Origin: Frigoribacterium endophyticum | GTDB lineage: Bacteria > Actinomycetota > Actinomycetes > Actinomycetales > Microbacteriaceae | DNA length: 64,000 nucleotides | Assembly (NCBI RefSeq): GCF_011759585.1 | Contig: NZ_JAAOYV010000002.1 | Coordinates: forward strand, 307,510-371,509 | Direction of reading: 5' to 3' | Shown: positions 1 through 64,000 of the stretch, in pieces | Layout: each line of letters begins with the position of its first letter | Numbering within the stretch: the stretch's first letter is position 1 | Program-made: the position numbers and the translations under genes | Notes under the pieces: model-generated | What the model was told of the DNA's origin: nothing | What the model saw: only the letters and a program-made list of their open reading frames with translations | The model's database searches: none

Positions 1-618
1 GGGAGAGGTGCTGTCGACGTCCGGCTCCGGATCGGTCGTGGGCCCCTGCTCGGGCTCGGGCTCGACGGCGGGCTCGGGCTCCGGCTCGACGGCGGGCTCG
101 GGCTCCTGCTCGGGCTCCGGCTCGGGCTCCGGCTCCGGCTCGACGGCGGGCTCGGGCTCGACGGCGACCTCCGGCTCCGTCTCGACGACGGCCGCCTCCG
201 CGGCTCGTGCCGCCACCGCGTCGTCCGCCCGGGCCGCGGCCTCGGCGTCGGCCTCCGCCTCCGCGGCCTCGGCAGCCGCGGCCGCGGCAGCCGCGGCGGC
301 GCGGGCGCGAGCGTTGGCGGCGCGTGTCGCGGCGGCCTTCTTCGCCGCCGCCGACCGGTCGGCGGCCGTCCGCGTCGAGGCCGGCTTGCGCTTCGCGGAG
401 GGTCGGGCGGCCCGGGCAGCGGCGGCGGCGGGTCGCTCGGCCGTGCCCGCCCCCGGCGTCGTGGCCTCCCCCGAGGCCTCGGCCCGCGCCTCCCCCGGCT
501 CGTCGCCGGTCGTCACGTCGTCGCTCATGTCGTCCCCCCGGGGCAGCTCGGCGGCCCGTCCGCTCACGGTGGAGTCGGCATCGGCGACGTCGTCCTGATC
601 GTCGCGCGCGAGGGCCAT
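1..618 (-). CDS. Ala/Glu-Pro-rich protein, N-terminal part (truncated by window edge)
   Basis: The minus-strand frame is open from an ATG at 618 to base 1 without a stop, giving at least 206 residues; the C-terminus lies outside the window. The N-terminus is acidic ([13 protein letters not shown]). It is followed by an Ala/Arg/Lys-rich low-complexity stretch at about residues 55-125, then a Glu-Pro/Val-Glu-Pro repeat from about residue 145 to the edge. I see no recognisable domain in the visible part. It is divergent from the cytidylyltransferase at 914, so it may belong to the same wall-polymer locus, but that is position only. The repeat looks like a spacer or wall-spanning linker, which is inference. 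The plus-strand frame over the same bases is a Gly-Ser shadow. Confidence 0.55.
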
Positions 619-720
619 GTGCCCACCGTACCAACGCCCCGGTGCCCCGGCGGCCCGGCGGCGCGCATCACGGAACGGTCACGACTCGGTCGCCACGAGA
701 CGCCGAGCGGGGTCTGCCGG

Positions 721-726
721 TAGTCT
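721..726 (+). promoter_or_regulatory. Possible -10 element upstream of the cytidylyltransferase
   Basis: TAGTCT in the 295-bp gap between the divergent genes starting at 618 and 914. If used, it gives a leader of about 180 nt before the GTG at 914. I see no clear -35 element. Apart from this hexamer and the ribosome binding site AAGGAG at 903-908, I see nothing definite in 619-913. Confidence 0.3.
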
Positions 727-913
727 GTGCCGAGCACGATGACGTGTCCAGATCGAAGCTCCGCGGTGAACACCGCTCGAACACGAGACGAGGATCGACG
801 CCCGGGACGGGCCCGATCCCCACCGGCGGGGCACCGGGAGAACGGCGACCAGTCCGCTCTCGCCCCCTCCGTCGCCAGACCACCGCCGACGGGGCAGACG
901 CCAAGGAGACCCC

Positions 914-1660
914 GTGACCACGAACGCCTCGAGCAAGAACAGCAGCACCGACCGCGCCGCCGAGCTCGCGACCCAGCAGGTCGTCATCCTCGCCGCCGGC
1001 CTCGGCAGCCGCCTCGGCCGCTCGCTGCCCAAGTCGCTCACCGAGCTCAGCGACGGCCGCACGATCATGCAGCAGCAGTTCGAGAACATCCACGCCGCCT
1101 TCGGCCCCCGCGCCCGCGTCACCGTGGTCGTCGGGTACAAGTTCGAGCACATCGTCGAGGCCTTCCCCCACGCGTCGTTCGTCTACAACGAGCAGTACGA
1201 CCAGACCAACACGTCGAAGAGCCTCATGCGGGCGCTCCGCGCCAGCTCGGCCGGCGGCGTCCTCTGGATGAACGGCGACGTCGTCTTCGACCCCGAGGCG
1301 CTCCGCCGCGCCGCGCGCCTCGTCCGTGACGACCAGTCGTTCGTGACGGTCAACACCTCGAAGGTCTCCGACGAGGAGGTCAAGTACACGACCGACGCCG
1401 AGGGCTACATCGCCGAGCTCTCGAAGCAGGTCAAGCACGGCCTCGGCGAGGCCGTCGGCATCAACTACGTCTCCCGGGCCGACAAGCCCGCCCTGCTGCG
1501 CCAGCTCGGCAAGGTCGACGCGCAGGACTACTTCGAGCGCGGCATCGAACTGGCCATCGACCAGGACGGGCTACTCTTTGAGCCCGTGGACATCTCCGAC
1601 CTCTACGCCGTCGAGGTCGACTTCGCGGAGGACCTCGAGCGCGCGAACCTGTTCGTCTGA
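914..1660 (+). CDS. LicC-like nucleotidyltransferase (probable CTP:phospho-alcohol cytidylyltransferase)
   Basis: A 248-residue soluble protein of the NTP-transferase (GT-A-like) fold. The nucleotide-binding signature VVILAAGLGSRLG...LPKSL lies at about residues 24-42, and a WMNGDVVFD metal/substrate strand at about residues 117-125. Length and pattern resemble LicC-type choline-phosphate cytidylyltransferases, which activate a small phospho-alcohol with CTP. The GTG start is supported by AAGGAG five bases upstream. An ABC exporter follows, and a CDP-glycerol transferase-like gene lies nearby, so it probably makes a CDP-linked precursor for a surface polymer. The exact substrate (choline, glycerol, ribitol or other) cannot be read from sequence. 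Confidence 0.75.
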   Translation: MTTNASSKNSSTDRAAELATQQVVILAAGLGSRLGRSLPKSLTELSDGRTIMQQQFENIHAAFGPRARVTVVVGYKFEHIVEAFPHASFVYNEQYDQTNTSKSLMRALRASSAGGVLWMNGDVVFDPEALRRAARLVRDDQSFVTVNTSKVSDEEVKYTTDAEGYIAELSKQVKHGLGEAVGINYVSRADKPALLRQLGKVDAQDYFERGIELAIDQDGLLFEPVDISDLYAVEVDFAEDLERANLFV

Positions 1661-1753
1661 CGGTCAGCCCGTCTGACCATCAGCACGTCCCGCGACCTGG
1701 CCGTCGAGGCTCGCCCTGCCCCCCCGAGGTGTCCCTGACCGCAGAGGACACCC

Positions 1754-2551
1754 GTGAGCACAGCCCAGGCCGAGCGCCCTCGGCGATCGTCGTCGGCGCG
1801 CTACCGCCAGACCCTGTGGCTCCTGACGAGCCGTGACCTCAAGGTCCGGTACAGCACCTCGGCGTTGGGCTACGTGTGGTCGATCCTCGACCCGCTGGTC
1901 ATGGCGGGGATCTACTTCTTCGTCTTCCAGGTGGTGTTCCGCCGGTCGGTGGGCGACGACCCCTACATCGTCTTCCTCCTCAGCGGCCTCCTGCCCTGGA
2001 TGTGGTTCACCGGGGCCGTCTCCGACAGCACCCGCGCGTTCCTCCGCGAGGCGAAGCTCGTCCGGTCCACGAAGATCCCGCGCACGATCTGGGTGCTCCG
2101 CCTGGTCGCCTCGAAGGGCATCGAGTTCGCCCTCAGCCTGCCCGTCCTCGCGCTCTTCGCCGTCCTCGGCGGGGCGCAGCTGCACTGGCAGGTCGTGTTC
2201 TTCCCGGTCGCGATGGCCCTGCAGGCGGTCCTCGTCGCCGGGGTGGGCCTCCTCGTCGCCCCCCTCGTGGTGTTCTTCCGCGACCTCGAGCGAGCGACGA
2301 AGCTGGCCCTGCGCTTCCTCTTCTACGCGTCGCCGATCATCTACGGCACCCGTGACCTGCCCGAGAGCCTGCACCTCCTCGCGGCCTTCAACCCGCTGAG
2401 CGGGATCTTCGGGCTGTACCGCTCCGCGTTCTTCCCCGAGCAGCTCGACCTGACGGAGGCCCTCGTCGGCGCGGGCATGTGCTTCGTGCTCCTCGCCGTC
2501 GGCCTGGCGGTCTTCCGATTGAGCGAGCGCGCCGTCCTGAAGGAGATCTGA
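1754..2551 (+). CDS. ABC-2 type polysaccharide/teichoic-acid exporter, permease subunit (TagG-like)
   Basis: A 265-residue membrane protein with about six hydrophobic segments. The N-terminal SRDLKVRYSTSALGYVWSILDPL is the typical start of TagG/Wzm/RfbA permeases, which form the channel for undecaprenyl-linked polymers. The GTG start has AGAGGA at 1743-1748. Its TGA overlaps the ATG of the ATPase gene by one base (2551), so the two are translationally coupled and form one transporter. It follows the cytidylyltransferase by 93 bp on the same strand. The role is export of a lipid-linked glycan or teichoic-acid-like polymer; the cargo is inferred from neighbours. Confidence 0.85.
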   Translation: MSTAQAERPRRSSSARYRQTLWLLTSRDLKVRYSTSALGYVWSILDPLVMAGIYFFVFQVVFRRSVGDDPYIVFLLSGLLPWMWFTGAVSDSTRAFLREAKLVRSTKIPRTIWVLRLVASKGIEFALSLPVLALFAVLGGAQLHWQVVFFPVAMALQAVLVAGVGLLVAPLVVFFRDLERATKLALRFLFYASPIIYGTRDLPESLHLLAAFNPLSGIFGLYRSAFFPEQLDLTEALVGAGMCFVLLAVGLAVFRLSERAVLKEI

Positions 2552-3342
2552 TGAGCTCGAGCACGCGGCCGGGGCGGACGCCCGCCGAGGAGGTCGACGG
2601 CCCCGTCATCCGGGTCGACGGCGTCGGCATCCGCTTCCGCCGCAACAAGCGCGGCCGCCGGTCGTTCAAGGACCTCTTCTCCGACAGCAGCCGTCGGTCG
2701 CGCCCCGGTGAGTTCTGGGCGCTCCGTGACGTCAGCTTCACGGTGCAGCCGGGCGAGGCCATCGGCGTCGTCGGGCGCAACGGGCAGGGCAAGTCCACGC
2801 TGCTGAAGCTGGTCGCCGAGGTGATCCTGCCCGACACCGGCACCGTCTCGGTCGTCGGCGGGGTGGCGCCGCTGATCGAGATCACGGGCGGGTTCGTGGC
2901 CGATCTGTCGGTCCGCGACAACGTCTACCTGACGGCCGGCCTGCACGGCATGAGCCGGGCCGAGATCGACGAGCGCTTCGACGAGATCATCGACTTCGCC
3001 GAGATCTCCGCCTTCGTCGACACCCCGTACAAGCACCTCTCGAGCGGCATGAAGGTGCGGATCGCCTTCTCCGTCATCTCACGGCTCGACGAGCCGGTCA
3101 TCCTCGTCGACGAGGTCCTGGCGGTCGGCGACAGGGCGTTCCGCGAGAAGTGCTACGCACGCATCGAGGAGATGCTGGCCGACGGCCGGACCCTCTTCCT
3201 CGTGTCGCACAACGAGCGGGACCTCAAGCGCTTCTGCTCGCGGGGCCTGTACCTCGACGGCGGCCGGCTCGTCCTCGACGGCCCCCTGGACGAGGCGCTG
3301 GCACGGTACTCCTCCGATCACCCTCCCCGCCCGGCGGCGTAG
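2551..3342 (+). CDS. ABC transporter ATPase for surface polymer export (TagH/Wzt-like)
   Basis: A 263-residue nucleotide-binding subunit. Walker A GRNGQGKS is at about residues 75-82. Further on are the signature LSSGMKVRI, Walker B VILVDEVLAVGD and the H-loop VSHNE. The degenerate LSSGM signature and DEVLAVGD are typical of the TagH/Wzt/KpsT family. There is no long C-terminal carbohydrate-binding domain as in Wzt, so it resembles the short TagH type. The ATG at 2551 overlaps the permease stop and has AGGAG at 2541-2545; a start further upstream in the same frame would run inside the permease gene. It powers export through the upstream permease. Confidence 0.88.
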   Translation: MSSSTRPGRTPAEEVDGPVIRVDGVGIRFRRNKRGRRSFKDLFSDSSRRSRPGEFWALRDVSFTVQPGEAIGVVGRNGQGKSTLLKLVAEVILPDTGTVSVVGGVAPLIEITGGFVADLSVRDNVYLTAGLHGMSRAEIDERFDEIIDFAEISAFVDTPYKHLSSGMKVRIAFSVISRLDEPVILVDEVLAVGDRAFREKCYARIEEMLADGRTLFLVSHNERDLKRFCSRGLYLDGGRLVLDGPLDEALARYSSDHPPRPAA

Positions 3343-3345
3343 GCT
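3340..3345 (+). promoter_or_regulatory. -10 element (TAGGCT), leaderless type
   Basis: TAGGCT ends 6 nt before the ATG at 3352, so transcription would begin at or next to the start codon. Its first three bases are the stop codon of the ABC ATPase. No Shine-Dalgarno sequence fits between. Confidence 0.5.
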
Positions 3346-3351
3346 CCAGCG

Positions 3352-4119
3352 ATGCCCGACCAGACCGTGCCCGAGGGCCCGCAGCCGCTCCCGCCCGTCC
3401 CGTCCGACGTCGTCGCGGAGGCCGACGAGACGTCCCCGTTCAGCGAGTCCCCGTGGCTCCGACGCCTCGACGCGGTCCTCGCCGTCCAGCGGCCGGTCGC
3501 CGTCGCCCACGTGCGGCGGCTCCGGCGTCGCCACCCGAGGGCGACCCCCGAGAAGCTCGTGCGGATCATCGAGCGCGAGTACCTCACCGCCGTCACGGCG
3601 GGCGGGGCCGCGGTCGGCGCCAGCGCCGTCGTCCCCGGCATCGGCTGGGGCATCTCCCTCGCGCTCTCCGGCGTCGAGACCGCGGGCTTCCTCGAGGCCA
3701 GCGCCCTCTTCTCCCAGTCCGTGACGGAGGTGCACGGCATCGCCCTGACCGACCCCGACCGGGCCCGCGCCCTCGTCATGGCGATGCTGCTCGGCGCGCC
3801 GGGGGCGTCGCTCGTGCGCCAGTTCGCCGGGGAGGCCCTGGGCACCGCGCCGGCGCGCACGGCGTTCTGGGGCGAGCTCGTGACGCAGAAGCTGCCCAAG
3901 ACCGCCATCGACGGCCTCATGGGCAAGGTGCGGAAGCAGTTCGTCCGGCGCTTCGCCGCCTCCCAGGGCGCCAGCATCCTCGGCCGCGCCGCGCCGTTCG
4001 GCATCGGAGCCGTCGTGGGAGGCGCGGGGAACCACGCGCTCGGACGCAAGGTCGTGCAGAGCGCCAGGACGGCCTTCGGCCCGGCACCCGCCGCCTTCCC
4101 CCTCGAGATCCACAGCTAG
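3352..4119 (+). CDS. Uncharacterised protein with glycine-rich hydrophobic segments (EcsC-like?)
   Basis: A 255-residue protein I do not firmly recognise. The N-terminal 75 residues are acidic/proline-rich, then basic. A Gly/Ala-rich hydrophobic stretch is at about residues 82-115 (GGAAVGASAVVPGIGWG) and another near residues 205-235 (FGIGAVVGGAGNHALGRKV). The second resembles the C-terminal Gly-Ala patch of EcsC-family proteins, but the match is by eye only. No enzyme motif is visible. It appears to have its own leaderless promoter, so it need not be part of the exporter operon. Confidence 0.6.
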   Translation: MPDQTVPEGPQPLPPVPSDVVAEADETSPFSESPWLRRLDAVLAVQRPVAVAHVRRLRRRHPRATPEKLVRIIEREYLTAVTAGGAAVGASAVVPGIGWGISLALSGVETAGFLEASALFSQSVTEVHGIALTDPDRARALVMAMLLGAPGASLVRQFAGEALGTAPARTAFWGELVTQKLPKTAIDGLMGKVRKQFVRRFAASQGASILGRAAPFGIGAVVGGAGNHALGRKVVQSARTAFGPAPAAFPLEIHS

Positions 4120-4198
4120 CCCGCACGCCCGTCGACGCCGACCCTCCCCACGACGCCGTCGTCCACAGGGTCAGCGCGCGAGTGTCGGCGGGCCGACC

Positions 4199-4204
4199 TA
4201 CCGT
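4199..4204 (+). promoter_or_regulatory. -10 element (TACCGT), leaderless type
   Basis: TACCGT ends 6 nt before the ATG at 4211, and there is no Shine-Dalgarno sequence. It supports expression of the small gene that follows. Confidence 0.5.
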
Positions 4205-4210
4205 CGCGCC

Positions 4211-4489
4211 ATGGACACCACGACCGCCTACCCCGTCCCCCTCGTCGTCGACCGCTCCCGAGGGCCGCGGGTGCAACGACTCCTCAACGTGGGCGACGAG
4301 CCCCTCCTCGACCTCCGCGTGACGTTGCTCGACACCGGCCTGCTCGTGCCCGTGGCGACCTCCCGGCTCGAGCCCGGCGGCTCGATGAGCGTCAGCGTCA
4401 TCGGCCCGGAGCTCGAGCGTCGCGGCATCGCCGTCGTGCGGTGGTTCCGCCCCGGCGGAGACGAGTACCTCTGGCGCTTCAGCTTCTGA
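4211..4489 (+). CDS. Small hypothetical protein, 92 aa
   Basis: The 92-residue product alternates hydrophobic and charged residues like a small beta-sandwich (LLNVGDEPLLDLRVTLLDTG, then SMSVSVIG and VVRWFRPGG). There is no signal peptide or membrane segment and I recognise no family. The -10 hexamer placed exactly for a leaderless transcript is the main evidence that it is real. It converges with the regulator gene ending at 4502, 12 bp away. Confidence 0.55.
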   Translation: MDTTTAYPVPLVVDRSRGPRVQRLLNVGDEPLLDLRVTLLDTGLLVPVATSRLEPGGSMSVSVIGPELERRGIAVVRWFRPGGDEYLWRFSF

Positions 4490-4501
4490 CGGTCGCCGTG
4501 C

Positions 4502-4807
4502 TCAGCGGCCCGAGCGGGCTCGCCGCTCCGCGACGTACTCGGCCGCGGTGAAGGTCTCGATCACGGGCGGGAGGTGCTCCGCGCTCATCCCCGCCACGAA
4601 GGTCGCCGGGTCGACGCCCAGCACGACGGCCAGGCGCACGATCGTGTGCAGCACGGGGTTTCCGACCCCTCGCTCGATCTTGCCGTAGTTCGACACGTTC
4701 ATGCCGGCGAGGTGCGCCACCTCGTCCTGGCTGAGCCCGAGGCGCTGGCGCTCCTGGCGGACTCGATCACCGAAGAGGTGGGCGGCGGGCGACGAGGGCT
4801 CAGGCAT
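4502..4807 (-). CDS. XRE-family helix-turn-helix regulator
   Basis: A 101-residue protein with a Cro/C1-type HTH at about residues 14-70: RQERQRLGLSQDEVAHLAG, then MNVSNYGKIERGVGNP as the recognition region. The C-terminal 30 residues (FTAAEYVAERRARSGR) are charged. It binds DNA as a transcriptional regulator; the target is unknown. The ATG at 4807 is preceded by TACTCA six bases upstream, close to the leaderless pattern seen elsewhere. It lies between two strands of the wall-polymer locus, so it may regulate that locus, but this is inference from position. Confidence 0.8.
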   Translation of the reverse strand: MPEPSSPAAHLFGDRVRQERQRLGLSQDEVAHLAGMNVSNYGKIERGVGNPVLHTIVRLAVVLGVDPATFVAGMSAEHLPPVIETFTAAEYVAERRARSGR

Positions 4808-4885
4808 GCATCATGAGTACGCGTCCTGCGCACAGAACTCCAGATGCCGTGCCGCCCGGGCATCGATCACCGGTGGCTGCATGCC

Positions 4886-6175
4886 CTAGAGGCCGTCGTC
4901 ACCGGTGTCCGGGGAGTCGTTCTCCCCGAGCGCGCGCAAGGGGAGGGGGTACCGCGCGGCGTACTCGTCGCGCCGGGCCACGAGACGGGCGACCGCGTCC
5001 TCGAAGCGCTGCGTCGCCGCCCCGGGGGTGGTGTCGCCGAAATGGTGCCGCACCCAGTGCTGCAGACGCCCCTGCGCCTCCGGGTCCGCCTGGACCCTGT
5101 CCAGGACCTCCACCACCCGCGACGCGTCGTCCGCGGTCAACCACTCCGCCGCGCCCAGGTAACCCCGCTCGTCGACGTCCGCCAGGGGCGACGTGGGCCG
5201 GGTGACCACGAGGGGCCGACCGGTGGCCAGGCGGTCGTAGACCATCGCCGAGATGTCGCTGATGGCCACGTCGGCGACCGCGAGCTGCCACCCGAGCTCC
5301 CCCCCGGCGTCGTGGACGTGCTGGGCCGTCGGGTCTGCGGCGTTGGCCGCCGCCACGGCCGCGACGATCTCCTCGTGGGCTCGCCGGTACTCGCGGTCCA
5401 CGACCCCGCTCCGGGGGTGGGGGCGGTAGATGACCCGGTGGCGGCCGCTCGCCAGCAGCGCCGCCACGAGCCGGGTGCCGTGGCTGGCGATGGAGCCGTA
5501 GGCCGCGGCGGCCCGGTCGCCTTCCCAGGTCGGCGCGTAGAGCACCACGGTGCGGTCGTCGGGCGTGAAGGGCACGTCTCCGGCCGTGTGGTCGGCCTGG
5601 GGCCGCCCGACCGGGACGGCCCGCGTGTCGAGGTCGTAGTCCCAGAGCACGGCCGCGAGGCGCTCCCGCGCGGCGTCGCCGGCCACGAAGGCGTAGTCGT
5701 ACGCCTTGAACTGGTTCGTGGTCATGTACATCTTGTCGCTCTCGCCGTGGTTGACGAAGACGTGCCACATGCGCCCGTAGCGCATCATCTGGAAGTTCTT
5801 GGCGTTCTGGTTGACGTAGAGCGTGACGGCCAACGGGTGCGACTCCACGAAGGCCTCCAGGTCGGCCACCTGGCGGGCGTACACGACCGGGACGGGCGAC
5901 TCCTCCATCAGCGCCAGCATGGCCCCGGGCGACCGCGACACGATGGCCACCGGGAAGGTCTCGGCGAGGTGCGCGAGCGGCGCGTACCACTGGCGGATCT
6001 GGTACATGTTCACCGACGTGTCGGCGAAGTAGACCGCGACCCTCACGGAGCCGGGCTCCGGCGCCCGACGGAGCCGCTCACGGTCGAGACGCTCGAGACG
6101 CCGCCGCTGCTGGCGCGACCGGAGGGCCCGACGGGCGAGTCCGCGGGCGAGTGAGAGATCTCGTCTCAGGGGCAC
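4886..6175 (-). CDS. CDP-glycerol glycerophosphotransferase family enzyme (TagF/TarF-like)
   Basis: A 429-residue peripheral-membrane-type transferase with a basic, Arg-rich N-terminus (residues 1-40). Family features are VNHGESDKMY with the probable catalytic His near residue 143, YAPTWEGDRA, YRPHPRSG, and the C-terminal SDISAMVYDRLATGRPLVV typical of TagF-like polymerases and primases. Known relatives transfer polyol-phosphate from CDP-polyol to a lipid-linked acceptor or growing teichoic acid. The GTG start at 6175 has GGAGG eight bases upstream. With the LicC-like cytidylyltransferase and TagG/TagH exporter it points to a phosphodiester-linked wall polymer. Whether the unit is glycerol phosphate is not decidable here. 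Confidence 0.8.
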   Translation of the reverse strand: MPLRRDLSLARGLARRALRSRQQRRRLERLDRERLRRAPEPGSVRVAVYFADTSVNMYQIRQWYAPLAHLAETFPVAIVSRSPGAMLALMEESPVPVVYARQVADLEAFVESHPLAVTLYVNQNAKNFQMMRYGRMWHVFVNHGESDKMYMTTNQFKAYDYAFVAGDAARERLAAVLWDYDLDTRAVPVGRPQADHTAGDVPFTPDDRTVVLYAPTWEGDRAAAAYGSIASHGTRLVAALLASGRHRVIYRPHPRSGVVDREYRRAHEEIVAAVAAANAADPTAQHVHDAGGELGWQLAVADVAISDISAMVYDRLATGRPLVVTRPTSPLADVDERGYLGAAEWLTADDASRVVEVLDRVQADPEAQGRLQHWVRHHFGDTTPGAATQRFEDAVARLVARRDEYAARYPLPLRALGENDSPDTGDDGL

Positions 6176-6232
6176 GAGGTCGTCCTCCGATCGGTGGCGG
6201 TCCGGGCGGGGTGCCGACCGGGCTGATCCAGG

Positions 6233-7117
6233 CTAGATCACCGGCGGCCGGCCCGCCCTCGCCATCCGGGCCACGGCGGCCCACCCGATCGAGCGGCGGC
6301 CGCCCGGGCTCGTGCGCCAGCCCTCCGCCCAGCCGCCGAACCACTGGCCGAGGCGCACGGGCGTGCGGGCCCAGCGCAGCACCTGGACGATCGTCCACGA
6401 CGCCACGTAGACGGGCACGAGCGGCCACGGGAGGTTGCGCTTCGCCAGCCACACCCGGTTGCGCGCGTTCAGGCGGTGGTACTCCGCGTGACGGGCCGGG
6501 TCGATGGCGGGGTGGTGGGCGACCAGCTCGCCGTCGTAGCGCACGCGGAGGCCCTGGGCCCAGACCCGCCAGGCGAGCTCGATGCCCTCGTGGGCGTAGA
6601 AGTAGGGCTCGCCCCAGCCGCCGCAGGCGTCGAAGACGTCGCGGGGCAGGAGCGTCGCGCCTTCCCAGACGGAGAAGACGTCGCCGCTGTCGGTGGGTTC
6701 GCCCTTGCGGATGCGCGGGATCCACCGGCGAGGCGACGTCGCCCCCGTGGGGTCGACGACCCGGGGCTGCAGGAGCCCGACGTCGCCCTCGCGGCGCACC
6801 ACGGCGATCGCGTCGGCGAGGAACGTCGGAGAGGGGAGGGAGGCGTCGTCGTCGAGGAAGAAGATCCACTCCCCCGAGACCCTCCCGGCGCCGCGGTTGC
6901 GACCAGCGGGGATGCCCACGTTGGCGGGCAGCTCGAGCACGGCGACCCCGTCGGGCACGGGCCCCGGCCCGCCGCCGTTGCCGACGCAGACGACGTCGAG
7001 CTCGACGCCCTGCTGGCGGAGGAGCGACGAGAGCCCCGCCGTGAGGTCCGCCGGCCGTCGGCCCTGCGTCAGGCTCACGACCCCGACGCGGGGCAGGCCG
7101 GCCGCGCCGGCGCTCAG
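6233..7117 (-). CDS. GT2 family glycosyltransferase
   Basis: The GT-A/GT2 domain begins with the strand PRVGVVSLTQG. It continues through a nucleotide-sugar site with NVGIPAGRNRGA and the metal-binding FFLDDDASLP, then an acceptor region WGEPYFYAHEGIELAWRVW (ED-type motif), and a C-terminal segment that is probably membrane-associated. The start is uncertain. The first conventional start is GTG at 7078, but that removes the first beta strand. A CTG at 7117, overlapping the stop of the upstream phosphatidyltransferase gene, keeps the domain whole at 294 residues, so I used it. It is probably co-transcribed with the next two genes upstream and adds a sugar to a lipid-linked or polymer acceptor. 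Confidence 0.75.
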   Translation of the reverse strand: MSAGAAGLPRVGVVSLTQGRRPADLTAGLSSLLRQQGVELDVVCVGNGGGPGPVPDGVAVLELPANVGIPAGRNRGAGRVSGEWIFFLDDDASLPSPTFLADAIAVVRREGDVGLLQPRVVDPTGATSPRRWIPRIRKGEPTDSGDVFSVWEGATLLPRDVFDACGGWGEPYFYAHEGIELAWRVWAQGLRVRYDGELVAHHPAIDPARHAEYHRLNARNRVWLAKRNLPWPLVPVYVASWTIVQVLRWARTPVRLGQWFGGWAEGWRTSPGGRRSIGWAAVARMARAGRPPVI

Positions 7118-7923
7118 GACCTGACCCGCTTCGAGGCCATGATGGCGACGAAGTGCCCCACGAGCGCGAGCACCGAGAGCGGCAGCAGCACGGCCACGAG
7201 GACCCGGTCGGCGCCGAGCGGGTCGCCCACGACCAGCCCGACGACGGCTGCCAGGACGGCCAGCATCGTCAGCTCGACCGAGTGGTAGAGGCGGTGGAAC
7301 GGCACGAACCGGGCCGCCGAGCGGAGCCGCGCGAGGAGCCGCCCGGAGGGCACCGTGGCGCCGCCCCGCTTGTCGGCGAGGCGGTCGAGGCCCGCGGCCG
7401 CCCGGGCGACGTGGACCATGTCGTTGAGCGCCTTGTTCAGCACCACGACGAGCGCGAGCGCGCACCCCAGCGTGGTCCAGAGGTAGTCGGCGGGAGCGTC
7501 GAAGGGCCAGCCCGCGGCCCGCACCCCCAGCACGACGGGGATGAGCGCCTCGGTGGAGTAGTGGCCGACCTTGTCGAGGAAGACGCCCGCCGGCGAGCTC
7601 GTGCCGCGCCAGCGCGCGACCTCGCCGTCGCAGCAGTCGACCAGCATCTGCAGCTGGCCGAGCACCAGGGCGAGCATCGCGCCGCCGATGCCGGGCACGA
7701 GGAGGGCCGCCGCCGTCGCCCACCCGGTCAGGATCATGAGGCCGGTCACGCCGTTCGCCGTGACGCTCGTCCGCAGCAGCCACCACGTCAGGTACGGCGA
7801 CACGTCACGCAGGTACAGCGAGGCCGTCCAGTGCTCGGCGTTCGCCCGGCTGCGCACCTCGGGGGGCTGGGCGACCCGTCGGAGCTCGTCGATGGAGGTC
7901 GGCCTCGTGGGCAGCGAGGTCAT
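7114..7923 (-). CDS. CDP-alcohol phosphatidyltransferase family membrane enzyme with an altered metal site
   Basis: A 269-residue polytopic membrane protein. The family motif DxxDGxxAR...GxxxDxxxD is present as DCCDGEVAR (D96, D99) followed by GVFLDKVGH (D117). The fourth conserved Asp is replaced by His121. Known members move a phospho-alcohol from a CDP-lipid (or CDP-alcohol) to an acceptor alcohol, using two metal ions held by the four Asp. The second half has several hydrophobic segments (VVVLNKALND, LLPLSVLALVGHF). It sits between two GT2 genes in an apparent operon with the TagF-like gene, which suggests formation of a phospho-linked glycolipid or polymer precursor. The substrate is unknown. 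Confidence 0.8.
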   Translation of the reverse strand: MTSLPTRPTSIDELRRVAQPPEVRSRANAEHWTASLYLRDVSPYLTWWLLRTSVTANGVTGLMILTGWATAAALLVPGIGGAMLALVLGQLQMLVDCCDGEVARWRGTSSPAGVFLDKVGHYSTEALIPVVLGVRAAGWPFDAPADYLWTTLGCALALVVVLNKALNDMVHVARAAAGLDRLADKRGGATVPSGRLLARLRSAARFVPFHRLYHSVELTMLAVLAAVVGLVVGDPLGADRVLVAVLLPLSVLALVGHFVAIMASKRVRS

Positions 7924-7930
7924 GGCGCGG

Positions 7931-9037
7931 CTACCTCCCGGTGTGAGCGGTGATGTTCTTCGTGAGCGACAGGAAGCCGAAGACGAAGCCGGATCCCCAG
8001 CCGAAGTGGATGGAGGGCAAGACTACGAGAAACCACAGCCGCGTGCGGAGGCTCTCGCCCCGCGCGGCGAGCACGGCCGCCGCGACCACGAAGAGCAGGT
8101 ACGCCCCCGGCGCCGCGAAGCCGAGCAGCGCCCAGGCCCACGGGCTGCCCACGGCCGCGCCGACGACCCCGACGAGGCCCACGAGGAGGCCGGCTCCCGC
8201 GCCGACGACCATCGCCGGCGGCACGAGGTAGCGCAGCGTGTTCGCCTTCGGGAACCGCCGGGCGAGCTCGCCCCGCCAGAGCCCGGTCGCGACGAACTGC
8301 CGGACGAGCTTGTGGAGGCTCGGCCGGGGCCGGTAGGTCACCACGAGCTCCGGCGTGAACCAGACCGTGCCCCCGGTCGCCCGCAGCCGTCGGTTGAGCT
8401 CCCAGTCCTGGCCGCGCTTGACGCCCTCGTCGAAGAGGCCCACCTCGAGCAGGCGGGAGCGCACGAAGACGCCGAGGTAGGCGGTCTCGGCGGGCCCCTC
8501 CGCGCCTCCGACGTGGTGGGGAGTGCCCCCGAGGCCGACGCGGCTGCCGTACGCGCGCGCCACCGCCCGCTCGAAGGGGGTGCGCCCCTCGGCGAGCATG
8601 ATGCCGCCCACGTTGTCGGCCCCGCTCCGCTGCAGGGCCGCGACGGCGAGCCGCGTGTACTCGGGGGGCAGGACGGAGTGCGCGTCGACGCGGACGGTGA
8701 CGGGGTGCACCGAGGCCCGGATGGCGACGTTGAGGCCGGCCGGCGTCGAGCCGACCGGGTTGGGGATGCTCCGGATGCGCGGGTCGGCCGCCGACATCTC
8801 GGCGACGACCTCGTCCGTCCTGTCCACGCTCGGCCCGAGGGCGAGCAGCACCTCGAAGGGGCCCTGGTAGTCCTGCGCGACGAGGCTCTCGACGGCGGCC
8901 CGGATCTCCGCCTCCTCGTTGAGGACGGGCATGACGTACGAGACACCGGGGAGGGGCGTGTCGGGCAGTGCCATGGTGTCGGGCCTCGGGCTCACGGCGC
9001 TGGGCGCACGGTCGGGGACGGGGGATGCCGCCGGCAT
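7931..9037 (-). CDS. GT2 glycosyltransferase with C-terminal membrane segments (ExoA-like)
   Basis: A 368-residue protein. The GT2 domain spans about residues 28-260, with GVSYVMPVLNEEAEIRAAVESL, the metal site RVDAHSVLP (DxH in place of DxD, as in ExoA-type enzymes) and the acceptor motif GQDWELNRRLR. Three hydrophobic segments follow at about residues 275-360. ExoA relatives add sugars to undecaprenyl-pyrophosphate-linked oligosaccharides at the inner face of the membrane. An in-frame ATG at 8974 (MALPDTPLPG) is an alternative start that drops a proline-rich leader. It is first in the minus-strand run 9037 to 4886. Confidence 0.82.
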   Translation of the reverse strand: MPAASPVPDRAPSAVSPRPDTMALPDTPLPGVSYVMPVLNEEAEIRAAVESLVAQDYQGPFEVLLALGPSVDRTDEVVAEMSAADPRIRSIPNPVGSTPAGLNVAIRASVHPVTVRVDAHSVLPPEYTRLAVAALQRSGADNVGGIMLAEGRTPFERAVARAYGSRVGLGGTPHHVGGAEGPAETAYLGVFVRSRLLEVGLFDEGVKRGQDWELNRRLRATGGTVWFTPELVVTYRPRPSLHKLVRQFVATGLWRGELARRFPKANTLRYLVPPAMVVGAGAGLLVGLVGVVGAAVGSPWAWALLGFAAPGAYLLFVVAAAVLAARGESLRTRLWFLVVLPSIHFGWGSGFVFGFLSLTKNITAHTGR

Positions 9038-9129
9038 CCCCGCGAGCCTACCAACAGGCGAGGGCGGGACCGGGGATCCCCCGGGCCCGCCCTCGTGGCG
9101 CGCTGTCGCGGCCTGCGCCGCGCTCGGCC

Positions 9130-10920
<1,791 letters not shown>

Positions 10921-11098
10921 GGTCGCGGTGCTCCTTCCAAGCTCCGCCAGCCTGGCCCCTCTGCCTGTGGGGAACATATGGCGAGCCTGAGCGGGTCCTG
11001 CGGCCACGGCATGCGCCCGCCGAGCGTCAGGTCCGTGCCCGTCACGGGACGACGCCGGGCTGGCCGGTGGGCCGGGCGGCGGCTACGGTGTCGGGACC

Positions 11099-12298
11099 AT
11101 GACTGCACCAGCCCCCTGGCAGCGCGTCGCCCGAGGCGCCCGGCTGCTCGACGACGACGGCCGACTCGCCACCACGATCTTCGCCGAGATGTCCTTCCTG
11201 GCCGCCGCGACGGGGGCGATCAACCTCGGGCAGGGATTCCCCGACGAGGACGGTCCGCGCGAGGTGCTCGACGCCGCGCACGCGGCCCTCGACGCCGGCC
11301 TGAACCAGTACCCGCCCGGCCGCGGCGTGCCCGTGCTGCTCGAGGCGGTCGCGGCGCACCAGGCGCGGTTCTACGGCCTGCAGCTCGACCCCTCGCGCGA
11401 GGTCCTCGTGACGGCCGGCGCCACGGAAGCACTGGCCGCGACCCTGCTCGCCCTCGTCGACGAGGGCGACGAGGTGCTCACCCTCGAGCCCTTCTACGAC
11501 GCCTACGGCGCCGTCATCGGCCTCACGAAGGCGACCCACCGGACGGTCCCGCTCCGGGGCGCGGACTTCCGCGTCGACCACGACGAGCTCCGGGCCGCCT
11601 TCTCCGACGCCACAGCGGTCGTCCTCGTGAACGACCCGCACAACCCCACGGGCAGCGTGCTCGACGACGAGACCCGTCAGCTGCTCGTCGACCTGGCGAT
11701 CCGCCACGACGCCGTGGTCGTCACCGACGAGGTCTACGAGCACATGCTCTTCGACGGCCGTCGTCACGTGCCGATCGCGACGCTGCCGGGCGCCGCCGAC
11801 CGCACGGTCACCATCTCCAGCGCGGGCAAGACGTTCAGCGTCACGGGCTGGAAGATCGGCTGGGCGACCGGGCCCGCCGAGCTGCTGACGCGCATCCTCA
11901 CCGTCAAGCAGTACCTCACCTACGTCAACGGGTCGGTCTTCCAGCCGGCCGTCGCGGTCGGCCTCGGCCTGCCCGACTCCTACTTCGCGGGCCTCGCCGA
12001 CAGCCTGCAGCGACGCCGCGACCTCCTCACGGAGGGGCTGACGGCCGCCGGCTTCGGGGTGTCGCCCTCGAGCGGCTCGTACTTCGTGGTGGCCGACTCC
12101 CGCCCGCTCGGCTTCGACGACGCGGCGCAGCTCGCCCGTCGGCTGCCCGAGCTCGCCGGGGTCGTCGCCGTGCCCGTGAGCGCCTTCTGCGGGCCGGAGC
12201 TCGCCCGCGAGCACTCGTCGCTGCTGCGGTTCGCCTTCTGCAAGACGACCGCGGTGCTGGAGCGTGCCGGCGACCAGCTCGCCCGCCTGCGGACCTAG
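11099..12298 (+). CDS. Class I/II PLP-dependent aminotransferase
   Basis: A 399-residue fold-type I aminotransferase. INLGQGFPDEDGP at about residues 40-52 and NDPHNPTGSVL at about 180 contact substrate and PLP. The Schiff-base Lys is in SSAGKTFSVTGWKIGW near residue 243, and RFAF near the C-terminus supplies the carboxylate-binding Arg. The pattern is that of the MalY/YbdL/kynurenine-glutamine transaminase group rather than classical AspC. Such enzymes transaminate methionine, glutamine, kynurenine or N-succinyl-LL-diaminopimelate. A separate dapC lies at 51185, so a dap role is not required here. It converges on the glycerate kinase gene and shares a CTAG with its stop. Confidence 0.85.
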   Translation: MTAPAPWQRVARGARLLDDDGRLATTIFAEMSFLAAATGAINLGQGFPDEDGPREVLDAAHAALDAGLNQYPPGRGVPVLLEAVAAHQARFYGLQLDPSREVLVTAGATEALAATLLALVDEGDEVLTLEPFYDAYGAVIGLTKATHRTVPLRGADFRVDHDELRAAFSDATAVVLVNDPHNPTGSVLDDETRQLLVDLAIRHDAVVVTDEVYEHMLFDGRRHVPIATLPGAADRTVTISSAGKTFSVTGWKIGWATGPAELLTRILTVKQYLTYVNGSVFQPAVAVGLGLPDSYFAGLADSLQRRRDLLTEGLTAAGFGVSPSSGSYFVVADSRPLGFDDAAQLARRLPELAGVVAVPVSAFCGPELAREHSSLLRFAFCKTTAVLERAGDQLARLRT

Positions 12299-13425
12299 TC
12301 GACCTGGGCGCTCGCGTCTCCCTCGCGGAGGGCGGTCTCCCGGCGCGCGAGCTCGCGACCGGCCTCGCGCAGCCACGGCTCCGGCCGGGCGGACGACTCG
12401 GCTGCTCCGCCGGCGAGCTCGCCCAGCTCCACGACGACGTCGAAGGAACCGGTCCCCGCGGCCACGGACCCCGCGACGAGGGCGGTGCGCACCCCGGCCC
12501 GGGCGGCCTCCGAGCAGACCCAGGAGACGACCTTGCCCTCGGCGGTCTGGGCGTCGTACCGGCCCTCCCCCGTGACGACCACGTCCGCCGTCTCGACGAA
12601 GGAGCGGGCGTCGACGGTCTCGGCGACCGCCTCGGCACCGGACTCGAGCACCGCGCCCCAGAGCAGCAGGCCGAAGGCCGTGCCCCCGGCCGCCCCCGCC
12701 CCCGGGGTGGCGGGGTCGACGTCGACGAGCGACGCGAACGAGGCCAGCGCCGCCTCGAGCGCGAGCACGTCGTCGGGGCCTGCGCCCTTCTGCGGCCCGA
12801 AGACGGCAGCCGACCCCCTCGGGCCGAGGAGCGGGCTACGGACGTCGGTCAGGCCGACCACGCCGTCGACCGGCAGGGCGCGGAGCCCGCTGAGGTCGAG
12901 CCGTGACGCCGCGGCGAGGCCGTGGGAGCCGTCGACGACGGGCTCCCCCAGCGAGTCGAGGAGGCGCGCGCCGAGCTCGGTCAGCATCCCCGCGCCGCCG
13001 TCGGTGGAGGCGCTGCCGCCCAGCGCGACGAGCACACGTCGCGCCCCGGCGTCGAGGGCGGCAGCGACGACTCGACCCAGCCCGCGGGTGTGGGCGTCGT
13101 ACGGCTGCGGACGCGTCAGCAGGCCGAGCCCGCTCGCCGCGGCGAGCTCCACCACGGCCACGGCCCCCGGCAGGAGCAGCCAGGGCGCCGTGACGGGCCG
13201 CCCGTCGGGCCCGGGGACGGAGAGCTCGTGCCGCACCGCACCCGGCACGGCCGACTCGAACGCGTCGAGGGTGCCCTCGCCCCCGTCGGCGAGGGGCAGG
13301 AGGCGCACGACGTCGTCGGGGCGGACCTCCCGCCAGCCCGCCGCCAGGGCGGCGGCGGCGGGGGCCGCAGCGATCGTGCCCTTGAACGAATCCGGGGCGA
13401 CGACGACGGAGAGGGGCGACTGCAT
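12295..13425 (-). CDS. Glycerate kinase
   Basis: A 376-residue GarK/GlxK-type glycerate kinase that phosphorylates D-glycerate with ATP. The N-terminal signature VVVAPDSFKGTIAA and the LPLADGGEGTLDAF loop are diagnostic. Further conserved regions are ALGGSASTDGGAGML and VVVTGEGRYDAQTAEGK. Length matches the family (about 370-380). The ATG at 13425 (MQSPLSVVVAP) begins just before the family's first strand; the longer in-frame extension is Ala-rich and unlikely. The stop at 12295 shares bases with the stop of the convergent aminotransferase gene. A terminator-like hairpin lies upstream, so it has its own promoter, but I see no clear -10. Confidence 0.92.
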   Translation of the reverse strand: MQSPLSVVVAPDSFKGTIAAAPAAAALAAGWREVRPDDVVRLLPLADGGEGTLDAFESAVPGAVRHELSVPGPDGRPVTAPWLLLPGAVAVVELAAASGLGLLTRPQPYDAHTRGLGRVVAAALDAGARRVLVALGGSASTDGGAGMLTELGARLLDSLGEPVVDGSHGLAAASRLDLSGLRALPVDGVVGLTDVRSPLLGPRGSAAVFGPQKGAGPDDVLALEAALASFASLVDVDPATPGAGAAGGTAFGLLLWGAVLESGAEAVAETVDARSFVETADVVVTGEGRYDAQTAEGKVVSWVCSEAARAGVRTALVAGSVAAGTGSFDVVVELGELAGGAAESSARPEPWLREAGRELARRETALREGDASAQVD

Positions 13426-13557
13426 GTCCACACAGTGGCACGTCCCGGCGCGCCCGGCGAGGGCGGACCCGGCCCGCGCGGCGGCGGGGACGACGGCGAG
13501 GGCCACGAGACCTGCCCGGCGGACCGCCGGCCGGCCGCATCTCGCGGGCCGGGAACG

Positions 13558-13591
13558 ACGAAAGCCCTGGTCAGGAGACCAGGGCTTTCGT
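13558..13591 (-). terminator. Hairpin terminator downstream of tRNA-fMet
   Basis: A perfect 15-bp stem (13558-13572 with 13577-13591) around a 4-nt AGGA loop. It lies just 3' of the tRNA on the minus strand. There is no long T tract, as is common in GC-rich actinobacteria. Confidence 0.75.
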
Positions 13592-13608
13592 GTGTGTCGC
13601 GTTCTCTG

Positions 13609-13682
13609 TTGCGGGGGCAGGATTTGAACCTACGACCTCTGGGTTATGAGCCCAGCGAGCTACCGAACTGCTCCACCCCGCG
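13609..13682 (-). tRNA. Initiator tRNA-fMet (CAT anticodon)
   Basis: A full 74-nt cloverleaf on the minus strand. The acceptor stem is 7 bp with a C1 x A72 mismatch, and the D stem is GAGC/GCTC. The anticodon stem ends in three G-C pairs around loop CTCATAA (anticodon CAT), and the T loop is TTCAAAT. The C1-A72 mismatch and the GGG/CCC anticodon stem are hallmarks of the initiator tRNA, so this is not elongator Met or Ile2. CCA is not encoded. Confidence 0.95.
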
Positions 13683-13760
13683 GCACAAGAAGAAACATTA
13701 CCAGGCGATCTGCGACCTGTCCAATCGGCACGGCCGCCGACCTCGGGTCGGCGCCCGAGA

Positions 13761-13806
13761 GACGACCGACCGCCCCTCGACCGGGGTCGAGGGGCGGTCG
13801 GTCGTC
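13761..13806 (-). terminator. Strong hairpin terminator of the UPF0182 gene
   Basis: A perfect inverted repeat of 22-nt arms (13761-13782 and 13785-13806) with almost no loop, just downstream of the stop at 13826 on the minus strand. It could also act on plus-strand transcripts. Confidence 0.8.
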
Positions 13807-13825
13807 ACCGGTGCAGTGGCCGGCG

Positions 13826-16771
13826 CTACTGGCCGGCGGTCGCGGACTCGCTCGCGGTCACCGCGGCCTCGAGGGCGGTCTGGAGGCGCTCGTCGGCCTC
13901 GGCCGCGGCCACCAGGTCGTTCGACTGGTACGCCGCGCTGCGGTCCTCGAGGGCCGACTGCGCATCCGCCAGGGCCTGGTCGAGCTGCGAGTTGCCGGTC
14001 GCGCCCGTGTCGGCGCCGGCACCCGTGTCGGGGGCGTCGTCCGTGCCCGCGTCACCGGTGTCGCCCGTGCTCGTGTCGCCTTCCGGCACTCCCTCGTCGC
14101 CCGCCTGGGCACCCGAGTTGCCGCCGAAGAGCGAGTCGAGCGCTCCGTTGAGGGTGTCCTCGAAGGCGATCTTCTCGCCGAACGAGACGAGCACCTTCTG
14201 CAGCACGGGGTACGACGTCTCGCTGTTCGACTTCACGTAGATCGGCTGCACGTACAGCAGGCCGCCTCCCACCGGCAGCGTGAGCAGGTTGCCCCGCACG
14301 ACGCTGGTGTCGCCGCGGGTGAGCAGCGCGAGCTGGTTCGCCACGGCCGTGTCGGTGTTGAAGTTGTTCTGCACCTGGCCCGGGCCGGGGACGGTGTCCG
14401 TCTTGGGCAGGGTCAGCAGCGAGAGCTTCCCGTAGTCGGGCGAGATCTCACCGGGCGTCGTGCCCGCGTCGGCGTTCGCAGCCAGGTACCCGGTCAGCAC
14501 GTTCCGCGCGTTCTCCCCCGACTGCTGGGGGATGTACGTCGAGTAGATCGAGAACGCCGGGTCCTGGTCGGGCAGCTGCAGGGTCAGGTAGTACGGCGGC
14601 TGCAGCGGCGGGTTGGCCGTGTTGCTCGTCGGCTCGTTCGGCGTCACCCACGCGTCGTCGCTCGAGTAGAACGAGTCGGCGTCGGTCACGTGGTAGGTGC
14701 CGAGGATGGCGCGCTGCACCTTGAACATGTCCTGCGGGTAGCGGACGTGCTGCATGAGGTCGACGGACATGTCGCTCAGCGGCTTCGTCGTGGAGGGGAA
14801 GATCTTCTGCCACGTCTTGAGGATCGGGTCCTCTGTGTCCCACGCGAAGAGGTCGACCGACCCGTCGTAGGCGTCCACGGTCGCCTTGACCGAGTTGCGG
14901 ATGTAGTTGATCTCGTTCGACGCGTAGACCGGTCGCTCGGTGTAGGTGTCGGCGATCGCGTCCGACAGGGCCTGCGGCTTCGAGTACGGGTACTCCGGGG
15001 TCGTCGTGTAGGCGTCGACGATCCACTTCACCCGTCCGTCGACGACGGCCGGGTACGGCGCGCTGTCGATGGTGAGGTAGGGAGCGACCTTCTGCACGCG
15101 CTGGGCCGGGTCGCGGTCGTAGAGGATCTGCGACTGGTCGTTGACCGCGTCGGAGAGGAACACCTGCTCCGACTGGAACTTGATCGCGTAGATCAGTTTC
15201 TTGAACGCACTGTCGAGCTTCGGCCCGCCGTCGCCCTCGAAGGTCGTGGTCTGGTTCGTGCCGTTGTCGTTCGCGCCCGAGGGGTAGTCGAGCTCGATGT
15301 CGTCGCCGCCGTCGCCGCCGACGATCGAGTAGTCGGGCGACTCCTGGCCGAAGTAGATGCGCGGCTCGTAGGTGTCCGAGTCGCCGAGGGCGCCCGTCAC
15401 CGGGATGCCCGACTCGAGGAAGACGGGCTGGCCGTCGGCCGAGCGCTGGTTGCCGTAGGCCGCCACGACGCCGTAGCCGTGCGTGTAGACGAACGTCGTG
15501 TTGTACGGGGTCGCCGAGTTGCCGAGCTGGTCCGTGTTGAGCTCGCGCACCGCGATGACGGTGTCCTGCTGCTGGCCGTCGATCGTGTAGCGGTCGACGG
15601 AGAGCTGCTCGGGGAAGCTGTAGTACTGGCGGTACTGCTGCAGCTGGGCGAAGGCGTCGGTGACGAGCGCCGGGTCGATGATGCGGATGTTCGCGGTCGT
15701 GACCGCGTCGCCGGCGAGCGCGCCCGCCTCGGCGTCGCTCTGCGCGTCGTAGGACTGCTCCTCGACGTCGGCCACCCCGTACGCCTCCCGGGTGGCGTCG
15801 ATGTTCCGCTCGATGTAGGTCGACTCGACCGTCCGCTCGCTCGGCTCGACCTGGAACCGCTGGACGATCCAGGGGTAGATGCCGCCGACGATGATGCTGA
15901 TGATGATCAGCGCGGCAGTGCCGATGACGGAGAGCCGCCACTTGCCCACGACCGCGGTGACGATGAAGAGGATCGCCACGACCGCCGCGGCCAGCGCGAG
16001 GATCTGCTTGCCGGGGATGCCCGCGGCGACGTCGGTGTAGGTGGCGCCGGTGACGAGCTTGTTCGTGCCGTCGGTGAGCGTCGCGTACTGGTCGAGCCAC
16101 AGGCTGAGGCCCTGGAGGGCCAGGTAGAGCGCGGCGGTGACGGCCAGCTGGATGCGCGCCACGCGGGAGATGCGCACGTCACGGCCCGAGAAGCGCAGCG
16201 CCCCGTAGAGGTAGCTCGTGGCCAGGGCCGCCAGGCCCGCGATGAGGACGACGGCCGACGCGAAGCCGACGGCGCCCTGGTAGAAGGGCAGCTCGAAGAC
16301 GTAGAAGCCCACGTCGAGGCCGAACTGCGGGTCGGTCTCGCCGAAGGAGGTGCGGTTCAGCCACTGCAGGGTGACCTGCCAGCGCGTCGAGGTCGCGATG
16401 CCCGCGAACAGCCCGAGCACGATCGGCACGCCGAGCACCACGACGCGGCGGAGGGGCTCGATGACCTGCTGGTAGCGGTCGAGCTGCGAGTTGAGCTTCG
16501 CGTAGACGGGGCGGAACCGGAACGCCACGTCGATGCTGACCCAGACCGGGACGGCCATGGCGACGAAGCCCACGAGGAACATCACCGCGCCCGCGATCCA
16601 CTGCGTCGTCAGCACGTTCGCGAACCCGAGCTGGTCGTACCAGAGGTAGTCCGTCAGCAGCGACGAGAAGATGAAGAACGCGATGACGAGGGCGGCGAGG
16701 ATCGCCACCGTCACGAGGACCGGCGCTCGGGGCGAACGTCGCGGGGTGCGCGACGATGCAGGTGACGTCAA
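13826..16771 (-). CDS. UPF0182 family large membrane protein
   Basis: A 981-residue protein with about seven hydrophobic segments in the first 310 residues (for example VTVAILAALVIAFFIFSSLL and AGAVMFLVGFVAMAVPVWV). A large extracytoplasmic domain with many Tyr/Asp/Asn residues follows, then an acidic Thr/Asp/Gly-rich linker at about 895-935 and a charged C-terminus. This architecture is that of the conserved actinobacterial UPF0182 family, whose function is not established. The start is TTG at 16771, chosen because AGGAG (16779-16783) lies seven bases upstream and no ATG or GTG fits before the first membrane segment. Confidence 0.92.
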   Translation of the reverse strand: MTSPASSRTPRRSPRAPVLVTVAILAALVIAFFIFSSLLTDYLWYDQLGFANVLTTQWIAGAVMFLVGFVAMAVPVWVSIDVAFRFRPVYAKLNSQLDRYQQVIEPLRRVVVLGVPIVLGLFAGIATSTRWQVTLQWLNRTSFGETDPQFGLDVGFYVFELPFYQGAVGFASAVVLIAGLAALATSYLYGALRFSGRDVRISRVARIQLAVTAALYLALQGLSLWLDQYATLTDGTNKLVTGATYTDVAAGIPGKQILALAAAVVAILFIVTAVVGKWRLSVIGTAALIIISIIVGGIYPWIVQRFQVEPSERTVESTYIERNIDATREAYGVADVEEQSYDAQSDAEAGALAGDAVTTANIRIIDPALVTDAFAQLQQYRQYYSFPEQLSVDRYTIDGQQQDTVIAVRELNTDQLGNSATPYNTTFVYTHGYGVVAAYGNQRSADGQPVFLESGIPVTGALGDSDTYEPRIYFGQESPDYSIVGGDGGDDIELDYPSGANDNGTNQTTTFEGDGGPKLDSAFKKLIYAIKFQSEQVFLSDAVNDQSQILYDRDPAQRVQKVAPYLTIDSAPYPAVVDGRVKWIVDAYTTTPEYPYSKPQALSDAIADTYTERPVYASNEINYIRNSVKATVDAYDGSVDLFAWDTEDPILKTWQKIFPSTTKPLSDMSVDLMQHVRYPQDMFKVQRAILGTYHVTDADSFYSSDDAWVTPNEPTSNTANPPLQPPYYLTLQLPDQDPAFSIYSTYIPQQSGENARNVLTGYLAANADAGTTPGEISPDYGKLSLLTLPKTDTVPGPGQVQNNFNTDTAVANQLALLTRGDTSVVRGNLLTLPVGGGLLYVQPIYVKSNSETSYPVLQKVLVSFGEKIAFEDTLNGALDSLFGGNSGAQAGDEGVPEGDTSTGDTGDAGTDDAPDTGAGADTGATGNSQLDQALADAQSALEDRSAAYQSNDLVAAAEADERLQTALEAAVTASESATAGQ

Positions 16772-16873
16772 GAGGGTGCTCCTGGCTCAGGGGACGTGGA
16801 CGGCCATCCTACGTGTCGAGCCTGACCGTTCCACCGTGCCCGCGCCTCCTCGCAGGGAGCTGTGCAGGGGCCC

Positions 16874-17977
16874 TCAGCCGGCCGTGCAGGTGGGCAGCGA
16901 GGCGGTGTCTCCGCCGTCGGCCACGGTCTCGAGCGCCGTCACGGCGTCGTCGAGGGTGGCGACCGCGTAGACGTCGAGGCCGGAGGGCACGTGGCCGACG
17001 ACCTCGTCGCAGTTGCTGGCCGGCGCGAGGAAGACCGACGCCCCCGCGTCGCGGGCGCCGTACAGCTTCTGGCGGATGCCCCCGATCGGCCCGACGGTGC
17101 CCGAGGCCGTGATGGTGCCCGTGCCCGCGACCGTCTCGCCGCCGTTGAGTTCGCCGGGCGTGGTCTTGTCGATGATCCCGAGGGCGAACATCATGCCCGC
17201 GCTCGGGCCGCCGACCTTGTCGAGACGGAGCGTCACGTCGAAGGGGAACTCGTAGTCGACGCTCACGCCGACGCCCAGGAGGGGCGTCCCCTGCACCTCC
17301 TGCGGCGTCACCTGCTCGGTCACCTGCTGCCCGTCGCGCTCGACGACGACGTCGGCGGGGCCGTCGGCCCCGTGGTCGGCGACCACGGCGCGGAGGGCGT
17401 CGACGTCGCCGTTGGTGGTGAGGTCGACGCCGTCCACGCTGACGACGACGTCGCCCTCGCGGAGCACGCCCGCCGACGGTCCGTCGTCGGAGACCTGGCT
17501 GACCGTGACGGTGCTGGGCACCTGGTACCCCTCGTGCACGAGGGCGGCCGCGACGGCGGACTTCTGGGAGTTCTGCATGTCGACGGCGTTCTGCTCGTCG
17601 ACCTGCTCGTTCGAGACGCCGGAGGGGTAGATGGCCTCGACCGGCACGACGGCCCGGCTCGGCGAGAACCAGGCCTGGACGACGTCGAGCCAGCTGGGCC
17701 GGTTCGCGACGTCGCCGCGCACGCTGACGGTCAGCAGGTCGAGCGACCCGGCCGTCGGGTAGGTCTCGGCGCCCTCGACGGTGATGAGCGGCTCGCTCTC
17801 GCCCTCGTAGTCGGCGCTGCCGAGGGTGTCGAACACGGGGCCCGGCTGCTCGATCAGGTAGGGCGAGGGGAGGAAGGTGAGCGCGAGCCCGGCGACCAGG
17901 GCGACGACCAGCAGCCACCACCCGAGGGCGGCACGGCGACGGGGCTGCTCGACGGGTCGAGCCGGGGGCGTGAACAT
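16874..17977 (-). CDS. PDZ and Lon-like (S16) membrane-anchored serine protease
   Basis: A 367-residue protein with an N-terminal membrane anchor at about 18-37 and a PDZ domain at about 155-225 (AGVLREGDVVVSVDGVDL). The C-terminal Lon-like peptidase domain has Ser259 in GGPSAGMMFALG and Lys304 in GGIRQKLYGAR, the Ser-Lys dyad of family S16. This is the YlbL-type architecture: the protease faces the outside and probably processes envelope proteins. The ATG at 17977 begins MFTPPARPVEQ; a GTG two codons upstream (17983) is equally plausible given AAAGGA seven bases before it. The gene diverges from the DUF2342 gene at 18083. Confidence 0.9.
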   Translation of the reverse strand: MFTPPARPVEQPRRRAALGWWLLVVALVAGLALTFLPSPYLIEQPGPVFDTLGSADYEGESEPLITVEGAETYPTAGSLDLLTVSVRGDVANRPSWLDVVQAWFSPSRAVVPVEAIYPSGVSNEQVDEQNAVDMQNSQKSAVAAALVHEGYQVPSTVTVSQVSDDGPSAGVLREGDVVVSVDGVDLTTNGDVDALRAVVADHGADGPADVVVERDGQQVTEQVTPQEVQGTPLLGVGVSVDYEFPFDVTLRLDKVGGPSAGMMFALGIIDKTTPGELNGGETVAGTGTITASGTVGPIGGIRQKLYGARDAGASVFLAPASNCDEVVGHVPSGLDVYAVATLDDAVTALETVADGGDTASLPTCTAG

Positions 17978-18069
17978 GGCCACGGACGGTCCTTTCGGTG
18001 TTCGCCACGGGCGCAGCGGCGGACCGGGAGGCGTCGGCCGGAACCCAGGCTGTTCCTGCGGCCAGCAGC

Positions 18070-18075
18070 TAGCGT
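18070..18075 (+). promoter_or_regulatory. -10 element (TAGCGT), leaderless type
   Basis: TAGCGT ends 7 nt before the ATG at 18083, and no Shine-Dalgarno sequence is present. Confidence 0.5.
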
Positions 18076-18082
18076 AGTCAGC

Positions 18083-19513
18083 ATGACTGATGAACCGCAG
18101 CGCGGCCCGGAGGACGAGTTCCGAGAGATGCTGCGCCAGTTCCTGGCGGGCGGCTCCGACATCGATCCGTCGAAGCTCGCGGGCGCGGCGGGGCTGCCGT
18201 CCGACCCGGCCTTCGTCGCCCGGCTGATGAGCCAGCTGCAGGACGCCGTGAGCCGCAGCGGCGACGGCATCGACTGGAGCGTCGCGACCCAGCAGGCGAC
18301 CGCCGTCGGCACGGCCTCCGCCGTGGCCGCCGACCCCGCCGCCACGGCGGCCCTCGAGCAGGCCTTCACCCTCGCGGCCCTCTGGCTCGACGAGGTCACC
18401 TACGTGGCCGAGCTCACGGTCCCCCCGAAGCTCGTGAGCCGTGCCGAGTGGGCACGCCTGACCATGCCGGTCTGGACGCAGCTGGCCGAGCCGGTCGCCG
18501 AGTCCATCGCCGACTCCCTCACCCGCGTGCTCTCCGAGCAGGCCCCCGACGAGATGCAGTCGCTCCTGGCCGGGGCGGGCCAGGTCATGCGCAGCGTGGG
18601 CGGCACCCTGTTCGCCCTCCAGCTCGGCCAGGTCGTCGGGCAGCTCTCGACCGAGGTCGTCTCCGGCGGCGACGTCGGCATCCCCCTTCTCGATGACCAG
18701 CAGGCCGCGATCGTGCCGCAGAACGTCGACGCCTTCGGCGAGGGCCTCGACATCGAGCGCGACCAGGTGCAGCTGTACCTCGCCGTGCGCGAGCTCGCGC
18801 ACGCCCGGCTGTTCCGGCACGCACGCTGGCTCCGCCTCCACCTCATCTCGTCCATCCGCGAGTTCGCCCAGGGCATCCGCATCGACACGAGCCGGCTCGA
18901 GGAGCTCGCGGTCGACTTCGACCCCGAGTCGCCCGAGCAGCTGCAGGACGCCCTCGCGAGCGGAGCGTTGATCCCCCCGAAGACGGACGAGCAGCTGGCC
19001 GCCCTGGCCCGCCTCGAGACGACGCTCGCCCTCATCGAGGGCTGGGTCGACGTCGTCACCGCCGAGGCGACCGCGCGCCTGCCGAAGGCCGGCGCGATCG
19101 CCGAGACCGTCCGCCGTCGCCGGGCGGCCGGCGGCCCCGCCGAGTCCGCGTTCTCGACGCTCGTCGGCCTCGAGCTCCGCCCCCGACGCCTCCGCGAGGC
19201 CGCGGCGATGTGGTCGGCCGTCAGCGCCGCGGTCGGGGCCGAGCAGCGCGACGCGCTCTGGGCCCACCCCGACATCGTCCCGACCGACGCCGACATCGAC
19301 GACCCCCAGGCGCTCGTGGCGCGGCTGACCGCGTCCGAGCCCGCCTTCGACGACGTCGACCAGGCCATCGCCGACCTCCTGGCCGACACGGGCGACGACC
19401 GTCCCCGCGAGTCCACGGACGGCAGCGCGGTCGAGGCCGAGACCGACACCGACACCGAGCCCGACCGCGGCGAGGACGGCTCCCCCGACGGCGGTCCCTC
19501 CCCCGCTCGCTGA
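18083..19513 (+). CDS. DUF2342 zincin-like protein (putative zinc-dependent hydrolase)
   Basis: A 476-residue protein of the actinobacterial DUF2342/zinc-dependent metalloprotease-like family. The helix VRELAHARLFRHARWLR near residue 240 stands where zincins have their metal-binding helix, but it is not a canonical HExxH. LIEGWVDVVTAEA at about 320 is the second conserved helix. The C-terminal 50 residues are acidic and disordered (ETDTDTEPDRGEDG). Catalytic activity has not been shown for the family as far as I know, so the protease label is tentative. ATG at 18083 is chosen by the -10 position; the frame is open far upstream but only as antisense to the Lon-like gene. Confidence 0.85.
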   Translation: MTDEPQRGPEDEFREMLRQFLAGGSDIDPSKLAGAAGLPSDPAFVARLMSQLQDAVSRSGDGIDWSVATQQATAVGTASAVAADPAATAALEQAFTLAALWLDEVTYVAELTVPPKLVSRAEWARLTMPVWTQLAEPVAESIADSLTRVLSEQAPDEMQSLLAGAGQVMRSVGGTLFALQLGQVVGQLSTEVVSGGDVGIPLLDDQQAAIVPQNVDAFGEGLDIERDQVQLYLAVRELAHARLFRHARWLRLHLISSIREFAQGIRIDTSRLEELAVDFDPESPEQLQDALASGALIPPKTDEQLAALARLETTLALIEGWVDVVTAEATARLPKAGAIAETVRRRRAAGGPAESAFSTLVGLELRPRRLREAAAMWSAVSAAVGAEQRDALWAHPDIVPTDADIDDPQALVARLTASEPAFDDVDQAIADLLADTGDDRPRESTDGSAVEAETDTDTEPDRGEDGSPDGGPSPAR

Positions 19514-19582
19514 CCGCGGGCCCGCCCGGGCGGGCCTGTGGACAACGCGGGGCGGTCGCTCCCGCTGCAGCAAGCTCGGGGC

Positions 19583-20497
19583 GTGCCCGCTCCTCGCCCC
19601 CTCCGCCTGCCCGACCACGTCCCCGTGCTGTGGCGTGATCCCGACACCCTGCAGATCGGGGTCGAGCGGGCGTTGGTCGTCCTCCGCGGGGTGAGCCGAC
19701 TCGAGGAGGCGGTGGTCGCCGCCCTCGTGGCCGGTCGCGGCGACGGGGGCGTCACCGCGCTCGCCGCTCAGCTCGGCGCCGACGCCGGGTCCGTCGCCGC
19801 CGCCGTGCAGCGGCTCGAGCCGGCCCTGCTCGCCGACGGGCCCCGCGCGGCACCTCCGCTCGTGCGCCTCGCGGGGTCGGGGCCCCTCGCCGACGCCGTC
19901 GGGCGGCTCGCCCAGGCGGAGGGCCTCGGGGTGCTGCGGGTCGACGCCGAGAGCGTCGCGGGCTCCCCCGGTGACCCGCGGAGCGCCTCCTCGTCGCCTG
20001 CCGGCCTGGGCCTGGTCGTCTCGGGCCTCGTCCCCGACCCGTGCCTGACGGCCGAGTGGGTGCGCCACGACGTCGTCCACCTGGTCGTGCGCTCGGGCGA
20101 CCGCTCGGTGCGGGTCGGGCCGGTCGTCGTCCCGGGCGTGACGGCGTGCGTCCGGTGCCTGCACCTGCACGACGGCGAGGCCGACCCGGCGTGGCCCGCC
20201 CTCGCCGGTCAGCTCGTGACGGCCCCGCCGACGCCCCTGTCGTCGCTGGTGGTGCACGAGGCCGCCGCGGCGGCGGTGCGGCGGCTGCTCGCCGTGGCCG
20301 AGCACGGAGCCGGCGACGACGCGGCGGCCGTCGACCGCGTCGACCGGGCGAGCGGCGAGGTCACGCGCTCGTGGACGACACCGCGTCGCGACTGCGGATG
20401 CGGAGCTCCTCCAGGAACCGGCTCGGTCGACGCTCGCCGCCCCGGCCCTGGCCCGCCGCGCCCCACGACAGCCGGAGGCGCTCCCGGGCCCGGGTGA
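19583..20497 (+). CDS. ThiF/E1-like family protein with Cys pairs (cyclodehydratase-type)
   Basis: A 304-residue protein. An N-terminal winged-helix-like part (about 10-90: LEEAVVAALVAGRGDGGV) precedes a Rossmann-like region and a Cys site: CVRC at about residues 190-193 and CGC near 285, spaced like the zinc site of E1/ThiF and TOMM leader-binding proteins. No precursor peptide or cyclodehydratase partner is nearby, so a RiPP role is not supported. GTG at 19583 gives MPAPRPLRLPDHV; GTG at 19538 is an alternative. The last 137 bases run antisense over the 3' end of the convergent helicase gene, an unusually long coding overlap. Confidence 0.7.
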   Translation: MPAPRPLRLPDHVPVLWRDPDTLQIGVERALVVLRGVSRLEEAVVAALVAGRGDGGVTALAAQLGADAGSVAAAVQRLEPALLADGPRAAPPLVRLAGSGPLADAVGRLAQAEGLGVLRVDAESVAGSPGDPRSASSSPAGLGLVVSGLVPDPCLTAEWVRHDVVHLVVRSGDRSVRVGPVVVPGVTACVRCLHLHDGEADPAWPALAGQLVTAPPTPLSSLVVHEAAAAAVRRLLAVAEHGAGDDAAAVDRVDRASGEVTRSWTTPRRDCGCGAPPGTGSVDARRPGPGPPRPTTAGGAPGPG

Positions 20498-22073
20498 CGC
20501 CCACGTAGAGCAGTCGCCGCTCCTCGTCGATCGCCTCGAGCCCCTGCGCGTAGCTGATCGGCACGAAGCCCTCGCTGAGGCCGACGAGGTAGACGCTCCG
20601 CCACTCGAGCCCCTTCGCCGAGTGCAGGGTCGCGAGGGTGACGGCGGCCATCGTCGGCTCGTGCTGCCCCTGCTGGCGGGCGAAGAGCTCGTCGACGAAC
20701 TGCCGCAGCGTGGTCTCGGGGGGCGAGGCCTCGGCGAGCCCCATCAGGGCGTTCAGCGACTCCCAGCGGTCACGCACGGCGCCCCGCTGCTCGGGCGCCT
20801 CCTGCGTCCACCCCAGCGAGCGCAGCACGTCGCTGACCGTCTTGAAGAGCGGCTCGCCCACGATGCTGACGGCCGCTCCCTTGAGCATCATCAGCGCCTC
20901 CTTGACCTCGCGCAGCTCGAAGAACCGCGTCGCGCCCTGGACCCGCGTCGAGACGCCCACGTCGGAGAGGGCGCGCTCGAGCGCCGCCGCCTGGACGTTG
21001 ACGCGGTAGAGCACCGCGATCTCCTCCGGCGCGACGCCCGACGCGATCTCGTCGGCGATCGTCTGGGCCACGCCCCGCGCCTCCGCCATGTCGGTCGGGT
21101 ACTGCGTCACCGGGGGCACCGGCCCGGTCGTCTCGACCGCGGGGTGCAGGTGGAGGGCACCGGGCCGGCCGCGCATGAGCTGGTTGGCGGTGTCGACGAT
21201 CTGGCGCGACGAGCGGTAGTTCTGCTCGAGGCGCACCACCGTCGCGTCGTCGTACCGGGAGCCGAACCCCAGGAGGTAGTCGGCGGAGGCCCCGGCGAAC
21301 GAGTAGATGGTCTGGCTGGCGTCACCGACGACGCAGAGGTCGTTGCGGTCGCCGAGCCACAGCTCGAGGAGGTGCTGCTGAAGGGGCGAGACGTCCTGGT
21401 ACTCGTCGACGACGAAGAAGCGGTACTGCTCACGGACCTGCTGCGCGACCCGGGGCTCGAGCTCGAGCATGCCGACCGTGGCCAGCAGGACGTCCTCGAA
21501 GTCGAGCTGGCGACGTTCGTCCTTGATGTCCTCGTAGGCGGCGTGCAGGTCGAGCGCCGCCTCGACCGACACCGACTGCGGCAGCGAGCGCGAGGGCACC
21601 TTCAGCGCGTACTCGTCCATCGTGAGCCGGGAGACCTTGCGCCACTCGATCTCGCCGGCCATGTCGCGCAGCGAGGCGGTGTCGAGCTTGAGCCGCAGCC
21701 GCTCGGCGGCGTGCGCCAGCAGCTTGCCCTTCCCGTCGAGGAGGCGCGGCATCTGCCCGCCCATGGTCTGCGGCCAGAAGTACGACAGCTGCGAGAGGGC
21801 GGAGGCGTGGAAGGTGCGCGCCGACACGCCCCCCGCGCCGAGGTGGCGTAGCCGTCCGCGGAGCTCGGCCGCCGCGCGGGAGGTGAAGGTGAGTGCCATC
21901 ACGCGGTTCGGGGCGTACACGCCGGTCGCGACGCCGTAGGCGATGCGGTGCGTGATGGCGCGGGTCTTGCCGGTGCCCGCCCCCGCGAGGAGGCAGACCG
22001 GCCCGAGCAGCCGACGGGCCGCCTCGCGCTGCTGCTCGTCGAGCCCGGCGATGAGCTCAGCGGCCTCGGTCAC
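20361..22073 (-). CDS. uvrD2: UvrD-like superfamily 1 DNA helicase (UvrD2-type)
   Basis: A 570-residue SF1A helicase. Walker A is at about residues 31-37 (GAGTGKT), with ALTFTSRAAAELRGRL as motif Ia, FFVVDEYQDVSP as motif II, DASQTIYSFAGA as motif III, LEQNYRSS as motif IV, TLHSAKGLEW as motif V and LLYVGVTRARERL as motif VI. It unwinds DNA 3' to 5' during repair. It lacks a clear HRDC domain and tetra-Cys tail of mycobacterial UvrD2, so the name rests on context and size. The GTG start at 22073 overlaps the Nudix stop by 4 bases (GTGA), so it is co-translated with that gene. Confidence 0.88.
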   Translation of the reverse strand: MTEAAELIAGLDEQQREAARRLLGPVCLLAGAGTGKTRAITHRIAYGVATGVYAPNRVMALTFTSRAAAELRGRLRHLGAGGVSARTFHASALSQLSYFWPQTMGGQMPRLLDGKGKLLAHAAERLRLKLDTASLRDMAGEIEWRKVSRLTMDEYALKVPSRSLPQSVSVEAALDLHAAYEDIKDERRQLDFEDVLLATVGMLELEPRVAQQVREQYRFFVVDEYQDVSPLQQHLLELWLGDRNDLCVVGDASQTIYSFAGASADYLLGFGSRYDDATVVRLEQNYRSSRQIVDTANQLMRGRPGALHLHPAVETTGPVPPVTQYPTDMAEARGVAQTIADEIASGVAPEEIAVLYRVNVQAAALERALSDVGVSTRVQGATRFFELREVKEALMMLKGAAVSIVGEPLFKTVSDVLRSLGWTQEAPEQRGAVRDRWESLNALMGLAEASPPETTLRQFVDELFARQQGQHEPTMAAVTLATLHSAKGLEWRSVYLVGLSEGFVPISYAQGLEAIDEERRLLYVGVTRARERLRLSWGAAGQGRGGERRPSRFLEELRIRSRDAVSSTSA

Positions 22074-23002
22074 TGGTCGAGCTCGCCGCCGAACCAGTCC
22101 TCGATGATGGCGCGGGCGATCGACGTGCGGCCCGGCAGGAGGACGTCGCCGAGGCTCGCCGCGAGCTCGTCGCGGCTGAACCAGCGCAGGTCGAGGATCT
22201 CGGCGCCGTCGGGCTCGAGCACCCCCGGGTCGGCGGCGTCGACGACGGCCCGGAAGCCGAGCATCAGGCTCGCGGGGAAGGGCCAGGGCTGCGACCCGAG
22301 GTACTGCGGGTCGACGACCTTCACCCCGCTCTCCTCGAAGACCTCGCGCTGCACGGCCTGCTCGAGGGACTCGCCGGGCTCGACGAACCCCGCGAGGAGC
22401 GACCACCGGTTGGACTCCCACAGGGCGTTCGAGCCGAGCAGCAGCCGGTCGTCGGCGTCGGTGACGCCGACGATGATCGCGGGGTCGGTGCGCGGGAACA
22501 CCTCGTGGCCGTCGTCGGGGTCGCGCCGGACCCAGCCGGCCTTGTCGCTGACGAGCTCGCGGCCGGTGCGCGGGGCGAAGCGGTGCGAGTCGTGCCAGTT
22601 GGCGAGGGCGACGGCCTCGACGGCCAGGCCCACGTCGCGGGCGCTGAGCGTCGAGCCCGTGGCCCGCGGGCTGCTCCACGCCTCGTCGTCGGGCTCGAGG
22701 GCGGCCGCCTGGTCGTCGTCGAGCAGCGCCGCCACGACGGGGGTGCCGACGGGCTCGACGGCGGCGGGGTCGAGCGACCGGCCGAGGTAGAGGTGGTCGC
22801 GGGCCTGGCCGAGGGCGGCGGGCTCGAGCAGGGCCAGCGCCGACGGCGTCGCCATCAGGGTCCGGCCGCGCCAGACGGGCAGCACCCTCGTGTCGGCGGA
22901 CGACAGCAGCTCGGCGACCACGCCCGGACGCTCGCGGGTGAGGTAGTCACGGTCGACCTGCTGTCGGGACAGCGGGAGGCGGGGCGTGAGCGGCGAGGAC
23001 AT
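22070..23002 (-). CDS. nudC: NudC-like NAD(H) pyrophosphatase (Nudix), zinc cysteines absent
   Basis: A 310-residue Nudix hydrolase. The Nudix box GFVEPGESLEQAVQREVFEESG is followed by SQPWPFPAS, the signature of NAD(H)-cleaving (or NAD-decapping) NudC enzymes. The N-terminal domain is divergent. The usual four-Cys zinc ribbon is missing: the FCPRCG-like site reads FAPRTG, while the following VFPRTDP is kept. It hydrolyses NADH to NMNH and AMP or removes NAD caps from RNA, if typical. ATG at 23002 (MSSPLTPRLPL) is preferred over an upstream in-frame start. It is coupled to uvrD2 by a 4-base overlap. Confidence 0.88.
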   Translation of the reverse strand: MSSPLTPRLPLSRQQVDRDYLTRERPGVVAELLSSADTRVLPVWRGRTLMATPSALALLEPAALGQARDHLYLGRSLDPAAVEPVGTPVVAALLDDDQAAALEPDDEAWSSPRATGSTLSARDVGLAVEAVALANWHDSHRFAPRTGRELVSDKAGWVRRDPDDGHEVFPRTDPAIIVGVTDADDRLLLGSNALWESNRWSLLAGFVEPGESLEQAVQREVFEESGVKVVDPQYLGSQPWPFPASLMLGFRAVVDAADPGVLEPDGAEILDLRWFSRDELAASLGDVLLPGRTSIARAIIEDWFGGELDQ

Positions 23003-23064
23003 CGGACGACCAATCATCGCGAGTTGACAGCGTGGCGCGCGGAGTGGCACCGGGCGCGGCGGCC

Positions 23065-23070
23065 TACCCT
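23065..23070 (+). promoter_or_regulatory. -10 element (TACCCT), leaderless type
   Basis: TACCCT ends 6 nt before the ATG at 23077. It fixes that ATG as the start over an in-frame one 45 bp upstream. Confidence 0.5.
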
Positions 23071-23076
23071 GAGGGC

Positions 23077-24078
23077 ATGGCCAGATCTCATCTCACTCTA
23101 GCCGCGTTGGCCACGGCCGCCGTCGCCGAGCTCGACGTCGTGACGGCGTCGCCGCACGGCTCCTCCCAGGGCGGCGACTACGACTCCGCGGTCGTGGGCA
23201 GCAGCGACGGCGAGCAGCTGATCGTGCGGGTGCCCCGCAGCCAGCGCGCCGAGGCCACCCAGTCCGCCGACCTCGTCGCGCTGCGCGCCCTGAGCGCCGG
23301 GGTCCGCGGTCGCCTCCCCTTCGCCGTCCCGCAGTACCGGGGCCAGGCGCCGATCGGCCGCACGCGCGGCATCGTCTACGACTTCGTGCCCGGGCGCCAC
23401 CTCCGCAGCAGCGAGGTCACCTCCGGCTCCGGCCTGCCCACCGCCCTGGGCCGCGGCATCGCCGCGATCCACTCGCTCCCCACGAGCTTCGTCACCGACG
23501 CCGGGCTCACGAGCCACACGCCCTTCGAGGCGATGCGGTCGTCGGCGGCCCTCGTCGACCGGGCTGCCTCGACACGGCTGCTCCCCGCCGCGCTGCTGGA
23601 GCGGTGGGAGGCGGCGATCCAGGACAGCGTGCTCTGGCAGTTCCAGCCCACGGTCGTCAACGCCGCGCTCGAGGCGTCGTCGGTGCTCGTCGTCGACGAC
23701 GCCGTCAGCGGGGTGCTCGGCTGGCACGACCTCCAGGTCGGCGACCCTGCGCGCGACCTCGCCTGGCTGCTCGGCGCCCCCGGGCGCGAGGCGATCGACT
23801 CCGCCTTCGACGCCTACAACGCCGCCCGCGGCACCAGCGACCACCAGCTGCGCCACCGGGCCACGCTGTACCGCGAGCTCGACCTCGCCAAGTGGCTGCT
23901 GCACGGCACGAGCACGAAGAGCACCGCGGTCGTCGACGACGCCGTGGGCATGATGACCGACCTCGTCGACCGGCTCCAGGCCGGGTCGCAGGGCGGCATC
24001 GGCGCCGGCGGCACGGCCGCCCTCGACCTCGACGGCGTCGAGGAGCTGCTCGCCTCGACGGAGCGCCGGCACTCCTAG
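23077..24078 (+). CDS. Aminoglycoside-phosphotransferase-fold protein, probable pseudokinase
   Basis: A 333-residue protein with the overall APH/macrolide-phosphotransferase layout: an N-lobe at about 15-105 ending in GIVYDFVPGRHL, and a C-lobe with VLVVDDAVSGVLGWHDLQVGDPARDLAWLL. In active members the catalytic loop reads VHGDLHPGNVLV. Here it aligns with VVNAALEASSVLV, so the catalytic Asp is Ala197 and the metal-binding Asn is Ser202. The second metal Asp (IDW) is Gly215. It should therefore not transfer phosphate. It is divergent from nudC-uvrD2 and converges on adnB. It may bind a nucleotide or small molecule or act as a scaffold, which is inference. Calling it a resistance gene would be unsafe. 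Confidence 0.8.
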   Translation: MARSHLTLAALATAAVAELDVVTASPHGSSQGGDYDSAVVGSSDGEQLIVRVPRSQRAEATQSADLVALRALSAGVRGRLPFAVPQYRGQAPIGRTRGIVYDFVPGRHLRSSEVTSGSGLPTALGRGIAAIHSLPTSFVTDAGLTSHTPFEAMRSSAALVDRAASTRLLPAALLERWEAAIQDSVLWQFQPTVVNAALEASSVLVVDDAVSGVLGWHDLQVGDPARDLAWLLGAPGREAIDSAFDAYNAARGTSDHQLRHRATLYRELDLAKWLLHGTSTKSTAVVDDAVGMMTDLVDRLQAGSQGGIGAGGTAALDLDGVEELLASTERRHS

Positions 24079-24094
24079 GCCGCCGCCGGCGCCC

Positions 24095-27000
24095 CTACCG
24101 CGGGCCCGTCGTCGGACGCCCGACCTCGACCGCCTCCCAGAGGGCGACCAGCTCGGCCCGGTCGGCCACGTGCCGCGGCTCGACGACCACGTCGTCGGCG
24201 ACGAAGTAGAAGACCGCGTCGACGCTCTCGGCCGGCACGCCCCGGAAGCTGGCCCAGGCCTCGCGGTACAGGGCGAGCTGCAGCTGCCGGAGCTCGAGGT
24301 CGGCGTCGTCGACGGGCGCGGCGCCCGTCTTCCAGTCGACGACCTGCCAGCGCCCGTCGCGCTCGAAGACGGCGTCGATCTTGCAGATGACGGTGCGGCG
24401 GCCGAGCGGCAGGTGCACCTCGAGCTCGACCTCGACCGGCTCGACGCCCGCCCACGGCGAGCGCTCGAACGTGCGCTGCAGCTCGACGAGGCGCCTGGCG
24501 TCGTCAGGGTCGACCAGGCCCGCCGTGCCGCCGACCCGCTCGTCGTCGAGGTCGATCTCGGTGGCCCACGCGTCGAGGACCTCCGCGCGCCCCGTCGGCC
24601 GGTACCGCTCCTCCACCCACTCGTGGAAGAGCGTGCCGAGCCGGGTCGCCCGATAGGGCCTCTCGGGCAGGGGGCGGCGCAGCGACGTCGCGACCGCGGC
24701 CGGGTCGCTGACGTAGTCCTTGAAGCGCGAGGCGGGGATGCGCTGCGGCAGGTCGATCGACCCCGCCCGCTCGCGGATGGCGTCGCGCTCGCGGAGCAGC
24801 AGGTCGATGTCGGCCGACCACGGTCCGTCGACGACGTCGGGTCGGTCGGGGTCGGCCGCGCGGGCGGCGAGCTCGCGGCCGACCCGGGCCGCCGCTCCCT
24901 CGACCGCGGCCCGGCGCGGGCCGAGCGGGTCGATCGGCCAGGCGAGCTCCCGGGTCGTGTCGGCCAGGGGGTTCTCGTCGTCGTAGGGCAGCTCGGGCAG
25001 CGCGCCCGGGGGAAGGACCCCCGCGTCGACGAGCTCACGGAGGTACCGGCTCACCGCCCGGGGCTTGACGGTGGTCGACCAGAACGACCCGCTCAGCAGC
25101 ACGGCGTCGCGGGCCCGGGTGAGGGCGACGTAGGCGAGGCGCCGCTCCTCGGCGAGGTGCCGCTCGACGAGCTCGGCCCGGAACGCGGCGAGGCCCTGGT
25201 CGAACTCCTTCTGGTCGTCGACGCCCCGCCAGGCGAGCTGCGGCAGCTCGGCCGCGTCGCCGCGGAACTCGAACGGCAGCTCGCCGAAGCCGAGCCAGCC
25301 GACGCCCTCCCGCGAGGTGCCGGGCAGCTCCCCCTCGACGAGCCGCGGCACGGCCACGACGTCCCACTCGAGGCCCTTGGAGCCGTGGACGGTCAGCAGC
25401 TGGACGGTGCCGGGCTCGCCGTCCTCCGAGCGCGGGCCCATGTCGTCGCGTCGCTCGGCCGCCGCGAGCCAGGAGAGGAAGCCCCCGAGGGTCGCCGACT
25501 CGTCGGTGGCCACGTAGCCGGCCAGCTCGTCCTCCAGCGCCTGCAGCCAGGCTCCGCCGTGCCCCTGGCCGGTCGCGGCGCCGACCTCGACGTCGAGGAG
25601 CATCTCCTGCTGCACCAGGGTCACCAGGTCGACCAGGTCGAGACCGACGCGGCCGCGGAGGAAGGCGAGCTGCGAGCCGAGGCGCCGGAGACGGGCGAGC
25701 CCCTCGGGGCTGAACTCGGCCAGCTGGCGGTGGCCCTCGGGAGCGGTCGTCACGAAGTCGAGCGCGTCGACGATCGAGCCGTGCTCGCCCACGGCGACCG
25801 AGGCGCGGAAGCCCGCCGCGACGTCGTCGTCGAGCTGCTGCTGGGCGTGGTCGTGGGAGAAGAGCCACGACGACACCGACCGCAGCACGGCGATGTCGTG
25901 CAGCCCGACGCGCCACCGCGCGCCCGCCATCAGGCGGATCAGCTCGGAGCCCGCCGCGGGGTCGTGGAGCACGCGCAGGCACGACACCAGGTCGACGACC
26001 TCGGGCCGCTGCAGCAGGCCCCCGACGCCGAGCACGTGGTACGGGACGCCGCGGGCGGCGAGCGCCTCGACGAACGCCGGCACGGTCTTCTTCGACCGGA
26101 AGAGGATCGCCGCCGTCCGCGGCTCGGCACCCCCGTGCCGTGCCGGGTCGAGCTCCCGCTGGAGCCAGTGGGCCACGCGGTCCGCCTCGGCGGGCAGGGT
26201 CTGCTCGAAGACGACCTCGACCCGCCCCTCGGGCGCCGCGGGGCGCGGGCTGAGCTCGGCGACGGCGCCCTCGGCCGCCGCGGCCAGCTCGGCGACGACC
26301 GCGTTGGCCGCGTCGAGCACCCGCGAGGCGTTCCGCCAGCTCGTCGACAGGCTGTAGACAGCGCCCGGCGCGGCCTCGAAGTCGACCGGGAACCGCCCCA
26401 GGTTGGCGGCGGAGGCGCCGCGGAAGCCGTAGATCGACTGGTGCGGGTCGCCGACCGCCATCACGCCCGTGCCGGCGAAGAGGCGCGAGAGGAGGGTCGT
26501 CTGCACCACGCTGGTGTCCTGGTACTCGTCGAGCAGCACCACCCGGAAGCGGGTGCGCAGCTCGGTCACCACGTCGGGCGCCGTCTCGCAGACCTCGAGC
26601 GCGAGCGCGACCTGGTCGGAGTACTCCACGAAGCCGCGGCGCGCCTTCTCGTCCGAGAACGCCCTCGCCAGCTCGAGCAGAGGAGGGAGGGCGGACACGG
26701 CCGCCACGGCGTCGACCACCGACTTGTACGGCGTGCCCTTCGTCGACGGCAGGCCGGCGAGGTCGAGGAACCGCTCGGCCAGGTCGGCCACGTCGGCCGC
26801 GTCGGCGACGTTCTCGCTCAGCGCGTGGCTGAGCCGCAGCACGGCCTCGGTCAGCGAGTCGACGCTGCGGCCGAGCCCGGCGAGGCGGTCGTCGGTGCTC
26901 GCGACGACCAGCGAGCGCGCCAGCTGCCAGGACGACGCCTCGCCGAGCACCTGGGCCTCGCTCTCGCGCCCGACCCGGAGGGCGTTGTCGCGGAAGATGC

Positions 27001-27397
27001 CGTTGGCGAAGGCATTGTACGTCGACACGGTCGGGGCGTCGAACGGGTCGACGTCGTCGCCGAGCAGCCCGGCGGCCCCGAGCTGCTGCACGCGGCGCTC
27101 GATCCGTTCACCGAGCTCGCCCGCGGCCTTCCGGGTGAAGGTGAGGCCGAGCACCTCGGAGACCCCGACCAGGCCGTTGGCGAGCAGCCAGACGACGCGG
27201 TTCGCCATGGTCTCGGTCTTGCCGCTGCCGGCGCCCGCCACCACGAGGGCCGGCTCGAGGGGCGCCTCGATGACCGCCTGCTGCTCGGCGGTCGGGCGGG
27301 GCAGGCCGAGCACCTCGGCGATCTCGACGGCCGAGCGGAGGCCTCGGGCGGGGGCCTCGGAGAGCCCCGTCGTCGGGCCTGGCGTCGCGACGCTCAC
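24095..27397 (-). CDS. adnB: AdnB-like DNA helicase-nuclease subunit
   Basis: A 1100-residue SF1A helicase fused to a C-terminal RecB-family nuclease. Walker A GAGSGKT is at about residues 55-61, with motif Ia LGLTFTRKAAGEL, motif II VLLDEYQDTS, motif V LLTVHGSKGLEWD and motif VI LAYVALTRARDAVL. The nuclease has LGTLFHEWVEE and VVDWKTGAAP (the D...xK core) near the C-terminus. Length and order match actinobacterial AdnB, the active motor of the AdnAB complex that resects double-strand breaks. The GTG start at 27397 overlaps the adnA stop by four bases. An open frame continues upstream past 27397, but only as antisense-like shadow over adnA. Confidence 0.92.
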   Translation of the reverse strand: MSVATPGPTTGLSEAPARGLRSAVEIAEVLGLPRPTAEQQAVIEAPLEPALVVAGAGSGKTETMANRVVWLLANGLVGVSEVLGLTFTRKAAGELGERIERRVQQLGAAGLLGDDVDPFDAPTVSTYNAFANGIFRDNALRVGRESEAQVLGEASSWQLARSLVVASTDDRLAGLGRSVDSLTEAVLRLSHALSENVADAADVADLAERFLDLAGLPSTKGTPYKSVVDAVAAVSALPPLLELARAFSDEKARRGFVEYSDQVALALEVCETAPDVVTELRTRFRVVLLDEYQDTSVVQTTLLSRLFAGTGVMAVGDPHQSIYGFRGASAANLGRFPVDFEAAPGAVYSLSTSWRNASRVLDAANAVVAELAAAAEGAVAELSPRPAAPEGRVEVVFEQTLPAEADRVAHWLQRELDPARHGGAEPRTAAILFRSKKTVPAFVEALAARGVPYHVLGVGGLLQRPEVVDLVSCLRVLHDPAAGSELIRLMAGARWRVGLHDIAVLRSVSSWLFSHDHAQQQLDDDVAAGFRASVAVGEHGSIVDALDFVTTAPEGHRQLAEFSPEGLARLRRLGSQLAFLRGRVGLDLVDLVTLVQQEMLLDVEVGAATGQGHGGAWLQALEDELAGYVATDESATLGGFLSWLAAAERRDDMGPRSEDGEPGTVQLLTVHGSKGLEWDVVAVPRLVEGELPGTSREGVGWLGFGELPFEFRGDAAELPQLAWRGVDDQKEFDQGLAAFRAELVERHLAEERRLAYVALTRARDAVLLSGSFWSTTVKPRAVSRYLRELVDAGVLPPGALPELPYDDENPLADTTRELAWPIDPLGPRRAAVEGAAARVGRELAARAADPDRPDVVDGPWSADIDLLLRERDAIRERAGSIDLPQRIPASRFKDYVSDPAAVATSLRRPLPERPYRATRLGTLFHEWVEERYRPTGRAEVLDAWATEIDLDDERVGGTAGLVDPDDARRLVELQRTFERSPWAGVEPVEVELEVHLPLGRRTVICKIDAVFERDGRWQVVDWKTGAAPVDDADLELRQLQLALYREAWASFRGVPAESVDAVFYFVADDVVVEPRHVADRAELVALWEAVEVGRPTTGPR

Positions 27398-30300
27398 GAG
27401 CTGACCTCCCCGACGACGTGGATGCGGCAGGTGCCGCCGTTGCGCCCCTCGCAGTGCTCGTCGAGCCGGGCCACGAACACGCGCCCGGCCATGCCCTCCG
27501 CGGCGTCGGTCACCCGGTCGCGGAAGCCCTGGAGGGTCTCGGCGTCGAACGGCGCCTGGGCGGGCTCGCGGTACAGCTTGCCGCGCACCCCCGACGAGAC
27601 GATGACGAGCTTCGCGCCGCCGGGCGCCGTGCCCTCGGGCACCTCCTCGATCGCCCCGTCGGCGAGCGCGACCTGGTAGCTGCCGAGCTGGGGGTGCTCC
27701 GCCACGGCGCGCGGCGAGGTGGGCACGGCTCGACCGGTCTTGAGGTCGACGATGACGGCCGCGCCCTGGGCGGTGCGCTCGACGCGGTCGATCGCCCCGC
27801 GGAGCCGGGCCGGGCCGATGTCGAGGGTGAACGACGACTCGGCGGCGAGCAGCTCCGCCCCGGAGGCCTCGAAGTCGCGCAGGTACGACGACAGGCTCTC
27901 GGTCATCTGCCGCGCTCGTCTCTTCTCGGCCTCGGCGATCCACGGCGACTCGAACTCGAGCTCGCCCCAGCGCTCCTCGACCGCGGCCCAGAGCGACTCG
28001 ACGTCGGTCGCCGTGGCGTGCTCCATCACGTCGTGCAGCACCGTGCCGAGGCCCATCGCCGCGCTCGGGGCGGAGCCGCCGAAGCGGTCGACGAACCAGT
28101 GCAGGGGGCACTCCTCGAACGAGCCGAGCTGCGACGGCGAGACGGGCACGTGCGTCTCGGGCACCGCGAGGTCGACGAGCGGGGCCGTCGTCGTGGGCTC
28201 GGCCAGGCCGTACCACTGCCCGGGGTGGGCCCCCGCGACGCCGGCCTCGGCGAGCTGGGCGAGCCCCCGGGCCGCCGCGTCGCCGCGGACGCCCCTCGGC
28301 GTCGTCACGAGCGCGTGGCGCAGGTGGCCGACGAGCCCCCGCAGCGACAGCGGGTGACCGCCGGAGGCGCGGGGCACGTCGGCGGGCAGCAGGCGGGAGA
28401 AGACGGACGGCCCCTCGGCGTCGTCGGCCGTCCACGACACGACGACCTGGCGGCGCGCCCGGGAGACCGTCAGGGCGAACATGCGGAGCTCGTCGCTGAG
28501 GACGCCGGCGCGCGCGTCGGTCGGCGCGGCCGGGGCGGGGCCGGCGAGCTCGCCCGCGCGCAGCCGCTCGGCGGCGTCGACGAGCTCGTCGGGCCCGAGC
28601 AGTGCGCCCCGCACGCGGAGGTTCGGCCAGACCCCCTCCTGCACCCGGGCCGCGACGACCACGTCGACCTCGACGCCCACGGCGGAGGCGGGGGTGCAGA
28701 CGAGGACGGAGTCGGCCGAGGCCTGGGGCGACAGGGTGTCCTCGGGCACCTCGGCGTCGAGCAGGGCGTCGAGGAACCCCACGGCGGGCGCCTCGGGCGT
28801 GCGCTCGACGTACCGCTTGGCGGCGGTGAACAGGGCGACGACGCCGTCGAGGTGGCGGTCGGCCTCGGCCGCCACGATGCCGCGCCCGGCCGACCGGGTC
28901 GACCACTCGGTCGCGAGCCCGCTGCGCTCCCAGAGCCCCCAGAGGACCTCCTCGATGCTCGCGCCCTCGTCGGCGGCCCGACGGGCGGCGTCGAGGCTGG
29001 CCGCGACCCGGCCGGCCCGGGCGGCCGGCCTCGAGTCGATCGTGACGAAGCGCCCGGGGGCGCCGAGGGCCTCCACCAGCAGGGCGTCGGCCGATCGCGT
29101 GCCGCCGCCCGCGAGCTCCTCCGCCCGGAGGGCGAGGCGGAGCCGTCGGAGCGAGAGCGGGTCGAACCCGCCGAGCGGTCCGAGCAGCAGGTCGGCGGCC
29201 ACCTCGGCCGTGAGCGCGTCACGACCGACCGCCACCGAGGCGGCGAGGAGGAGGTGCCGGGCCCCGTGCTCGTCGCGCACGGCCCGGCCCGCCACCGGCG
29301 TGCGCGTGGGCACCTCGGCGAGCTGGAGGCTGCGCGCGACCGAGGTCACCTGCCCGCCGCTGCGGACGACGACCATCATGCGCGCCCACGGGACGCCGCG
29401 CAGGAGGTGGTGCTCGCGGAGCAGCCGGGCCACGCCCGAGACCTCGTGAGCGGGGCTGTCGGCCTGCACGGTGACCACCGGCGGCACGTCACGCCAGGGC
29501 CCCTCATCGGCCGTCGGACCGGCGGCGTCGGCCGCGTGCTGCCGCCCGGCGGCGGCCGTGCCGATGCGGGCCGTGACCCGGCCGACGAGCTCGCGCAGGG
29601 CGTCGTCGTGCCGGTGCACCCGGGTCAGCCAGAGGGTCTCGACCCGGTCGAGGCCGAGCCGCGGCGCGAGACGGCCGAGCACGTCGGGGCTGCCGCCGCG
29701 GAACGCCGTCGTCGCGAGGTCGGGGTCACCGAGGGCGACGACCGCGACGCCGCGACGCACGAGGGCGCGGAGGAGGGCGACCGTCGACCGGGTGGCCTCC
29801 TGGGCGTCGTCGACGAGCACGACGCGGAGGCCGTCGACGGCGGGCGCCGTCTCGCCGCGGTCCAGGGCCGCCACGGCGAAGTCGACGAGTTCCGCCGAGT
29901 CGAGGCGGCGGCCGGCCAGGCCGTCGACGACCGCGTGGTACTCGTCGGCGAAGTCGGCGACGGCCCGCCAGGCGGGCCGGTCGAGCCGGTCGCCCAGCAG
30001 GCGGAGGTCGTCGCCCGACAGGCCCTGCTCGGTCGTGCGCATCAGGACCTCGCGCAGCTCGGTGCGGAAGCCGCGGAGCGCCCGCACGCGCGGGCCGAGC
30101 TCGTCGGGCCAGGCCGGCCCGCCGCCGTCGGCGAGGTGCCCCTCGAGCACGGCGCGCACGATGCTGTCCTGGTCGCCTCCGGTGAGCAGCGTCGGAGGCA
30201 CCTGCCCCGCGAGGCGCGCGGAGTGGCCGACGACGTCGAAGGCGAGGGAGGCGACGGTCCGCGCCAGCGGGCCCGGCGTCGGCACCTCGACGCGCGAGGC

Positions 30301-30558
30301 CAGGACGTCGCGGAGGCGCGTGGCCGTCGTGCGGGTCGGCGACAGCGCCAGCACGGAGCCGGGGGCCCAGCCCCGCCGCTGCAGGCGGTCGACGACGAAC
30401 TCGACGAGCGTGGTCGTCTTGCCGCTGCCCGGGGCGCCGATGACCGCGGCGGACGCCCCGTCGGCCAGCTCGAGCACGGCGCGCTGGGACGCGTCGAGCT
30501 CGACGACGCGCGCCGAGCGCTCGTCGTCGGTCACCGGTCGGAACGCCGTCGCCACCAT
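27394..30558 (-). CDS. adnA: AdnA-like helicase-nuclease subunit
   Basis: A 1054-residue protein, close to mycobacterial AdnA in length. Walker A GAPGSGKT is at about residues 41-48. Motif II is VVLVDDAQEAT rather than the DExQD form in AdnB, in keeping with the weaker motor of AdnA. The C-terminal RecB-like nuclease has LGTVLHDVMEHA and VIVDLKTGRAVP. AdnA and AdnB form a heterodimer with two nuclease sites that processes broken DNA ends for recombination. The ATG at 30558 has TAGCGT seven bases upstream. The adjacent adnB is translationally coupled. Confidence 0.92.
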   Translation of the reverse strand: MVATAFRPVTDDERSARVVELDASQRAVLELADGASAAVIGAPGSGKTTTLVEFVVDRLQRRGWAPGSVLALSPTRTTATRLRDVLASRVEVPTPGPLARTVASLAFDVVGHSARLAGQVPPTLLTGGDQDSIVRAVLEGHLADGGGPAWPDELGPRVRALRGFRTELREVLMRTTEQGLSGDDLRLLGDRLDRPAWRAVADFADEYHAVVDGLAGRRLDSAELVDFAVAALDRGETAPAVDGLRVVLVDDAQEATRSTVALLRALVRRGVAVVALGDPDLATTAFRGGSPDVLGRLAPRLGLDRVETLWLTRVHRHDDALRELVGRVTARIGTAAAGRQHAADAAGPTADEGPWRDVPPVVTVQADSPAHEVSGVARLLREHHLLRGVPWARMMVVVRSGGQVTSVARSLQLAEVPTRTPVAGRAVRDEHGARHLLLAASVAVGRDALTAEVAADLLLGPLGGFDPLSLRRLRLALRAEELAGGGTRSADALLVEALGAPGRFVTIDSRPAARAGRVAASLDAARRAADEGASIEEVLWGLWERSGLATEWSTRSAGRGIVAAEADRHLDGVVALFTAAKRYVERTPEAPAVGFLDALLDAEVPEDTLSPQASADSVLVCTPASAVGVEVDVVVAARVQEGVWPNLRVRGALLGPDELVDAAERLRAGELAGPAPAAPTDARAGVLSDELRMFALTVSRARRQVVVSWTADDAEGPSVFSRLLPADVPRASGGHPLSLRGLVGHLRHALVTTPRGVRGDAAARGLAQLAEAGVAGAHPGQWYGLAEPTTTAPLVDLAVPETHVPVSPSQLGSFEECPLHWFVDRFGGSAPSAAMGLGTVLHDVMEHATATDVESLWAAVEERWGELEFESPWIAEAEKRRARQMTESLSSYLRDFEASGAELLAAESSFTLDIGPARLRGAIDRVERTAQGAAVIVDLKTGRAVPTSPRAVAEHPQLGSYQVALADGAIEEVPEGTAPGGAKLVIVSSGVRGKLYREPAQAPFDAETLQGFRDRVTDAAEGMAGRVFVARLDEHCEGRNGGTCRIHVVGEVSS

Positions 30559-30565
30559 GGGGTCG

Positions 30566-30571
30566 ACGCTA
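30566..30571 (-). promoter_or_regulatory. -10 element of adnAB (TAGCGT), leaderless type
   Basis: On the minus strand TAGCGT ends 7 nt before the adnA ATG at 30558. Confidence 0.45.
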
Positions 30572-30651
30572 CCGGCCGCCACCGACGGAGCGCGTCGGCC
30601 GGGCTGCTTGCGCCCACAGTGAACGGGCACGCCCGACCCGGCGTCGTCGGA

Positions 30652-30657
30652 TATCGT
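30652..30657 (+). promoter_or_regulatory. -10 element (TATCGT), leaderless type
   Basis: TATCGT ends 6 nt before the GTG at 30664. With the adnA element it forms a divergent promoter pair about 80 bp apart. Confidence 0.5.
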
Positions 30658-30663
30658 GACGTC

Positions 30664-30888
30664 GTGGACATCAGAATCGGCATCGCCAACAGCCCCCGTG
30701 AGATCAGCTTCGAGACGTCGCAGAGCGCCTCCGACGTCGAGGCCGTCGTCGCCCAGGCCCTCGACGGCGGCAAGTCGTACGTCACCCTCTCCGACTCGAA
30801 GGGCAAGACCTACCTCGTCCCGACCGCGTCGCTCTCGTACGTCGAGGTCGGCTCGGAGGAGAGCCGTCGGGTCGGCTTCGTCGGCTGA
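30664..30888 (+). CDS. DUF3107 family small protein
   Basis: A 74-residue protein beginning MDIRIGIANSPREISFE and containing VTLSDSKGKTYLVPTASLSYVEVG, the pattern of the actinobacterial DUF3107 family. It is small, acidic and soluble, with no membrane segment; function is not established. The GTG start is placed by the -10 hexamer six bases upstream. It is followed after 4 bp by a small membrane protein gene, probably co-transcribed, and diverges from adnAB. Confidence 0.85.
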   Translation: MDIRIGIANSPREISFETSQSASDVEAVVAQALDGGKSYVTLSDSKGKTYLVPTASLSYVEVGSEESRRVGFVG

Positions 30889-30892
30889 CCCC

Positions 30893-31186
30893 GTGGAGCT
30901 CCTCTTCGTCTGCCTCGGCGGCGCCCTGATCGGCTTCGTGCTGCACGCCGCCCTGCCCGCGCGCGACACGCGCGGCGTGCTGCTCGTGCCCGGCGTCGCG
31001 ACGGTCGTCGCCGCCGTGGCGTGGGAGCTCCTCCTGCAGCTGGGCTGGCGGGCCGACGGAGGATGGATCTGGGTCGTGTCGCTCGCCCTCCCGGCGGTGG
31101 CCGGCGCCCTCGTCGCCCGGGGCCTCGTCACCCGGCGGCGCCGGGCCGACGCCGAGCTCTACGAGCGGGTGGTCGCGGGCGCCTGA
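30893..31186 (+). CDS. Small membrane protein, 97 aa
   Basis: A 97-residue protein with three hydrophobic segments: LLFVCLGGALIGFVLHAAL (about 3-21), GVLLVPGVATVVAAVAW (about 28-44) and WIWVVSLALPAVAGALVA (about 58-75). A basic C-terminus with RRRRADAELYERV follows. I recognise no named family, though small membrane proteins of this kind often follow DUF3107 in actinobacteria. The GTG start at 30893 lies 4 bp after the DUF3107 stop. Confidence 0.7.
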   Translation: MELLFVCLGGALIGFVLHAALPARDTRGVLLVPGVATVVAAVAWELLLQLGWRADGGWIWVVSLALPAVAGALVARGLVTRRRRADAELYERVVAGA

Positions 31187-31261
31187 CCGTCGCAGGAGCC
31201 TGACCGGTGTGCGCCGGTCGCGGCCGTCCTCAGCCCACGGGCTCCGCTCGGCGGGAGACGG

Positions 31262-31981
31262 TCACGCCGTGAGGCCGAGCGCGTCCATCCGGCGCGTGTG
31301 CGCGGCGATGAGCTCGGTGAAGACCGGCTCGAGGCGCTCGTCGTCGGCCGAGACGTGCGCGGCGTCGATCGCGGCGCGGGCCACGAGCAGGGTGTCGCCG
31401 ACGAGCCGTCGGCCCCAGAGCGCCAGCCGCGAGGCCAGGGCAGGGTCGTCGCCGATCGCCCGGGAGAGCTCCTCGACGATGACGGCCTGGTCGTCGCCGG
31501 CCTCCAGCACGCGGACGATGCGGTCGCGGGGGTCGCCGTCGAGCCCTGCCGCGAGCCGGACGAAGACGTCGTTGAGCAGGCCGGCTCCGACGTACGCGCC
31601 GAGCACGGCCTCCGACCAGTCGGTGCCCTCGATGCGCCGGCCGAAGTCGTCGACGGCCGCGACGTGCGGCTCCATCAGCTCGGTCGGGTCGTCGCCGCGA
31701 CGACGGATCTCGGCCACGAGCCCGCGGTGACGGTCGAGGGTGCTGCCGGCGACGTGGCCGGTGACCTCCCGGGCGCGGACGCTCGGGGCGACGGCGGAGG
31801 CTCGGGCCAGCGACTCGAAGAGCGCCAGCTGGAGGTACGCGGCCTGCCCCAGGTAGACGGCGAGGTCGGGCGTGAAGTCACCGAGCTCGACCCGGTTGAC
31901 GGCGACCGGACGCGACGCGGGTCGCGGCCACTGGAGGGTCGGGACGCCGCGCTGTGACCTACGGCCCATCCATGACACCAC
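31262..31981 (-). CDS. Ferritin-like fold protein (MiaE-like)
   Basis: A 239-residue helical protein. LAVYLGQAAYLQLALFESLARAS, EVTGHVAGSTLDRHRGLVAEIR and VLGAYVGAGLLNDVFVRLA resemble the four-helix bundle of ferritin-like/MiaE-type proteins, with Glu and His at helix positions that could hold metal. Activity is not established. The GTG at 31981 is preferred because the minus-strand -10 hexamer TAGGAT ends six bases before it; an ATG at 31969 is an alternative. It is divergent from the DEAD-box helicase, an arrangement common in actinobacteria. Confidence 0.75.
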   Translation of the reverse strand: MVSWMGRRSQRGVPTLQWPRPASRPVAVNRVELGDFTPDLAVYLGQAAYLQLALFESLARASAVAPSVRAREVTGHVAGSTLDRHRGLVAEIRRRGDDPTELMEPHVAAVDDFGRRIEGTDWSEAVLGAYVGAGLLNDVFVRLAAGLDGDPRDRIVRVLEAGDDQAVIVEELSRAIGDDPALASRLALWGRRLVGDTLLVARAAIDAAHVSADDERLEPVFTELIAAHTRRMDALGLTA

Positions 31982-31987
31982 GCCGTC

Positions 31988-31993
31988 ATCCTA
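31988..31993 (-). promoter_or_regulatory. -10 element (TAGGAT), leaderless type
   Basis: On the minus strand TAGGAT ends 6 nt before the GTG at 31981, which helps decide that start. Confidence 0.5.
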
Positions 31994-32025
31994 CGGGGTC
32001 CGGAGGGGCGCTCGCCCCGACCGGC

Positions 32026-32031
32026 TAAACT
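32026..32031 (+). promoter_or_regulatory. -10 element (TAAACT) for the DEAD-box helicase
   Basis: TAAACT lies 35-40 nt before the start region of the helicase, giving a short leader that includes AGGG at 32055-32058 as ribosome binding site. Confidence 0.45.
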
Positions 32032-32065
32032 CCTCGCATCCCCCTATATGAGACAGGGCAACACT

Positions 32066-33574
32066 TTGACATTCACAGACCTCGCGATCGACCCCGACAT
32101 GGTCGACGCTCTGGCGTCGAAGGGGATCCTCGAACCTTTCCCCATCCAGACCCAGACGATCCCCCTCGCCCTCAGCGGCCAGGACATCATCGGCCAGGCC
32201 AAGACCGGCACCGGCAAGACCTTCGGCTTCGGCCTCCCCATCATCCAGCGCATCGGGCTCGACCCGGCCCCCGGCGTCAAGGTCCTCGTGGTCGTCCCGA
32301 CCCGTGAGCTGTGCGTCCAGGTGGCCGACGACCTCGAGGTCGCCACCGCCAACCGCGCCACCAAGGTCGTGAGCATCTACGGCGGCAAGGCCTACGAGGG
32401 CCAGGTCGAGCAGCTCAAGGCCGGCGCGCAGATCGTGGTGGGCACCCCCGGGCGCCTCCTCGACCTGGCCGGCCAGCGCCTCCTCGACCTCAAGAACGTG
32501 CAGGAGGTCGTCCTCGACGAGGCCGACAAGATGCTCGACCTCGGGTTCCTCAGCGACATCGAGAAGATCTTCCAGCAGGTCCCGGCGACGCGCCACACGA
32601 TGCTGTTCTCGGCGACGATGCCCGGGCCGATCGTGGCGCTCGCCCGCCGCTTCATGACGAAGCCGATCCACATCCGGGCGACCGACCCCGACGAGGGGCT
32701 GACGCAGGCGAACATCAAGCACGTCGTCTACCGGGCGCACTCGCTCGACAAGGACGAGGTCATCGCCCGCATCCTCCAGGCCGAGGGCCGCGGCAAGACC
32801 GTCGTCTTCACCCGCACGAAGCGCGCCGCCGCCAAGCTCGTCGAGGAGCTCACCGACCGCGGCTTCAACGCCGCCGCCGTGCACGGTGACCTCAACCAGG
32901 AGCAGCGCGAGCGTGCCATGGCCGCGTTCAAGGCAGGCAAGAAGGACATCCTGATCGCCACCGACGTCGCCGCCCGCGGCATCGACGTCAACGACGTCAC
33001 GCACGTCATCAACCACACCGTGCCCGACGACCACGACACCTACCTGCACCGCGCCGGCCGCACCGGCCGCGCGGGCAAGACCGGCATCGCGGTGACCTTC
33101 GTCGACTGGGCCGACATGCACAAGTGGGCGCTGATCAACCGTGCGCTCGACATGGGCCAGCCCGAGCCGGTCGAGACGTATTCGTCGAGCCCGCACCTGT
33201 TCACCGACCTCGACATCCCCGCCGGCACCAAGGGCCGGCTCGCGTCCGCCCCGAAGGCGGCCGTCGACGGCGGCTCCACCGCTCCCCGGGAGCGTGCCGC
33301 CGGGGCGTCGCGCTCCCGCGGTCGCGGCGGTGACTCGACCCGTGCCTCCGACGGCCAGGGCCGTGACGGCCAGGGTCGCTCCGGCGGCCGGGGCGGCCAG
33401 GCCCGTGACGGCCAGGGTCGCGACGGTCAGGCCCGCACCGAGGCCCCCCGCGAGCAGGCTCCCGTCGACGGCGGCTCGGCCTCCACGACGGCCGAGGGCG
33501 AGGCCCCTCGTCGTCGCAGCCGCGCCCGTCGTCGTCGCCCCGCGGGCGACGGCTCGGCGCCCGCCGCGCAGTAA
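32066..33574 (+). CDS. DEAD-box ATP-dependent RNA helicase with Arg/Gly-rich tail
   Basis: A 502-residue DEAD-box helicase. The Q motif is FPIQTQTI, motif I AKTGTGKT, Ia PTRELCVQ, II DEAD, III SAT, V ATDVAARGID and VI HRAGRTGRAG. After about residue 400 comes a low-complexity Arg/Gly/Gln tail with GRDGQGR repeats and a basic end (RRRSRARRRRPAG), likely for RNA binding. It remodels RNA or ribosome precursors, possibly under cold or stress. The TTG at 32066 (MTFTDLAID) fits family N-termini and has AGGG seven bases upstream; an ATG at 32048 is the alternative. Confidence 0.92.
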   Translation: MTFTDLAIDPDMVDALASKGILEPFPIQTQTIPLALSGQDIIGQAKTGTGKTFGFGLPIIQRIGLDPAPGVKVLVVVPTRELCVQVADDLEVATANRATKVVSIYGGKAYEGQVEQLKAGAQIVVGTPGRLLDLAGQRLLDLKNVQEVVLDEADKMLDLGFLSDIEKIFQQVPATRHTMLFSATMPGPIVALARRFMTKPIHIRATDPDEGLTQANIKHVVYRAHSLDKDEVIARILQAEGRGKTVVFTRTKRAAAKLVEELTDRGFNAAAVHGDLNQEQRERAMAAFKAGKKDILIATDVAARGIDVNDVTHVINHTVPDDHDTYLHRAGRTGRAGKTGIAVTFVDWADMHKWALINRALDMGQPEPVETYSSSPHLFTDLDIPAGTKGRLASAPKAAVDGGSTAPRERAAGASRSRGRGGDSTRASDGQGRDGQGRSGGRGGQARDGQGRDGQARTEAPREQAPVDGGSASTTAEGEAPRRRSRARRRRPAGDGSAPAAQ

Positions 33575-33586
33575 CGCACCGCTCGT

Positions 33587-33626
33587 CACCGAGAGCCCCC
33601 GTCGAGATCGACGGGGGCTCTCGGTG
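33587..33626 (+). terminator. Terminator hairpin after the DEAD-box helicase
   Basis: A perfect 18-bp stem with a 4-nt loop, 13 bp after the stop at 33574. The PHP gene ends on the other side, so it can serve both convergent genes. Confidence 0.85.
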
Positions 33627-33658
33627 CACCCGAGGGCGTGCGGGAGTCGCGGGCCGGG

Positions 33659-34513
33659 TCAGCCGCGGACGGGCGCCCAGCCGGTGGCCGCCTCGACGAT
33701 CCGCTCCAGCTCCTCGGGCGCCGTGCTGTTCTCGCCGAGCCGGTTCGGCTTGCCCTCGCCGTGGTAGTCGCTGGAGCCGGTGACGATGAGGTCGTGCCGG
33801 CGGGCCAGGGCGCGGAGGCGCTCGGCCCCCGCGTCGGTGTTCTCGCGATGCGCGATCTCGACGCCCATCAGCCCGGCCTCGACGAGCTCGTCGAACGCCC
33901 GCTCGGGGATGTTCGTGCCGCGGCCGCGGGTCGCGGGGTGCGCGATGACGGGCACTCCCCCGGCCTCACGGACGAGGCGCACGCCGAGCAGCGGGCTCGG
34001 CGCCTCGTGCGGCTCGTAGTAGCCCGAGCGCCAGTGCAGGATCCCGGCGAAGGCGGCGCTGCGGTCGGGGGCGAACCCCTTCGCCACGAGGGCGTCCGCG
34101 ATGTGGGGGCGCCCGAGCGTCGCGCCGCTCGTCGACTGGGCGAGCACGTCGCCCCAGGAGATGTCGTAGTCGGCGGCGATGCGCTCGACGATGCGCTCGG
34201 CCCGGTGGAGGCGGCTGTCGCGGAGCCTCGCCGTCTCGGCCACGAGGGCCGGGTCGGTCGGGTCGAAGAGGTAGGCGAGCATGTGCACGCTGTCGAGCCC
34301 CAGGCGGGTGCTGAGCTCCATGCCGGGGACGAGCGTGAGGCCGGTGCCCGCGACGGCCCGGGTCGCCTCCGACCAGCCTGCCGTGGAGTCGTGGTCGGTG
34401 AGGGCCACGGTGCCGAGCCCCGCCTGCACGGCGGCCGCGACGAGCTCGGCCGGGGTCTCGGTGCCGTCGGAGACGCTGCTGTGGGTGTGCAGGTCGATCG
34501 GGCGGGAGGGCAT
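33659..34513 (-). CDS. PHP-domain phosphoesterase
   Basis: A 284-residue metal-dependent phosphoesterase. The N-terminal DLHTHSSVSDG supplies the first metal ligands, VALTDHD the next, then HPATRGRG and SSDYHGEGK near the C-terminus. The pattern matches the YciV/TrpH group, which includes 3',5'-nucleoside bisphosphate phosphatases and 5'-3' RNA/DNA trimming enzymes; the exact substrate cannot be set. The ATG at 34513 is supported by TACGAT six bases upstream on the minus strand, so the 51-bp in-frame extension to 34564 is unlikely. Confidence 0.88.
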   Translation of the reverse strand: MPSRPIDLHTHSSVSDGTETPAELVAAAVQAGLGTVALTDHDSTAGWSEATRAVAGTGLTLVPGMELSTRLGLDSVHMLAYLFDPTDPALVAETARLRDSRLHRAERIVERIAADYDISWGDVLAQSTSGATLGRPHIADALVAKGFAPDRSAAFAGILHWRSGYYEPHEAPSPLLGVRLVREAGGVPVIAHPATRGRGTNIPERAFDELVEAGLMGVEIAHRENTDAGAERLRALARRHDLIVTGSSDYHGEGKPNRLGENSTAPEELERIVEAATGWAPVRG

Positions 34514-34519
34514 CACCCC

Positions 34520-34525
34520 ATCGTA
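34520..34525 (-). promoter_or_regulatory. -10 element (TACGAT), leaderless type
   Basis: On the minus strand TACGAT ends 6 nt before the PHP-gene ATG at 34513. Confidence 0.5.
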
Positions 34526-34581
34526 GGCGTCGCCCCCGGGCGTCGCCGTGGAGGGCCCGGTCACCTATGCTCGGCAGGGCC

Positions 34582-35610
34582 ATGATCCGTCGTCTCGTCG
34601 CCCTCCTCCTCGTCCTCGCGGTCGCCGCCGCGCTGCTCCTCGCGCTCTGGCCCCAGGTGCTCGACCTGCAGCGCACCTGGCCGACCGCGCAGCTCGTCTC
34701 CTTCCGCGGCGCGGCCGCGGTCGTGGCCGCCGGCGCCGCCGTCGTGCTCTTCGTCGTGGCCCTGGTGGCCCGTCCGGTGCGCTCGCTCGCCTCGTCGATC
34801 GCGGTGCTGCTGCTGGTCTTCGGCGCCGTCTCCGCCGGCTTCGTCGGCGCCCGGGGCCTCGGTCGTGAGGACTTCGTCGAGGCGCAGCCGACCGACGTCA
34901 CCGTGCTCGCCTGGAACACCCTGGGCGGGGCCCCGGGCGCCGACCGGATCGCCGCCCTGGCGGTCGAGGAGGGCGCCGAGGTCGTGAGCCTGCCCGAGAC
35001 CGACGCCGAGACGGCCGCCGCGGTCGCCGCGGCCATGGGAGCCGCAGGCCTCCCGATGAGCGTGCTGACCGTCGCCTACGACGACGTGGCGAGCGCGAAG
35101 CCCACCTCCCTGCTGATCTCCACGGCGCTCGGGCAGTACGCGGTCGCCGTCGACGAGGCGGGCGTCGCCGTCGAGACCACTCCCCTGATGCCGTCCGTCG
35201 TCGCGACCCCCGTGTCGGGCACCGGCCCGACGATCGTGGCCGCACACCCGCAGGCACCGACGCGCGACGACGTGCCGGCCTGGCGCGACGGCCTCACCGC
35301 CCTCGCCGACGCGTGCCGCACCGGCGACGTCATCATGGCCGGCGACTTCAACGCGACGGTCGACCACATGGCGGGCCTCGGCCGGGCCGGCGGCGCCCTG
35401 GGGCGGTGCCGCGACGCCGCGGTCTCGACCGCGAACGGCGGCCTGGGCACCTGGCCCGCCGACGTGGCTCCGCTGCTGGGCACCCCGATCGACCACGTCA
35501 TGGCCACGCGGCAGTGGTACACGACCGGCTTCAAGGTCGTCACCGACCTCGACGACGTCGGCAGCGACCACCGCCCGGTCGTCGCGCAGCTGAGCTCGAC
35601 GGGCGCCTGA
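34582..35610 (+). CDS. Membrane-anchored endonuclease/exonuclease/phosphatase family protein
   Basis: A 342-residue protein with three N-terminal hydrophobic segments in residues 1-95. An extracytoplasmic EEP domain follows: VTVLAWNTLGG, VVSLPETDAE, VIMAGDFNAT and VGSDHRPVVAQL, with the catalytic Asn, Asp and His in the last two. Members hydrolyse phosphodiesters in nucleic acids, phospholipids or inositol phosphates; here the site faces outward. A -10-like TATGCT at 34566-34571 lies ten bases before the ATG. It diverges from the PHP gene. Confidence 0.82.
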   Translation: MIRRLVALLLVLAVAAALLLALWPQVLDLQRTWPTAQLVSFRGAAAVVAAGAAVVLFVVALVARPVRSLASSIAVLLLVFGAVSAGFVGARGLGREDFVEAQPTDVTVLAWNTLGGAPGADRIAALAVEEGAEVVSLPETDAETAAAVAAAMGAAGLPMSVLTVAYDDVASAKPTSLLISTALGQYAVAVDEAGVAVETTPLMPSVVATPVSGTGPTIVAAHPQAPTRDDVPAWRDGLTALADACRTGDVIMAGDFNATVDHMAGLGRAGGALGRCRDAAVSTANGGLGTWPADVAPLLGTPIDHVMATRQWYTTGFKVVTDLDDVGSDHRPVVAQLSSTGA

Positions 35611-35651
35611 GGGGCTGACGGCGCCGGGCCCGATCGGGGAGAATGGCGGGC

Positions 35652-37139
35652 ATGGCTGACGACACGGCGCCCCGCGCGACCACCAACCGATCCACCACCC
35701 CCGGGTCGGACCTCTTCCGCGACTACATCTCGTCGCAGTGGGCCGAGCACCCCGAGGTCCTCCCCGAGCCCCGCGAGGAGGCTCCCTGGGCCGCCGCCCG
35801 CCGGGCCCGGCTCTCCGCCCTGCACCCCGGGCAGCGGCTCGTCGTGCCGGCCGGGCAGGCGAAGGTCCGGTCGAACGACTGCGACTACCCCTTCCGCGCC
35901 CACTCGGGGTTCTCGCACCTGACCGGCTGGGGCGCCGACACCGTCCCCGGCTCGGTGCTCGTGCTCGAGCCCGCCGGCGACGGCCACGACGCGACCCTGT
36001 ACTTCCGGGCCAGCGCCGGCCGCGACTCCGACGAGTTCTACGCGAACCCGGAGATCGGCGAGTTCTGGATCGGCCCGCGCCCGACCCTCGCCCAGGTCGG
36101 GGCCGACCTCGGCCTCGCCACCCGCGACCTGGCCGACTTCGAGGCCGTCGTCGGGCAGGTCGACGCCGACACGCTGCTCGTGCGCGAGGCCGACCCCGAC
36201 CTCACGCGCCGCGTCGACGCCGTGCGCGACGAGGCCGACCTGGAGGCCCCCGCCTCCGAGCTGGCCGAGCGCGTCGAGCGCACCGACGACCTGGCCCGCG
36301 ACCTCAGCGAGCTGCGGCTCGTCAAGGACGAGTGGGAGATCGCCCAGATGCGCCGGGCCGTCGCCGTGACCGGCGCCGGGTTCACCGACGTGATCGCCGA
36401 CCTCGACGAGATCGTCGCGCACCCCCGTGGCGAGCGCCTGGTCGAGGGCACCTTCAACCGCCGGGCCCGCGCCGACGGCAACACGGTCGGCTACGACACG
36501 ATCGCCGCCTCCGGCGAGCACGCGTGCGTGCTGCACTGGACGCGCAACGACGGCGTCGTGCGCCCCGGCGACCTCATCCTGATCGACGCCGGCATCGAGC
36601 TCGAGAGCCTCTACACGGCCGACATCACCCGCACCCTCCCGGTCGACGGCCGCTTCACCGACGTGCAGCGCCTGGTCTACGAGGCCGTGCTCGAGGCCGC
36701 CGACGCGGCGTTCGCGATCGTCCGCCCCGGCATCCGGTTCCGCGAGATCCACCAGGCCGCGATGAAGGTCATCGCCGAGCGGACGGCGGAGTGGGGCTTC
36801 CTGCCCGTCACCGCCGAGGAGGCGCTGCAGCCCGACGCCCAGCACCACCGTCGCTACATGGTGCACGGCACGAGCCACCACCTCGGCATCGACGTGCACG
36901 ACTGCGCCGCCGCCCGCCGCGAGCTCTACCTCGACGGCGTGCTGGAGCCCGGCATGGTCTTCACCATCGAGCCCGGCCTGTACTTCCAGTCCGACGACCT
37001 GACCGTCCCGGCGGAGTTCCGCGGCGTCGGCGTCCGCATCGAGGACGACATCGTGGTCACGGCCGACGGCGCCGAGAACCTCTCGGTCGGCATCCCGCGC
37101 ACGGTCGCCGAGGTCGAGGCCTGGGTCGCCCGCAGCTGA
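35652..37139 (+). CDS. pepP: Xaa-Pro aminopeptidase (aminopeptidase P, M24B)
   Basis: A 495-residue two-domain metallopeptidase. The N-terminal creatinase-like domain spans about 30-200. The catalytic pita-bread domain has metal ligands in LIDAGIEL (Asp), LYTADITRT (Asp), HGTSHHLGIDVHD (His), FTIEPGLYF (Glu) and GVRIEDDIVV (Glu). It removes the N-terminal residue from peptides with proline in position two. There are two in-frame ATGs, 35643 and 35652; the second is preferred because GGGGAG lies eleven bases before it. It follows the EEP gene by about 40 bp. Confidence 0.92.
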   Translation: MADDTAPRATTNRSTTPGSDLFRDYISSQWAEHPEVLPEPREEAPWAAARRARLSALHPGQRLVVPAGQAKVRSNDCDYPFRAHSGFSHLTGWGADTVPGSVLVLEPAGDGHDATLYFRASAGRDSDEFYANPEIGEFWIGPRPTLAQVGADLGLATRDLADFEAVVGQVDADTLLVREADPDLTRRVDAVRDEADLEAPASELAERVERTDDLARDLSELRLVKDEWEIAQMRRAVAVTGAGFTDVIADLDEIVAHPRGERLVEGTFNRRARADGNTVGYDTIAASGEHACVLHWTRNDGVVRPGDLILIDAGIELESLYTADITRTLPVDGRFTDVQRLVYEAVLEAADAAFAIVRPGIRFREIHQAAMKVIAERTAEWGFLPVTAEEALQPDAQHHRRYMVHGTSHHLGIDVHDCAAARRELYLDGVLEPGMVFTIEPGLYFQSDDLTVPAEFRGVGVRIEDDIVVTADGAENLSVGIPRTVAEVEAWVARS

Positions 37140-37176
37140 CGACGCCCTGACGCTCCGCCCCGCCCCGCGGGTCGGA

Positions 37177-37218
37177 GCACGACGGCCCCGGACCCGAGAG
37201 GGACCGGGGCCGTCGTGC
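37177..37218 (+). terminator. Bidirectional terminator hairpin between pepP and copC-like gene
   Basis: A 15-bp perfect stem with a 12-nt loop (which has its own short CCC/GGG pairing) between the convergent stops at 37139 and 37237. Confidence 0.8.
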
Positions 37219-37236
37219 ACCGTGGCGCGGCGGAGG

Positions 37237-38037
37237 CTAGCTCCCTCCGCCGCCGCCGTCGCCGTCGTGCGCGGTGCCGGTGCCCGTCGCCGCGCCTCCG
37301 GCCGGTCGTCGGTGCGCGGTGAGCAGCACGACCGCGACGGCGACGAGCGCCAGCACGACGATGCCCACGGCGATGCCGATGACGACGCCGAGGTTCGCCT
37401 GGTCGTCGGCGGCGCCGTCGGAGGTGCCCCCGTCGGCGGCCGACGCCGACGCCGACGCGCCGGTGTCGGGCTCGCCGGCCGTCGTCGTCTGCTCGGCGGT
37501 CGGGGTCGCGGCCGCCTCGGGAGCGTTGGTCGCTCCGGTCGCCTCACCCGCGCCTCCCGACGCGTCGCAGGCGGGCCGCTCGGCGGCCCCCGGCGCGGCC
37601 GTCGACCCGGCGGCCGGCTCGTAGCGGAACGGCACCGTGTCGGAGACCGTGTGGCCGTCCGCCGACACGGCCTGGTACGTCAGCGTGTAGTCGCCCGCCC
37701 CGCCGAGGGCGACCCCGGTCGAGAGGACGGGGCCCGCCGTCGTCGAGCAGCCGTCCTCGTAGTGCAGGCCGGAGGCGTCGGTCACCTCGAGGACGTTCGA
37801 CGAGCCCGTGCCCGAGAGGTCGAGCACGACGTCGCTGAAGGTGATCGACGCCGTGTCGATCGACGTCGTCAGGGTCGACCCGGCGGCGGGGTCGCTGGTC
37901 AGGACGTAGTCGTGCGCCTGCGCCGCGGCGGGGGCCAGGGCGAGCGCGGCCACCGCGCCGGCGGCGGCCACGAGCGCACCACGGCGGGCGAGCCTCGAGG
38001 AGGCGCGGGGCGCGGTCGGCGCGGTGGCCCGGGTCAT
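37237..38037 (-). CDS. CopC-domain copper-binding membrane-anchored protein
   Basis: A 266-residue secreted protein. It has a twin-Arg-containing signal peptide (about 1-41) ending AQA, then HDYVLTSDPAAGSTL, the His-first CopC copper site. The CopC beta-barrel follows to about residue 145, with DGHTVSDTVPF giving the second His. A long Ala/Thr/Glu linker (145-210), one C-terminal membrane helix (VVIGIAVGIVVLALVAVAVVLL) and a Gly/Asp tail complete it. CopC proteins bind Cu(II) or Cu(I) outside the membrane. There is no CopD gene adjacent. Its start overlaps the YcnI stop by 4 bases (ATGA). Confidence 0.88.
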   Translation of the reverse strand: MTRATAPTAPRASSRLARRGALVAAAGAVAALALAPAAAQAHDYVLTSDPAAGSTLTTSIDTASITFSDVVLDLSGTGSSNVLEVTDASGLHYEDGCSTTAGPVLSTGVALGGAGDYTLTYQAVSADGHTVSDTVPFRYEPAAGSTAAPGAAERPACDASGGAGEATGATNAPEAAATPTAEQTTTAGEPDTGASASASAADGGTSDGAADDQANLGVVIGIAVGIVVLALVAVAVVLLTAHRRPAGGAATGTGTAHDGDGGGGGS

Positions 38038-38846
38038 CGTCCGGTCACCGTGCCCTCGGCCGAGGTGCGCGGGCGACGCGTGAGCGCGACCACGCTCAGC
38101 ACCAGGGCGACCGCCCCGAGGGCGAGCCCCCCGATGCCGAGCGCCAGCGCGACGGTGCCGCTGTCGCCGGAGGACGACGTCGTGGTCACGGCCGCCTCGT
38201 CGGACGCCGTGTCGGCGCCCGCGTCGTGCGACGAGCCGTGTGCGTCGGCGGGCGGCGCGTCGTTCACGTACAGGACGGGAGCGGGGTGCTCCGGCTCCTC
38301 GCCCGACGCGGGCGTCTCGTCGGCCCAGTCGACGACCGTGCCGTCGGAGTAGTGCTGGTGCGCCGGCAGCAGCACCGAGCCGGTGTCGGGCACGGCGCCC
38401 GCCGAGATCACGAAGCGCTCGAACTGGCCGGGCGCGACCTGGACGCCGGGGTCGGCCGTCCAGGTCACCGAGGTGGGCGCCTCGGTGACGGTCGCGTCGC
38501 CGACCTCCACCGGCGAGGGCAGCGTCGACGTGGTGACCTCGGTCGTCCAGCCGGGCAGCGGCTCGTACGAGACCGAGGTGAACGGGGTGTCGGTCGGGAG
38601 GTCGACCACGAGCTGGACGGTGCCGGCCGTCGCCGACTCGTTCGGCACCTTGAAGGTGAGCGTGGCGTACGAGCCGGCGTCGGCCTGGCCGGGGTCGACG
38701 CGGACGTGGGCGGAGGCCGACAGCGGGGCGGCGAGGGCCAGCAGCGCGGCCGCTCCGAGCGCGGCGGCTCCGCGGGCGGCGACGGCTCCGCGGCGCGAGG
38801 TGCGGACGGTGCGGGACGAGGTGCGGGTGGTGGTGCGGTGGGTCAC
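38034..38846 (-). CDS. YcnI family (DUF1775) copper-related membrane-anchored protein
   Basis: A 270-residue protein. The signal peptide ends SASA and the mature protein starts HVRVDPGQADAGSYATLTFKVPNES, the His-first YcnI/DUF1775 domain, which binds Cu(II) in studied members. A further HQHY motif is at about residue 175. A Ser/Thr/Asp linker and one C-terminal membrane helix (VALALGIGGLALGAVALVLSVVAL) follow. The GTG at 38846 has AGGAC upstream. It is coupled to the copC-like gene by a 4-base overlap, so the two products probably share copper delivery or sensing at the envelope. Confidence 0.85.
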   Translation of the reverse strand: MTHRTTTRTSSRTVRTSRRGAVAARGAAALGAAALLALAAPLSASAHVRVDPGQADAGSYATLTFKVPNESATAGTVQLVVDLPTDTPFTSVSYEPLPGWTTEVTTSTLPSPVEVGDATVTEAPTSVTWTADPGVQVAPGQFERFVISAGAVPDTGSVLLPAHQHYSDGTVVDWADETPASGEEPEHPAPVLYVNDAPPADAHGSSHDAGADTASDEAAVTTTSSSGDSGTVALALGIGGLALGAVALVLSVVALTRRPRTSAEGTVTGR

Positions 38847-38893
38847 GAGGGTGTCCTGTCTCGGTGCGCGGTGCGCGACCGGGTCGTCGAGGT

Positions 38894-38929
38894 GCACGAG
38901 GGGCCCCGCCGGGGGCGGGGGCGTCGTGC
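38894..38929 (-). terminator. Imperfect hairpin between the membrane protein and ycnI genes
   Basis: GCACGA pairs with TCGTGC at the base and CCCCGCC with GGCGGGG above, with a bulge. It lies in the 116-bp gap on the minus strand and could attenuate read-through into ycnI-copC. Confidence 0.4.
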
Positions 38930-38962
38930 GGCTCCGTCGACGGGCGTCGAGGGAGCGCGGGC

Positions 38963-39592
38963 TCAGGCGACGACGGGCGGACCGCGGCGGGGACGCGCGG
39001 TGAGGAAGACCAGGGGCGCGGGGCGCCGCGTGGCGACCTCCGTGATCGGCACGACCCGCGACTCCGGCACGGAGCCGGTGCCCGCGAGCAGGAGCCTCAC
39101 GACGGTGAGACGACGCGCGGCGAGCCGCACGAGGCGGTCGGCGCACCGGGCCCCGTGGCGGAGGCCGAGGACGGTGAGGAGGGCGGCGAGGCCGTGCGCG
39201 AGCCACATCGTCGACGACGACATCGCCATGACGTGGTCGGCGCCGGCCGAGGTCGCGAGGCGCGAGGCGCCGTCGACGGCGGCGGTGAGCACGAGCGGCC
39301 CGTGGTGGCCCCCGGAGGCCGTCGGCCCCTGGCCCGCCGCCGGGGCCCCGACGGTGAAGAGCAGGTGGAAGGCGAGCTGGCTGAGGGCGACGGCCGGCAG
39401 GAGGCGCGTGGTCGACACCCGCCCGCGGGCCAGCGCGACGCAGAGGGGCACGCTGAAGGCCAGGGCGAGCACGACGCCGAGCAGGCCGGGTCGTTCGCCG
39501 CCGCCGGCGACGTGCGAGAAGGCGGCGACCACGACGGAGAAGCCGGCGGTGAGCCAGCCGCGGAGGAACCGCGTCCATCGGGTCGTCGTCAC
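38963..39592 (-). CDS. Copper-cluster-associated membrane protein, 209 aa
   Basis: A 209-residue protein of unknown family with about five hydrophobic segments: WLTAGFSVVVAAFSHVAGG, LLGVVLALAFSVPLCVALA, LLPAVALSQLAFHLLFTVGA, MWLAHGLAALLTVLGLRHG and a C-terminal amphipathic part. His and Met residues cluster outside the helices (GGHHGPLV, then HVMAMSSSTMWLAHG), which may bind copper. It lies just upstream of ycnI and copC on the same strand. The GTG at 39592 starts MTTTRWTRFLRGW; a TTG at 39658 would add 22 residues. A copper transport or assembly role is inferred from neighbours and His/Met only. Confidence 0.65.
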   Translation of the reverse strand: MTTTRWTRFLRGWLTAGFSVVVAAFSHVAGGGERPGLLGVVLALAFSVPLCVALARGRVSTTRLLPAVALSQLAFHLLFTVGAPAAGQGPTASGGHHGPLVLTAAVDGASRLATSAGADHVMAMSSSTMWLAHGLAALLTVLGLRHGARCADRLVRLAARRLTVVRLLLAGTGSVPESRVVPITEVATRRPAPLVFLTARPRRGPPVVA

Positions 39593-39747
39593 GTCGGTCT
39601 CTCGCTCGGGGGCGTGCAGAGGCGCGCCGGGGCGGGTGCCCGCGCGGCGCAGGGTCAAGGATACAGAGCCCCGCCGGGAGCGGAGCCGCGGGAGGCCGGA
39701 GGAGGATGCCGGCGCCGAGGGCGGGGGGGGCGGAGGCCCGGCTCGCC

Positions 39748-40245
39748 TCAGCGCCCGGCGTCGGGCCGGGAGAGGATCTCGCGGGCGCGGTGGCTGACGC
39801 CCGGGTCGACGACGATCTGGTAGCTGCGGGCGAGCACCTGGTGGGTGGAGGTGAAGTCGCGGCGCCGACGGCTCACCGCGAAGCTGGCGAGGCCGTAGAG
39901 CATGCCGAAGCCGGCGCCGATCAGGGCGGCGGCCACGACGGTGGTCACGGTCGCCGTCTCGGGCGAGAAGAGCAGCATCACGAGGCCGAAGAACACCCCG
40001 AGCCAGAGCCCGGTCACCGCGCCGGCGAGCGCCGCGCGGCCGTAGCTCATCCGACCCGTCACCCGCTCGACGGTCGTGAGCTCGTTGCCGATGATCGCGA
40101 GCTGCTTGATCGGGAACTCGGCGTGCGACAGCTTCTCGACGACCGCCTGGGCCTCGGGGTAGCTGTCGTAGGTGCCGAGCACGTCGCCCCGGGGGACGGT
40201 CGGCGGACCGGCCGAGCGGCGGGCCAGGGGGCTCTGGTTCGTCAT
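39748..40245 (-). CDS. General stress protein 17M-like membrane protein
   Basis: A 165-residue protein. LGTYDSYPEAQAVVEKLSHAEFPIKQLAIIG at about 23-53 is the YflT/GS17M-type domain. Two adjacent membrane helices follow at about 70-125 (ALAGAVTGLWLGVFFGLVMLL and VVAAALIGAGFGMLYGL). The C-terminus is soluble (YQIVVDPGVSHRAREIL). Such proteins are general stress proteins of unknown mechanism. The ATG at 40245 diverges from the MgtE-N gene at 40294; the 48-bp gap must hold both promoters. Confidence 0.8.
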   Translation of the reverse strand: MTNQSPLARRSAGPPTVPRGDVLGTYDSYPEAQAVVEKLSHAEFPIKQLAIIGNELTTVERVTGRMSYGRAALAGAVTGLWLGVFFGLVMLLFSPETATVTTVVAAALIGAGFGMLYGLASFAVSRRRRDFTSTHQVLARSYQIVVDPGVSHRAREILSRPDAGR

Positions 40246-40281
40246 GCCTGGATTACATCACGGGCCCGACCGGCGAGCGGC

Positions 40282-40287
40282 TAACGT
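40282..40287 (+). promoter_or_regulatory. -10 element (TAACGT), leaderless type
   Basis: TAACGT ends 6 nt before the GTG at 40294. It drives the MgtE-N/DUF1003/Mrp run. Confidence 0.5.
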
Positions 40288-40293
40288 GGACGG

Positions 40294-41613
40294 GTGAGCG
40301 CCACCAGAGTCTTCGTCGCCCGTCTCGCCGGGTGCTCCGTCTTCGACCCCGCCGGCGACAAGCTGGGCAAGGTCCGCGACGTGCTCGTCGTCTACCGCGG
40401 CTCGGGCGCGCCCCGCGTCGTCGGCCTGATCGTCGAGGTGCCCGGCAAGCGGCGCGTCTTCGTCAGCATCGGCCGGGTGACGAGCATCGGCTCGGGCCAG
40501 ATCATCACGAACGGCGTGATCACCCTGCGCCGGTTCGAGCAGCGCGGCGGCGAGACGCGCGTCATCGCCGAGATGCTCGGCCGCAAGGTCACGCTGCTCC
40601 GCGACGGCGGCCACGCCACCGTCGAGGACGTCGCGATCGACGAGGTCTCGGAGGGCGACTGGGAGATCGGCCAGCTCTTCCTCCGCAAGCCCAAGGCGAC
40701 GCCGTCGCCCTTCGGCAAGGGCCCCACCGTGTTCGCCGCGTGGGACGAGGTGTCGGAGGACGCCGAGACCGGCGAGGCCCAGAGCGCCGAGCACCTCATC
40801 GCCGCGTACTCCGACCTGCTGCCCGCCGACCTCGCCAACACGCTGCTCGACCTCACGGCCGAGCGGCGCCTCGAGGTGGCCTCCGAGCTCTCCGACGACC
40901 GTCTGGCCGACGTGCTGGAGGAGCTGCCCGAGAACGAGCAGGTCGAGATCTTCGCGCAGCTCGACGACCAGCGCGCGGCCGGCGTGCTCGACCACATGCA
41001 GCCCGACGACGCCGCCGACCTCATGTCGCAGCTCGGCGAGCAGCGCAAGGAGCACCTGCTCGGGCTGATGGAGCCCGACGAGGCCGACGACGTCCGCATG
41101 CTGCTGAGCTACGACGCCGACACGGCCGGCGGCCTGATGACCACCGAGCCGGTGATCGTCTCCGCCGACGCGACGGTGGCCGAGGGGCTCGCCCTCATCC
41201 GCCGCCACGAGCTCGCCCCCGCGCTCGGCGCGGCGGTCTGCGTCACCCTGCCGCCCTACGAGCCGCCCACCGGCCGGTTCCTGGGCATGGTGCACTTCCA
41301 GCGCATGCTCCGCTACCCGCCGAACGAACGGCTCGGCACGCTGCTCGACCAGCAGCTCGAGCCGGTCAGGGTCGACGCGACCGCCCTCGAGGTGACGCGC
41401 GTCATGGCGACGTACAACCTCGTCTCCGTGCCCGTCGTCGACGCCGCCCACCGTCTGGTCGGGGTGGTGACCATCGACGACGTCCTCGACCACGTGTTGC
41501 CCGACGACTGGCGCAGCCAGGATCCCGACCAGCCCCTGGGCAGGTCGCGCCCCCGCGCCCGACGAGCACCGCTGACCACGACCACGAGGAGGACACCCGG
41601 TGGCACGCGATAA
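40294..41613 (+). CDS. MgtE intracellular-domain/CBS protein lacking the transporter domain
   Basis: A 439-residue soluble protein. The N-terminal part (about 8-150) resembles PRC-barrel domains (VFDPAGDKLGKVRDVLV). A MgtE_N domain follows at about 165-275, with repeated DDQRAAGVLDHMQPDDAADLMSQ-like motifs. Two CBS domains lie at about 280-410 (GGLMTTEPVIVSADATVAEGL and VTRVMATYNLVSVPVVD). The five-helix MgtE channel is absent, so it is not itself a Mg2+ channel. It probably senses Mg2+ or adenyl nucleotides and acts on a partner. It is followed by DUF1003 with a 14-bp overlap and then the Mrp-like gene. Confidence 0.85.
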   Translation: MSATRVFVARLAGCSVFDPAGDKLGKVRDVLVVYRGSGAPRVVGLIVEVPGKRRVFVSIGRVTSIGSGQIITNGVITLRRFEQRGGETRVIAEMLGRKVTLLRDGGHATVEDVAIDEVSEGDWEIGQLFLRKPKATPSPFGKGPTVFAAWDEVSEDAETGEAQSAEHLIAAYSDLLPADLANTLLDLTAERRLEVASELSDDRLADVLEELPENEQVEIFAQLDDQRAAGVLDHMQPDDAADLMSQLGEQRKEHLLGLMEPDEADDVRMLLSYDADTAGGLMTTEPVIVSADATVAEGLALIRRHELAPALGAAVCVTLPPYEPPTGRFLGMVHFQRMLRYPPNERLGTLLDQQLEPVRVDATALEVTRVMATYNLVSVPVVDAAHRLVGVVTIDDVLDHVLPDDWRSQDPDQPLGRSRPRARRAPLTTTTRRTPGGTR

Positions 41614-42151
41614 CCGCAGCACGGTCCGCCTCGACTCCCCCAAGGGCCTCCGCACCCGGGTGCTGCCCGGTCGCCAGCGCGTCAGCCGTGACCGGTTCGG
41701 CCGCGCGACCGAGGCGATCGCCCGCGCGATGGGCACGCCGCAGTTCCTGATCGCGCTCACGCTCTTCTGCGTGGCGTGGATGGGCTACAACGTGCTGGCC
41801 CCCGAGAGCTGGCGCTTCGACAGCGCCGCGATCGGCTTCACGGCGCTCACCCTCATCCTGTCGCTGCAGGCCTCGTACGCGGCACCGCTCATCCTGCTCG
41901 CGCAGAACCGGCAGGACGACCGCGACCGCGTGCAGTTCGAGCAGGACCGCCAGCGGGCCGAGCGCAACTTGGCCGACACCGAGTACCTCGCCCGCGAGGT
42001 GGTCGCGCTCCGCATCGCGATCCGCGACATGGCCAGCAAGGACTTCATCCGCGCCGAGCTGCGCTCGCTGCTCGAGGAGCTCGACCGTCGCGACGCCGAC
42101 GAGCACGCGGCCGACCGTGCCGGCGACCACGCGGCCGACGCCCGTGGCTGA
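41600..42151 (+). CDS. DUF1003 membrane protein
   Basis: A 183-residue protein with two membrane helices: FLIALTLFCVAWMGYNVLA at about 49-67 and FTALTLILSLQASYAAPLILLA at about 79-100. A highly charged coiled-coil-like C-terminus follows (NRQDDRDRVQFEQDRQRAERN). This is the DUF1003 pattern; the family has no settled function, though it is recurrently next to MgtE-like genes. GTG at 41600 overlaps the previous gene by 14 bp and the Mrp gene start overlaps its end. The coupling suggests joint action in Mg2+ or membrane homeostasis, which is inference. Confidence 0.85.
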   Translation: MARDNRSTVRLDSPKGLRTRVLPGRQRVSRDRFGRATEAIARAMGTPQFLIALTLFCVAWMGYNVLAPESWRFDSAAIGFTALTLILSLQASYAAPLILLAQNRQDDRDRVQFEQDRQRAERNLADTEYLAREVVALRIAIRDMASKDFIRAELRSLLEELDRRDADEHAADRAGDHAADARG

Positions 42152-43295
42152 CGCCGCCGACCTCGTCGAGCGCGTGCACGGCGCGCTCGGCCGGGTGCTC
42201 GACCCCGAGATCCGTCGCCCCGTGACGGAGCTCGACATGATCGGCGACGTCGTGGTCGACGAGGGAGGCGCGGCGACGGTCTCCGTGAAGCTCACGATCG
42301 TGGGCTGCCCGGCCGCCGACACCATCGAGCGCGACGTCCGCGAGGCGACCGCCTCCGTCGAGGGCGTCACCGCGGTGACGGTCGACGTGACGGTGATGAC
42401 CGCGACCGAGCGCCACGCGCTCACCGAGAAGCTCCGGGCGGGCCGTGCCGCGAGGGGCATGCAGTTCGGCCCCGAGACCCTCACGCACGTCTACGCCGTC
42501 ACGAGCGGCAAGGGCGGCGTCGGCAAGTCGACCCTGACCGCCAACCTCGCCGTCGCCCTCGCCGCGCGCGGCCTGGCGGTCGGCATCGTCGACGCCGACG
42601 TCTACGGCTTCAGCATCCCGGGCCTGCTCGGCCTCGTGGACGCGGACGGCGCCTCCGTGAAGCCCACGCGCGTCGACGACATGATCCTGCCGCCCGTGGC
42701 CCACGGGGTGAAGGTGATCTCGATCGGCATGTTCGTCGACGACACCTCGACGGCCGTCGCCTGGCGCGGGCCGATGCTGCACCGCACCATCCAGCAGTTC
42801 CTCACCGACGTCTTCTTCGGTGACCTCGACGTCCTGCTGCTCGACCTCCCGCCGGGCACCGGCGACGTCGCCATCTCGGTCGGCCAGCTGCTGCCGCACG
42901 CCGAGGTGCTCGTCGTGACGACGCCACAGCCCGCGGCGGCCGACGTCGCCGAGCGCAGCGGCCTCGTGGCCCGGCAGACCGGCCAGCGCCTCCTCGGCGT
43001 CGTCGAGAACATGGCGGGCCTGCCCCAGGCCGACGGAACGGTGCTCGAGCTCTTCGGCTCCGGCGGCGGCGCGGAGACCGCCCGTCGCCTGTCGGCGGGC
43101 CAGGAGGCGGAGGTGCCGCTGCTCGTCAGCGTGCCCCTCAGCCTCGAGCTGCGGCAAGGCGGCGACGACGGACGGCCGGTCGTGCTCTCGAGCCCCGGTG
43201 ACCCCGCGGCACGGGCCGTCGACGCCCTGGCAGCTCAGCTGGCCGTGCGTGGCCGGGGGCTCGCGGGCCGCAAGCTCGGCCTCAGCGTCAGCTGA
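42144..43295 (+). CDS. mrp: Mrp/ApbC family P-loop ATPase (Fe-S carrier type)
   Basis: A 383-residue protein. The N-terminal MIP18/DUF59 domain has LDPEIRRPVTELDM and a conserved Cys near residue 55 (IVGCPAADT). The deviant Walker A GKGGVGKS is at about 122-129, followed by IVDADVYGFSIPGLLGL and LLLDLPPGTGD. Mrp/ApbC/Nbp35 proteins bind and deliver Fe-S clusters. The C-terminal CxxC used by Nbp35 to bridge clusters is not visible here. GTG at 42144 starts MADAADLVERV, matching family N-termini; GTG at 42117 is an alternative. It overlaps the DUF1003 stop by 8 bases. Confidence 0.9.
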   Translation: MADAADLVERVHGALGRVLDPEIRRPVTELDMIGDVVVDEGGAATVSVKLTIVGCPAADTIERDVREATASVEGVTAVTVDVTVMTATERHALTEKLRAGRAARGMQFGPETLTHVYAVTSGKGGVGKSTLTANLAVALAARGLAVGIVDADVYGFSIPGLLGLVDADGASVKPTRVDDMILPPVAHGVKVISIGMFVDDTSTAVAWRGPMLHRTIQQFLTDVFFGDLDVLLLDLPPGTGDVAISVGQLLPHAEVLVVTTPQPAAADVAERSGLVARQTGQRLLGVVENMAGLPQADGTVLELFGSGGGAETARRLSAGQEAEVPLLVSVPLSLELRQGGDDGRPVVLSSPGDPAARAVDALAAQLAVRGRGLAGRKLGLSVS

Positions 43296-43363
43296 CGACG
43301 CCCGGACGGCGTCCGCTGACGGCGCCGGGGGCCGGCCTCACCTGACCGGGCCCGGACGCACGA

Positions 43364-43395
43364 CAGGGGCGCCCCGCGCGTGCGGGGCGCCCCTG
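43364..43395 (+). terminator. Terminator hairpin after the Mrp gene
   Basis: A perfect 14-bp GC-rich stem with loop GCGT, 69 bp after the stop at 43295 and before the convergent microprotein gene. Otherwise I see nothing in 43296-43451. Confidence 0.8.
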
Positions 43396-43451
43396 CTGGG
43401 CTGTGGGCGTCGACGAGCCCCTCGGGGCGGCGCGTCGGCGCCCGGCGCGGG

Positions 43452-43574
43452 CTAGGACCAGCGCTGGTACGTCTTGGTGGGGATGGCGCGGAAGCCGTCG
43501 CGGGCGACCGAGACGACCGACCCGACGATGCCGACGAGGGCGGCGGCGGCGAGGACGATGATTCCGATGAACAT
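43452..43574 (-). CDS. 40-residue membrane microprotein
   Basis: The ATG at 43574 gives a 40-residue product: one membrane helix (FIGIIVLAAAALVGIVGSVVSVA, residues 2-24), then RDGFRAIPTKTYQRWS. The short basic tail DGFRAIPTKTY resembles small membrane proteins found across actinobacteria, but I know no function. GAAAGAAG lies just upstream as a possible ribosome binding site. A frame of 94 residues is open from 43736, but its first 54 residues are Arg/Pro/Cys-rich and noncoding-like. The 280-bp gap to the LysR gene at 43855 holds an 11-bp hairpin at 43626-43650 and the LysR promoter. Confidence 0.65.
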   Translation of the reverse strand: MFIGIIVLAAAALVGIVGSVVSVARDGFRAIPTKTYQRWS

Positions 43575-43842
43575 GACTACTTCTTTCTCGGCGCGGTTCG
43601 TCGCGCGGTTCTGGGGAGGTGCGGGCCGACGACGGCAGGGCCGTCGTCGGGTGCTGACGCAGGCTGGACACCCACGGGCCCGGACCGTTCTTGCGCGGCT
43701 CGGGAGCGGGTGGCCCACCTGCGTCGATGCCGGCACTCGGGACCAGGTCGACCGAGTGGGGAGCGCATGGGGTCGCTCCGGACTCTTCTATGATGCGCCC
43801 GGAGATGCCTAAGCACAATCACTCTTTGCTACCGGAACAGCG

Positions 43843-43848
43843 TAGTCT
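43843..43848 (+). promoter_or_regulatory. -10 element (TAGTCT), leaderless type
   Basis: TAGTCT ends 6 nt before the LysR-family gene ATG at 43855. Confidence 0.5.
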
Positions 43849-43854
43849 CGCTAC

Positions 43855-44769
43855 ATGGACGTCAAGCGCCTCGAACTGCTCCGCGAGCTCGCCGAGCGCG
43901 GCAGCATCGCCGCCGTCGCCAAGGCGACCCACCGCACCCCCTCGGCCGTCTCGCAGCAGCTCAAGGTGCTCGAGAAGGAGGCGGGCGTCGCCCTGACCGA
44001 GCGGGTGGGCCGCGGCGTCGTGCTGACCGGCTCCGGCCGGGTGCTGGCGCAGACGGCCACCGACGTCGCCGTCGCCCTCGAACGGGCCCAGGCGGTCTGG
44101 ACCGACTTCGTCGCGACCCCCCAGGGCGAGGTCACCCTCGCGACCTTCCCCACGGGGGGCCAGATGCTGCTGCCCGGCCTGCTCCGCACCGTCGCCGAGA
44201 CCCCCGGCCTCGTCGTGGTGGCCACCGACCACGACCCGTCCATCCTCGAGTTCGCCGACCTCGCGGCCGACCACGACGTCGTCGTCGCGCACTCCCCCGA
44301 CGGGCGCGCCTGGCGCGGCCGCGGCCTCGTGACCGTGCCGTTGCTCACCGAGCCCCTCGACATCGCGCTGCCGGCCGACCACCGCCTCGCGCAGCGCGCC
44401 TCCCTCTCGCCCGGCGACCTCGAGGGCGAGGCCTGGATCGGCGTGCCCACCGACTTCCCGTTCGAGTGGGTCTACCGCGAGATCGAGCGCGTCACGGGCA
44501 GCCCCGTCCGCGTCACGCAGCGCTTCAGCGACACCAAGGTCACCGAGGCCCTGGTCGGCGCGGGCCTCGGCATCGCCGTCCTGCCCCGGTTCACCGCGAA
44601 GGAGGCGCGGGACGACATGGTCCTGCTGCCCCTGGAGAGCATCCGCGCCGTCCGCTACGTCTCGGTGCTGATGCGCCGGGACCGCGCCGAGCGCCCGTCC
44701 GTCCGTCGGGTCGTGGACGCCCTGCGCGCGGAGGCGTCACGGGTCGCGGCGCTGCACGGCGGCGTCTGA
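43855..44769 (+). CDS. LysR-family transcriptional regulator
   Basis: A 304-residue LTTR. The N-terminal winged HTH is at about 3-62 (LELLRELAERGSIAAVAKATHRTPSAVSQQLKVLE), followed by a linker helix. The effector-binding domain spans about 92-300, with VTVPLLTEPLDIALPADHRLA and LVGAGLGIAVLPRF. LTTRs usually regulate a divergent or nearby gene together with a small-molecule ligand. The divergent gene here is the 40-residue microprotein 280 bp away, which may be a target. The ligand cannot be read from sequence. Confidence 0.9.
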   Translation: MDVKRLELLRELAERGSIAAVAKATHRTPSAVSQQLKVLEKEAGVALTERVGRGVVLTGSGRVLAQTATDVAVALERAQAVWTDFVATPQGEVTLATFPTGGQMLLPGLLRTVAETPGLVVVATDHDPSILEFADLAADHDVVVAHSPDGRAWRGRGLVTVPLLTEPLDIALPADHRLAQRASLSPGDLEGEAWIGVPTDFPFEWVYREIERVTGSPVRVTQRFSDTKVTEALVGAGLGIAVLPRFTAKEARDDMVLLPLESIRAVRYVSVLMRRDRAERPSVRRVVDALRAEASRVAALHGGV

Positions 44770-44809
44770 CGACGCCGGAGCGGGCCGGGCAGGGGGCGAC
44801 GCCCTGAGG

Positions 44810-45220
44810 CTAGGTCGCCTCGGAGTCGTACGGCGGCGCCTCGCCGACGGCGAGCGGCACCACCGGCGCCCGAGTGCCCCCGGGCAGGCCCACCGTGACC
44901 GCCGCGGCCGTCGCCCCGGCCATGGCCGCCGAGACGGGCTTGGTCGTGCTCCCGCCCGCCGGCGGGTCGAGGAGGGCGTCACGGATGATGCGGCGCGGGT
45001 CGTACTGCCGCGGGTCGAGCTTCTGCCACTCGACGTCGTCGAACTCGGGGCCCATCTCGCTGCGCATCCGGTCCTTCGCGCCGTCGGCCATCGTGCGGAC
45101 CGAGCGGACGAGCTGGGCGAGCTTGGAGGCGTAGTGCGGCAGCCGCTCCGGGCCCAGCAGGAAGACCGCGAGCACCCCGATGACGAGGAGCTTGTCGAAG
45201 GTCAGACCGAACATGGACAT
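44810..45220 (-). CDS. tatB: Twin-arginine translocase subunit TatB
   Basis: A 136-residue protein with the TatA/B N-terminus: MSMFGLTFDKLLVIGVLAVFLLGPERLPHYA, i.e. a short membrane helix, then the GPERLP hinge and an amphipathic helix (SKLAQLVRSVRTMADGAKDRM). The longer charged C-terminus ending in an Ala/Gly/Pro-rich tail favours TatB over TatA. With TatC (not in this window) it forms the receptor for folded twin-Arg substrates; the DyP peroxidase at 56268 is a likely one. ATG at 45220 is supported by TATCGT six bases upstream; ATG at 45214 is two codons in. Confidence 0.85.
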   Translation of the reverse strand: MSMFGLTFDKLLVIGVLAVFLLGPERLPHYASKLAQLVRSVRTMADGAKDRMRSEMGPEFDDVEWQKLDPRQYDPRRIIRDALLDPPAGGSTTKPVSAAMAGATAAAVTVGLPGGTRAPVVPLAVGEAPPYDSEAT

Positions 45221-45226
45221 GCATGC

Positions 45227-45232
45227 ACGATA
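45227..45232 (-). promoter_or_regulatory. -10 element of tatB (TATCGT), leaderless type
   Basis: On the minus strand TATCGT ends 6 nt before the tatB ATG at 45220, choosing it over the ATG at 45214. Confidence 0.5.
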
Positions 45233-45284
45233 ACGTCATCGCCCCGAGGGCCAGCCCCTAGACTCGTCAGTCGAAGGAGGCGGT

Positions 45285-45911
45285 GTGTCGCAGATCGAGT
45301 CGAGCTGGAAGTTCGCGGAGGAGCTCGTCTCCGAGAGCGACCCCGTCGCCGCCGCACGACAGCACTCCCTCGAGCTCGGGGTCGAGCCCGTCTCCCCCGC
45401 CGTCGGTGCGCAGCTCGCCGTCGCCGCCGCGAGCTCGTCGGCGACGAGCATCATCGAGATCGGCACCGGCGTCGGCGTCAGCGGCCTCTGGCTGCTCGAG
45501 GGGGCCCCGCGCGCGACCCTCACGTCGATCGACCGCGAGGTGGACCACCAGCAGGCCGCCCGCGACGCCTACCTCTCCGCCGGCGTGCCGGCGGCCCGGT
45601 TCCGCCTGATCACGGGGCGGACAGCCGACGTGCTGCCCCGGATGAACGAGAACTCGTACGACATCGTCTTCGTCGACGCCGACCCCGCGGCCGTCATCGA
45701 GAACGTCGAGCACGGCCTCCGCCTCGCCCGGCCCGGCGGCCTCGTGCTCGTGGCCCACGCGCTCTGGCACGGCGCCGTCGCGAACCCGGCACGGCGCGAC
45801 CCCGTGACGACGGGCTTTCGCACGCTGCTCACCGAGGTCTCCACCTCCCCCGCCGTGATCAGCTCGCTGTCGACGGCGGGCGACGGCCTGCTGCAGCTCG
45901 TCAAGCGCTGA
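45285..45911 (+). CDS. O-methyltransferase (class I SAM-dependent)
   Basis: A 208-residue protein of the catechol/caffeoyl-CoA O-methyltransferase-like group. SIIEIGTGVGVSGLWLL at about 55-71 is the SAM-binding loop, followed by LTSIDREVDHQQAARDAYLSAG and DIVFVDADPAAVIENVEHGLRLARPGGLVLVAHAL. The metal-binding Asp of the family is in FVDAD. The substrate is unknown. The GTG start has a strong ribosome binding site AAGGAGG at 45274-45280, and TAGACT at 45259-45264 could be the -10. This gene sits beside tatB and DUF3117, a conserved actinobacterial neighbourhood. Confidence 0.85.
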   Translation: MSQIESSWKFAEELVSESDPVAAARQHSLELGVEPVSPAVGAQLAVAAASSSATSIIEIGTGVGVSGLWLLEGAPRATLTSIDREVDHQQAARDAYLSAGVPAARFRLITGRTADVLPRMNENSYDIVFVDADPAAVIENVEHGLRLARPGGLVLVAHALWHGAVANPARRDPVTTGFRTLLTEVSTSPAVISSLSTAGDGLLQLVKR

Positions 45912-46054
45912 CGCGACCCGCGTCGTCGACCCGGCCCGCGCCTCCCGGGGTCGGCGGCACCGCCGACGGCTTCACCCTGCGCGTCGCCCGCTCGCCGGGA
46001 GCCGGGTCAGGGGCGGGGGCGGCCTGTTCCCGGGGCCCAAGGCCCGGGCGCACG

Positions 46055-46092
46055 ACGACGCCCCGGTGGTCGGGTGACCACCGGGGCGTCGT
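46055..46092 (+). terminator. Bidirectional terminator hairpin
   Basis: A perfect 17-bp stem (46055-46071 with 46076-46092) and a GGGT loop, between the convergent O-methyltransferase and DUF3117 genes. Confidence 0.85.
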
Positions 46093-46128
46093 ACGCGGCG
46101 CAGCCCGCAGGCTGCAGGACGTCGCTGA

Positions 46129-46299
46129 CTAGGCGTCCACGACGCTGGCGAGGGCGTCGTGCAGCTCTTTGGCTTCGTCGTCGTTGACCGACACCACGAG
46201 ACGGCCGCCACCTTCGAGCGGAACCCGCACGATGATGAGACGGCCCTCTTTCACAGCTTCCATAGGGCCGTCGCCGGTCCTCGGCTTCATGGCTGCCAT
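46129..46299 (-). CDS. DUF3117 small protein
   Basis: A 56-residue protein starting MAAMKPRTGDGPMEAVKEGRL and continuing IIVRVPLEGGGRLVVSVNDDEAKEL, the pattern of the actinobacterial DUF3117 family; function is unknown. It is soluble, with beta-strand then helix character. Its codon use is less GC-biased (GAAGGTGGC, GCAGCC), as in highly expressed small genes. The ATG at 46299 has AAAGGGGA upstream. Confidence 0.85.
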   Translation of the reverse strand: MAAMKPRTGDGPMEAVKEGRLIIVRVPLEGGGRLVVSVNDDEAKELHDALASVVDA

Positions 46300-46332
46300 C
46301 AGATAGTCCCCTTTCGCAAAGATGCAACTGCC

Positions 46333-46338
46333 ATTATC
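46333..46338 (-). promoter_or_regulatory. -10 element (GATAAT) for the DUF3117 gene
   Basis: On the minus strand GATAAT lies about 34 nt before the ATG at 46299, giving a short leader containing the AAAGGGGA ribosome binding site. This AT-rich stretch stands out in otherwise GC-rich DNA. Confidence 0.45.
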
Positions 46339-46384
46339 CGTGTTTTCGCGGCCCAGACCTAAACAGCCCTCCCGGAGGCGCGGA

Positions 46385-47665
46385 TCACGGCGGAGTCCAG
46401 TCGTAGCCGTCCACCCACCAGCAGAGGTCGAGCCACACCCACTGGCCCACCACGCAGGCGACCACGAGGGCGATCCGGTACGCCCGGGAGCGCGGCAGGG
46501 CGAGGGCGCCGACCAGCGGGAAGAGCGGCATCAGCAGGCGGAACGTGCTCGACTGCGGGAAGAACACCGCCAGCAGGTAGAGCGCGTAGGCCACCGACCA
46601 GAGGCGCAGGTCGACCCCCAGCCGGCGGCCGGCCGGGCTGAGCAGCAGCAGGGCGAGGGCGACGACGGAGATCACCAGCACGGCCACCCCCGCACCACCC
46701 GGCAGCCACCAGTTCGCGCCCTCGATCCACGGGGCGAACGGCACCAGCGGGCCGTAGCCGACGTAGGGCGCGCGCCAGGCCAGCTCGGTCTCGGCGTAGG
46801 CGTTCGGCACGCCGGTGACGAGCCCGGCGACGACCGGCCAGGCCACGCCGAGCACCGCCGTGACGACGGCCGTGACCGAGGCCTCGACCGCCTCCCGGCG
46901 GGGGAACGGCTCGCGTCGACGCACCCACCAGCGGTGCACGACGTGGAGGCCCACCGCGAAGGCCAGGGCGAGGGCGCCCGGCCGGGTGAACGACAGGACG
47001 GCGACGACCGGGAGCATCGCCAGGTAGCGCCGCTCGACGAGCAGCAGGAGCGACGCACAGAGCAGCAGGAGGAAGAGCGGCTCGGCGTACGCGACCTGGA
47101 GCAGCGGCGACAGCGGCGCGACGCAGAAGAGCACCACGCCGAAGAGCGCGGTGCCCTCGGGCAGGACCCGGCGCAGCAGCCGGTGCAGCAGGAGGGCCGT
47201 GCCCGCCGCGGCGAGCACCGAGACCGCGACGGCCGTCGGCGCGAAGCCCACGCCGGTCAGCTCCGTGAGCCCCCGCACGAGCAGCGGGTAGACGGGCATG
47301 AACGCCCACGCGCTCTCGCCCACGTGGCCGTCGGCCGTGACCGGCACCGTCGACGGGTAGCCGACGGCCGAGATGATGTAGTACCAGTGGCCGTCCCAGA
47401 TGGAGGCGAAGCTCGCGTAGTCGGGGCTCGCCAGCGTCCACGCGTTGGCGCCCTGGCGGGCCGCGAACGAGAGCAGCAGCGCCGTGCTGACGACGCGGGA
47501 GAGCACGAAGACGACCAGGACCTTCGCCCACCAGGGCAGCAGCCGCCAGCGCACGAGCACCTGCCGGGGCGTCGTCGGGAGGCGACCGCGGGGCGTGCGA
47601 CGGGCCGCGGCGGCCACCGCGGCCGAGCCGTGGGCCGGGCCCGAGGTCGTCAGGCCGTCAGCCAC
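46385..47665 (-). CDS. PIG-V-like polytopic mannosyltransferase (GT-C fold)
   Basis: A 426-residue membrane protein with about ten hydrophobic segments. SIWDGHWYYIISAVGYP near residue 88 is the first-loop motif of PIG-V/GT-C enzymes, with Asp as the likely catalytic residue, followed by ESAWAFMPVYPLLVRGL and QSSTFRLLMPLFPLVGAL. GT-C enzymes use polyprenyl-phosphate sugars on the outer membrane face, so it may mannosylate lipoglycan or protein. GTG at 47665 is used because the upstream frame runs into dapE antisense-free space with a different product; the start overlaps the dapE stop by 16 bases. It is probably co-transcribed with dapE. Confidence 0.82.
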   Translation of the reverse strand: MADGLTTSGPAHGSAAVAAAARRTPRGRLPTTPRQVLVRWRLLPWWAKVLVVFVLSRVVSTALLLSFAARQGANAWTLASPDYASFASIWDGHWYYIISAVGYPSTVPVTADGHVGESAWAFMPVYPLLVRGLTELTGVGFAPTAVAVSVLAAAGTALLLHRLLRRVLPEGTALFGVVLFCVAPLSPLLQVAYAEPLFLLLLCASLLLLVERRYLAMLPVVAVLSFTRPGALALAFAVGLHVVHRWWVRRREPFPRREAVEASVTAVVTAVLGVAWPVVAGLVTGVPNAYAETELAWRAPYVGYGPLVPFAPWIEGANWWLPGGAGVAVLVISVVALALLLLSPAGRRLGVDLRLWSVAYALYLLAVFFPQSSTFRLLMPLFPLVGALALPRSRAYRIALVVACVVGQWVWLDLCWWVDGYDWTPP

Positions 47666-48726
47666 GCCCGCAGTCCGCGCTCGTTGTCGAGGATCTGCTG
47701 GACGGGCACGCGCTCGTCGTCGTGGTGGGCGAGGAGGGGGTCGCCCGGGCCGTAGTTCACGGCGGGGACGCCGAGGGCGGAGAACCGCGCGACGTCCGTC
47801 CAGCCGAACTTCGGCGTCGCCTCGCCGCCGACCGCGGCGAGGAACTGCTGGGCGAGGGGCGCGTCGAGACCGGGGCGCGCGCCCGGGGCGAGGTCGACGA
47901 TCGTCACGTCGAACCCGGCGAAGAGCTCGGTGACGTGGGCGACGGCCTCGTCGGTGCTGCGGCTCGGCGCGAAGCGGTAGTTGACGTGCACCATGCACTC
48001 GTCGGGGATGACGTTGCCGGCCACCCCGCCGGTGATGCCGACGGCGTTGAGGCCCTCGCGGTACACGAGCCCGTCGACCTCGACCTCGCGCGCCTCGTAG
48101 GCCGCGAGGACATCGAGGATCGGCGCGGCGGCGTGGATGGCGTTCGAGCCGACCCACGACCGCGCGCTGTGCGACCGCCGCCCGAAGGTGCGGACCTCCG
48201 CCCGGAGGTTGCCGTTGCAGCCGCCCTCGACCCCGCTCGCGGTCGGCTCGCCGAGCACGGCGAAGTCGGCCTCGAGCAGCTCGGGGCGCTGTCGGGCCAG
48301 CCGGCCGAGGCCGTTCAGGGCGTCCGAGACCTCCTCGTGGTCGTACCAGACCCAGGTCACGTCGACCGAGGGCTCGGTGAGCTCGACGGCGAGCCGGAGG
48401 TGCACGGCGCAGCCGGCCTTCATGTCGACGGTGCCGCGGCCCCACAGGTGCTCGACGCCGTCGTCGTCGGTCTCGTAGCGCGTGGGCAGGTTGTCGTTGA
48501 GGGGCACGGTGTCGATGTGGCCGGCGATCACGACGCGGTGCTCACGCCCGAGCTGCGTGCGGGCGACGATCGCGTCGCCGTCGCGGGTCAGCTCGAGGTG
48601 GTCGAGCCCCTCGAGGGTGGCCCAGATCGCGTCGACGACGGTCTTCTCGTCGCCCGAGACGGACTCGATGTCGCAGAGCTGACGGGTGACGTCCACGGGC
48701 GAGACGCTGAGGTCGATCTTCGGCAT
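47650..48726 (-). CDS. dapE: Succinyl-diaminopimelate desuccinylase
   Basis: A 358-residue M20-family metallopeptidase. [15 protein letters not shown] (His, Asp ligands), [16 protein letters not shown] and WYDHEEV (Glu residues) are the dinuclear zinc site, and the C-terminal [16 protein letters not shown] supplies the last His. DapE cleaves N-succinyl-LL-2,6-diaminopimelate to LL-DAP and succinate in lysine/peptidoglycan synthesis. It is divergent from dapD, with TACACT seven bases before its ATG. This is the actinobacterial DapE type (about 355 residues). Confidence 0.93.
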
Positions 48727-48733
48727 GACGCCG

Positions 48734-48739
48734 AGTGTA
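48734..48739 (-). promoter_or_regulatory. -10 element of dapE (TACACT), leaderless type
   Basis: On the minus strand TACACT ends 7 nt before the dapE ATG at 48726. Confidence 0.45.
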
Positions 48740-48763
48740 CGGGGCCCGCCCTGCGGCTCGTCC

Positions 48764-48769
48764 TACGAT
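48764..48769 (+). promoter_or_regulatory. -10 element of dapD (TACGAT), leaderless type
   Basis: TACGAT ends 6 nt before the dapD ATG at 48776. It fixes that start over the in-frame ATG 90 bp upstream, which would lie inside dapE. Confidence 0.55.
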
Positions 48770-48775
48770 CGGTGC

Positions 48776-49744
48776 ATGACCAACGACGCCTCCGCGCCCA
48801 CGCACGCCCACGGCTACGGGCTGGCCACCGTCTCGTCCGACGGCACCACCCTCGACACGTGGTTCCCCTCCCCCTCGCTCGGGCGCCTCCCCGCCGACCG
48901 CGACCCCGAGATCGTGCCCGCCGAGATCTCGGCCGCCGCCGGGCCGGACGCCCGCCGGGCCGTCGACCTCGTGCCGGCGACCGTCGAGATCGACCTGAGC
49001 GCGCCTCCCGCGTCGACCCCCGACGCGTACCTCCGCCTCCACCTGCTCAGCCACCTGCTCGTCGAGCCGAACACCATCTCGCTCGAGGGGCTCTTCGCGC
49101 ACCTGCCGATCGTCGTCTGGACGAACGCGGGCCCCGTGCACCCCGACGACTTCTCGCGCCTGCGGCCGACGCTGCAGCGGGCCGGCATCGTCACGACCGG
49201 CATCGACAAGTTCCCGCGCATGCTCGACTACGTGATGCCCGACCGCGTGCGCATCGCCGACGCCTCGCGCGTGCGCCTCGGCGCGCACCTCGCCCCCGGC
49301 ACGACCGTCATGCACGAGGGCTTCGTCAACTTCAACGCGGGCACGCTCGGGGCCTCGATGGTCGAGGGCCGCATCTCGCAGGGCGTCGTCGTCGGCGACG
49401 GGTCGGACATCGGAGGCGGCGCCTCCATCATGGGGACGCTCTCGGGCGGCGGCACCCAGCGCGTCACCATCGGCCAGCGCGCGCTGCTCGGCGCGAACGC
49501 CGGCATCGGCATCGCCATCGGCGACGACACCGTCGTCGAGGCGGGCCTCTACGTCACGGCCGGCACGAAGGTCGTCGTCGTCGGCGGCACCCCCACGTCG
49601 GACGGCCGCCCGCAGACGGTCAAGGCCGTCGAGCTGTCGGGCCGCCCCGGGCTGCTCTTCCGCCGCAACTCGGTCACGGGCGCGGTCGAGGTGCTGGCGC
49701 GCAAGGGCCACGGCGTGACCCTCAACTCGCAGCTGCACGCGTAG
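48776..49744 (+). CDS. dapD: Tetrahydrodipicolinate N-succinyltransferase (actinobacterial type)
   Basis: A 322-residue left-handed beta-helix acyltransferase. The N-terminal alpha/beta domain is followed by hexapeptide repeats: [58 protein letters not shown] and [19 protein letters not shown]. It transfers succinyl from succinyl-CoA to tetrahydrodipicolinate in DAP synthesis. Length matches the actinobacterial DapD group. It is divergent from dapE, its pathway partner, and dapC lies 2.4 kb downstream, so three steps of the succinylase branch are clustered here. Confidence 0.93.
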
Positions 49745-49784
49745 CGCCGGCCGGCGCCCCGGCACCGGGGCGCCACAGGGCGAC

Positions 49785-49828
49785 ACGACGACGGCCGGTC
49801 ACCTCGAGGGGTGGCCGGCCGTCGTCGT
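49785..49828 (-). terminator. Terminator hairpin between dapD and citrate synthase
   Basis: A 19-bp stem with one G-U pair and a 6-nt loop, between the convergent stops at 49744 and 49847. It can serve both genes. Confidence 0.85.
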
Positions 49829-49846
49829 CCGGGCGGGAGGCGCGGG

Positions 49847-51139
49847 CTAGCGGGCGGGCCAGTCGCGCTGGGTCTCGCCCAGGTACAGCTGCTGCGGGCG
49901 GCCGATCTTCGTCGTCGGGTCGCCGTTCATCTCGCGCCAGTGCGCGATCCAGCCGGGCAGGCGACCGATGGCGAAGAGCACCGTGAACATGCGGGGCGGG
50001 AAGCCCATGGCCTTGTAGATGACCCCGGTGTAGAAGTCGACGTTCGGGTAGAGCTTCCGCTCGACGAAGTAGTCGTCGGCGAGGGCGATCGCCTCGAGCT
50101 CCATCGCGATGTCGAGCAGGTCGTCCTTCACGCCGAGGGCCTCCAGCACCTCGGTGGCGCTCTCCTTCACGAGCTTGGCGCGCGGGTCGTAGTTCTTGTA
50201 GACCCGGTGGCCGAAGCCCATCAGCTTGACGCCCTCCTCCTTGTTCTTCACGCGCTCGACGAAGCGCTCGACGCCCTGCCCGCTCGCCTTGATCTCGGCG
50301 AGCATCGTCAGCACGGCCTCGTTGGCGCCGCCGTGCAGCGGCCCGTAGAGAGCGCTGATGCCGGCCGAGATCGACGAGAACATGTTCGCCTGCGTCGAGC
50401 CGACGAGGCGGACGGTCGACGTCGACGCGTTCTGCTCGTGGTCCTCGTGGAGGATGAGGAGGCGCTCGAGGGCCTTCGAGAGGACGGGGTTCACCTGGTA
50501 CGGCTCGGCCATCGTGCCGAAGTTGAGCTTGAGGAAGTTGTCGACGAAGCTCAGCGAGTTGTCGGGGTAGAGGAACGCCTGGCCGAGGCTCTTCTTGTGC
50601 GCGTAGGCCGCGATGACCGGCAGCTTCGCGAGCAGCCGGACGGTCTGCAGCTCGATCTGCACCGGGTCGGTCACGCTCATCGAGCCCTCGTAGAAGGTGC
50701 CGAGGGCGCCCACGGCGCTCGAGAGCACCGACATCGGGTGCGCGTTGTGCGGCAGGGCGTCGAAGAAGCGCCGCAGGTCTTCGTGCAGCAGCGTGTGGCG
50801 GCGGATGCGGGCGTCGAAGTCGGCCAGCTCGTCGGGGGTGGGCAGCTCGCCGTAGATCAGCAGCCAGGCCGTCTCGAGGTAGGTCGAGTGCTCGGCGACC
50901 TGCTCGATCGGGTAGCCCCGGTAGCGCAGGATGCCCTGGTCACCGTCGATGTAGGTGATCTTCGAGCGGGCGTTGCTGGTGTTCACGAAGCCCGTGTCGA
51001 GCGTCGTGTAGCCGGTCTGCTTGGTGAACGTCGAGATGTCGATCGACGAGGCACCCTCGGTGCTCGGCACGATCGGGAACTCGGCTGTTCCCCCCGGGAA
51101 CTGCAGCGTGGCCTTCTGGGCGTCGTTGGCAGTAGTCAC
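49847..51139 (-). CDS. gltA: Citrate synthase
   Basis: A 430-residue type II (hexamer-type) citrate synthase. Conserved sites are LPHNAHPMSVL (His), LYGPLHGGANEAVL (catalytic His) and MGFGHRVYKNYDPRAK (His, Arg, Asp). The N-terminal domain (LQFPGGTAEFPIV) is typical of the 430-residue bacterial form. It condenses acetyl-CoA and oxaloacetate into citrate. GTG at 51139 is preceded by TAGGGT six bases upstream. It faces away from the dapC gene by only 45 bp of shared minus-strand direction, with its own promoter. Confidence 0.96.
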   Translation of the reverse strand: MTTANDAQKATLQFPGGTAEFPIVPSTEGASSIDISTFTKQTGYTTLDTGFVNTSNARSKITYIDGDQGILRYRGYPIEQVAEHSTYLETAWLLIYGELPTPDELADFDARIRRHTLLHEDLRRFFDALPHNAHPMSVLSSAVGALGTFYEGSMSVTDPVQIELQTVRLLAKLPVIAAYAHKKSLGQAFLYPDNSLSFVDNFLKLNFGTMAEPYQVNPVLSKALERLLILHEDHEQNASTSTVRLVGSTQANMFSSISAGISALYGPLHGGANEAVLTMLAEIKASGQGVERFVERVKNKEEGVKLMGFGHRVYKNYDPRAKLVKESATEVLEALGVKDDLLDIAMELEAIALADDYFVERKLYPNVDFYTGVIYKAMGFPPRMFTVLFAIGRLPGWIAHWREMNGDPTTKIGRPQQLYLGETQRDWPAR

Positions 51140-51145
51140 CCTGTC

Positions 51146-51151
51146 ACCCTA
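51146..51151 (-). promoter_or_regulatory. -10 element of gltA (TAGGGT), leaderless type
   Basis: On the minus strand TAGGGT ends 6 nt before the citrate synthase GTG at 51139. Confidence 0.5.
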
Positions 51152-51184
51152 GCGGTCGGGCCGTCGGGCGTCAGGTCGTCGGCG

Positions 51185-52285
51185 TCAGGCGGGGAGGCGC
51201 TCGACCGCGGCGTCGATGCGCTCGTCGGTCGTCGTCAGGGCCACGCGCACGTGGCGCCCGCCGTCGACGCCGTAGAACGTGCCCGGCGCGACGAGCACGC
51301 CCCGCTCGGCCAGCCAGGCGACGCTGGCCTCCGCCGGCTCGTCGCGGGTGGCCCAGAGGTACAGGCCCGCCTCGCTGCGGTCGATGCGGAAGCCGGCCGC
51401 CCGCAGCGCGGGCGCGAGCCGGTCGCGGCGCGAGCGGTAGAGCTCCTTCTGCGTCGCGACATGGGCCTCGTCCCCGAGCGCCGTGCGCATGGCCTCCTGC
51501 ACGGGGGCCGGTGGCATCAGCCCGGCGTGCTTGCGGACGGAGAGCAGCTGCTGCACGACGGCGGCGTCGCCGGCCACGAACCCCGCGCGGTACCCGGCGA
51601 GGTTCGACTGCTTGCTGAGGCTGTAGACGCTGAGCACGCCCTCGCGGCCGTCACCGACGACGCGGGGGTCGAGGATGCTCGGCGTGGGGCGGTCGGCCCA
51701 CTCGCCCTCCCAGCCCAGCTCGGCGTAGCACTCGTCGCCGGCGATCACGGCGCCGAGCTCACGGGCACGCTCGACCGCGGCGCGGAGCTGCTCGACGTCG
51801 AGCACGGCGCCGTCGGGGTTGCCGGGGCTGTTCAGCCAGACGAGCCGCGTCGACGCGGGCCACTCGGCCGGGTCGTCGGAGGCGAGCACGTCGGCGCCGA
51901 CGAGCGCGGCGCCGAGGGCGTAGGTCGGGTAGGCGGCCCGCGGGTGCACGATCGTGTCGCCGCGGCCGAGGCCCAGCCAGAGGGCGAGGCCCGCGATGAG
52001 CTCCTTCGAGCCGATGGTCGGCAGCACCTCGGCGTCGGTGAGGCCGGGCACGCCGCGGCGACGCTCGTACCACTCGGCGATGGCGGCGCGGAGGGCGGGG
52101 GTGCCGGCCACCTGCGGGTACGCGTGCGCGTCGGTGGCGGCGACCAGCGCCTCCCTCACGACCTCGGGGGTCGGGTCGACCGGCGAGCCGACGGAGAGGT
52201 CGACGATGCCGCCCTCGTGGGCCCTGGCCGTCGCGGCGTGCGCGGCGAGGGAGTCCCAGGGGAAGTCGGGCAGGTCGAGCGCCAC
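51185..52285 (-). CDS. dapC: Succinyldiaminopimelate transaminase
   Basis: A 366-residue class I PLP aminotransferase. VDLSVGSPVDPTPEVVR at the N-terminus, NSPGNPDGAVL, GDECYAELGW and SLSKQSNLAGYRAGFV (PLP-Lys) match actinobacterial DapC. It converts N-succinyl-2-amino-6-ketopimelate to N-succinyl-LL-DAP with glutamate. It lies 10 bp downstream of fdxA, the standard actinobacterial fdxA-dapC pair, and is probably co-transcribed with fdxA and the PIG-L gene. Confidence 0.93.
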   Translation of the reverse strand: MALDLPDFPWDSLAAHAATARAHEGGIVDLSVGSPVDPTPEVVREALVAATDAHAYPQVAGTPALRAAIAEWYERRRGVPGLTDAEVLPTIGSKELIAGLALWLGLGRGDTIVHPRAAYPTYALGAALVGADVLASDDPAEWPASTRLVWLNSPGNPDGAVLDVEQLRAAVERARELGAVIAGDECYAELGWEGEWADRPTPSILDPRVVGDGREGVLSVYSLSKQSNLAGYRAGFVAGDAAVVQQLLSVRKHAGLMPPAPVQEAMRTALGDEAHVATQKELYRSRRDRLAPALRAAGFRIDRSEAGLYLWATRDEPAEASVAWLAERGVLVAPGTFYGVDGGRHVRVALTTTDERIDAAVERLPA

Positions 52286-52295
52286 GGCCGGGCGC

Positions 52296-52622
52296 CTACT
52301 CGGCGGAGCCCTGGGGCGGCAGCACGGCGATCACGGGGTGGTCCTTCGCGATGACGCCGACCTTGGCCGCGCCGCCGGGCGAGCCGATCTCGTCGAAGAA
52401 CTCGACGTTGGCCTTGTAGTAGTCGGCCCACTTGTCGGGCAGGTCGTCTTCGTAGTAGATGGCCTCGACGGGGCACACCGGCTCGCAGGCACCGCAGTCG
52501 ACGCACTCGTCGGGGTGGATGTAGAGCGAGCGTTCGCCCTCGTAGATGCAGTCGACGGGGCATTCGTCGATGCAGGCACGGTCCTTGACATCGACACAGG
52601 GGAGGGCGATCACGTACGTCAC
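52296..52622 (-). CDS. fdxA: 7Fe ferredoxin
   Basis: A 108-residue ferredoxin. The Cys pattern [17 protein letters not shown] supplies the 3Fe-4S site plus one [4Fe-4S] ligand, and [12 protein letters not shown] supplies the second cluster; a Cys is missing from the first motif as expected for 7Fe proteins. It transfers electrons at low potential. GTG at 52622 overlaps the stop of the upstream deacetylase gene by four bases. It is coupled to dapC downstream by 10 bp. Confidence 0.94.
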
Positions 52623-53992
52623 GTCTGGGGGGTTCCCTTCGCGTCGGGCAGAGGTTCCATCCTATCCCCGAGCGGGCTGGACGCCGGAGGCGCGGGCGGC
52701 GTCGGCGCGCCCGTCGCGTCGCGGGGCGGCAGGGTCGGCCACGCGATCACGACCATGGCGATCAGCAGGGGCCCGAACGACCAGACCAGGCCGGCGAGGT
52801 TGGCCGGCACGAGCGCGGAGCCACCGGCCCCGGGCTGGGAGAAGACGCCCGCCGTCAGCAGCAGCCCGAGCGCGGTCATCGTCGTGACCAGGCGGGAGCG
52901 GAAGACGAGGCGGAAGCCCACGAGCAGGGCGGCGGCCATCACGAGCGACAGGACGAGGCCGACGGGCGCGTCGACCCCCGCGACCGAGGTCGTGCCCTGG
53001 TGGGCGACCGTGCCGATCGCCCCGAAGACGACGCCCGCCGCGAGGGCGAGGGCGAGCGTGCCGAGGCGGCCGCCGAGGGTCATCTCCGCGAGCTCGGAGG
53101 TGGTGGCGGCCGCGTCGACCGTGCGCACCGGCTCGGGCACGGCCCGGAACGACTCGGTGTCGGGCAGCGGGTCGACGGCGCCGTGCGGGTAACGCACGCC
53201 CGCCCGGCCGCCCGGCAGGTCGACGACCTCGAGCTGCGTGCGGTAGCGGCGGAGCGCGGCCACGCGGCGCGGCGTCGTCGCCCGCACGTCGACCGTCGTC
53301 ACCGTCGCGTCGGCCGCGAGCGCCTCGGCCTCGGCGCCCGTGGCCTGGTCGGCCCCGGCGATGACGGCGAAGAAGGGCACCTCGGCGAGGCGCGCGACGC
53401 GGACGGCCGCGCGGTTGGCGCGCACGTGGTCGGGGTGGTGGTAGCCGCCGTCCTCGTCGTAGCTGACGATCGCGGTGGGCCGCACGCTGTCGACGACGGC
53501 CTGCAGGTCGGAGACGATCTCGCCGAACTCGGCGGCGCAGAACGCCTGCGGGTGCAGGTCGGGCGTCGGCCCCGCGACGCCGTCGGAGCGCCACACCATG
53601 CCGCTGTCGCGGTACGCCCGCGACGGCAGGCCCGCGGTGCGGGCGGCGGGGTCGCCGAGGAACCGGTGGTCGCGGACGCCCAGCTCGCGGAGGGCCTCCA
53701 CGATCTCGCCCTCGCGGTGCACGGCCAGCCCCGCCTCGTCGCCGCGGAGCCGGGCGAGGTCGTCGGGCAGGACCTCGCCGAGCTCGCCGCGCGTGCAGGT
53801 CACGACCGTCACCTGGGCGCCGGAGTCGAGCAGGGAGGCGATGGTGCCGCCGGTCGTGATCGTCTCGTCGTCGGGGTGGGCGTGCACGAGCAGCACGTGC
53901 TCGCGGGCCGCGGGGCCGCTCGCGGGCGCAGTCGTGGAGGAGGCGCCGGGAGCCGGGCGGGGGTCGGCCGGGGCCGTGCCGGGAGGAGTCAT
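52619..53992 (-). CDS. MshB-like PIG-L deacetylase fused to a C-terminal membrane domain
   Basis: A 457-residue protein. The PIG-L domain is at about 30-290, with the zinc motif AHPDDE near residues 38-43, [16 protein letters not shown] and [11 protein letters not shown]. The C-terminal part (about 310-430) has four hydrophobic segments ([66 protein letters not shown]). The enzyme part resembles MshB, which deacetylates GlcNAc-inositol in mycothiol synthesis. The membrane part is extra. ATG at 53992 has AGGAG-like GGGAGGAG upstream on the complement. It is coupled to fdxA. Mca-type or other deacetylation is possible. Confidence 0.75.
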
Positions 53993-54000
53993 CACTGGAC

Positions 54001-54006
54001 AGGATA
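54001..54006 (-). promoter_or_regulatory. -10-like element (TATCCT) of the MshB-like gene
   Basis: On the minus strand TATCCT ends 8 nt before the ATG at 53992, close to the leaderless pattern. Confidence 0.35.
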
Positions 54007-54050
54007 TGCCGAGCGACACTAGGGTCGGTTCGCGCTGAGGCTCACCTTAG

Positions 54051-54069
54051 TTAGGCAAGCCTCACCATA
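54051..54069 (+). promoter_or_regulatory. IdeR/DtxR-like iron box upstream of efeUOB
   Basis: The 19-mer at 54051-54069 matches the published DtxR/IdeR consensus (TTAGGTWAGSCTWACCTAA) at 15 of 19 positions by my count. A weaker site centred 20 bp upstream (54031-54049, 12 of 19) suggests a double box two helical turns apart. It precedes the iron permease start at 54159 and would repress efeUOB when Fe2+ is plentiful. It may also touch the promoter of the divergent deacetylase gene. Confidence 0.75.
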
Positions 54070-54158
54070 CCGGTTCGTCCGGTCGGACCCGCATCGACGC
54101 GACGGCCCCCGTCGCCCCGACGGACCGGCCCGCCGTCCCCCACCCGAAAGCCGCACCT

Positions 54159-55064
54159 GTGCTCGCGAACTACCTCATCGGACTCCGTGAGGGCCTCGAG
54201 GCCGCCCTCGTCGTCGGCATCCTCGTCGCCTACCTCGTCAAGGTCGACCGTCGTGACGTCCTCCCCCGGCTCTGGGCCGGGGTCGCCGCCGCCGTCGTCC
54301 TCTCGCTCGGGTTCGGCGCCCTCCTCACCTTCGGTGCCTACGGGCTGACCTTCCAGGCCCAGGAGATCATCGGAGGCGGCCTGTCGGTCGTCGCCGTGGC
54401 CTTCGTCACCTGGATGGTGTTCTGGATGGCGCGCACCGCCCGCAGCATGCGCGGCGAGCTGGAGTCCAGCCTCGACCGCGCGCTCGCGGGCGGCGCCTGG
54501 GCCGTCGTCGTGCTCGGCGTCGTCTCGGTCGGCCGGGAGGGGCTCGAGACGGCCCTGTTCGTCTGGGCGACCGTCCAGTCGACCGGCGGCGGCGACGCCC
54601 CGGTGCTCGGCGCCCTCCTCGGCATCCTCACCGCCGTCGCGATCGAGGTGCTCATCTTCCGCGGGGTCGTCCGCGTCGACCTCCGACGCTTCTTCGCCGT
54701 CACCGGCTACCTGCTCGTCGTCGTGGCGGCCGGGGTGCTCGCCTACGGCGTCGGCGACCTCCAGGAGGCCGGCGTGCTGCCCGGCCGCACGGCCCTCGCC
54801 TTCGACGTCAGCGCGGCCGTGCCGCCGACCAGCTGGTGGGGCACGCTGCTCCAGGGCCTCGTGAACTTCACCGCGACTCCCAGCTGGCTGCAGGTGGCCG
54901 CCTGGCTCGCCTACCTCGCCGTGGTGCTGCCGCTCTTCACCGCCGCCACCCGCGGGCCCCGCCGCGCGCCCCGTGCCTCCGGCACCGCCGACGCCGTCGA
55001 CCCCGACGCCGCGGCCACCGACCCCTCGACCACCGCCCCCACCACCGCAGGAGCCCCCCGATGA
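54159..55064 (+). CDS. efeU: EfeU iron permease (FTR1 family)
   Basis: A 301-residue membrane protein with about seven helices. Two REGLE iron-binding motifs are present: LREGLEAALVVGI at about residues 7-19 and VGREGLETALFVW at about 127-139. The family is FTR1/EfeU, which moves iron across the membrane with the EfeO and EfeB proteins. The C-terminal tail is Ala/Thr/Pro-rich. GTG at 54159 is the start; its stop overlaps the efeO start (ATGA) by four bases. An IdeR-like box lies upstream. Confidence 0.93.
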   Translation: MLANYLIGLREGLEAALVVGILVAYLVKVDRRDVLPRLWAGVAAAVVLSLGFGALLTFGAYGLTFQAQEIIGGGLSVVAVAFVTWMVFWMARTARSMRGELESSLDRALAGGAWAVVVLGVVSVGREGLETALFVWATVQSTGGGDAPVLGALLGILTAVAIEVLIFRGVVRVDLRRFFAVTGYLLVVVAAGVLAYGVGDLQEAGVLPGRTALAFDVSAAVPPTSWWGTLLQGLVNFTATPSWLQVAAWLAYLAVVLPLFTAATRGPRRAPRASGTADAVDPDAAATDPSTTAPTTAGAPR

Positions 55065-56254
55065 CCGCTCGCCCCCTCGCCCTCGGAGCCGGAGCGCTGC
55101 TCACCGCCCTCGCCCTCACCGGCTGCGTCGCCAACTCCCCCGGCGGGTCGGCCACGGCCGGCGCCACGACCGTATCCGTCCAGGGCGACGGCGACCGCTG
55201 CGAGGTCTCGGCGACCTCGGTGCCGAGCGGCCCCGTGACCTTCACCATGACCAACGCGGGCAGCGACGAGACCGAGTTCGAGCTGCTCGGCGACGACGGC
55301 CTCCGCATCGTCAGCGAGAAGGAGAACATCGGGCCGGGCACGACGGCCTCGATCACCGTCGCCGTGCAGCCGGGCGACTACTACACCGCCTGCATCCCCG
55401 GCCTCGTCGGCGAGGGCGTCCGTGCGCCGTTCACCGTCACCGACTCCGGCACGGCCGTGACGCCGGTCGGCACGGAGAAGGAGCAGGTCGACGCGGCCGC
55501 CGCCGCGTACGTCGCCTACGTCGACGACCAGGTCGGCCAGCTCGTGCCGGCGACCCAGGCCTTCCTCGACGCGTACCGCGCCGGCGACGACGCGACGGCC
55601 CGGTCGCTCTACCCCTCCGCGCGCGCCCACTACGAGCGCATCGAGCCCGTGGCCGAGTCGTTCGGCGACCTCGACCCGAAGATCGACTTCCGCGAGGCGG
55701 ACGTCGAGCCGGGCACCGAGTGGACGGGCTGGCACCGCATCGAGAAGGACCTCTGGCAGCCGACGGCCGACGACAACGGCGGCGAGGCGTACGTGCCCCT
55801 GACGCCCGAGGAGCGAGGGCGCTTCGCCGACCTGCTCACCGCCGACACGGCCGACCTGCAGGCCGCCGTCACCGCCCCGGACTTCACCGTCGGCATCGAC
55901 ACGATCAGCAACGGCGCCGTCGGCCTGATGGACGAGGTGGCGACCGGCAAGATCACCGGCGAGGAGGAGATCTGGTCGCACACCGACCTCTACGACTTCC
56001 GGGCGAACCTCGAGGGGGCCCGCGTCGCCTACGAGGGCGTCCGCGACATCGTCGCCGAGAAGGACCCTGAGCTCACCGACCGGATCGACACGAAGCTCGC
56101 CGCGCTCGAGGAGCTGCTCGCCTCGTACGGCAGCCTCGACGCCGGCTTCCCGGCCTACACGGAGCTCACCACGGCCGACACCAAGTCGCTCAGCGACGCC
56201 GTCAACGCGCTCAGCGAGCCCCTCAGCGAGCTCACCGCCGCGCTGGTGAGCTGA
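55061..56254 (+). CDS. efeO: EfeO iron-binding lipoprotein (cupredoxin + M75/imelysin)
   Basis: A 397-residue lipoprotein. The signal peptide ends in the lipobox LALTGC (Cys at about 22). The N-terminal cupredoxin-like domain (about 35-130: CEVSATSVPSGPVTFTMTNAG) is followed by a helical imelysin/M75 domain with HYERIE, the HxxE metal site, near residue 192. It binds ferric iron and hands it to the EfeU/EfeB machinery. The start overlaps efeU by 4 bases. The arrangement matches full-length EfeO (cupredoxin plus M75). Confidence 0.92.
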   Translation: MTARPLALGAGALLTALALTGCVANSPGGSATAGATTVSVQGDGDRCEVSATSVPSGPVTFTMTNAGSDETEFELLGDDGLRIVSEKENIGPGTTASITVAVQPGDYYTACIPGLVGEGVRAPFTVTDSGTAVTPVGTEKEQVDAAAAAYVAYVDDQVGQLVPATQAFLDAYRAGDDATARSLYPSARAHYERIEPVAESFGDLDPKIDFREADVEPGTEWTGWHRIEKDLWQPTADDNGGEAYVPLTPEERGRFADLLTADTADLQAAVTAPDFTVGIDTISNGAVGLMDEVATGKITGEEEIWSHTDLYDFRANLEGARVAYEGVRDIVAEKDPELTDRIDTKLAALEELLASYGSLDAGFPAYTELTTADTKSLSDAVNALSEPLSELTAALVS

Positions 56255-56267
56255 TGGGCGGCCGGGC

Positions 56268-57614
56268 GTGACGGACGACGAGCGGCACGACGAGCAGCAC
56301 GAGGGCACGGCCCCGGGCTCGGGCGAGGCACGCGCCCCCCGCGGCGGCATCTCCCGGCGGGGCCTGCTCGGCCTGCTGGGCACGGGCGTGGGCGCGGGGG
56401 TGCTCGGCGCCGGGGTCGGGGTCGGGGCCGACCGCGCCGTCCAGGCGCACGCGACGGGCGCCTCCGGCGCATCGGCCCGCTACCCCTTCGCCGGCCGCCA
56501 CCAGTCGGGCATCGTCACCGCCGCGCAGGACCGCCTGCACTTCGCCTCGTTCGACATGGCCGGGGGCACGACGCGCGACGACCTCGTGTCGCTGCTCCGC
56601 GACTGGAGCGCGGCGGCGGCCCGCCTGACCCAGGGCCTCGACGTGAGCGAGGCCGGCTCCGTCGGCGGCTCGCCGCTCGCTCCCCCGGACGACACCGGGG
56701 AGGCGCTGGGCCTGCCTGCGGCCGGGCTCACCGTGACCATCGGGTTCGGCCCGACCCTCTTCACCGACGCGACCGGGGCCGACCGCTACGGCATCGCCTC
56801 CCGACGGCCCGCCGCCCTCGTCGACCTGCCGCACTTCTCGGGCGACCAGCTCGTCGAGGCCCTCACCGGCGGCGACCTCTGCGTGCAGGCGTGCAGCGAC
56901 GACCCGCAGGTCGCGGTGCACGCCATCCGCAACCTCTCGCGCATCGCCTTCGGCCGCGCCTCCCTCCGGTGGTCGCAGCTCGGCTTCGGCCGCACCTCGT
57001 CGACGACCCGCGGCCAGAGCACGCCCCGCAACCTGTTCGGCTTCAAGGACGGCACGGCGAACCTCAAGGCCGAGGACACCGCGGCGGTCGAGGAGGGCGT
57101 CTGGGCCGCCGGCTCGGACGGCAGCGCGTGGATGGACGGCGGCTCGTACCTCGTCGCCCGCAAGATCCGCATGACGATCGAGACGTGGGACCACGCGTCC
57201 CTCGCCGAGCAGCAGACCGTCGTAGGCCGCGACAAGCGCGACGGAGCGCCGCTCTCCGGCGGCGACGAGTTCACCGCGCCCGACTTCTCGGCCGCGGCGA
57301 CGGACGGCTCGGGGCCCGCCATCGCGCGGGACTCGCACGTCGCCCTCGCCCACCCCGACCAGAACGGCGGAGCGACCCTGCTGCGCCGCGGCTACAACTT
57401 CGTCGACGGCAACGACCAGCTCGGGCGGCTCGACGCCGGGCTGTTCTTCCTGTGCTTCCAGCGCGACCCGCGGCGGCAGTTCGTGCCGATCCAGACGGCC
57501 CTGTCGCGGAACGACCGGATGAACGAGTACCTCAAGCACGTCGGCTCGGCCATCTTCGCGGTGCCGCCGGGCGCGTCGGAGGGCGGCTGGGTCGGCGAGA
57601 CCCTGCTCGGCTGA
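56268..57614 (+). CDS. efeB: EfeB DyP-type deferrochelatase/peroxidase, Tat-exported
   Basis: A 448-residue dye-decolourising peroxidase. The twin-Arg signal ISRRGLLGLLGTG is at about residues 26-38. The DyP motif FGFKDGTANL (GxxDG) is at about residues 260-270, and the proximal heme region RKIRMTIETWDHASL follows at about 300-315. It is exported folded by the Tat system (tatB is at 44810) and oxidises ferrous iron or extracts iron from heme. GTG at 56268 follows efeO by 13 bp. It completes the efeUOB operon. Confidence 0.93.
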   Translation: MTDDERHDEQHEGTAPGSGEARAPRGGISRRGLLGLLGTGVGAGVLGAGVGVGADRAVQAHATGASGASARYPFAGRHQSGIVTAAQDRLHFASFDMAGGTTRDDLVSLLRDWSAAAARLTQGLDVSEAGSVGGSPLAPPDDTGEALGLPAAGLTVTIGFGPTLFTDATGADRYGIASRRPAALVDLPHFSGDQLVEALTGGDLCVQACSDDPQVAVHAIRNLSRIAFGRASLRWSQLGFGRTSSTTRGQSTPRNLFGFKDGTANLKAEDTAAVEEGVWAAGSDGSAWMDGGSYLVARKIRMTIETWDHASLAEQQTVVGRDKRDGAPLSGGDEFTAPDFSAAATDGSGPAIARDSHVALAHPDQNGGATLLRRGYNFVDGNDQLGRLDAGLFFLCFQRDPRRQFVPIQTALSRNDRMNEYLKHVGSAIFAVPPGASEGGWVGETLLG

Positions 57615-57682
57615 GCGGCGCGGTCTCCCGGGGCGACCGTGACCGCGACGACTGCGGCGCTCTCGTCGCCCGGCCGCTGCGC

Positions 57683-58198
57683 CTAGACGGGCGTGACGAC
57701 GTAGGTCGCCAGCACCGCCCCGTCGGAGGCCTGCGTCGTGATCGTGAGCACGACGCGGTACGTGGGGCCGGTGAACGTGCCGAGCGCGGTGTCGGCGTCG
57801 ACGTTCACCCCCGCGGCGGAGTACCCGGCCGCCTCGAGCGCCGCCTGGGCCGTCGCGAAGTCGTCGAGGCTCGCCACGGCGAGCTGCGCGACCCAGCCCG
57901 AGCCGTCCGGGCCCGCGCCTCCCCCGCGCACCGTGCCGTCGAGCAGCGGCACCTCGGCCGGGAACGACTCGGGCAGGGTGCCGTCGGTCGAGACGCTCGC
58001 ACCGCCGAGGGCCTCGCTGACGGCGTCGCCGACGGCGCCCTCGACCGTGCCGCGCACGCTCTCGACGCCCTGGTCGACGGCGCTGCCCACGACGTTGTCG
58101 AGCGAGCTGCAGGCCGTGAGCCCGCCGACGAGACCTGTGGCGAGCAGCAGGCAGGTGGCGGAGCGGACGAGGCGGGTGCGGGCGGGTGTCGGGGTCAC
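57683..58198 (-). CDS. Lipoprotein of unknown function
   Basis: A 171-residue protein. The signal peptide ends LVGGLTACSS with the lipobox Cys at about residue 30. A Val/Ser/Gly-rich helical segment (about 33-65: VVGSAVDQGVESVRGTVEGAVGDAV) is followed by a beta-rich domain with TFTGPTYRVVLTITTQASDG. I recognise no named family. The GTG at 58198 is fixed by TACGGT six bases upstream; an open frame further upstream has noncoding character. It converges on efeB. Confidence 0.75.
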   Translation of the reverse strand: MTPTPARTRLVRSATCLLLATGLVGGLTACSSLDNVVGSAVDQGVESVRGTVEGAVGDAVSEALGGASVSTDGTLPESFPAEVPLLDGTVRGGGAGPDGSGWVAQLAVASLDDFATAQAALEAAGYSAAGVNVDADTALGTFTGPTYRVVLTITTQASDGAVLATYVVTPV

Positions 58199-58204
58199 GC
58201 GACG

Positions 58205-58210
58205 ACCGTA
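58205..58210 (-). promoter_or_regulatory. -10 element (TACGGT), leaderless type
   Basis: On the minus strand TACGGT ends 6 nt before the lipoprotein GTG at 58198, and helps decide that start. Confidence 0.5.
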
Positions 58211-58275
58211 GCGGCCGCGACTGGGCGACGTCGTAGAACGTGCGGCGGGTGCACCCACCGGGCCCCCGGACGACG

Positions 58276-58307
58276 GGAGGCGCCCCACCGGTCGGTGGGG
58301 CGCCTCC
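58276..58307 (-). terminator. Terminator hairpin of typA
   Basis: A perfect 14-bp stem with loop GGTC, 23 bp after the typA stop at 58330 on the minus strand. Confidence 0.85.
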
Positions 58308-58329
58308 TGACGGCGTTCGGTGCGGAGCG

Positions 58330-60240
<1,911 letters not shown>

Positions 60241-60319
60241 GGATGTATTCCTTACGAAAGAGTGAGGGGGGAAGTGGTCGGGACGAAGCCCGGCCCGATC
60301 AGTCTACGGCACGTGGTAA

Positions 60320-60361
60320 AGGGCCCCTCTCGCCGTGCGCGAACACGGCGGGAGGGGCCCT
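60320..60361 (-). terminator. Terminator hairpin after the peptide ABC transporter operon
   Basis: An 18-bp stem with one G-U pair and loop CGCGAA, 25 bp after the stop at 60386 on the minus strand and before typA. Confidence 0.85.
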
Positions 60362-60385
60362 CTCCCGGTGGGCGGGAGGACCGGC

Positions 60386-62146
60386 TCAGCGCCCGAAGGC
60401 GAAGTTCGCGCCGGGGATCGCCTCGAGGAGCTCCTGGGTGTACTGCTTCGTCGGCGCCGCGAAGATCTCGTCGGTGGTGCCCGACTCGACGATGCGGCCC
60501 TTCTGCATGACCGCCACGTTGTCGGCGATGAGCCGGACGACGGCGAGGTCGTGCGTGATGAAGAGGTACGTCAGGCCCAGCTCGGTCTGCAGGTCGGTCA
60601 GCAGGTCGAGGATCTGGCCCTGGACGAGCACGTCGAGGGCCGAGACGGCCTCGTCGAGCACGATGACGTCGGGCTTCAGGGCGAGCGCCCGCGCGACGGC
60701 GATGCGCTGGCGCTGACCTCCCGAGAGCTCGTTCGGGTAGCGGTTGACCGTCGACGCCGGGAGCGACACCTGCTCGAGCAGCTCGCGCACGCGGGCCTGG
60801 CGGCTCGCACGGTCGCCGATGCCGTGGGTCACCAGCGGCTCGGCGATCGTGTTGCCGACGCTGTACATCGGGTCGAGCGAACCGTACGGGTCCTGGAAGA
60901 CCGGCTGGACCCGGCGACGGAAGTCGAAGAGCGCCTTGCCCTTCAGCGCGCCGACGCTCTGGCCGTCGATCTCGACGGTGCCCGACGAGATCGACTCGAG
61001 CTGCAGCACGAGCTTCGCCACGGTCGACTTGCCGGAGCCCGACTCGCCGACGAGCGCCATCGTCGTGCCGCGCGGGATCGCGAACGACACGTCGTCGACG
61101 GCCTTGAGCTCGGTCGTCTTGAAGCCGCCCTGACGGATCTGGTAGATCTTCGACAGGTTCTGCACCGAGATGTAGCGCTGGTCGGCCTTGCCGGCCTCCT
61201 CGCGGGCGTGGGCCCGGGCGATCAGCTCGGCGTCGTCCGCGCCCTCGGCCGACACGTCGGCGTCGTGCACGGTGTTCGGCGTGAGGGCCGACTGGATCCG
61301 GCGGCTCGCGAGGCTCGGCGCCGCGGCGACCAGGCGCTTCGTGTACGGGTGCTGCGGGTTGGCCAGGATCTCCTTCGAGGGCCCGGACTCGACGACGCGG
61401 CCCTTGTACATCACGACCAGCTTCTCGGCACGCTCGGCGGCGAGGCCGAGGTCGTGCGTGATGAAGAGCACGGAGGTGCCGTAGTCGCGGGTCAGGCTCT
61501 CGAGGTGGTCGAGGATGCGTCGCTGCACGGTCACGTCGAGGGCCGAGGTCGGCTCGTCGGCGATGAGCAGCTTCGGGCGCGACGACAGGCCGATGCCGAT
61601 CAGCACGCGCTGGCGCATGCCGCCCGAGAACTGGTGCGGGAACTGCTTGAGGCGCTGGTCGGCGTCACCGAGCCCGGCCTCCTTCAGCACCTCGATCGCT
61701 CGCTCGCGGACGGCCTGCTTGCCGGTCGCGACGCCGTTGGCCCGGATGGCCTCCTCGACCTGGAAGCCGATGCTCCAGACCGGGTTGAGGTTCGACATCG
61801 GGTCCTGCGGGACGTAGCCGATCTCTCGGCCGCGCAGCGCCTGCATCTCGGCCTTGCTGACCTTCGTGAGGTCACGGCCCTCGAACAGGATCTGGCCGCC
61901 CGTGACGGTGCCCGTGCCGGGCAGGAGGTCGATGATCGAGGTGGCGGTGGTCGACTTGCCGGAACCCGACTCGCCGACGATCGCGAGGCTCTCGCCCTGA
62001 CGGAGGGTCAGGTCGACGCCCCGCACGGCGTCGACGTAGCCCGCCTGGGTCTTGAAGCCGATCTTGAGGCCCTTGATCTCGAGCAGCGGAGCCGTCGAGG
62101 TGGAGGCGCCGGGCGCGCCCTCGGGGCGGGTGGAGGTGGACGTCAT
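60386..62146 (-). CDS. Fused DppD-DppF type ABC transporter ATPase (peptide import)
   Basis: A 586-residue protein with two complete nucleotide-binding domains. The first (about 20-270) has VGESGSGKST, FSGGMRQRVLIGIGL and LLIADEPTSALDVT. The second (about 330-586) has VGESGSGKST again, LSGGQRQRIAVARAL and VIVLDEAVSALDVL. The second Walker B reads DEAVSALD instead of DEPTSALD. Each domain ends with the Opp/Dpp-specific C-terminal region (HPYTKRLVAAAP, KQYTQELLEAIPG). It powers oligopeptide or nickel import with the two permeases upstream. ATG at 62146 overlaps the permease stop. Confidence 0.9.
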   Translation of the reverse strand: MTSTSTRPEGAPGASTSTAPLLEIKGLKIGFKTQAGYVDAVRGVDLTLRQGESLAIVGESGSGKSTTATSIIDLLPGTGTVTGGQILFEGRDLTKVSKAEMQALRGREIGYVPQDPMSNLNPVWSIGFQVEEAIRANGVATGKQAVRERAIEVLKEAGLGDADQRLKQFPHQFSGGMRQRVLIGIGLSSRPKLLIADEPTSALDVTVQRRILDHLESLTRDYGTSVLFITHDLGLAAERAEKLVVMYKGRVVESGPSKEILANPQHPYTKRLVAAAPSLASRRIQSALTPNTVHDADVSAEGADDAELIARAHAREEAGKADQRYISVQNLSKIYQIRQGGFKTTELKAVDDVSFAIPRGTTMALVGESGSGKSTVAKLVLQLESISSGTVEIDGQSVGALKGKALFDFRRRVQPVFQDPYGSLDPMYSVGNTIAEPLVTHGIGDRASRQARVRELLEQVSLPASTVNRYPNELSGGQRQRIAVARALALKPDVIVLDEAVSALDVLVQGQILDLLTDLQTELGLTYLFITHDLAVVRLIADNVAVMQKGRIVESGTTDEIFAAPTKQYTQELLEAIPGANFAFGR

Positions 62147-63099
62147 CGACGGGCCCTCGCCTTCGGGTCGAGGGCGTCGCGCACGACGTCGCCCATCATG
62201 AGGAACGACAGCACCGTGATCGACAGCGCGGCCGCGGGCCAGAACAGGGTCATCGGAGCCGTGCGGATGGAGACGCTCGCCTGGCTGATGTCGTTGCCCC
62301 ACGACATGGTGCCGCTGGGCAGGCCGATGCCGAGGAAGCTCAGCGTCGCCTCGGCGACGATGAACGTGCCGAGCGAGACGGTGGCGACGACGATGACCGG
62401 GGTGATGGCGTTGGGCACGACGTGGCGGAGCAGGATGCGGAACCGCGAGACGCCGAGCGCGAGGCTCGCCGTCACGTAGTCGCTGCTCTTCGCGCCGAGC
62501 ACGGAACCGCGCATGATGCGCGCGATCTGGGGCCAGGCGAAGAGCGACAGCACCAGGGCCACCGTGAGGGGCGTGCGGGAGGGCAGCACCGACATGAGGA
62601 CGATGGCGCCGAGCACCGTGGGGATGGCGAAGAAGATGTCGCCGATCCGCGAGACGACCGCGTCGAGCCAGCCGCCGTAGAAGCCGGCCAGCGAACCCAC
62701 GATGATGCCGATGATCGTGACGATGACGGTCGCGAGCAGGCCCACCGTGAGGGAGGCGCGGGTGCCGTAGACGACGCGGGCGAAGACGTCGAGGCCCTGA
62801 CGGGTGAAGCCCATCGGGTGGCCGGCCTCCGGGCCCTCGTTGCTCGACTGCAGGTCGGCGCCGCTCGTCGGGGAGGTGTGGGTGAACAGCCCGGGGAAGA
62901 CCGCGACGACGACCACGAGCAGGATGAGAGCCGCGGAGATCCAGAACAGCGGGCGGGACTTCATGCTGTCCCAGGCGTCGTCCCAGCTGCTGCGGGGCTT
63001 CTCGGACTCGTCGACGGCGTCGACGGCCTTGACGGGCGTCTCCTCGAGGTCGGCGACGAAGTGGTCGGCCGACAGGGGCGATGAGGCGTTACTTGGCAT
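62143..63099 (-). CDS. Peptide ABC transporter permease (DppC/OppC-like)
   Basis: A 318-residue permease with an extended N-terminal cytoplasmic region (1-50) and about six membrane helices. The EAA-like loop LALGVSRFRILLRHVVPNAITPVIV is near residues 210-235. It pairs with the DppB-type permease just upstream and the fused ATPase just downstream. Its stop overlaps the ATPase ATG by 4 bases (62143-62146), and its start overlaps the upstream permease stop by 11 bases. The substrate is likely peptides, but the binding protein is not in view. Confidence 0.9.
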   Translation of the reverse strand: MPSNASSPLSADHFVADLEETPVKAVDAVDESEKPRSSWDDAWDSMKSRPLFWISAALILLVVVVAVFPGLFTHTSPTSGADLQSSNEGPEAGHPMGFTRQGLDVFARVVYGTRASLTVGLLATVIVTIIGIIVGSLAGFYGGWLDAVVSRIGDIFFAIPTVLGAIVLMSVLPSRTPLTVALVLSLFAWPQIARIMRGSVLGAKSSDYVTASLALGVSRFRILLRHVVPNAITPVIVVATVSLGTFIVAEATLSFLGIGLPSGTMSWGNDISQASVSIRTAPMTLFWPAAALSITVLSFLMMGDVVRDALDPKARARR

Positions 63100-64000
63100 A
63101 GCGGATCCTCGGGTCGAGAACGGCGTAGAGCAGGTCGACGAGCAGGTTGGCCAGCATGAAGATGATGACCATCACGGCCACGAACGACACGACGGTGGGG
63201 CCCTCGCCGAGCTGGATGGCCTTGTAGACGGTGCCGCCGACGCCCTGGATGTTGAAGATGCCCTCGGTGACGATGGCACCGACCATCAGCGATCCGATGT
63301 CGACGCCGAGGTAGGTGATGACCGGCACGAGCGAGTTGCGGAGGATGTGCACGCCGACGACACGGCGGCGGGTGAGGCCCTTCGCCGTGGCGGTGCGCAC
63401 GAAGTCGGCGCTCATGTTCTCCGAGACGGAGGCGCGGGTCAGTCGCACGATGTACGCGAACGACACGGAGGCCAGCACCAGGGCCGGCAGCACCAGCTCG
63501 TTCCACGGGGCCTGTGAGCTGACCGTGGTGCGGAAGATGCCGAGGTTGATGGCGAAGACGTACTGCAGCACGAAGCCGACGACGAAGATCGGCACGGAGA
63601 TGAGCAGCAGGCTCACGACGAGCGCGCTCGTGTCGAAGATCTTGCCCTTGCGGAGACCGGCGACCAGACCGACGATGATGCCGGCGACGGCCTCGAAGAC
63701 GAGGGCCAGCATCGCGAGGCGGAAGGTGATGGGGAAGGCGCGCGTCAGCTCGGACAGCACGGGACGACCGGAGAAGGTCGTGCCGAGGTCGCCCGTGAAC
63801 AGTCCGCCGATGTAGAGCAGGTACTGGACGATGAAGGGCTTGTCGAGGTTGTACTGAGCCCTGATCTGCTCGAGGACCTGGGGGCTCGGCTGCTTGTCGC
63901 CGAAGAGAGCCGCCACGGGGTCGCCCGGCACGGCGAAGACCATGAAGTAGATGAGGAACGTCGCCCCGAAGAAGACGGGGATCAATTGGAGGAGCCGTCG
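63089..64000 (-). CDS. Peptide ABC transporter permease (DppB/OppB-like), N-terminus cut by window edge
   Basis: The minus-strand frame is open to base 64000, and the visible beginning reads RRLLQLIPVFFGATFLIYFMVF. This is the normal N-terminal helix of DppB/OppB permeases after a few missing residues, so the gene starts just outside the window and the TTG at 63985 is not the real start. It has about 304 visible residues, the loop ATAKGLTRRRVVGVHILRNSLVPVI (EAA motif) near the middle and six membrane helices. It is the first subunit of the operon continuing with DppC-like and the fused ATPase. Confidence 0.9.
   Translation of the reverse strand, partial: RRLLQLIPVFFGATFLIYFMVFAVPGDPVAALFGDKQPSPQVLEQIRAQYNLDKPFIVQYLLYIGGLFTGDLGTTFSGRPVLSELTRAFPITFRLAMLALVFEAVAGIIVGLVAGLRKGKIFDTSALVVSLLLISVPIFVVGFVLQYVFAINLGIFRTTVSSQAPWNELVLPALVLASVSFAYIVRLTRASVSENMSADFVRTATAKGLTRRRVVGVHILRNSLVPVITYLGVDIGSLMVGAIVTEGIFNIQGVGGTVYKAIQLGEGPTVVSFVAVMVIIFMLANLLVDLLYAVLDPRIRYAK

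Follow-up and report, generated by a model that had tools for sequence, protein, structure and literature searches.

The window (the whole stretch of DNA analysed, 64,000 nucleotides) carries on its plus strand a LicC-like cytidylyltransferase gene (914..1660; NTP_transf_3, PF12804, 66.8 bits), adjoined by genes for a TagG-type ABC export permease (1754..2551; ABC2_membrane, PF01061, 50.4 bits) and a TagH-type ABC export ATPase (2551..3342; ABC_tran, PF00005, 67.1 bits), a neighbourhood that is kept in relatives. The best NCBIfam matches of TagH were two teichoic-acid exporter ATPase models, both below their own cut-offs. The minus strand holds a weak TagF-like glycerophosphotransferase-family gene (4886..6175; Glyphos_transf, PF04464, 32.2 bits, a partial match), the glycosyltransferase gene GT2b (6233..~7117; PF00535, 36.0 bits), a CDP-alcohol phosphotransferase homologue, here CDP-AP (7114..7923; PF01066, 31.9 bits against a 22-bit cut-off), and an ExoA-like GT2 glycosyltransferase gene (7931..9037; PF00535/PF13641, 61.6 bits). 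The GT2b start codon is uncertain, with a relative (L161) beginning near 7117 by eye and an in-frame GTG lying at 7078. These gene calls and coordinates of the first-pass annotation all hold, each above its Pfam cut-off.

Three intervening ORFs were absent from that annotation. An XRE-type regulator (4502..4807, minus; PF13560/PF01381) separates the two halves of the locus and is preceded on the plus strand by a small ORF of 92 residues (4211..4489), a counterpart of which was seen by eye in a locus of the TagF type (L195), and by a conserved protein (3352..4119) that had no Pfam or NCBIfam match and was found in both of the cassette types defined below. Outside the system, what we take to be an HtrA-type protease gene (9130..11007, minus) and, further out, presumably an aminotransferase gene (11099..12298, plus) flank the locus in both types.

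CDP-type loci were defined by a CDP-AP identity of at least 60%, which 99 of 120 loci (L051-L170) showed, some of the 120 representing the same genome twice; the 21 loci outside this set include Streptomyces-like, Brevibacterium and most MAG loci. They were compared with 23 TagF-type loci (24 regions minus L196 of G092, which has another layout; 8 of 32 TagF-type genomes are not included), gene matches being counted from 40% identity. The HtrA-type flank occurred in 93/99 CDP-type and 23/23 TagF-type loci, the aminotransferase in 81/99 and 16/23, the ExoA-like GT2 in 98/99 and 23/23, and the 3352..4119 protein in 71/99 and 20/23. Gene order was constant in 69 CDP-AP loci spanning LicC to HtrA, some of them without one of two genes. 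The genes proposed in the first pass to form a cluster do therefore occur together in related genomes, and the conserved order rules out a chance neighbourhood. The nearest named CDP-AP records were from Frigoribacterium (84–87%), in keeping with the family Microbacteriaceae.

The difference between the two types lies in a two-gene cassette, with GT2b as its first and CDP-AP as its second member, that occupies the site of a TagB/TagF pair in relatives between flanks identical in kind. GT2b was found in 99/99 CDP-type loci versus 0/23 of the TagF type, and TagB/TagF matches were found in 0/99 CDP-type loci at the same 40% identity. A strong PF04464 match (from about 95 bits upwards; a 99-bit row of G009 was omitted, with no effect on the counts) lay within 30 kb of LicC in 0/49 CDP-AP genomes versus 32/36 other LicC genomes, LicC and CDP-AP being 65 and 609 kb apart in 2/49 genomes and on different contigs in 4/49. 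Strong matches occurred elsewhere in 19/49 CDP-AP genomes. Outside the family exclusion is not strict, as two Brevibacterium loci (L167, L168) combine CDP-AP with a TagF-polymerase-like match, and L162, L168 and a Nocardioidaceae MAG locus (L158) have two TagF-like matches each. The cassette label changed at least six times on a locus tree, three of the changes being forced by starred branches, which speaks against a single inherited swap. Since this was a quick tree, built on 89 rows after five duplicates had been taken out of 94, and 26 of its 86 inner branches are open, weight is placed on the three forced changes. The first pass had remarked that pairing a phosphatidyltransferase-type enzyme with TagF-like chemistry is not the standard Bacillus arrangement; this was right, and the substitution of CDP-AP/GT2 for TagB/TagF makes the departure greater than had been recognised.

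The weak TagF-like gene is common to both cassette types (20/23 TagF-type loci) and is the sole PF04464 match in the genome. Its product retains the motifs HGES(D/E)K and (R/K)xHP, with H143 and H253 unchanged across 21 sequences, and the only PDB match of its family at E 0.01 was the TagF-like capsule polymerase Cps3D (8qoy; E 4.3e-7). GT2b had no PDB relative by sequence at the same E value. Elsewhere in the genome, five LCP (PF03816) and two TagO/MraY-family (PF00953) genes scored over cut-off. The TagO and LCP assignments are at family level, and one of the PF00953 genes may be MraY.

TagD, TagB and TagF are the usual markers of a teichoic-acid pathway. The tag locus of B. subtilis 168, which specifies poly-glycerol phosphate wall teichoic acid, resembles the window in bringing together an exporter of the TagGH type, a protein of the TagF family and a presumed CDP-alcohol synthase, while LCP and TagO-family genes lie outside the locus. 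In contrast to B. subtilis, the genome of the window lacks TagD above cut-off and, with its one weak PF04464 match, lacks the canonical TagB primase and TagF polymerase, having a CDP-AP and two GT2s in the window instead. The Microbacteriaceae LicC-TagGH-TagB-TagF loci (for example L195) share with the window its flanks, LicC, TagGH, the ExoA GT2 and, in 20/23, the weak TagF-like gene; they differ in having TagB/TagF where the window has GT2b/CDP-AP.

LicC and TagD excluded each other completely in two samples, in which the genomes are related, so that Fisher values overstate independence. Among 120 Microbacteriaceae genomes, 85 had LicC and 7 had a TagD match over the NCBIfam cut-off, with an overlap of 0, and in an order-wide sample of 198 genomes, where the TagD threshold was E 1e-35, the counts were 47 and 34, again with an overlap of 0. 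One genome (G052) combined LicC with a TagD-like match below threshold (107.6 bits). In the family sample LicC or TagD was present in 92/95 genomes with PF04464 (3/95 had neither) versus 0/25 genomes without it. In the order sample PF04464 was present in 47/47 LicC genomes and absent from 2/34 TagD genomes, and neither enzyme was found in 34/113 PF04464 genomes. At least 20 of 38 LicC copies from outside the family lay within 250 nt of a PF04464 gene among the matches listed. In three Brevibacterium records TagD shared a strand with CDP-AP and stood upstream of it, as its direct neighbour in L162 and L168 and at about 2.5 kb in L167.

Foldseek matched the LicC-like protein with probability 1.00 to 6pd2, 2xme and 1jyk; PntC was the closest solved fold, followed by IPCT, with KdsB, GlmU and LicC near, and the nucleotide-binding N-terminus is present as a conserved LAAGxGxRLG stretch. 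The name given in the first pass thus stands for the fold class. Choline is an unlikely substrate, as LicC goes together with TagF-family genes and showed no overlap with TagD, and choline decoration, the role of LicC proper, was set aside. Comparison of the LicC and CDP-AP profiles showed no relationship. Like CpgD of Caulobacter and LicC, which are of the COG1213 type, the enzyme belongs to a fold class unrelated to TagD; according to PMC12275187, this class makes CDP-alcohols. In comparison to CpgD and LicC, its candidate substrate, judged by co-occurrence, is glycerol phosphate. These data give good support to the proposal that the LicC-like protein is a CDP-glycerol (or CDP-polyol) synthase that replaces TagD. 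Alternatively, the polymer may carry another CDP-derived alcohol (from CDP-ribitol, CDP-glycerate, CDP-choline or a CDP-phosphonate), as the closest solved folds vary in substrate and CDP-glycerate is the product of CpgD, a protein that matches an IPCT best in structure (PMC12275187). We consider this improbable given the absence of overlap with TagD in TagF-family genomes and the position of TagD upstream of CDP-AP in Brevibacterium, and 0/10 scanned cluster ORFs matched a dehydrogenase family for another polyol phosphate. If the preferred reading given below is right, many Microbacteriaceae (85/120 sampled genomes) make teichoic-type polymers via a different activating enzyme, 49/120 of the genomes use a different chain-assembly pair, and such species would escape recognition by TagD, TagB and TagF.

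The model of the window CDP-AP (pLDDT 86.6) superposed on AF2299 with Z 17.7 (rmsd 3.6, 215 aligned residues), on IPCT-DIPPS with Z 16.3 and on PIPS with Z 16.0. Alignment with AF2299 placed D96 (D1), D99 (D2) and D117 (D3) in a signature encoded at 7561..7638 (minus), and seven of its eight residues (D96, D99, G100, A103, R104, G113 and D117) were invariant in 47 aligned members of A2 and 13 diverse members of A1. The window protein thus shares fold, D1–D3, G, A and R with AF2299, IPCT-DIPPS and PIPS, but where these have Asp at D4 it has His121 (codon 7561-7563, minus), and distant members have Ala. Of 73 distinct motifs, 51 had His, 9 Ala and 13 Asp at D4, and 13/13 of the Asp motifs belong to other CDP-APs; one CDP-AP search gave 18 positive genomes, three of them with weak matches retaining D4. 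The phosphatidyltransferase-type call of the first pass is correct for fold and family (PF01066), while the loss of D4 sets the protein apart from an ordinary CDP-AP.

D4 is described as base and metal ligand in solved CDP-APs (PMC4634129 and PMC6506517), and its change to Asn in MtPIPS nearly abolished activity (PMC4634129), so that the window protein might not be a phosphotransferase. It could be a non-catalytic scaffold that binds CDP-polyol or lipid, GT2b and the TagF-like protein doing all the chemistry, as His or Ala in place of D4 would allow. This seems distinctly unlikely, since a mere scaffold need not keep D1–D3, G, A and R invariant, and the invariance of D1–D3 also disfavours a decayed enzyme. 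We would argue from these residues that CDP-AP is active with altered chemistry. Another alternative is that CDP-AP and the GT2s attach side groups, either phospho-polyol or sugar, to a main chain made and exported by the weak TagF-like protein and TagGH. The retention of the weak TagF-like protein and ExoA GT2 in both cassette types would suit a common core made by the shared set, but CDP-AP/GT2b stands at the TagB/TagF site in mutual exclusion at the locus within the family, and in 30/49 CDP-AP genomes no PF04464 match at any position reaches about 95 bits, so that weak PF04464 proteins are the sole possible polymerases there; decoration is accordingly a doubtful explanation.

In our preferred reading, to which we give a probability of roughly 0.55, the locus makes and exports a polymer of the wall-teichoic-acid type and has had its backbone-assembly cassette swapped, the substrates, acceptor and polymer being those we infer here. 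The LicC-like enzyme would activate a polyol phosphate with CDP, CDP-glycerol being the likeliest product. A lipid-linked phosphodiester-containing chain, probably of sugar alternating with glycerol phosphate, may then be built by the weak TagF-like protein together with both GT2s and CDP-AP in the membrane, and in this assembly CDP-AP/GT2b would be the counterpart of TagB/TagF in relatives. By family, TagGH would export the chain and an LCP enzyme would attach it to the wall. More speculatively, CDP-AP itself could be the primer or polymerase that replaces TagB/TagF, a role that we rate as rather unlikely. An ionised phosphate may serve as acceptor because the D4 general base is gone, candidates being polyprenyl phosphate or a phosphorylated glycan end, neither of which would need hydroxyl deprotonation. 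Such a primer or polymerase would extend the CDP-AP family to a new reaction and give a new route of teichoic-acid start or extension. A CDP-AP functioning without D4 would also put to the test the mechanism accepted for these enzymes, which are central to the synthesis of phospholipids.

Among the matches listed, open PMC literature held no report of a D4-less CDP-AP or of a Microbacteriaceae wall-polymer structure, and under its locus tags the S. coelicolor locus appeared only in one network-inference paper. For papers joining CDP-alcohol phosphatidyltransferase and teichoic terms, such a pathway appeared among the matches listed only as a note on Streptomyces synteny, in which PMC13118837 names a CDP-alcohol phosphatidyltransferase, a GT2, tagGH, araM and a sugar-phosphate nucleotidyltransferase. 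Poly(glycosylglycerol phosphate) is the product of TagF-like capsule polymerases (PMC8262930); Cps3D is one protein of 1149 residues, whereas TagF-like, GT2 and CDP-AP are separate genes in the window. Streptomyces-like loci (the genus being our probable assignment) gave no TagF-like or ExoA match within the 20 kb read. They share with the window a D4-less CDP-AP beside GT2b and with TagGH. They differ from it in having Ala at D4, and they carry in addition a canonical CDP-AP and a dehydrogenase of the AraM type.

Domain searches of the wall-polymer locus at 914–9037 bore out every gene named in the first-pass annotation, each carrying its expected domain: a LicC-like gene, tagG and tagH on the plus strand, and on the minus strand a weak TagF-like gene, a GT2 glycosyltransferase gene (GT2b), a CDP-alcohol phosphotransferase homologue (CDP-AP; PF01066) and an ExoA-like GT2 gene. 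The TagF-like protein matches PF04464 (Glyphos_transf, the TagF family) weakly and partially (32.2 bits, residues 154–328) and is the only PF04464 match in the 3.32 Mb genome, which also encodes two further PF01066 proteins, five LCP proteins and two TagO/MraY family members. Among named records the closest CDP-APs are those of three Frigoribacterium strains (84–87%), with which locus L051 from the same genus (genome G110) clusters in the LicC+TagG+TagH tree. An XRE-type regulator (4502–4807) lies between the two convergent halves of the locus and could control it.

CDP-AP homologues were present in 49 of 120 Microbacteriaceae genomes and in 18 of 296 genomes of the phylum sample (E 1e-8), three of the latter being weak matches that retain the fourth signature aspartate, D4. 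A GT2b match accompanied the CDP-AP homologue in 118 of 120 loci (L051–L170). In all 69 CDP-type loci (CDP-AP identity of at least 60%) spanning LicC to HtrA, the order was TagH, an unnamed gene and/or weak TagF, GT2b, CDP-AP, ExoA GT2 and HtrA; 47 had the full set, one more had it with HtrA reversed, 15 lacked the unnamed gene and six lacked weak TagF. The unnamed gene's counterpart here (3352–4119) encodes a conserved protein without a Pfam or NCBIfam match; nothing in this analysis supports the tentative name 'EcsC?' for it. LicC and CDP-AP lay within 30 kb in 43 of the 49 CDP-AP genomes, on separate contigs in four and far apart in two.

The same 120 genomes were searched for LicC, TagD and PF04464, and locus comparison showed that GT2b and CDP-AP alternate with a TagB/TagF pair in a common frame. 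A strong PF04464 match (about 95 bits or more) occurred within 30 kb of LicC in 0 of 49 CDP-AP genomes versus 32 of 36 LicC genomes without CDP-AP (Fisher 2e-19, uncorrected for relatedness of the genomes). The frame of 23 TagF-type loci is LicC, TagG, TagH, ExoA GT2 and HtrA, as in the window, with the unnamed gene and weak TagF each in 20 of 23, and their TagB-like and TagF-like genes occupy the position of GT2b and CDP-AP. These two genes form a single ORF (954 or 966 aa) in L197 and L198, and in L197, L198 and L223 the TagB/TagF-like and ExoA genes differ in order and direction. At 40% identity, TagB/TagF was absent from every CDP-type locus of the family, and CDP-AP/GT2b from every TagF-type locus; exclusion is looser outside the family, where Brevibacterium loci L167 and L168 carry CDP-AP together with a TagF-polymerase-like match. 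On the LicC+TagG+TagH tree of 89 loci the cassette label requires at least six changes, three of them forced by starred branches (mean of 20.4 with shuffled labels), and the exchange, in whichever direction, therefore seems to have taken place repeatedly.

The activating enzyme showed a second exclusivity. In the family sample LicC was found in 85 genomes, PF04464 in 95 and TagD above the cut-off in seven; none of the 120 combined LicC with TagD above the cut-off (P 1.1e-4; 1.1e-8 among PF04464 genomes only), G052 being a partial exception with LicC and a TagD-like match below the cut-off (107.6 bits). PF04464 was present in all LicC or TagD genomes, and three of the 95 PF04464 genomes (G016, G064, G097) had neither. 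Among 184 genomes of the order outside the family, LicC and TagD occurred in 34 each with zero overlap, and PF04464 in all 34 LicC genomes, with a LicC copy within 250 nt of a PF04464 gene in at least 19 genomes (at least 20 of 38 copies). Across the whole order sample, 34 of 113 PF04464 genomes had neither LicC nor TagD, and two of 34 TagD genomes lacked PF04464. The LicC-like model (pLDDT 83.8; poor at residues 1–19 and 29–37) is nearest in fold to PntC, then IPCT, with KdsB, GlmU and LicC also near. The PntC/IPCT-type fold class has several CDP-alcohol synthases and is unrelated to TagD. CpgD, which is described as lacking homology to TagD, makes CDP-glycerate (PMC12275187). We conclude from exclusivity, linkage to PF04464, gene neighbourhood and fold class that the CDP-polyol used by TagF-family enzymes most likely comes from the LicC-like enzyme, with glycerol as the most probable polyol. 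In the MAG loci L161 (2622–4567), L165 and L170, LicC-like and TagF-like genes adjoin or almost adjoin on one strand, as expected of a coupled operon. Three Brevibacterium records carry TagD on the strand of the D4-less CDP-AP and upstream of it, immediately adjacent in L162 and L168 and at a distance of about 2.5 kb in L167.

The CDP-AP model (pLDDT 86.6) has the fold of a CDP-alcohol phosphotransferase (AF2299, Z 17.7; IPCT-DIPPS, 16.3). Against AF2299, D1, D2, G, A, R, G and D3 align and His121 occupies the D4 position; D96, D99, D117 and H121 are invariant in an alignment of 47 sequences, and in a wider alignment of 13 sequences the D4 position holds His in eight and Ala in five. Scanning the loci gave 73 distinct motifs, with His in 51, Ala in nine and Asp in 13. 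All nine Ala motifs come from large genomes of one genus, which we take to be Streptomyces. All 13 Asp motifs belong to other CDP-APs, namely the two remaining ones of this genome (L231, L232), three weak matches, and second CDP-APs in Streptomyces-like loci, in those of Nanopelagicales and in further MAG loci, where a D4-intact copy shares the cluster with the D4-less one (L079, 6317–8119; also L161, L163, L170); the same queries found no such second copy in Microbacteriaceae loci. The acidic E125, one turn past the D4 position, is kept, but it is not clearly a replacement, since nine of the 13 D4-bearing motifs have an acidic residue there too. The eight signature residues have been described as absolutely conserved, with D4 as the likely base; changing D4 to Asn in MtPIPS almost abolished activity with binding retained (PMC4634129). 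D4 is also among the second metal's ligands (PMC6506517).

Gene content and order, the swap, the exclusivity and the motif change are established by these comparisons. Beyond them, we propose that the LicC-like enzyme would form CDP-glycerol, that the weak TagF-like protein, the GT2s and CDP-AP would build a lipid-linked glycosyl-polyol-phosphate chain, and that this chain would be exported by TagGH and attached by LCP proteins. Both motif histidines of the weak TagF-like protein, presumably the catalytic ones of TagF, are invariant in 21 sequences, and its sole PDB match at E 0.01 is Cps3D. The acceptor of CDP-AP is the weakest step of the proposal. His at the D4 position may still activate a hydroxyl; Ala hardly could, and for this reason phosphate was considered as acceptor, an unlikely alternative on balance.

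In L079 (8709–9917) and L083 (10140–11351), a gene that we take to be AraM-type, glycerol-1-phosphate dehydrogenase-like, hints at sn-glycerol 1-phosphate as substrate in these loci. It lies between the nucleotidyltransferase and D4-less CDP-AP genes, and araM is named in PMC13118837, where a Streptomyces syntenic region (CDP-alcohol phosphatidyltransferase, GT2, nucleotidyltransferase, tagG, tagH, araM, crtB) is connected with teichoic acid synthesis as well as secondary metabolism. Searches of the open-access literature turned up no description of the Microbacteriaceae swap, LicC/TagD exclusivity or D4 loss. At the flanks, the HtrA-like protease gene (9130–11007) encodes a long Tyr/Gln/Pro-rich repeated N-terminus, and a minus-strand ABC ATPase-like gene (1–618, equivalent to L201 7676–9127), extending past the left window edge, encodes a long Ala-rich N-terminal extension; many related loci also have TagH-like matches (22–30%) upstream of LicC.
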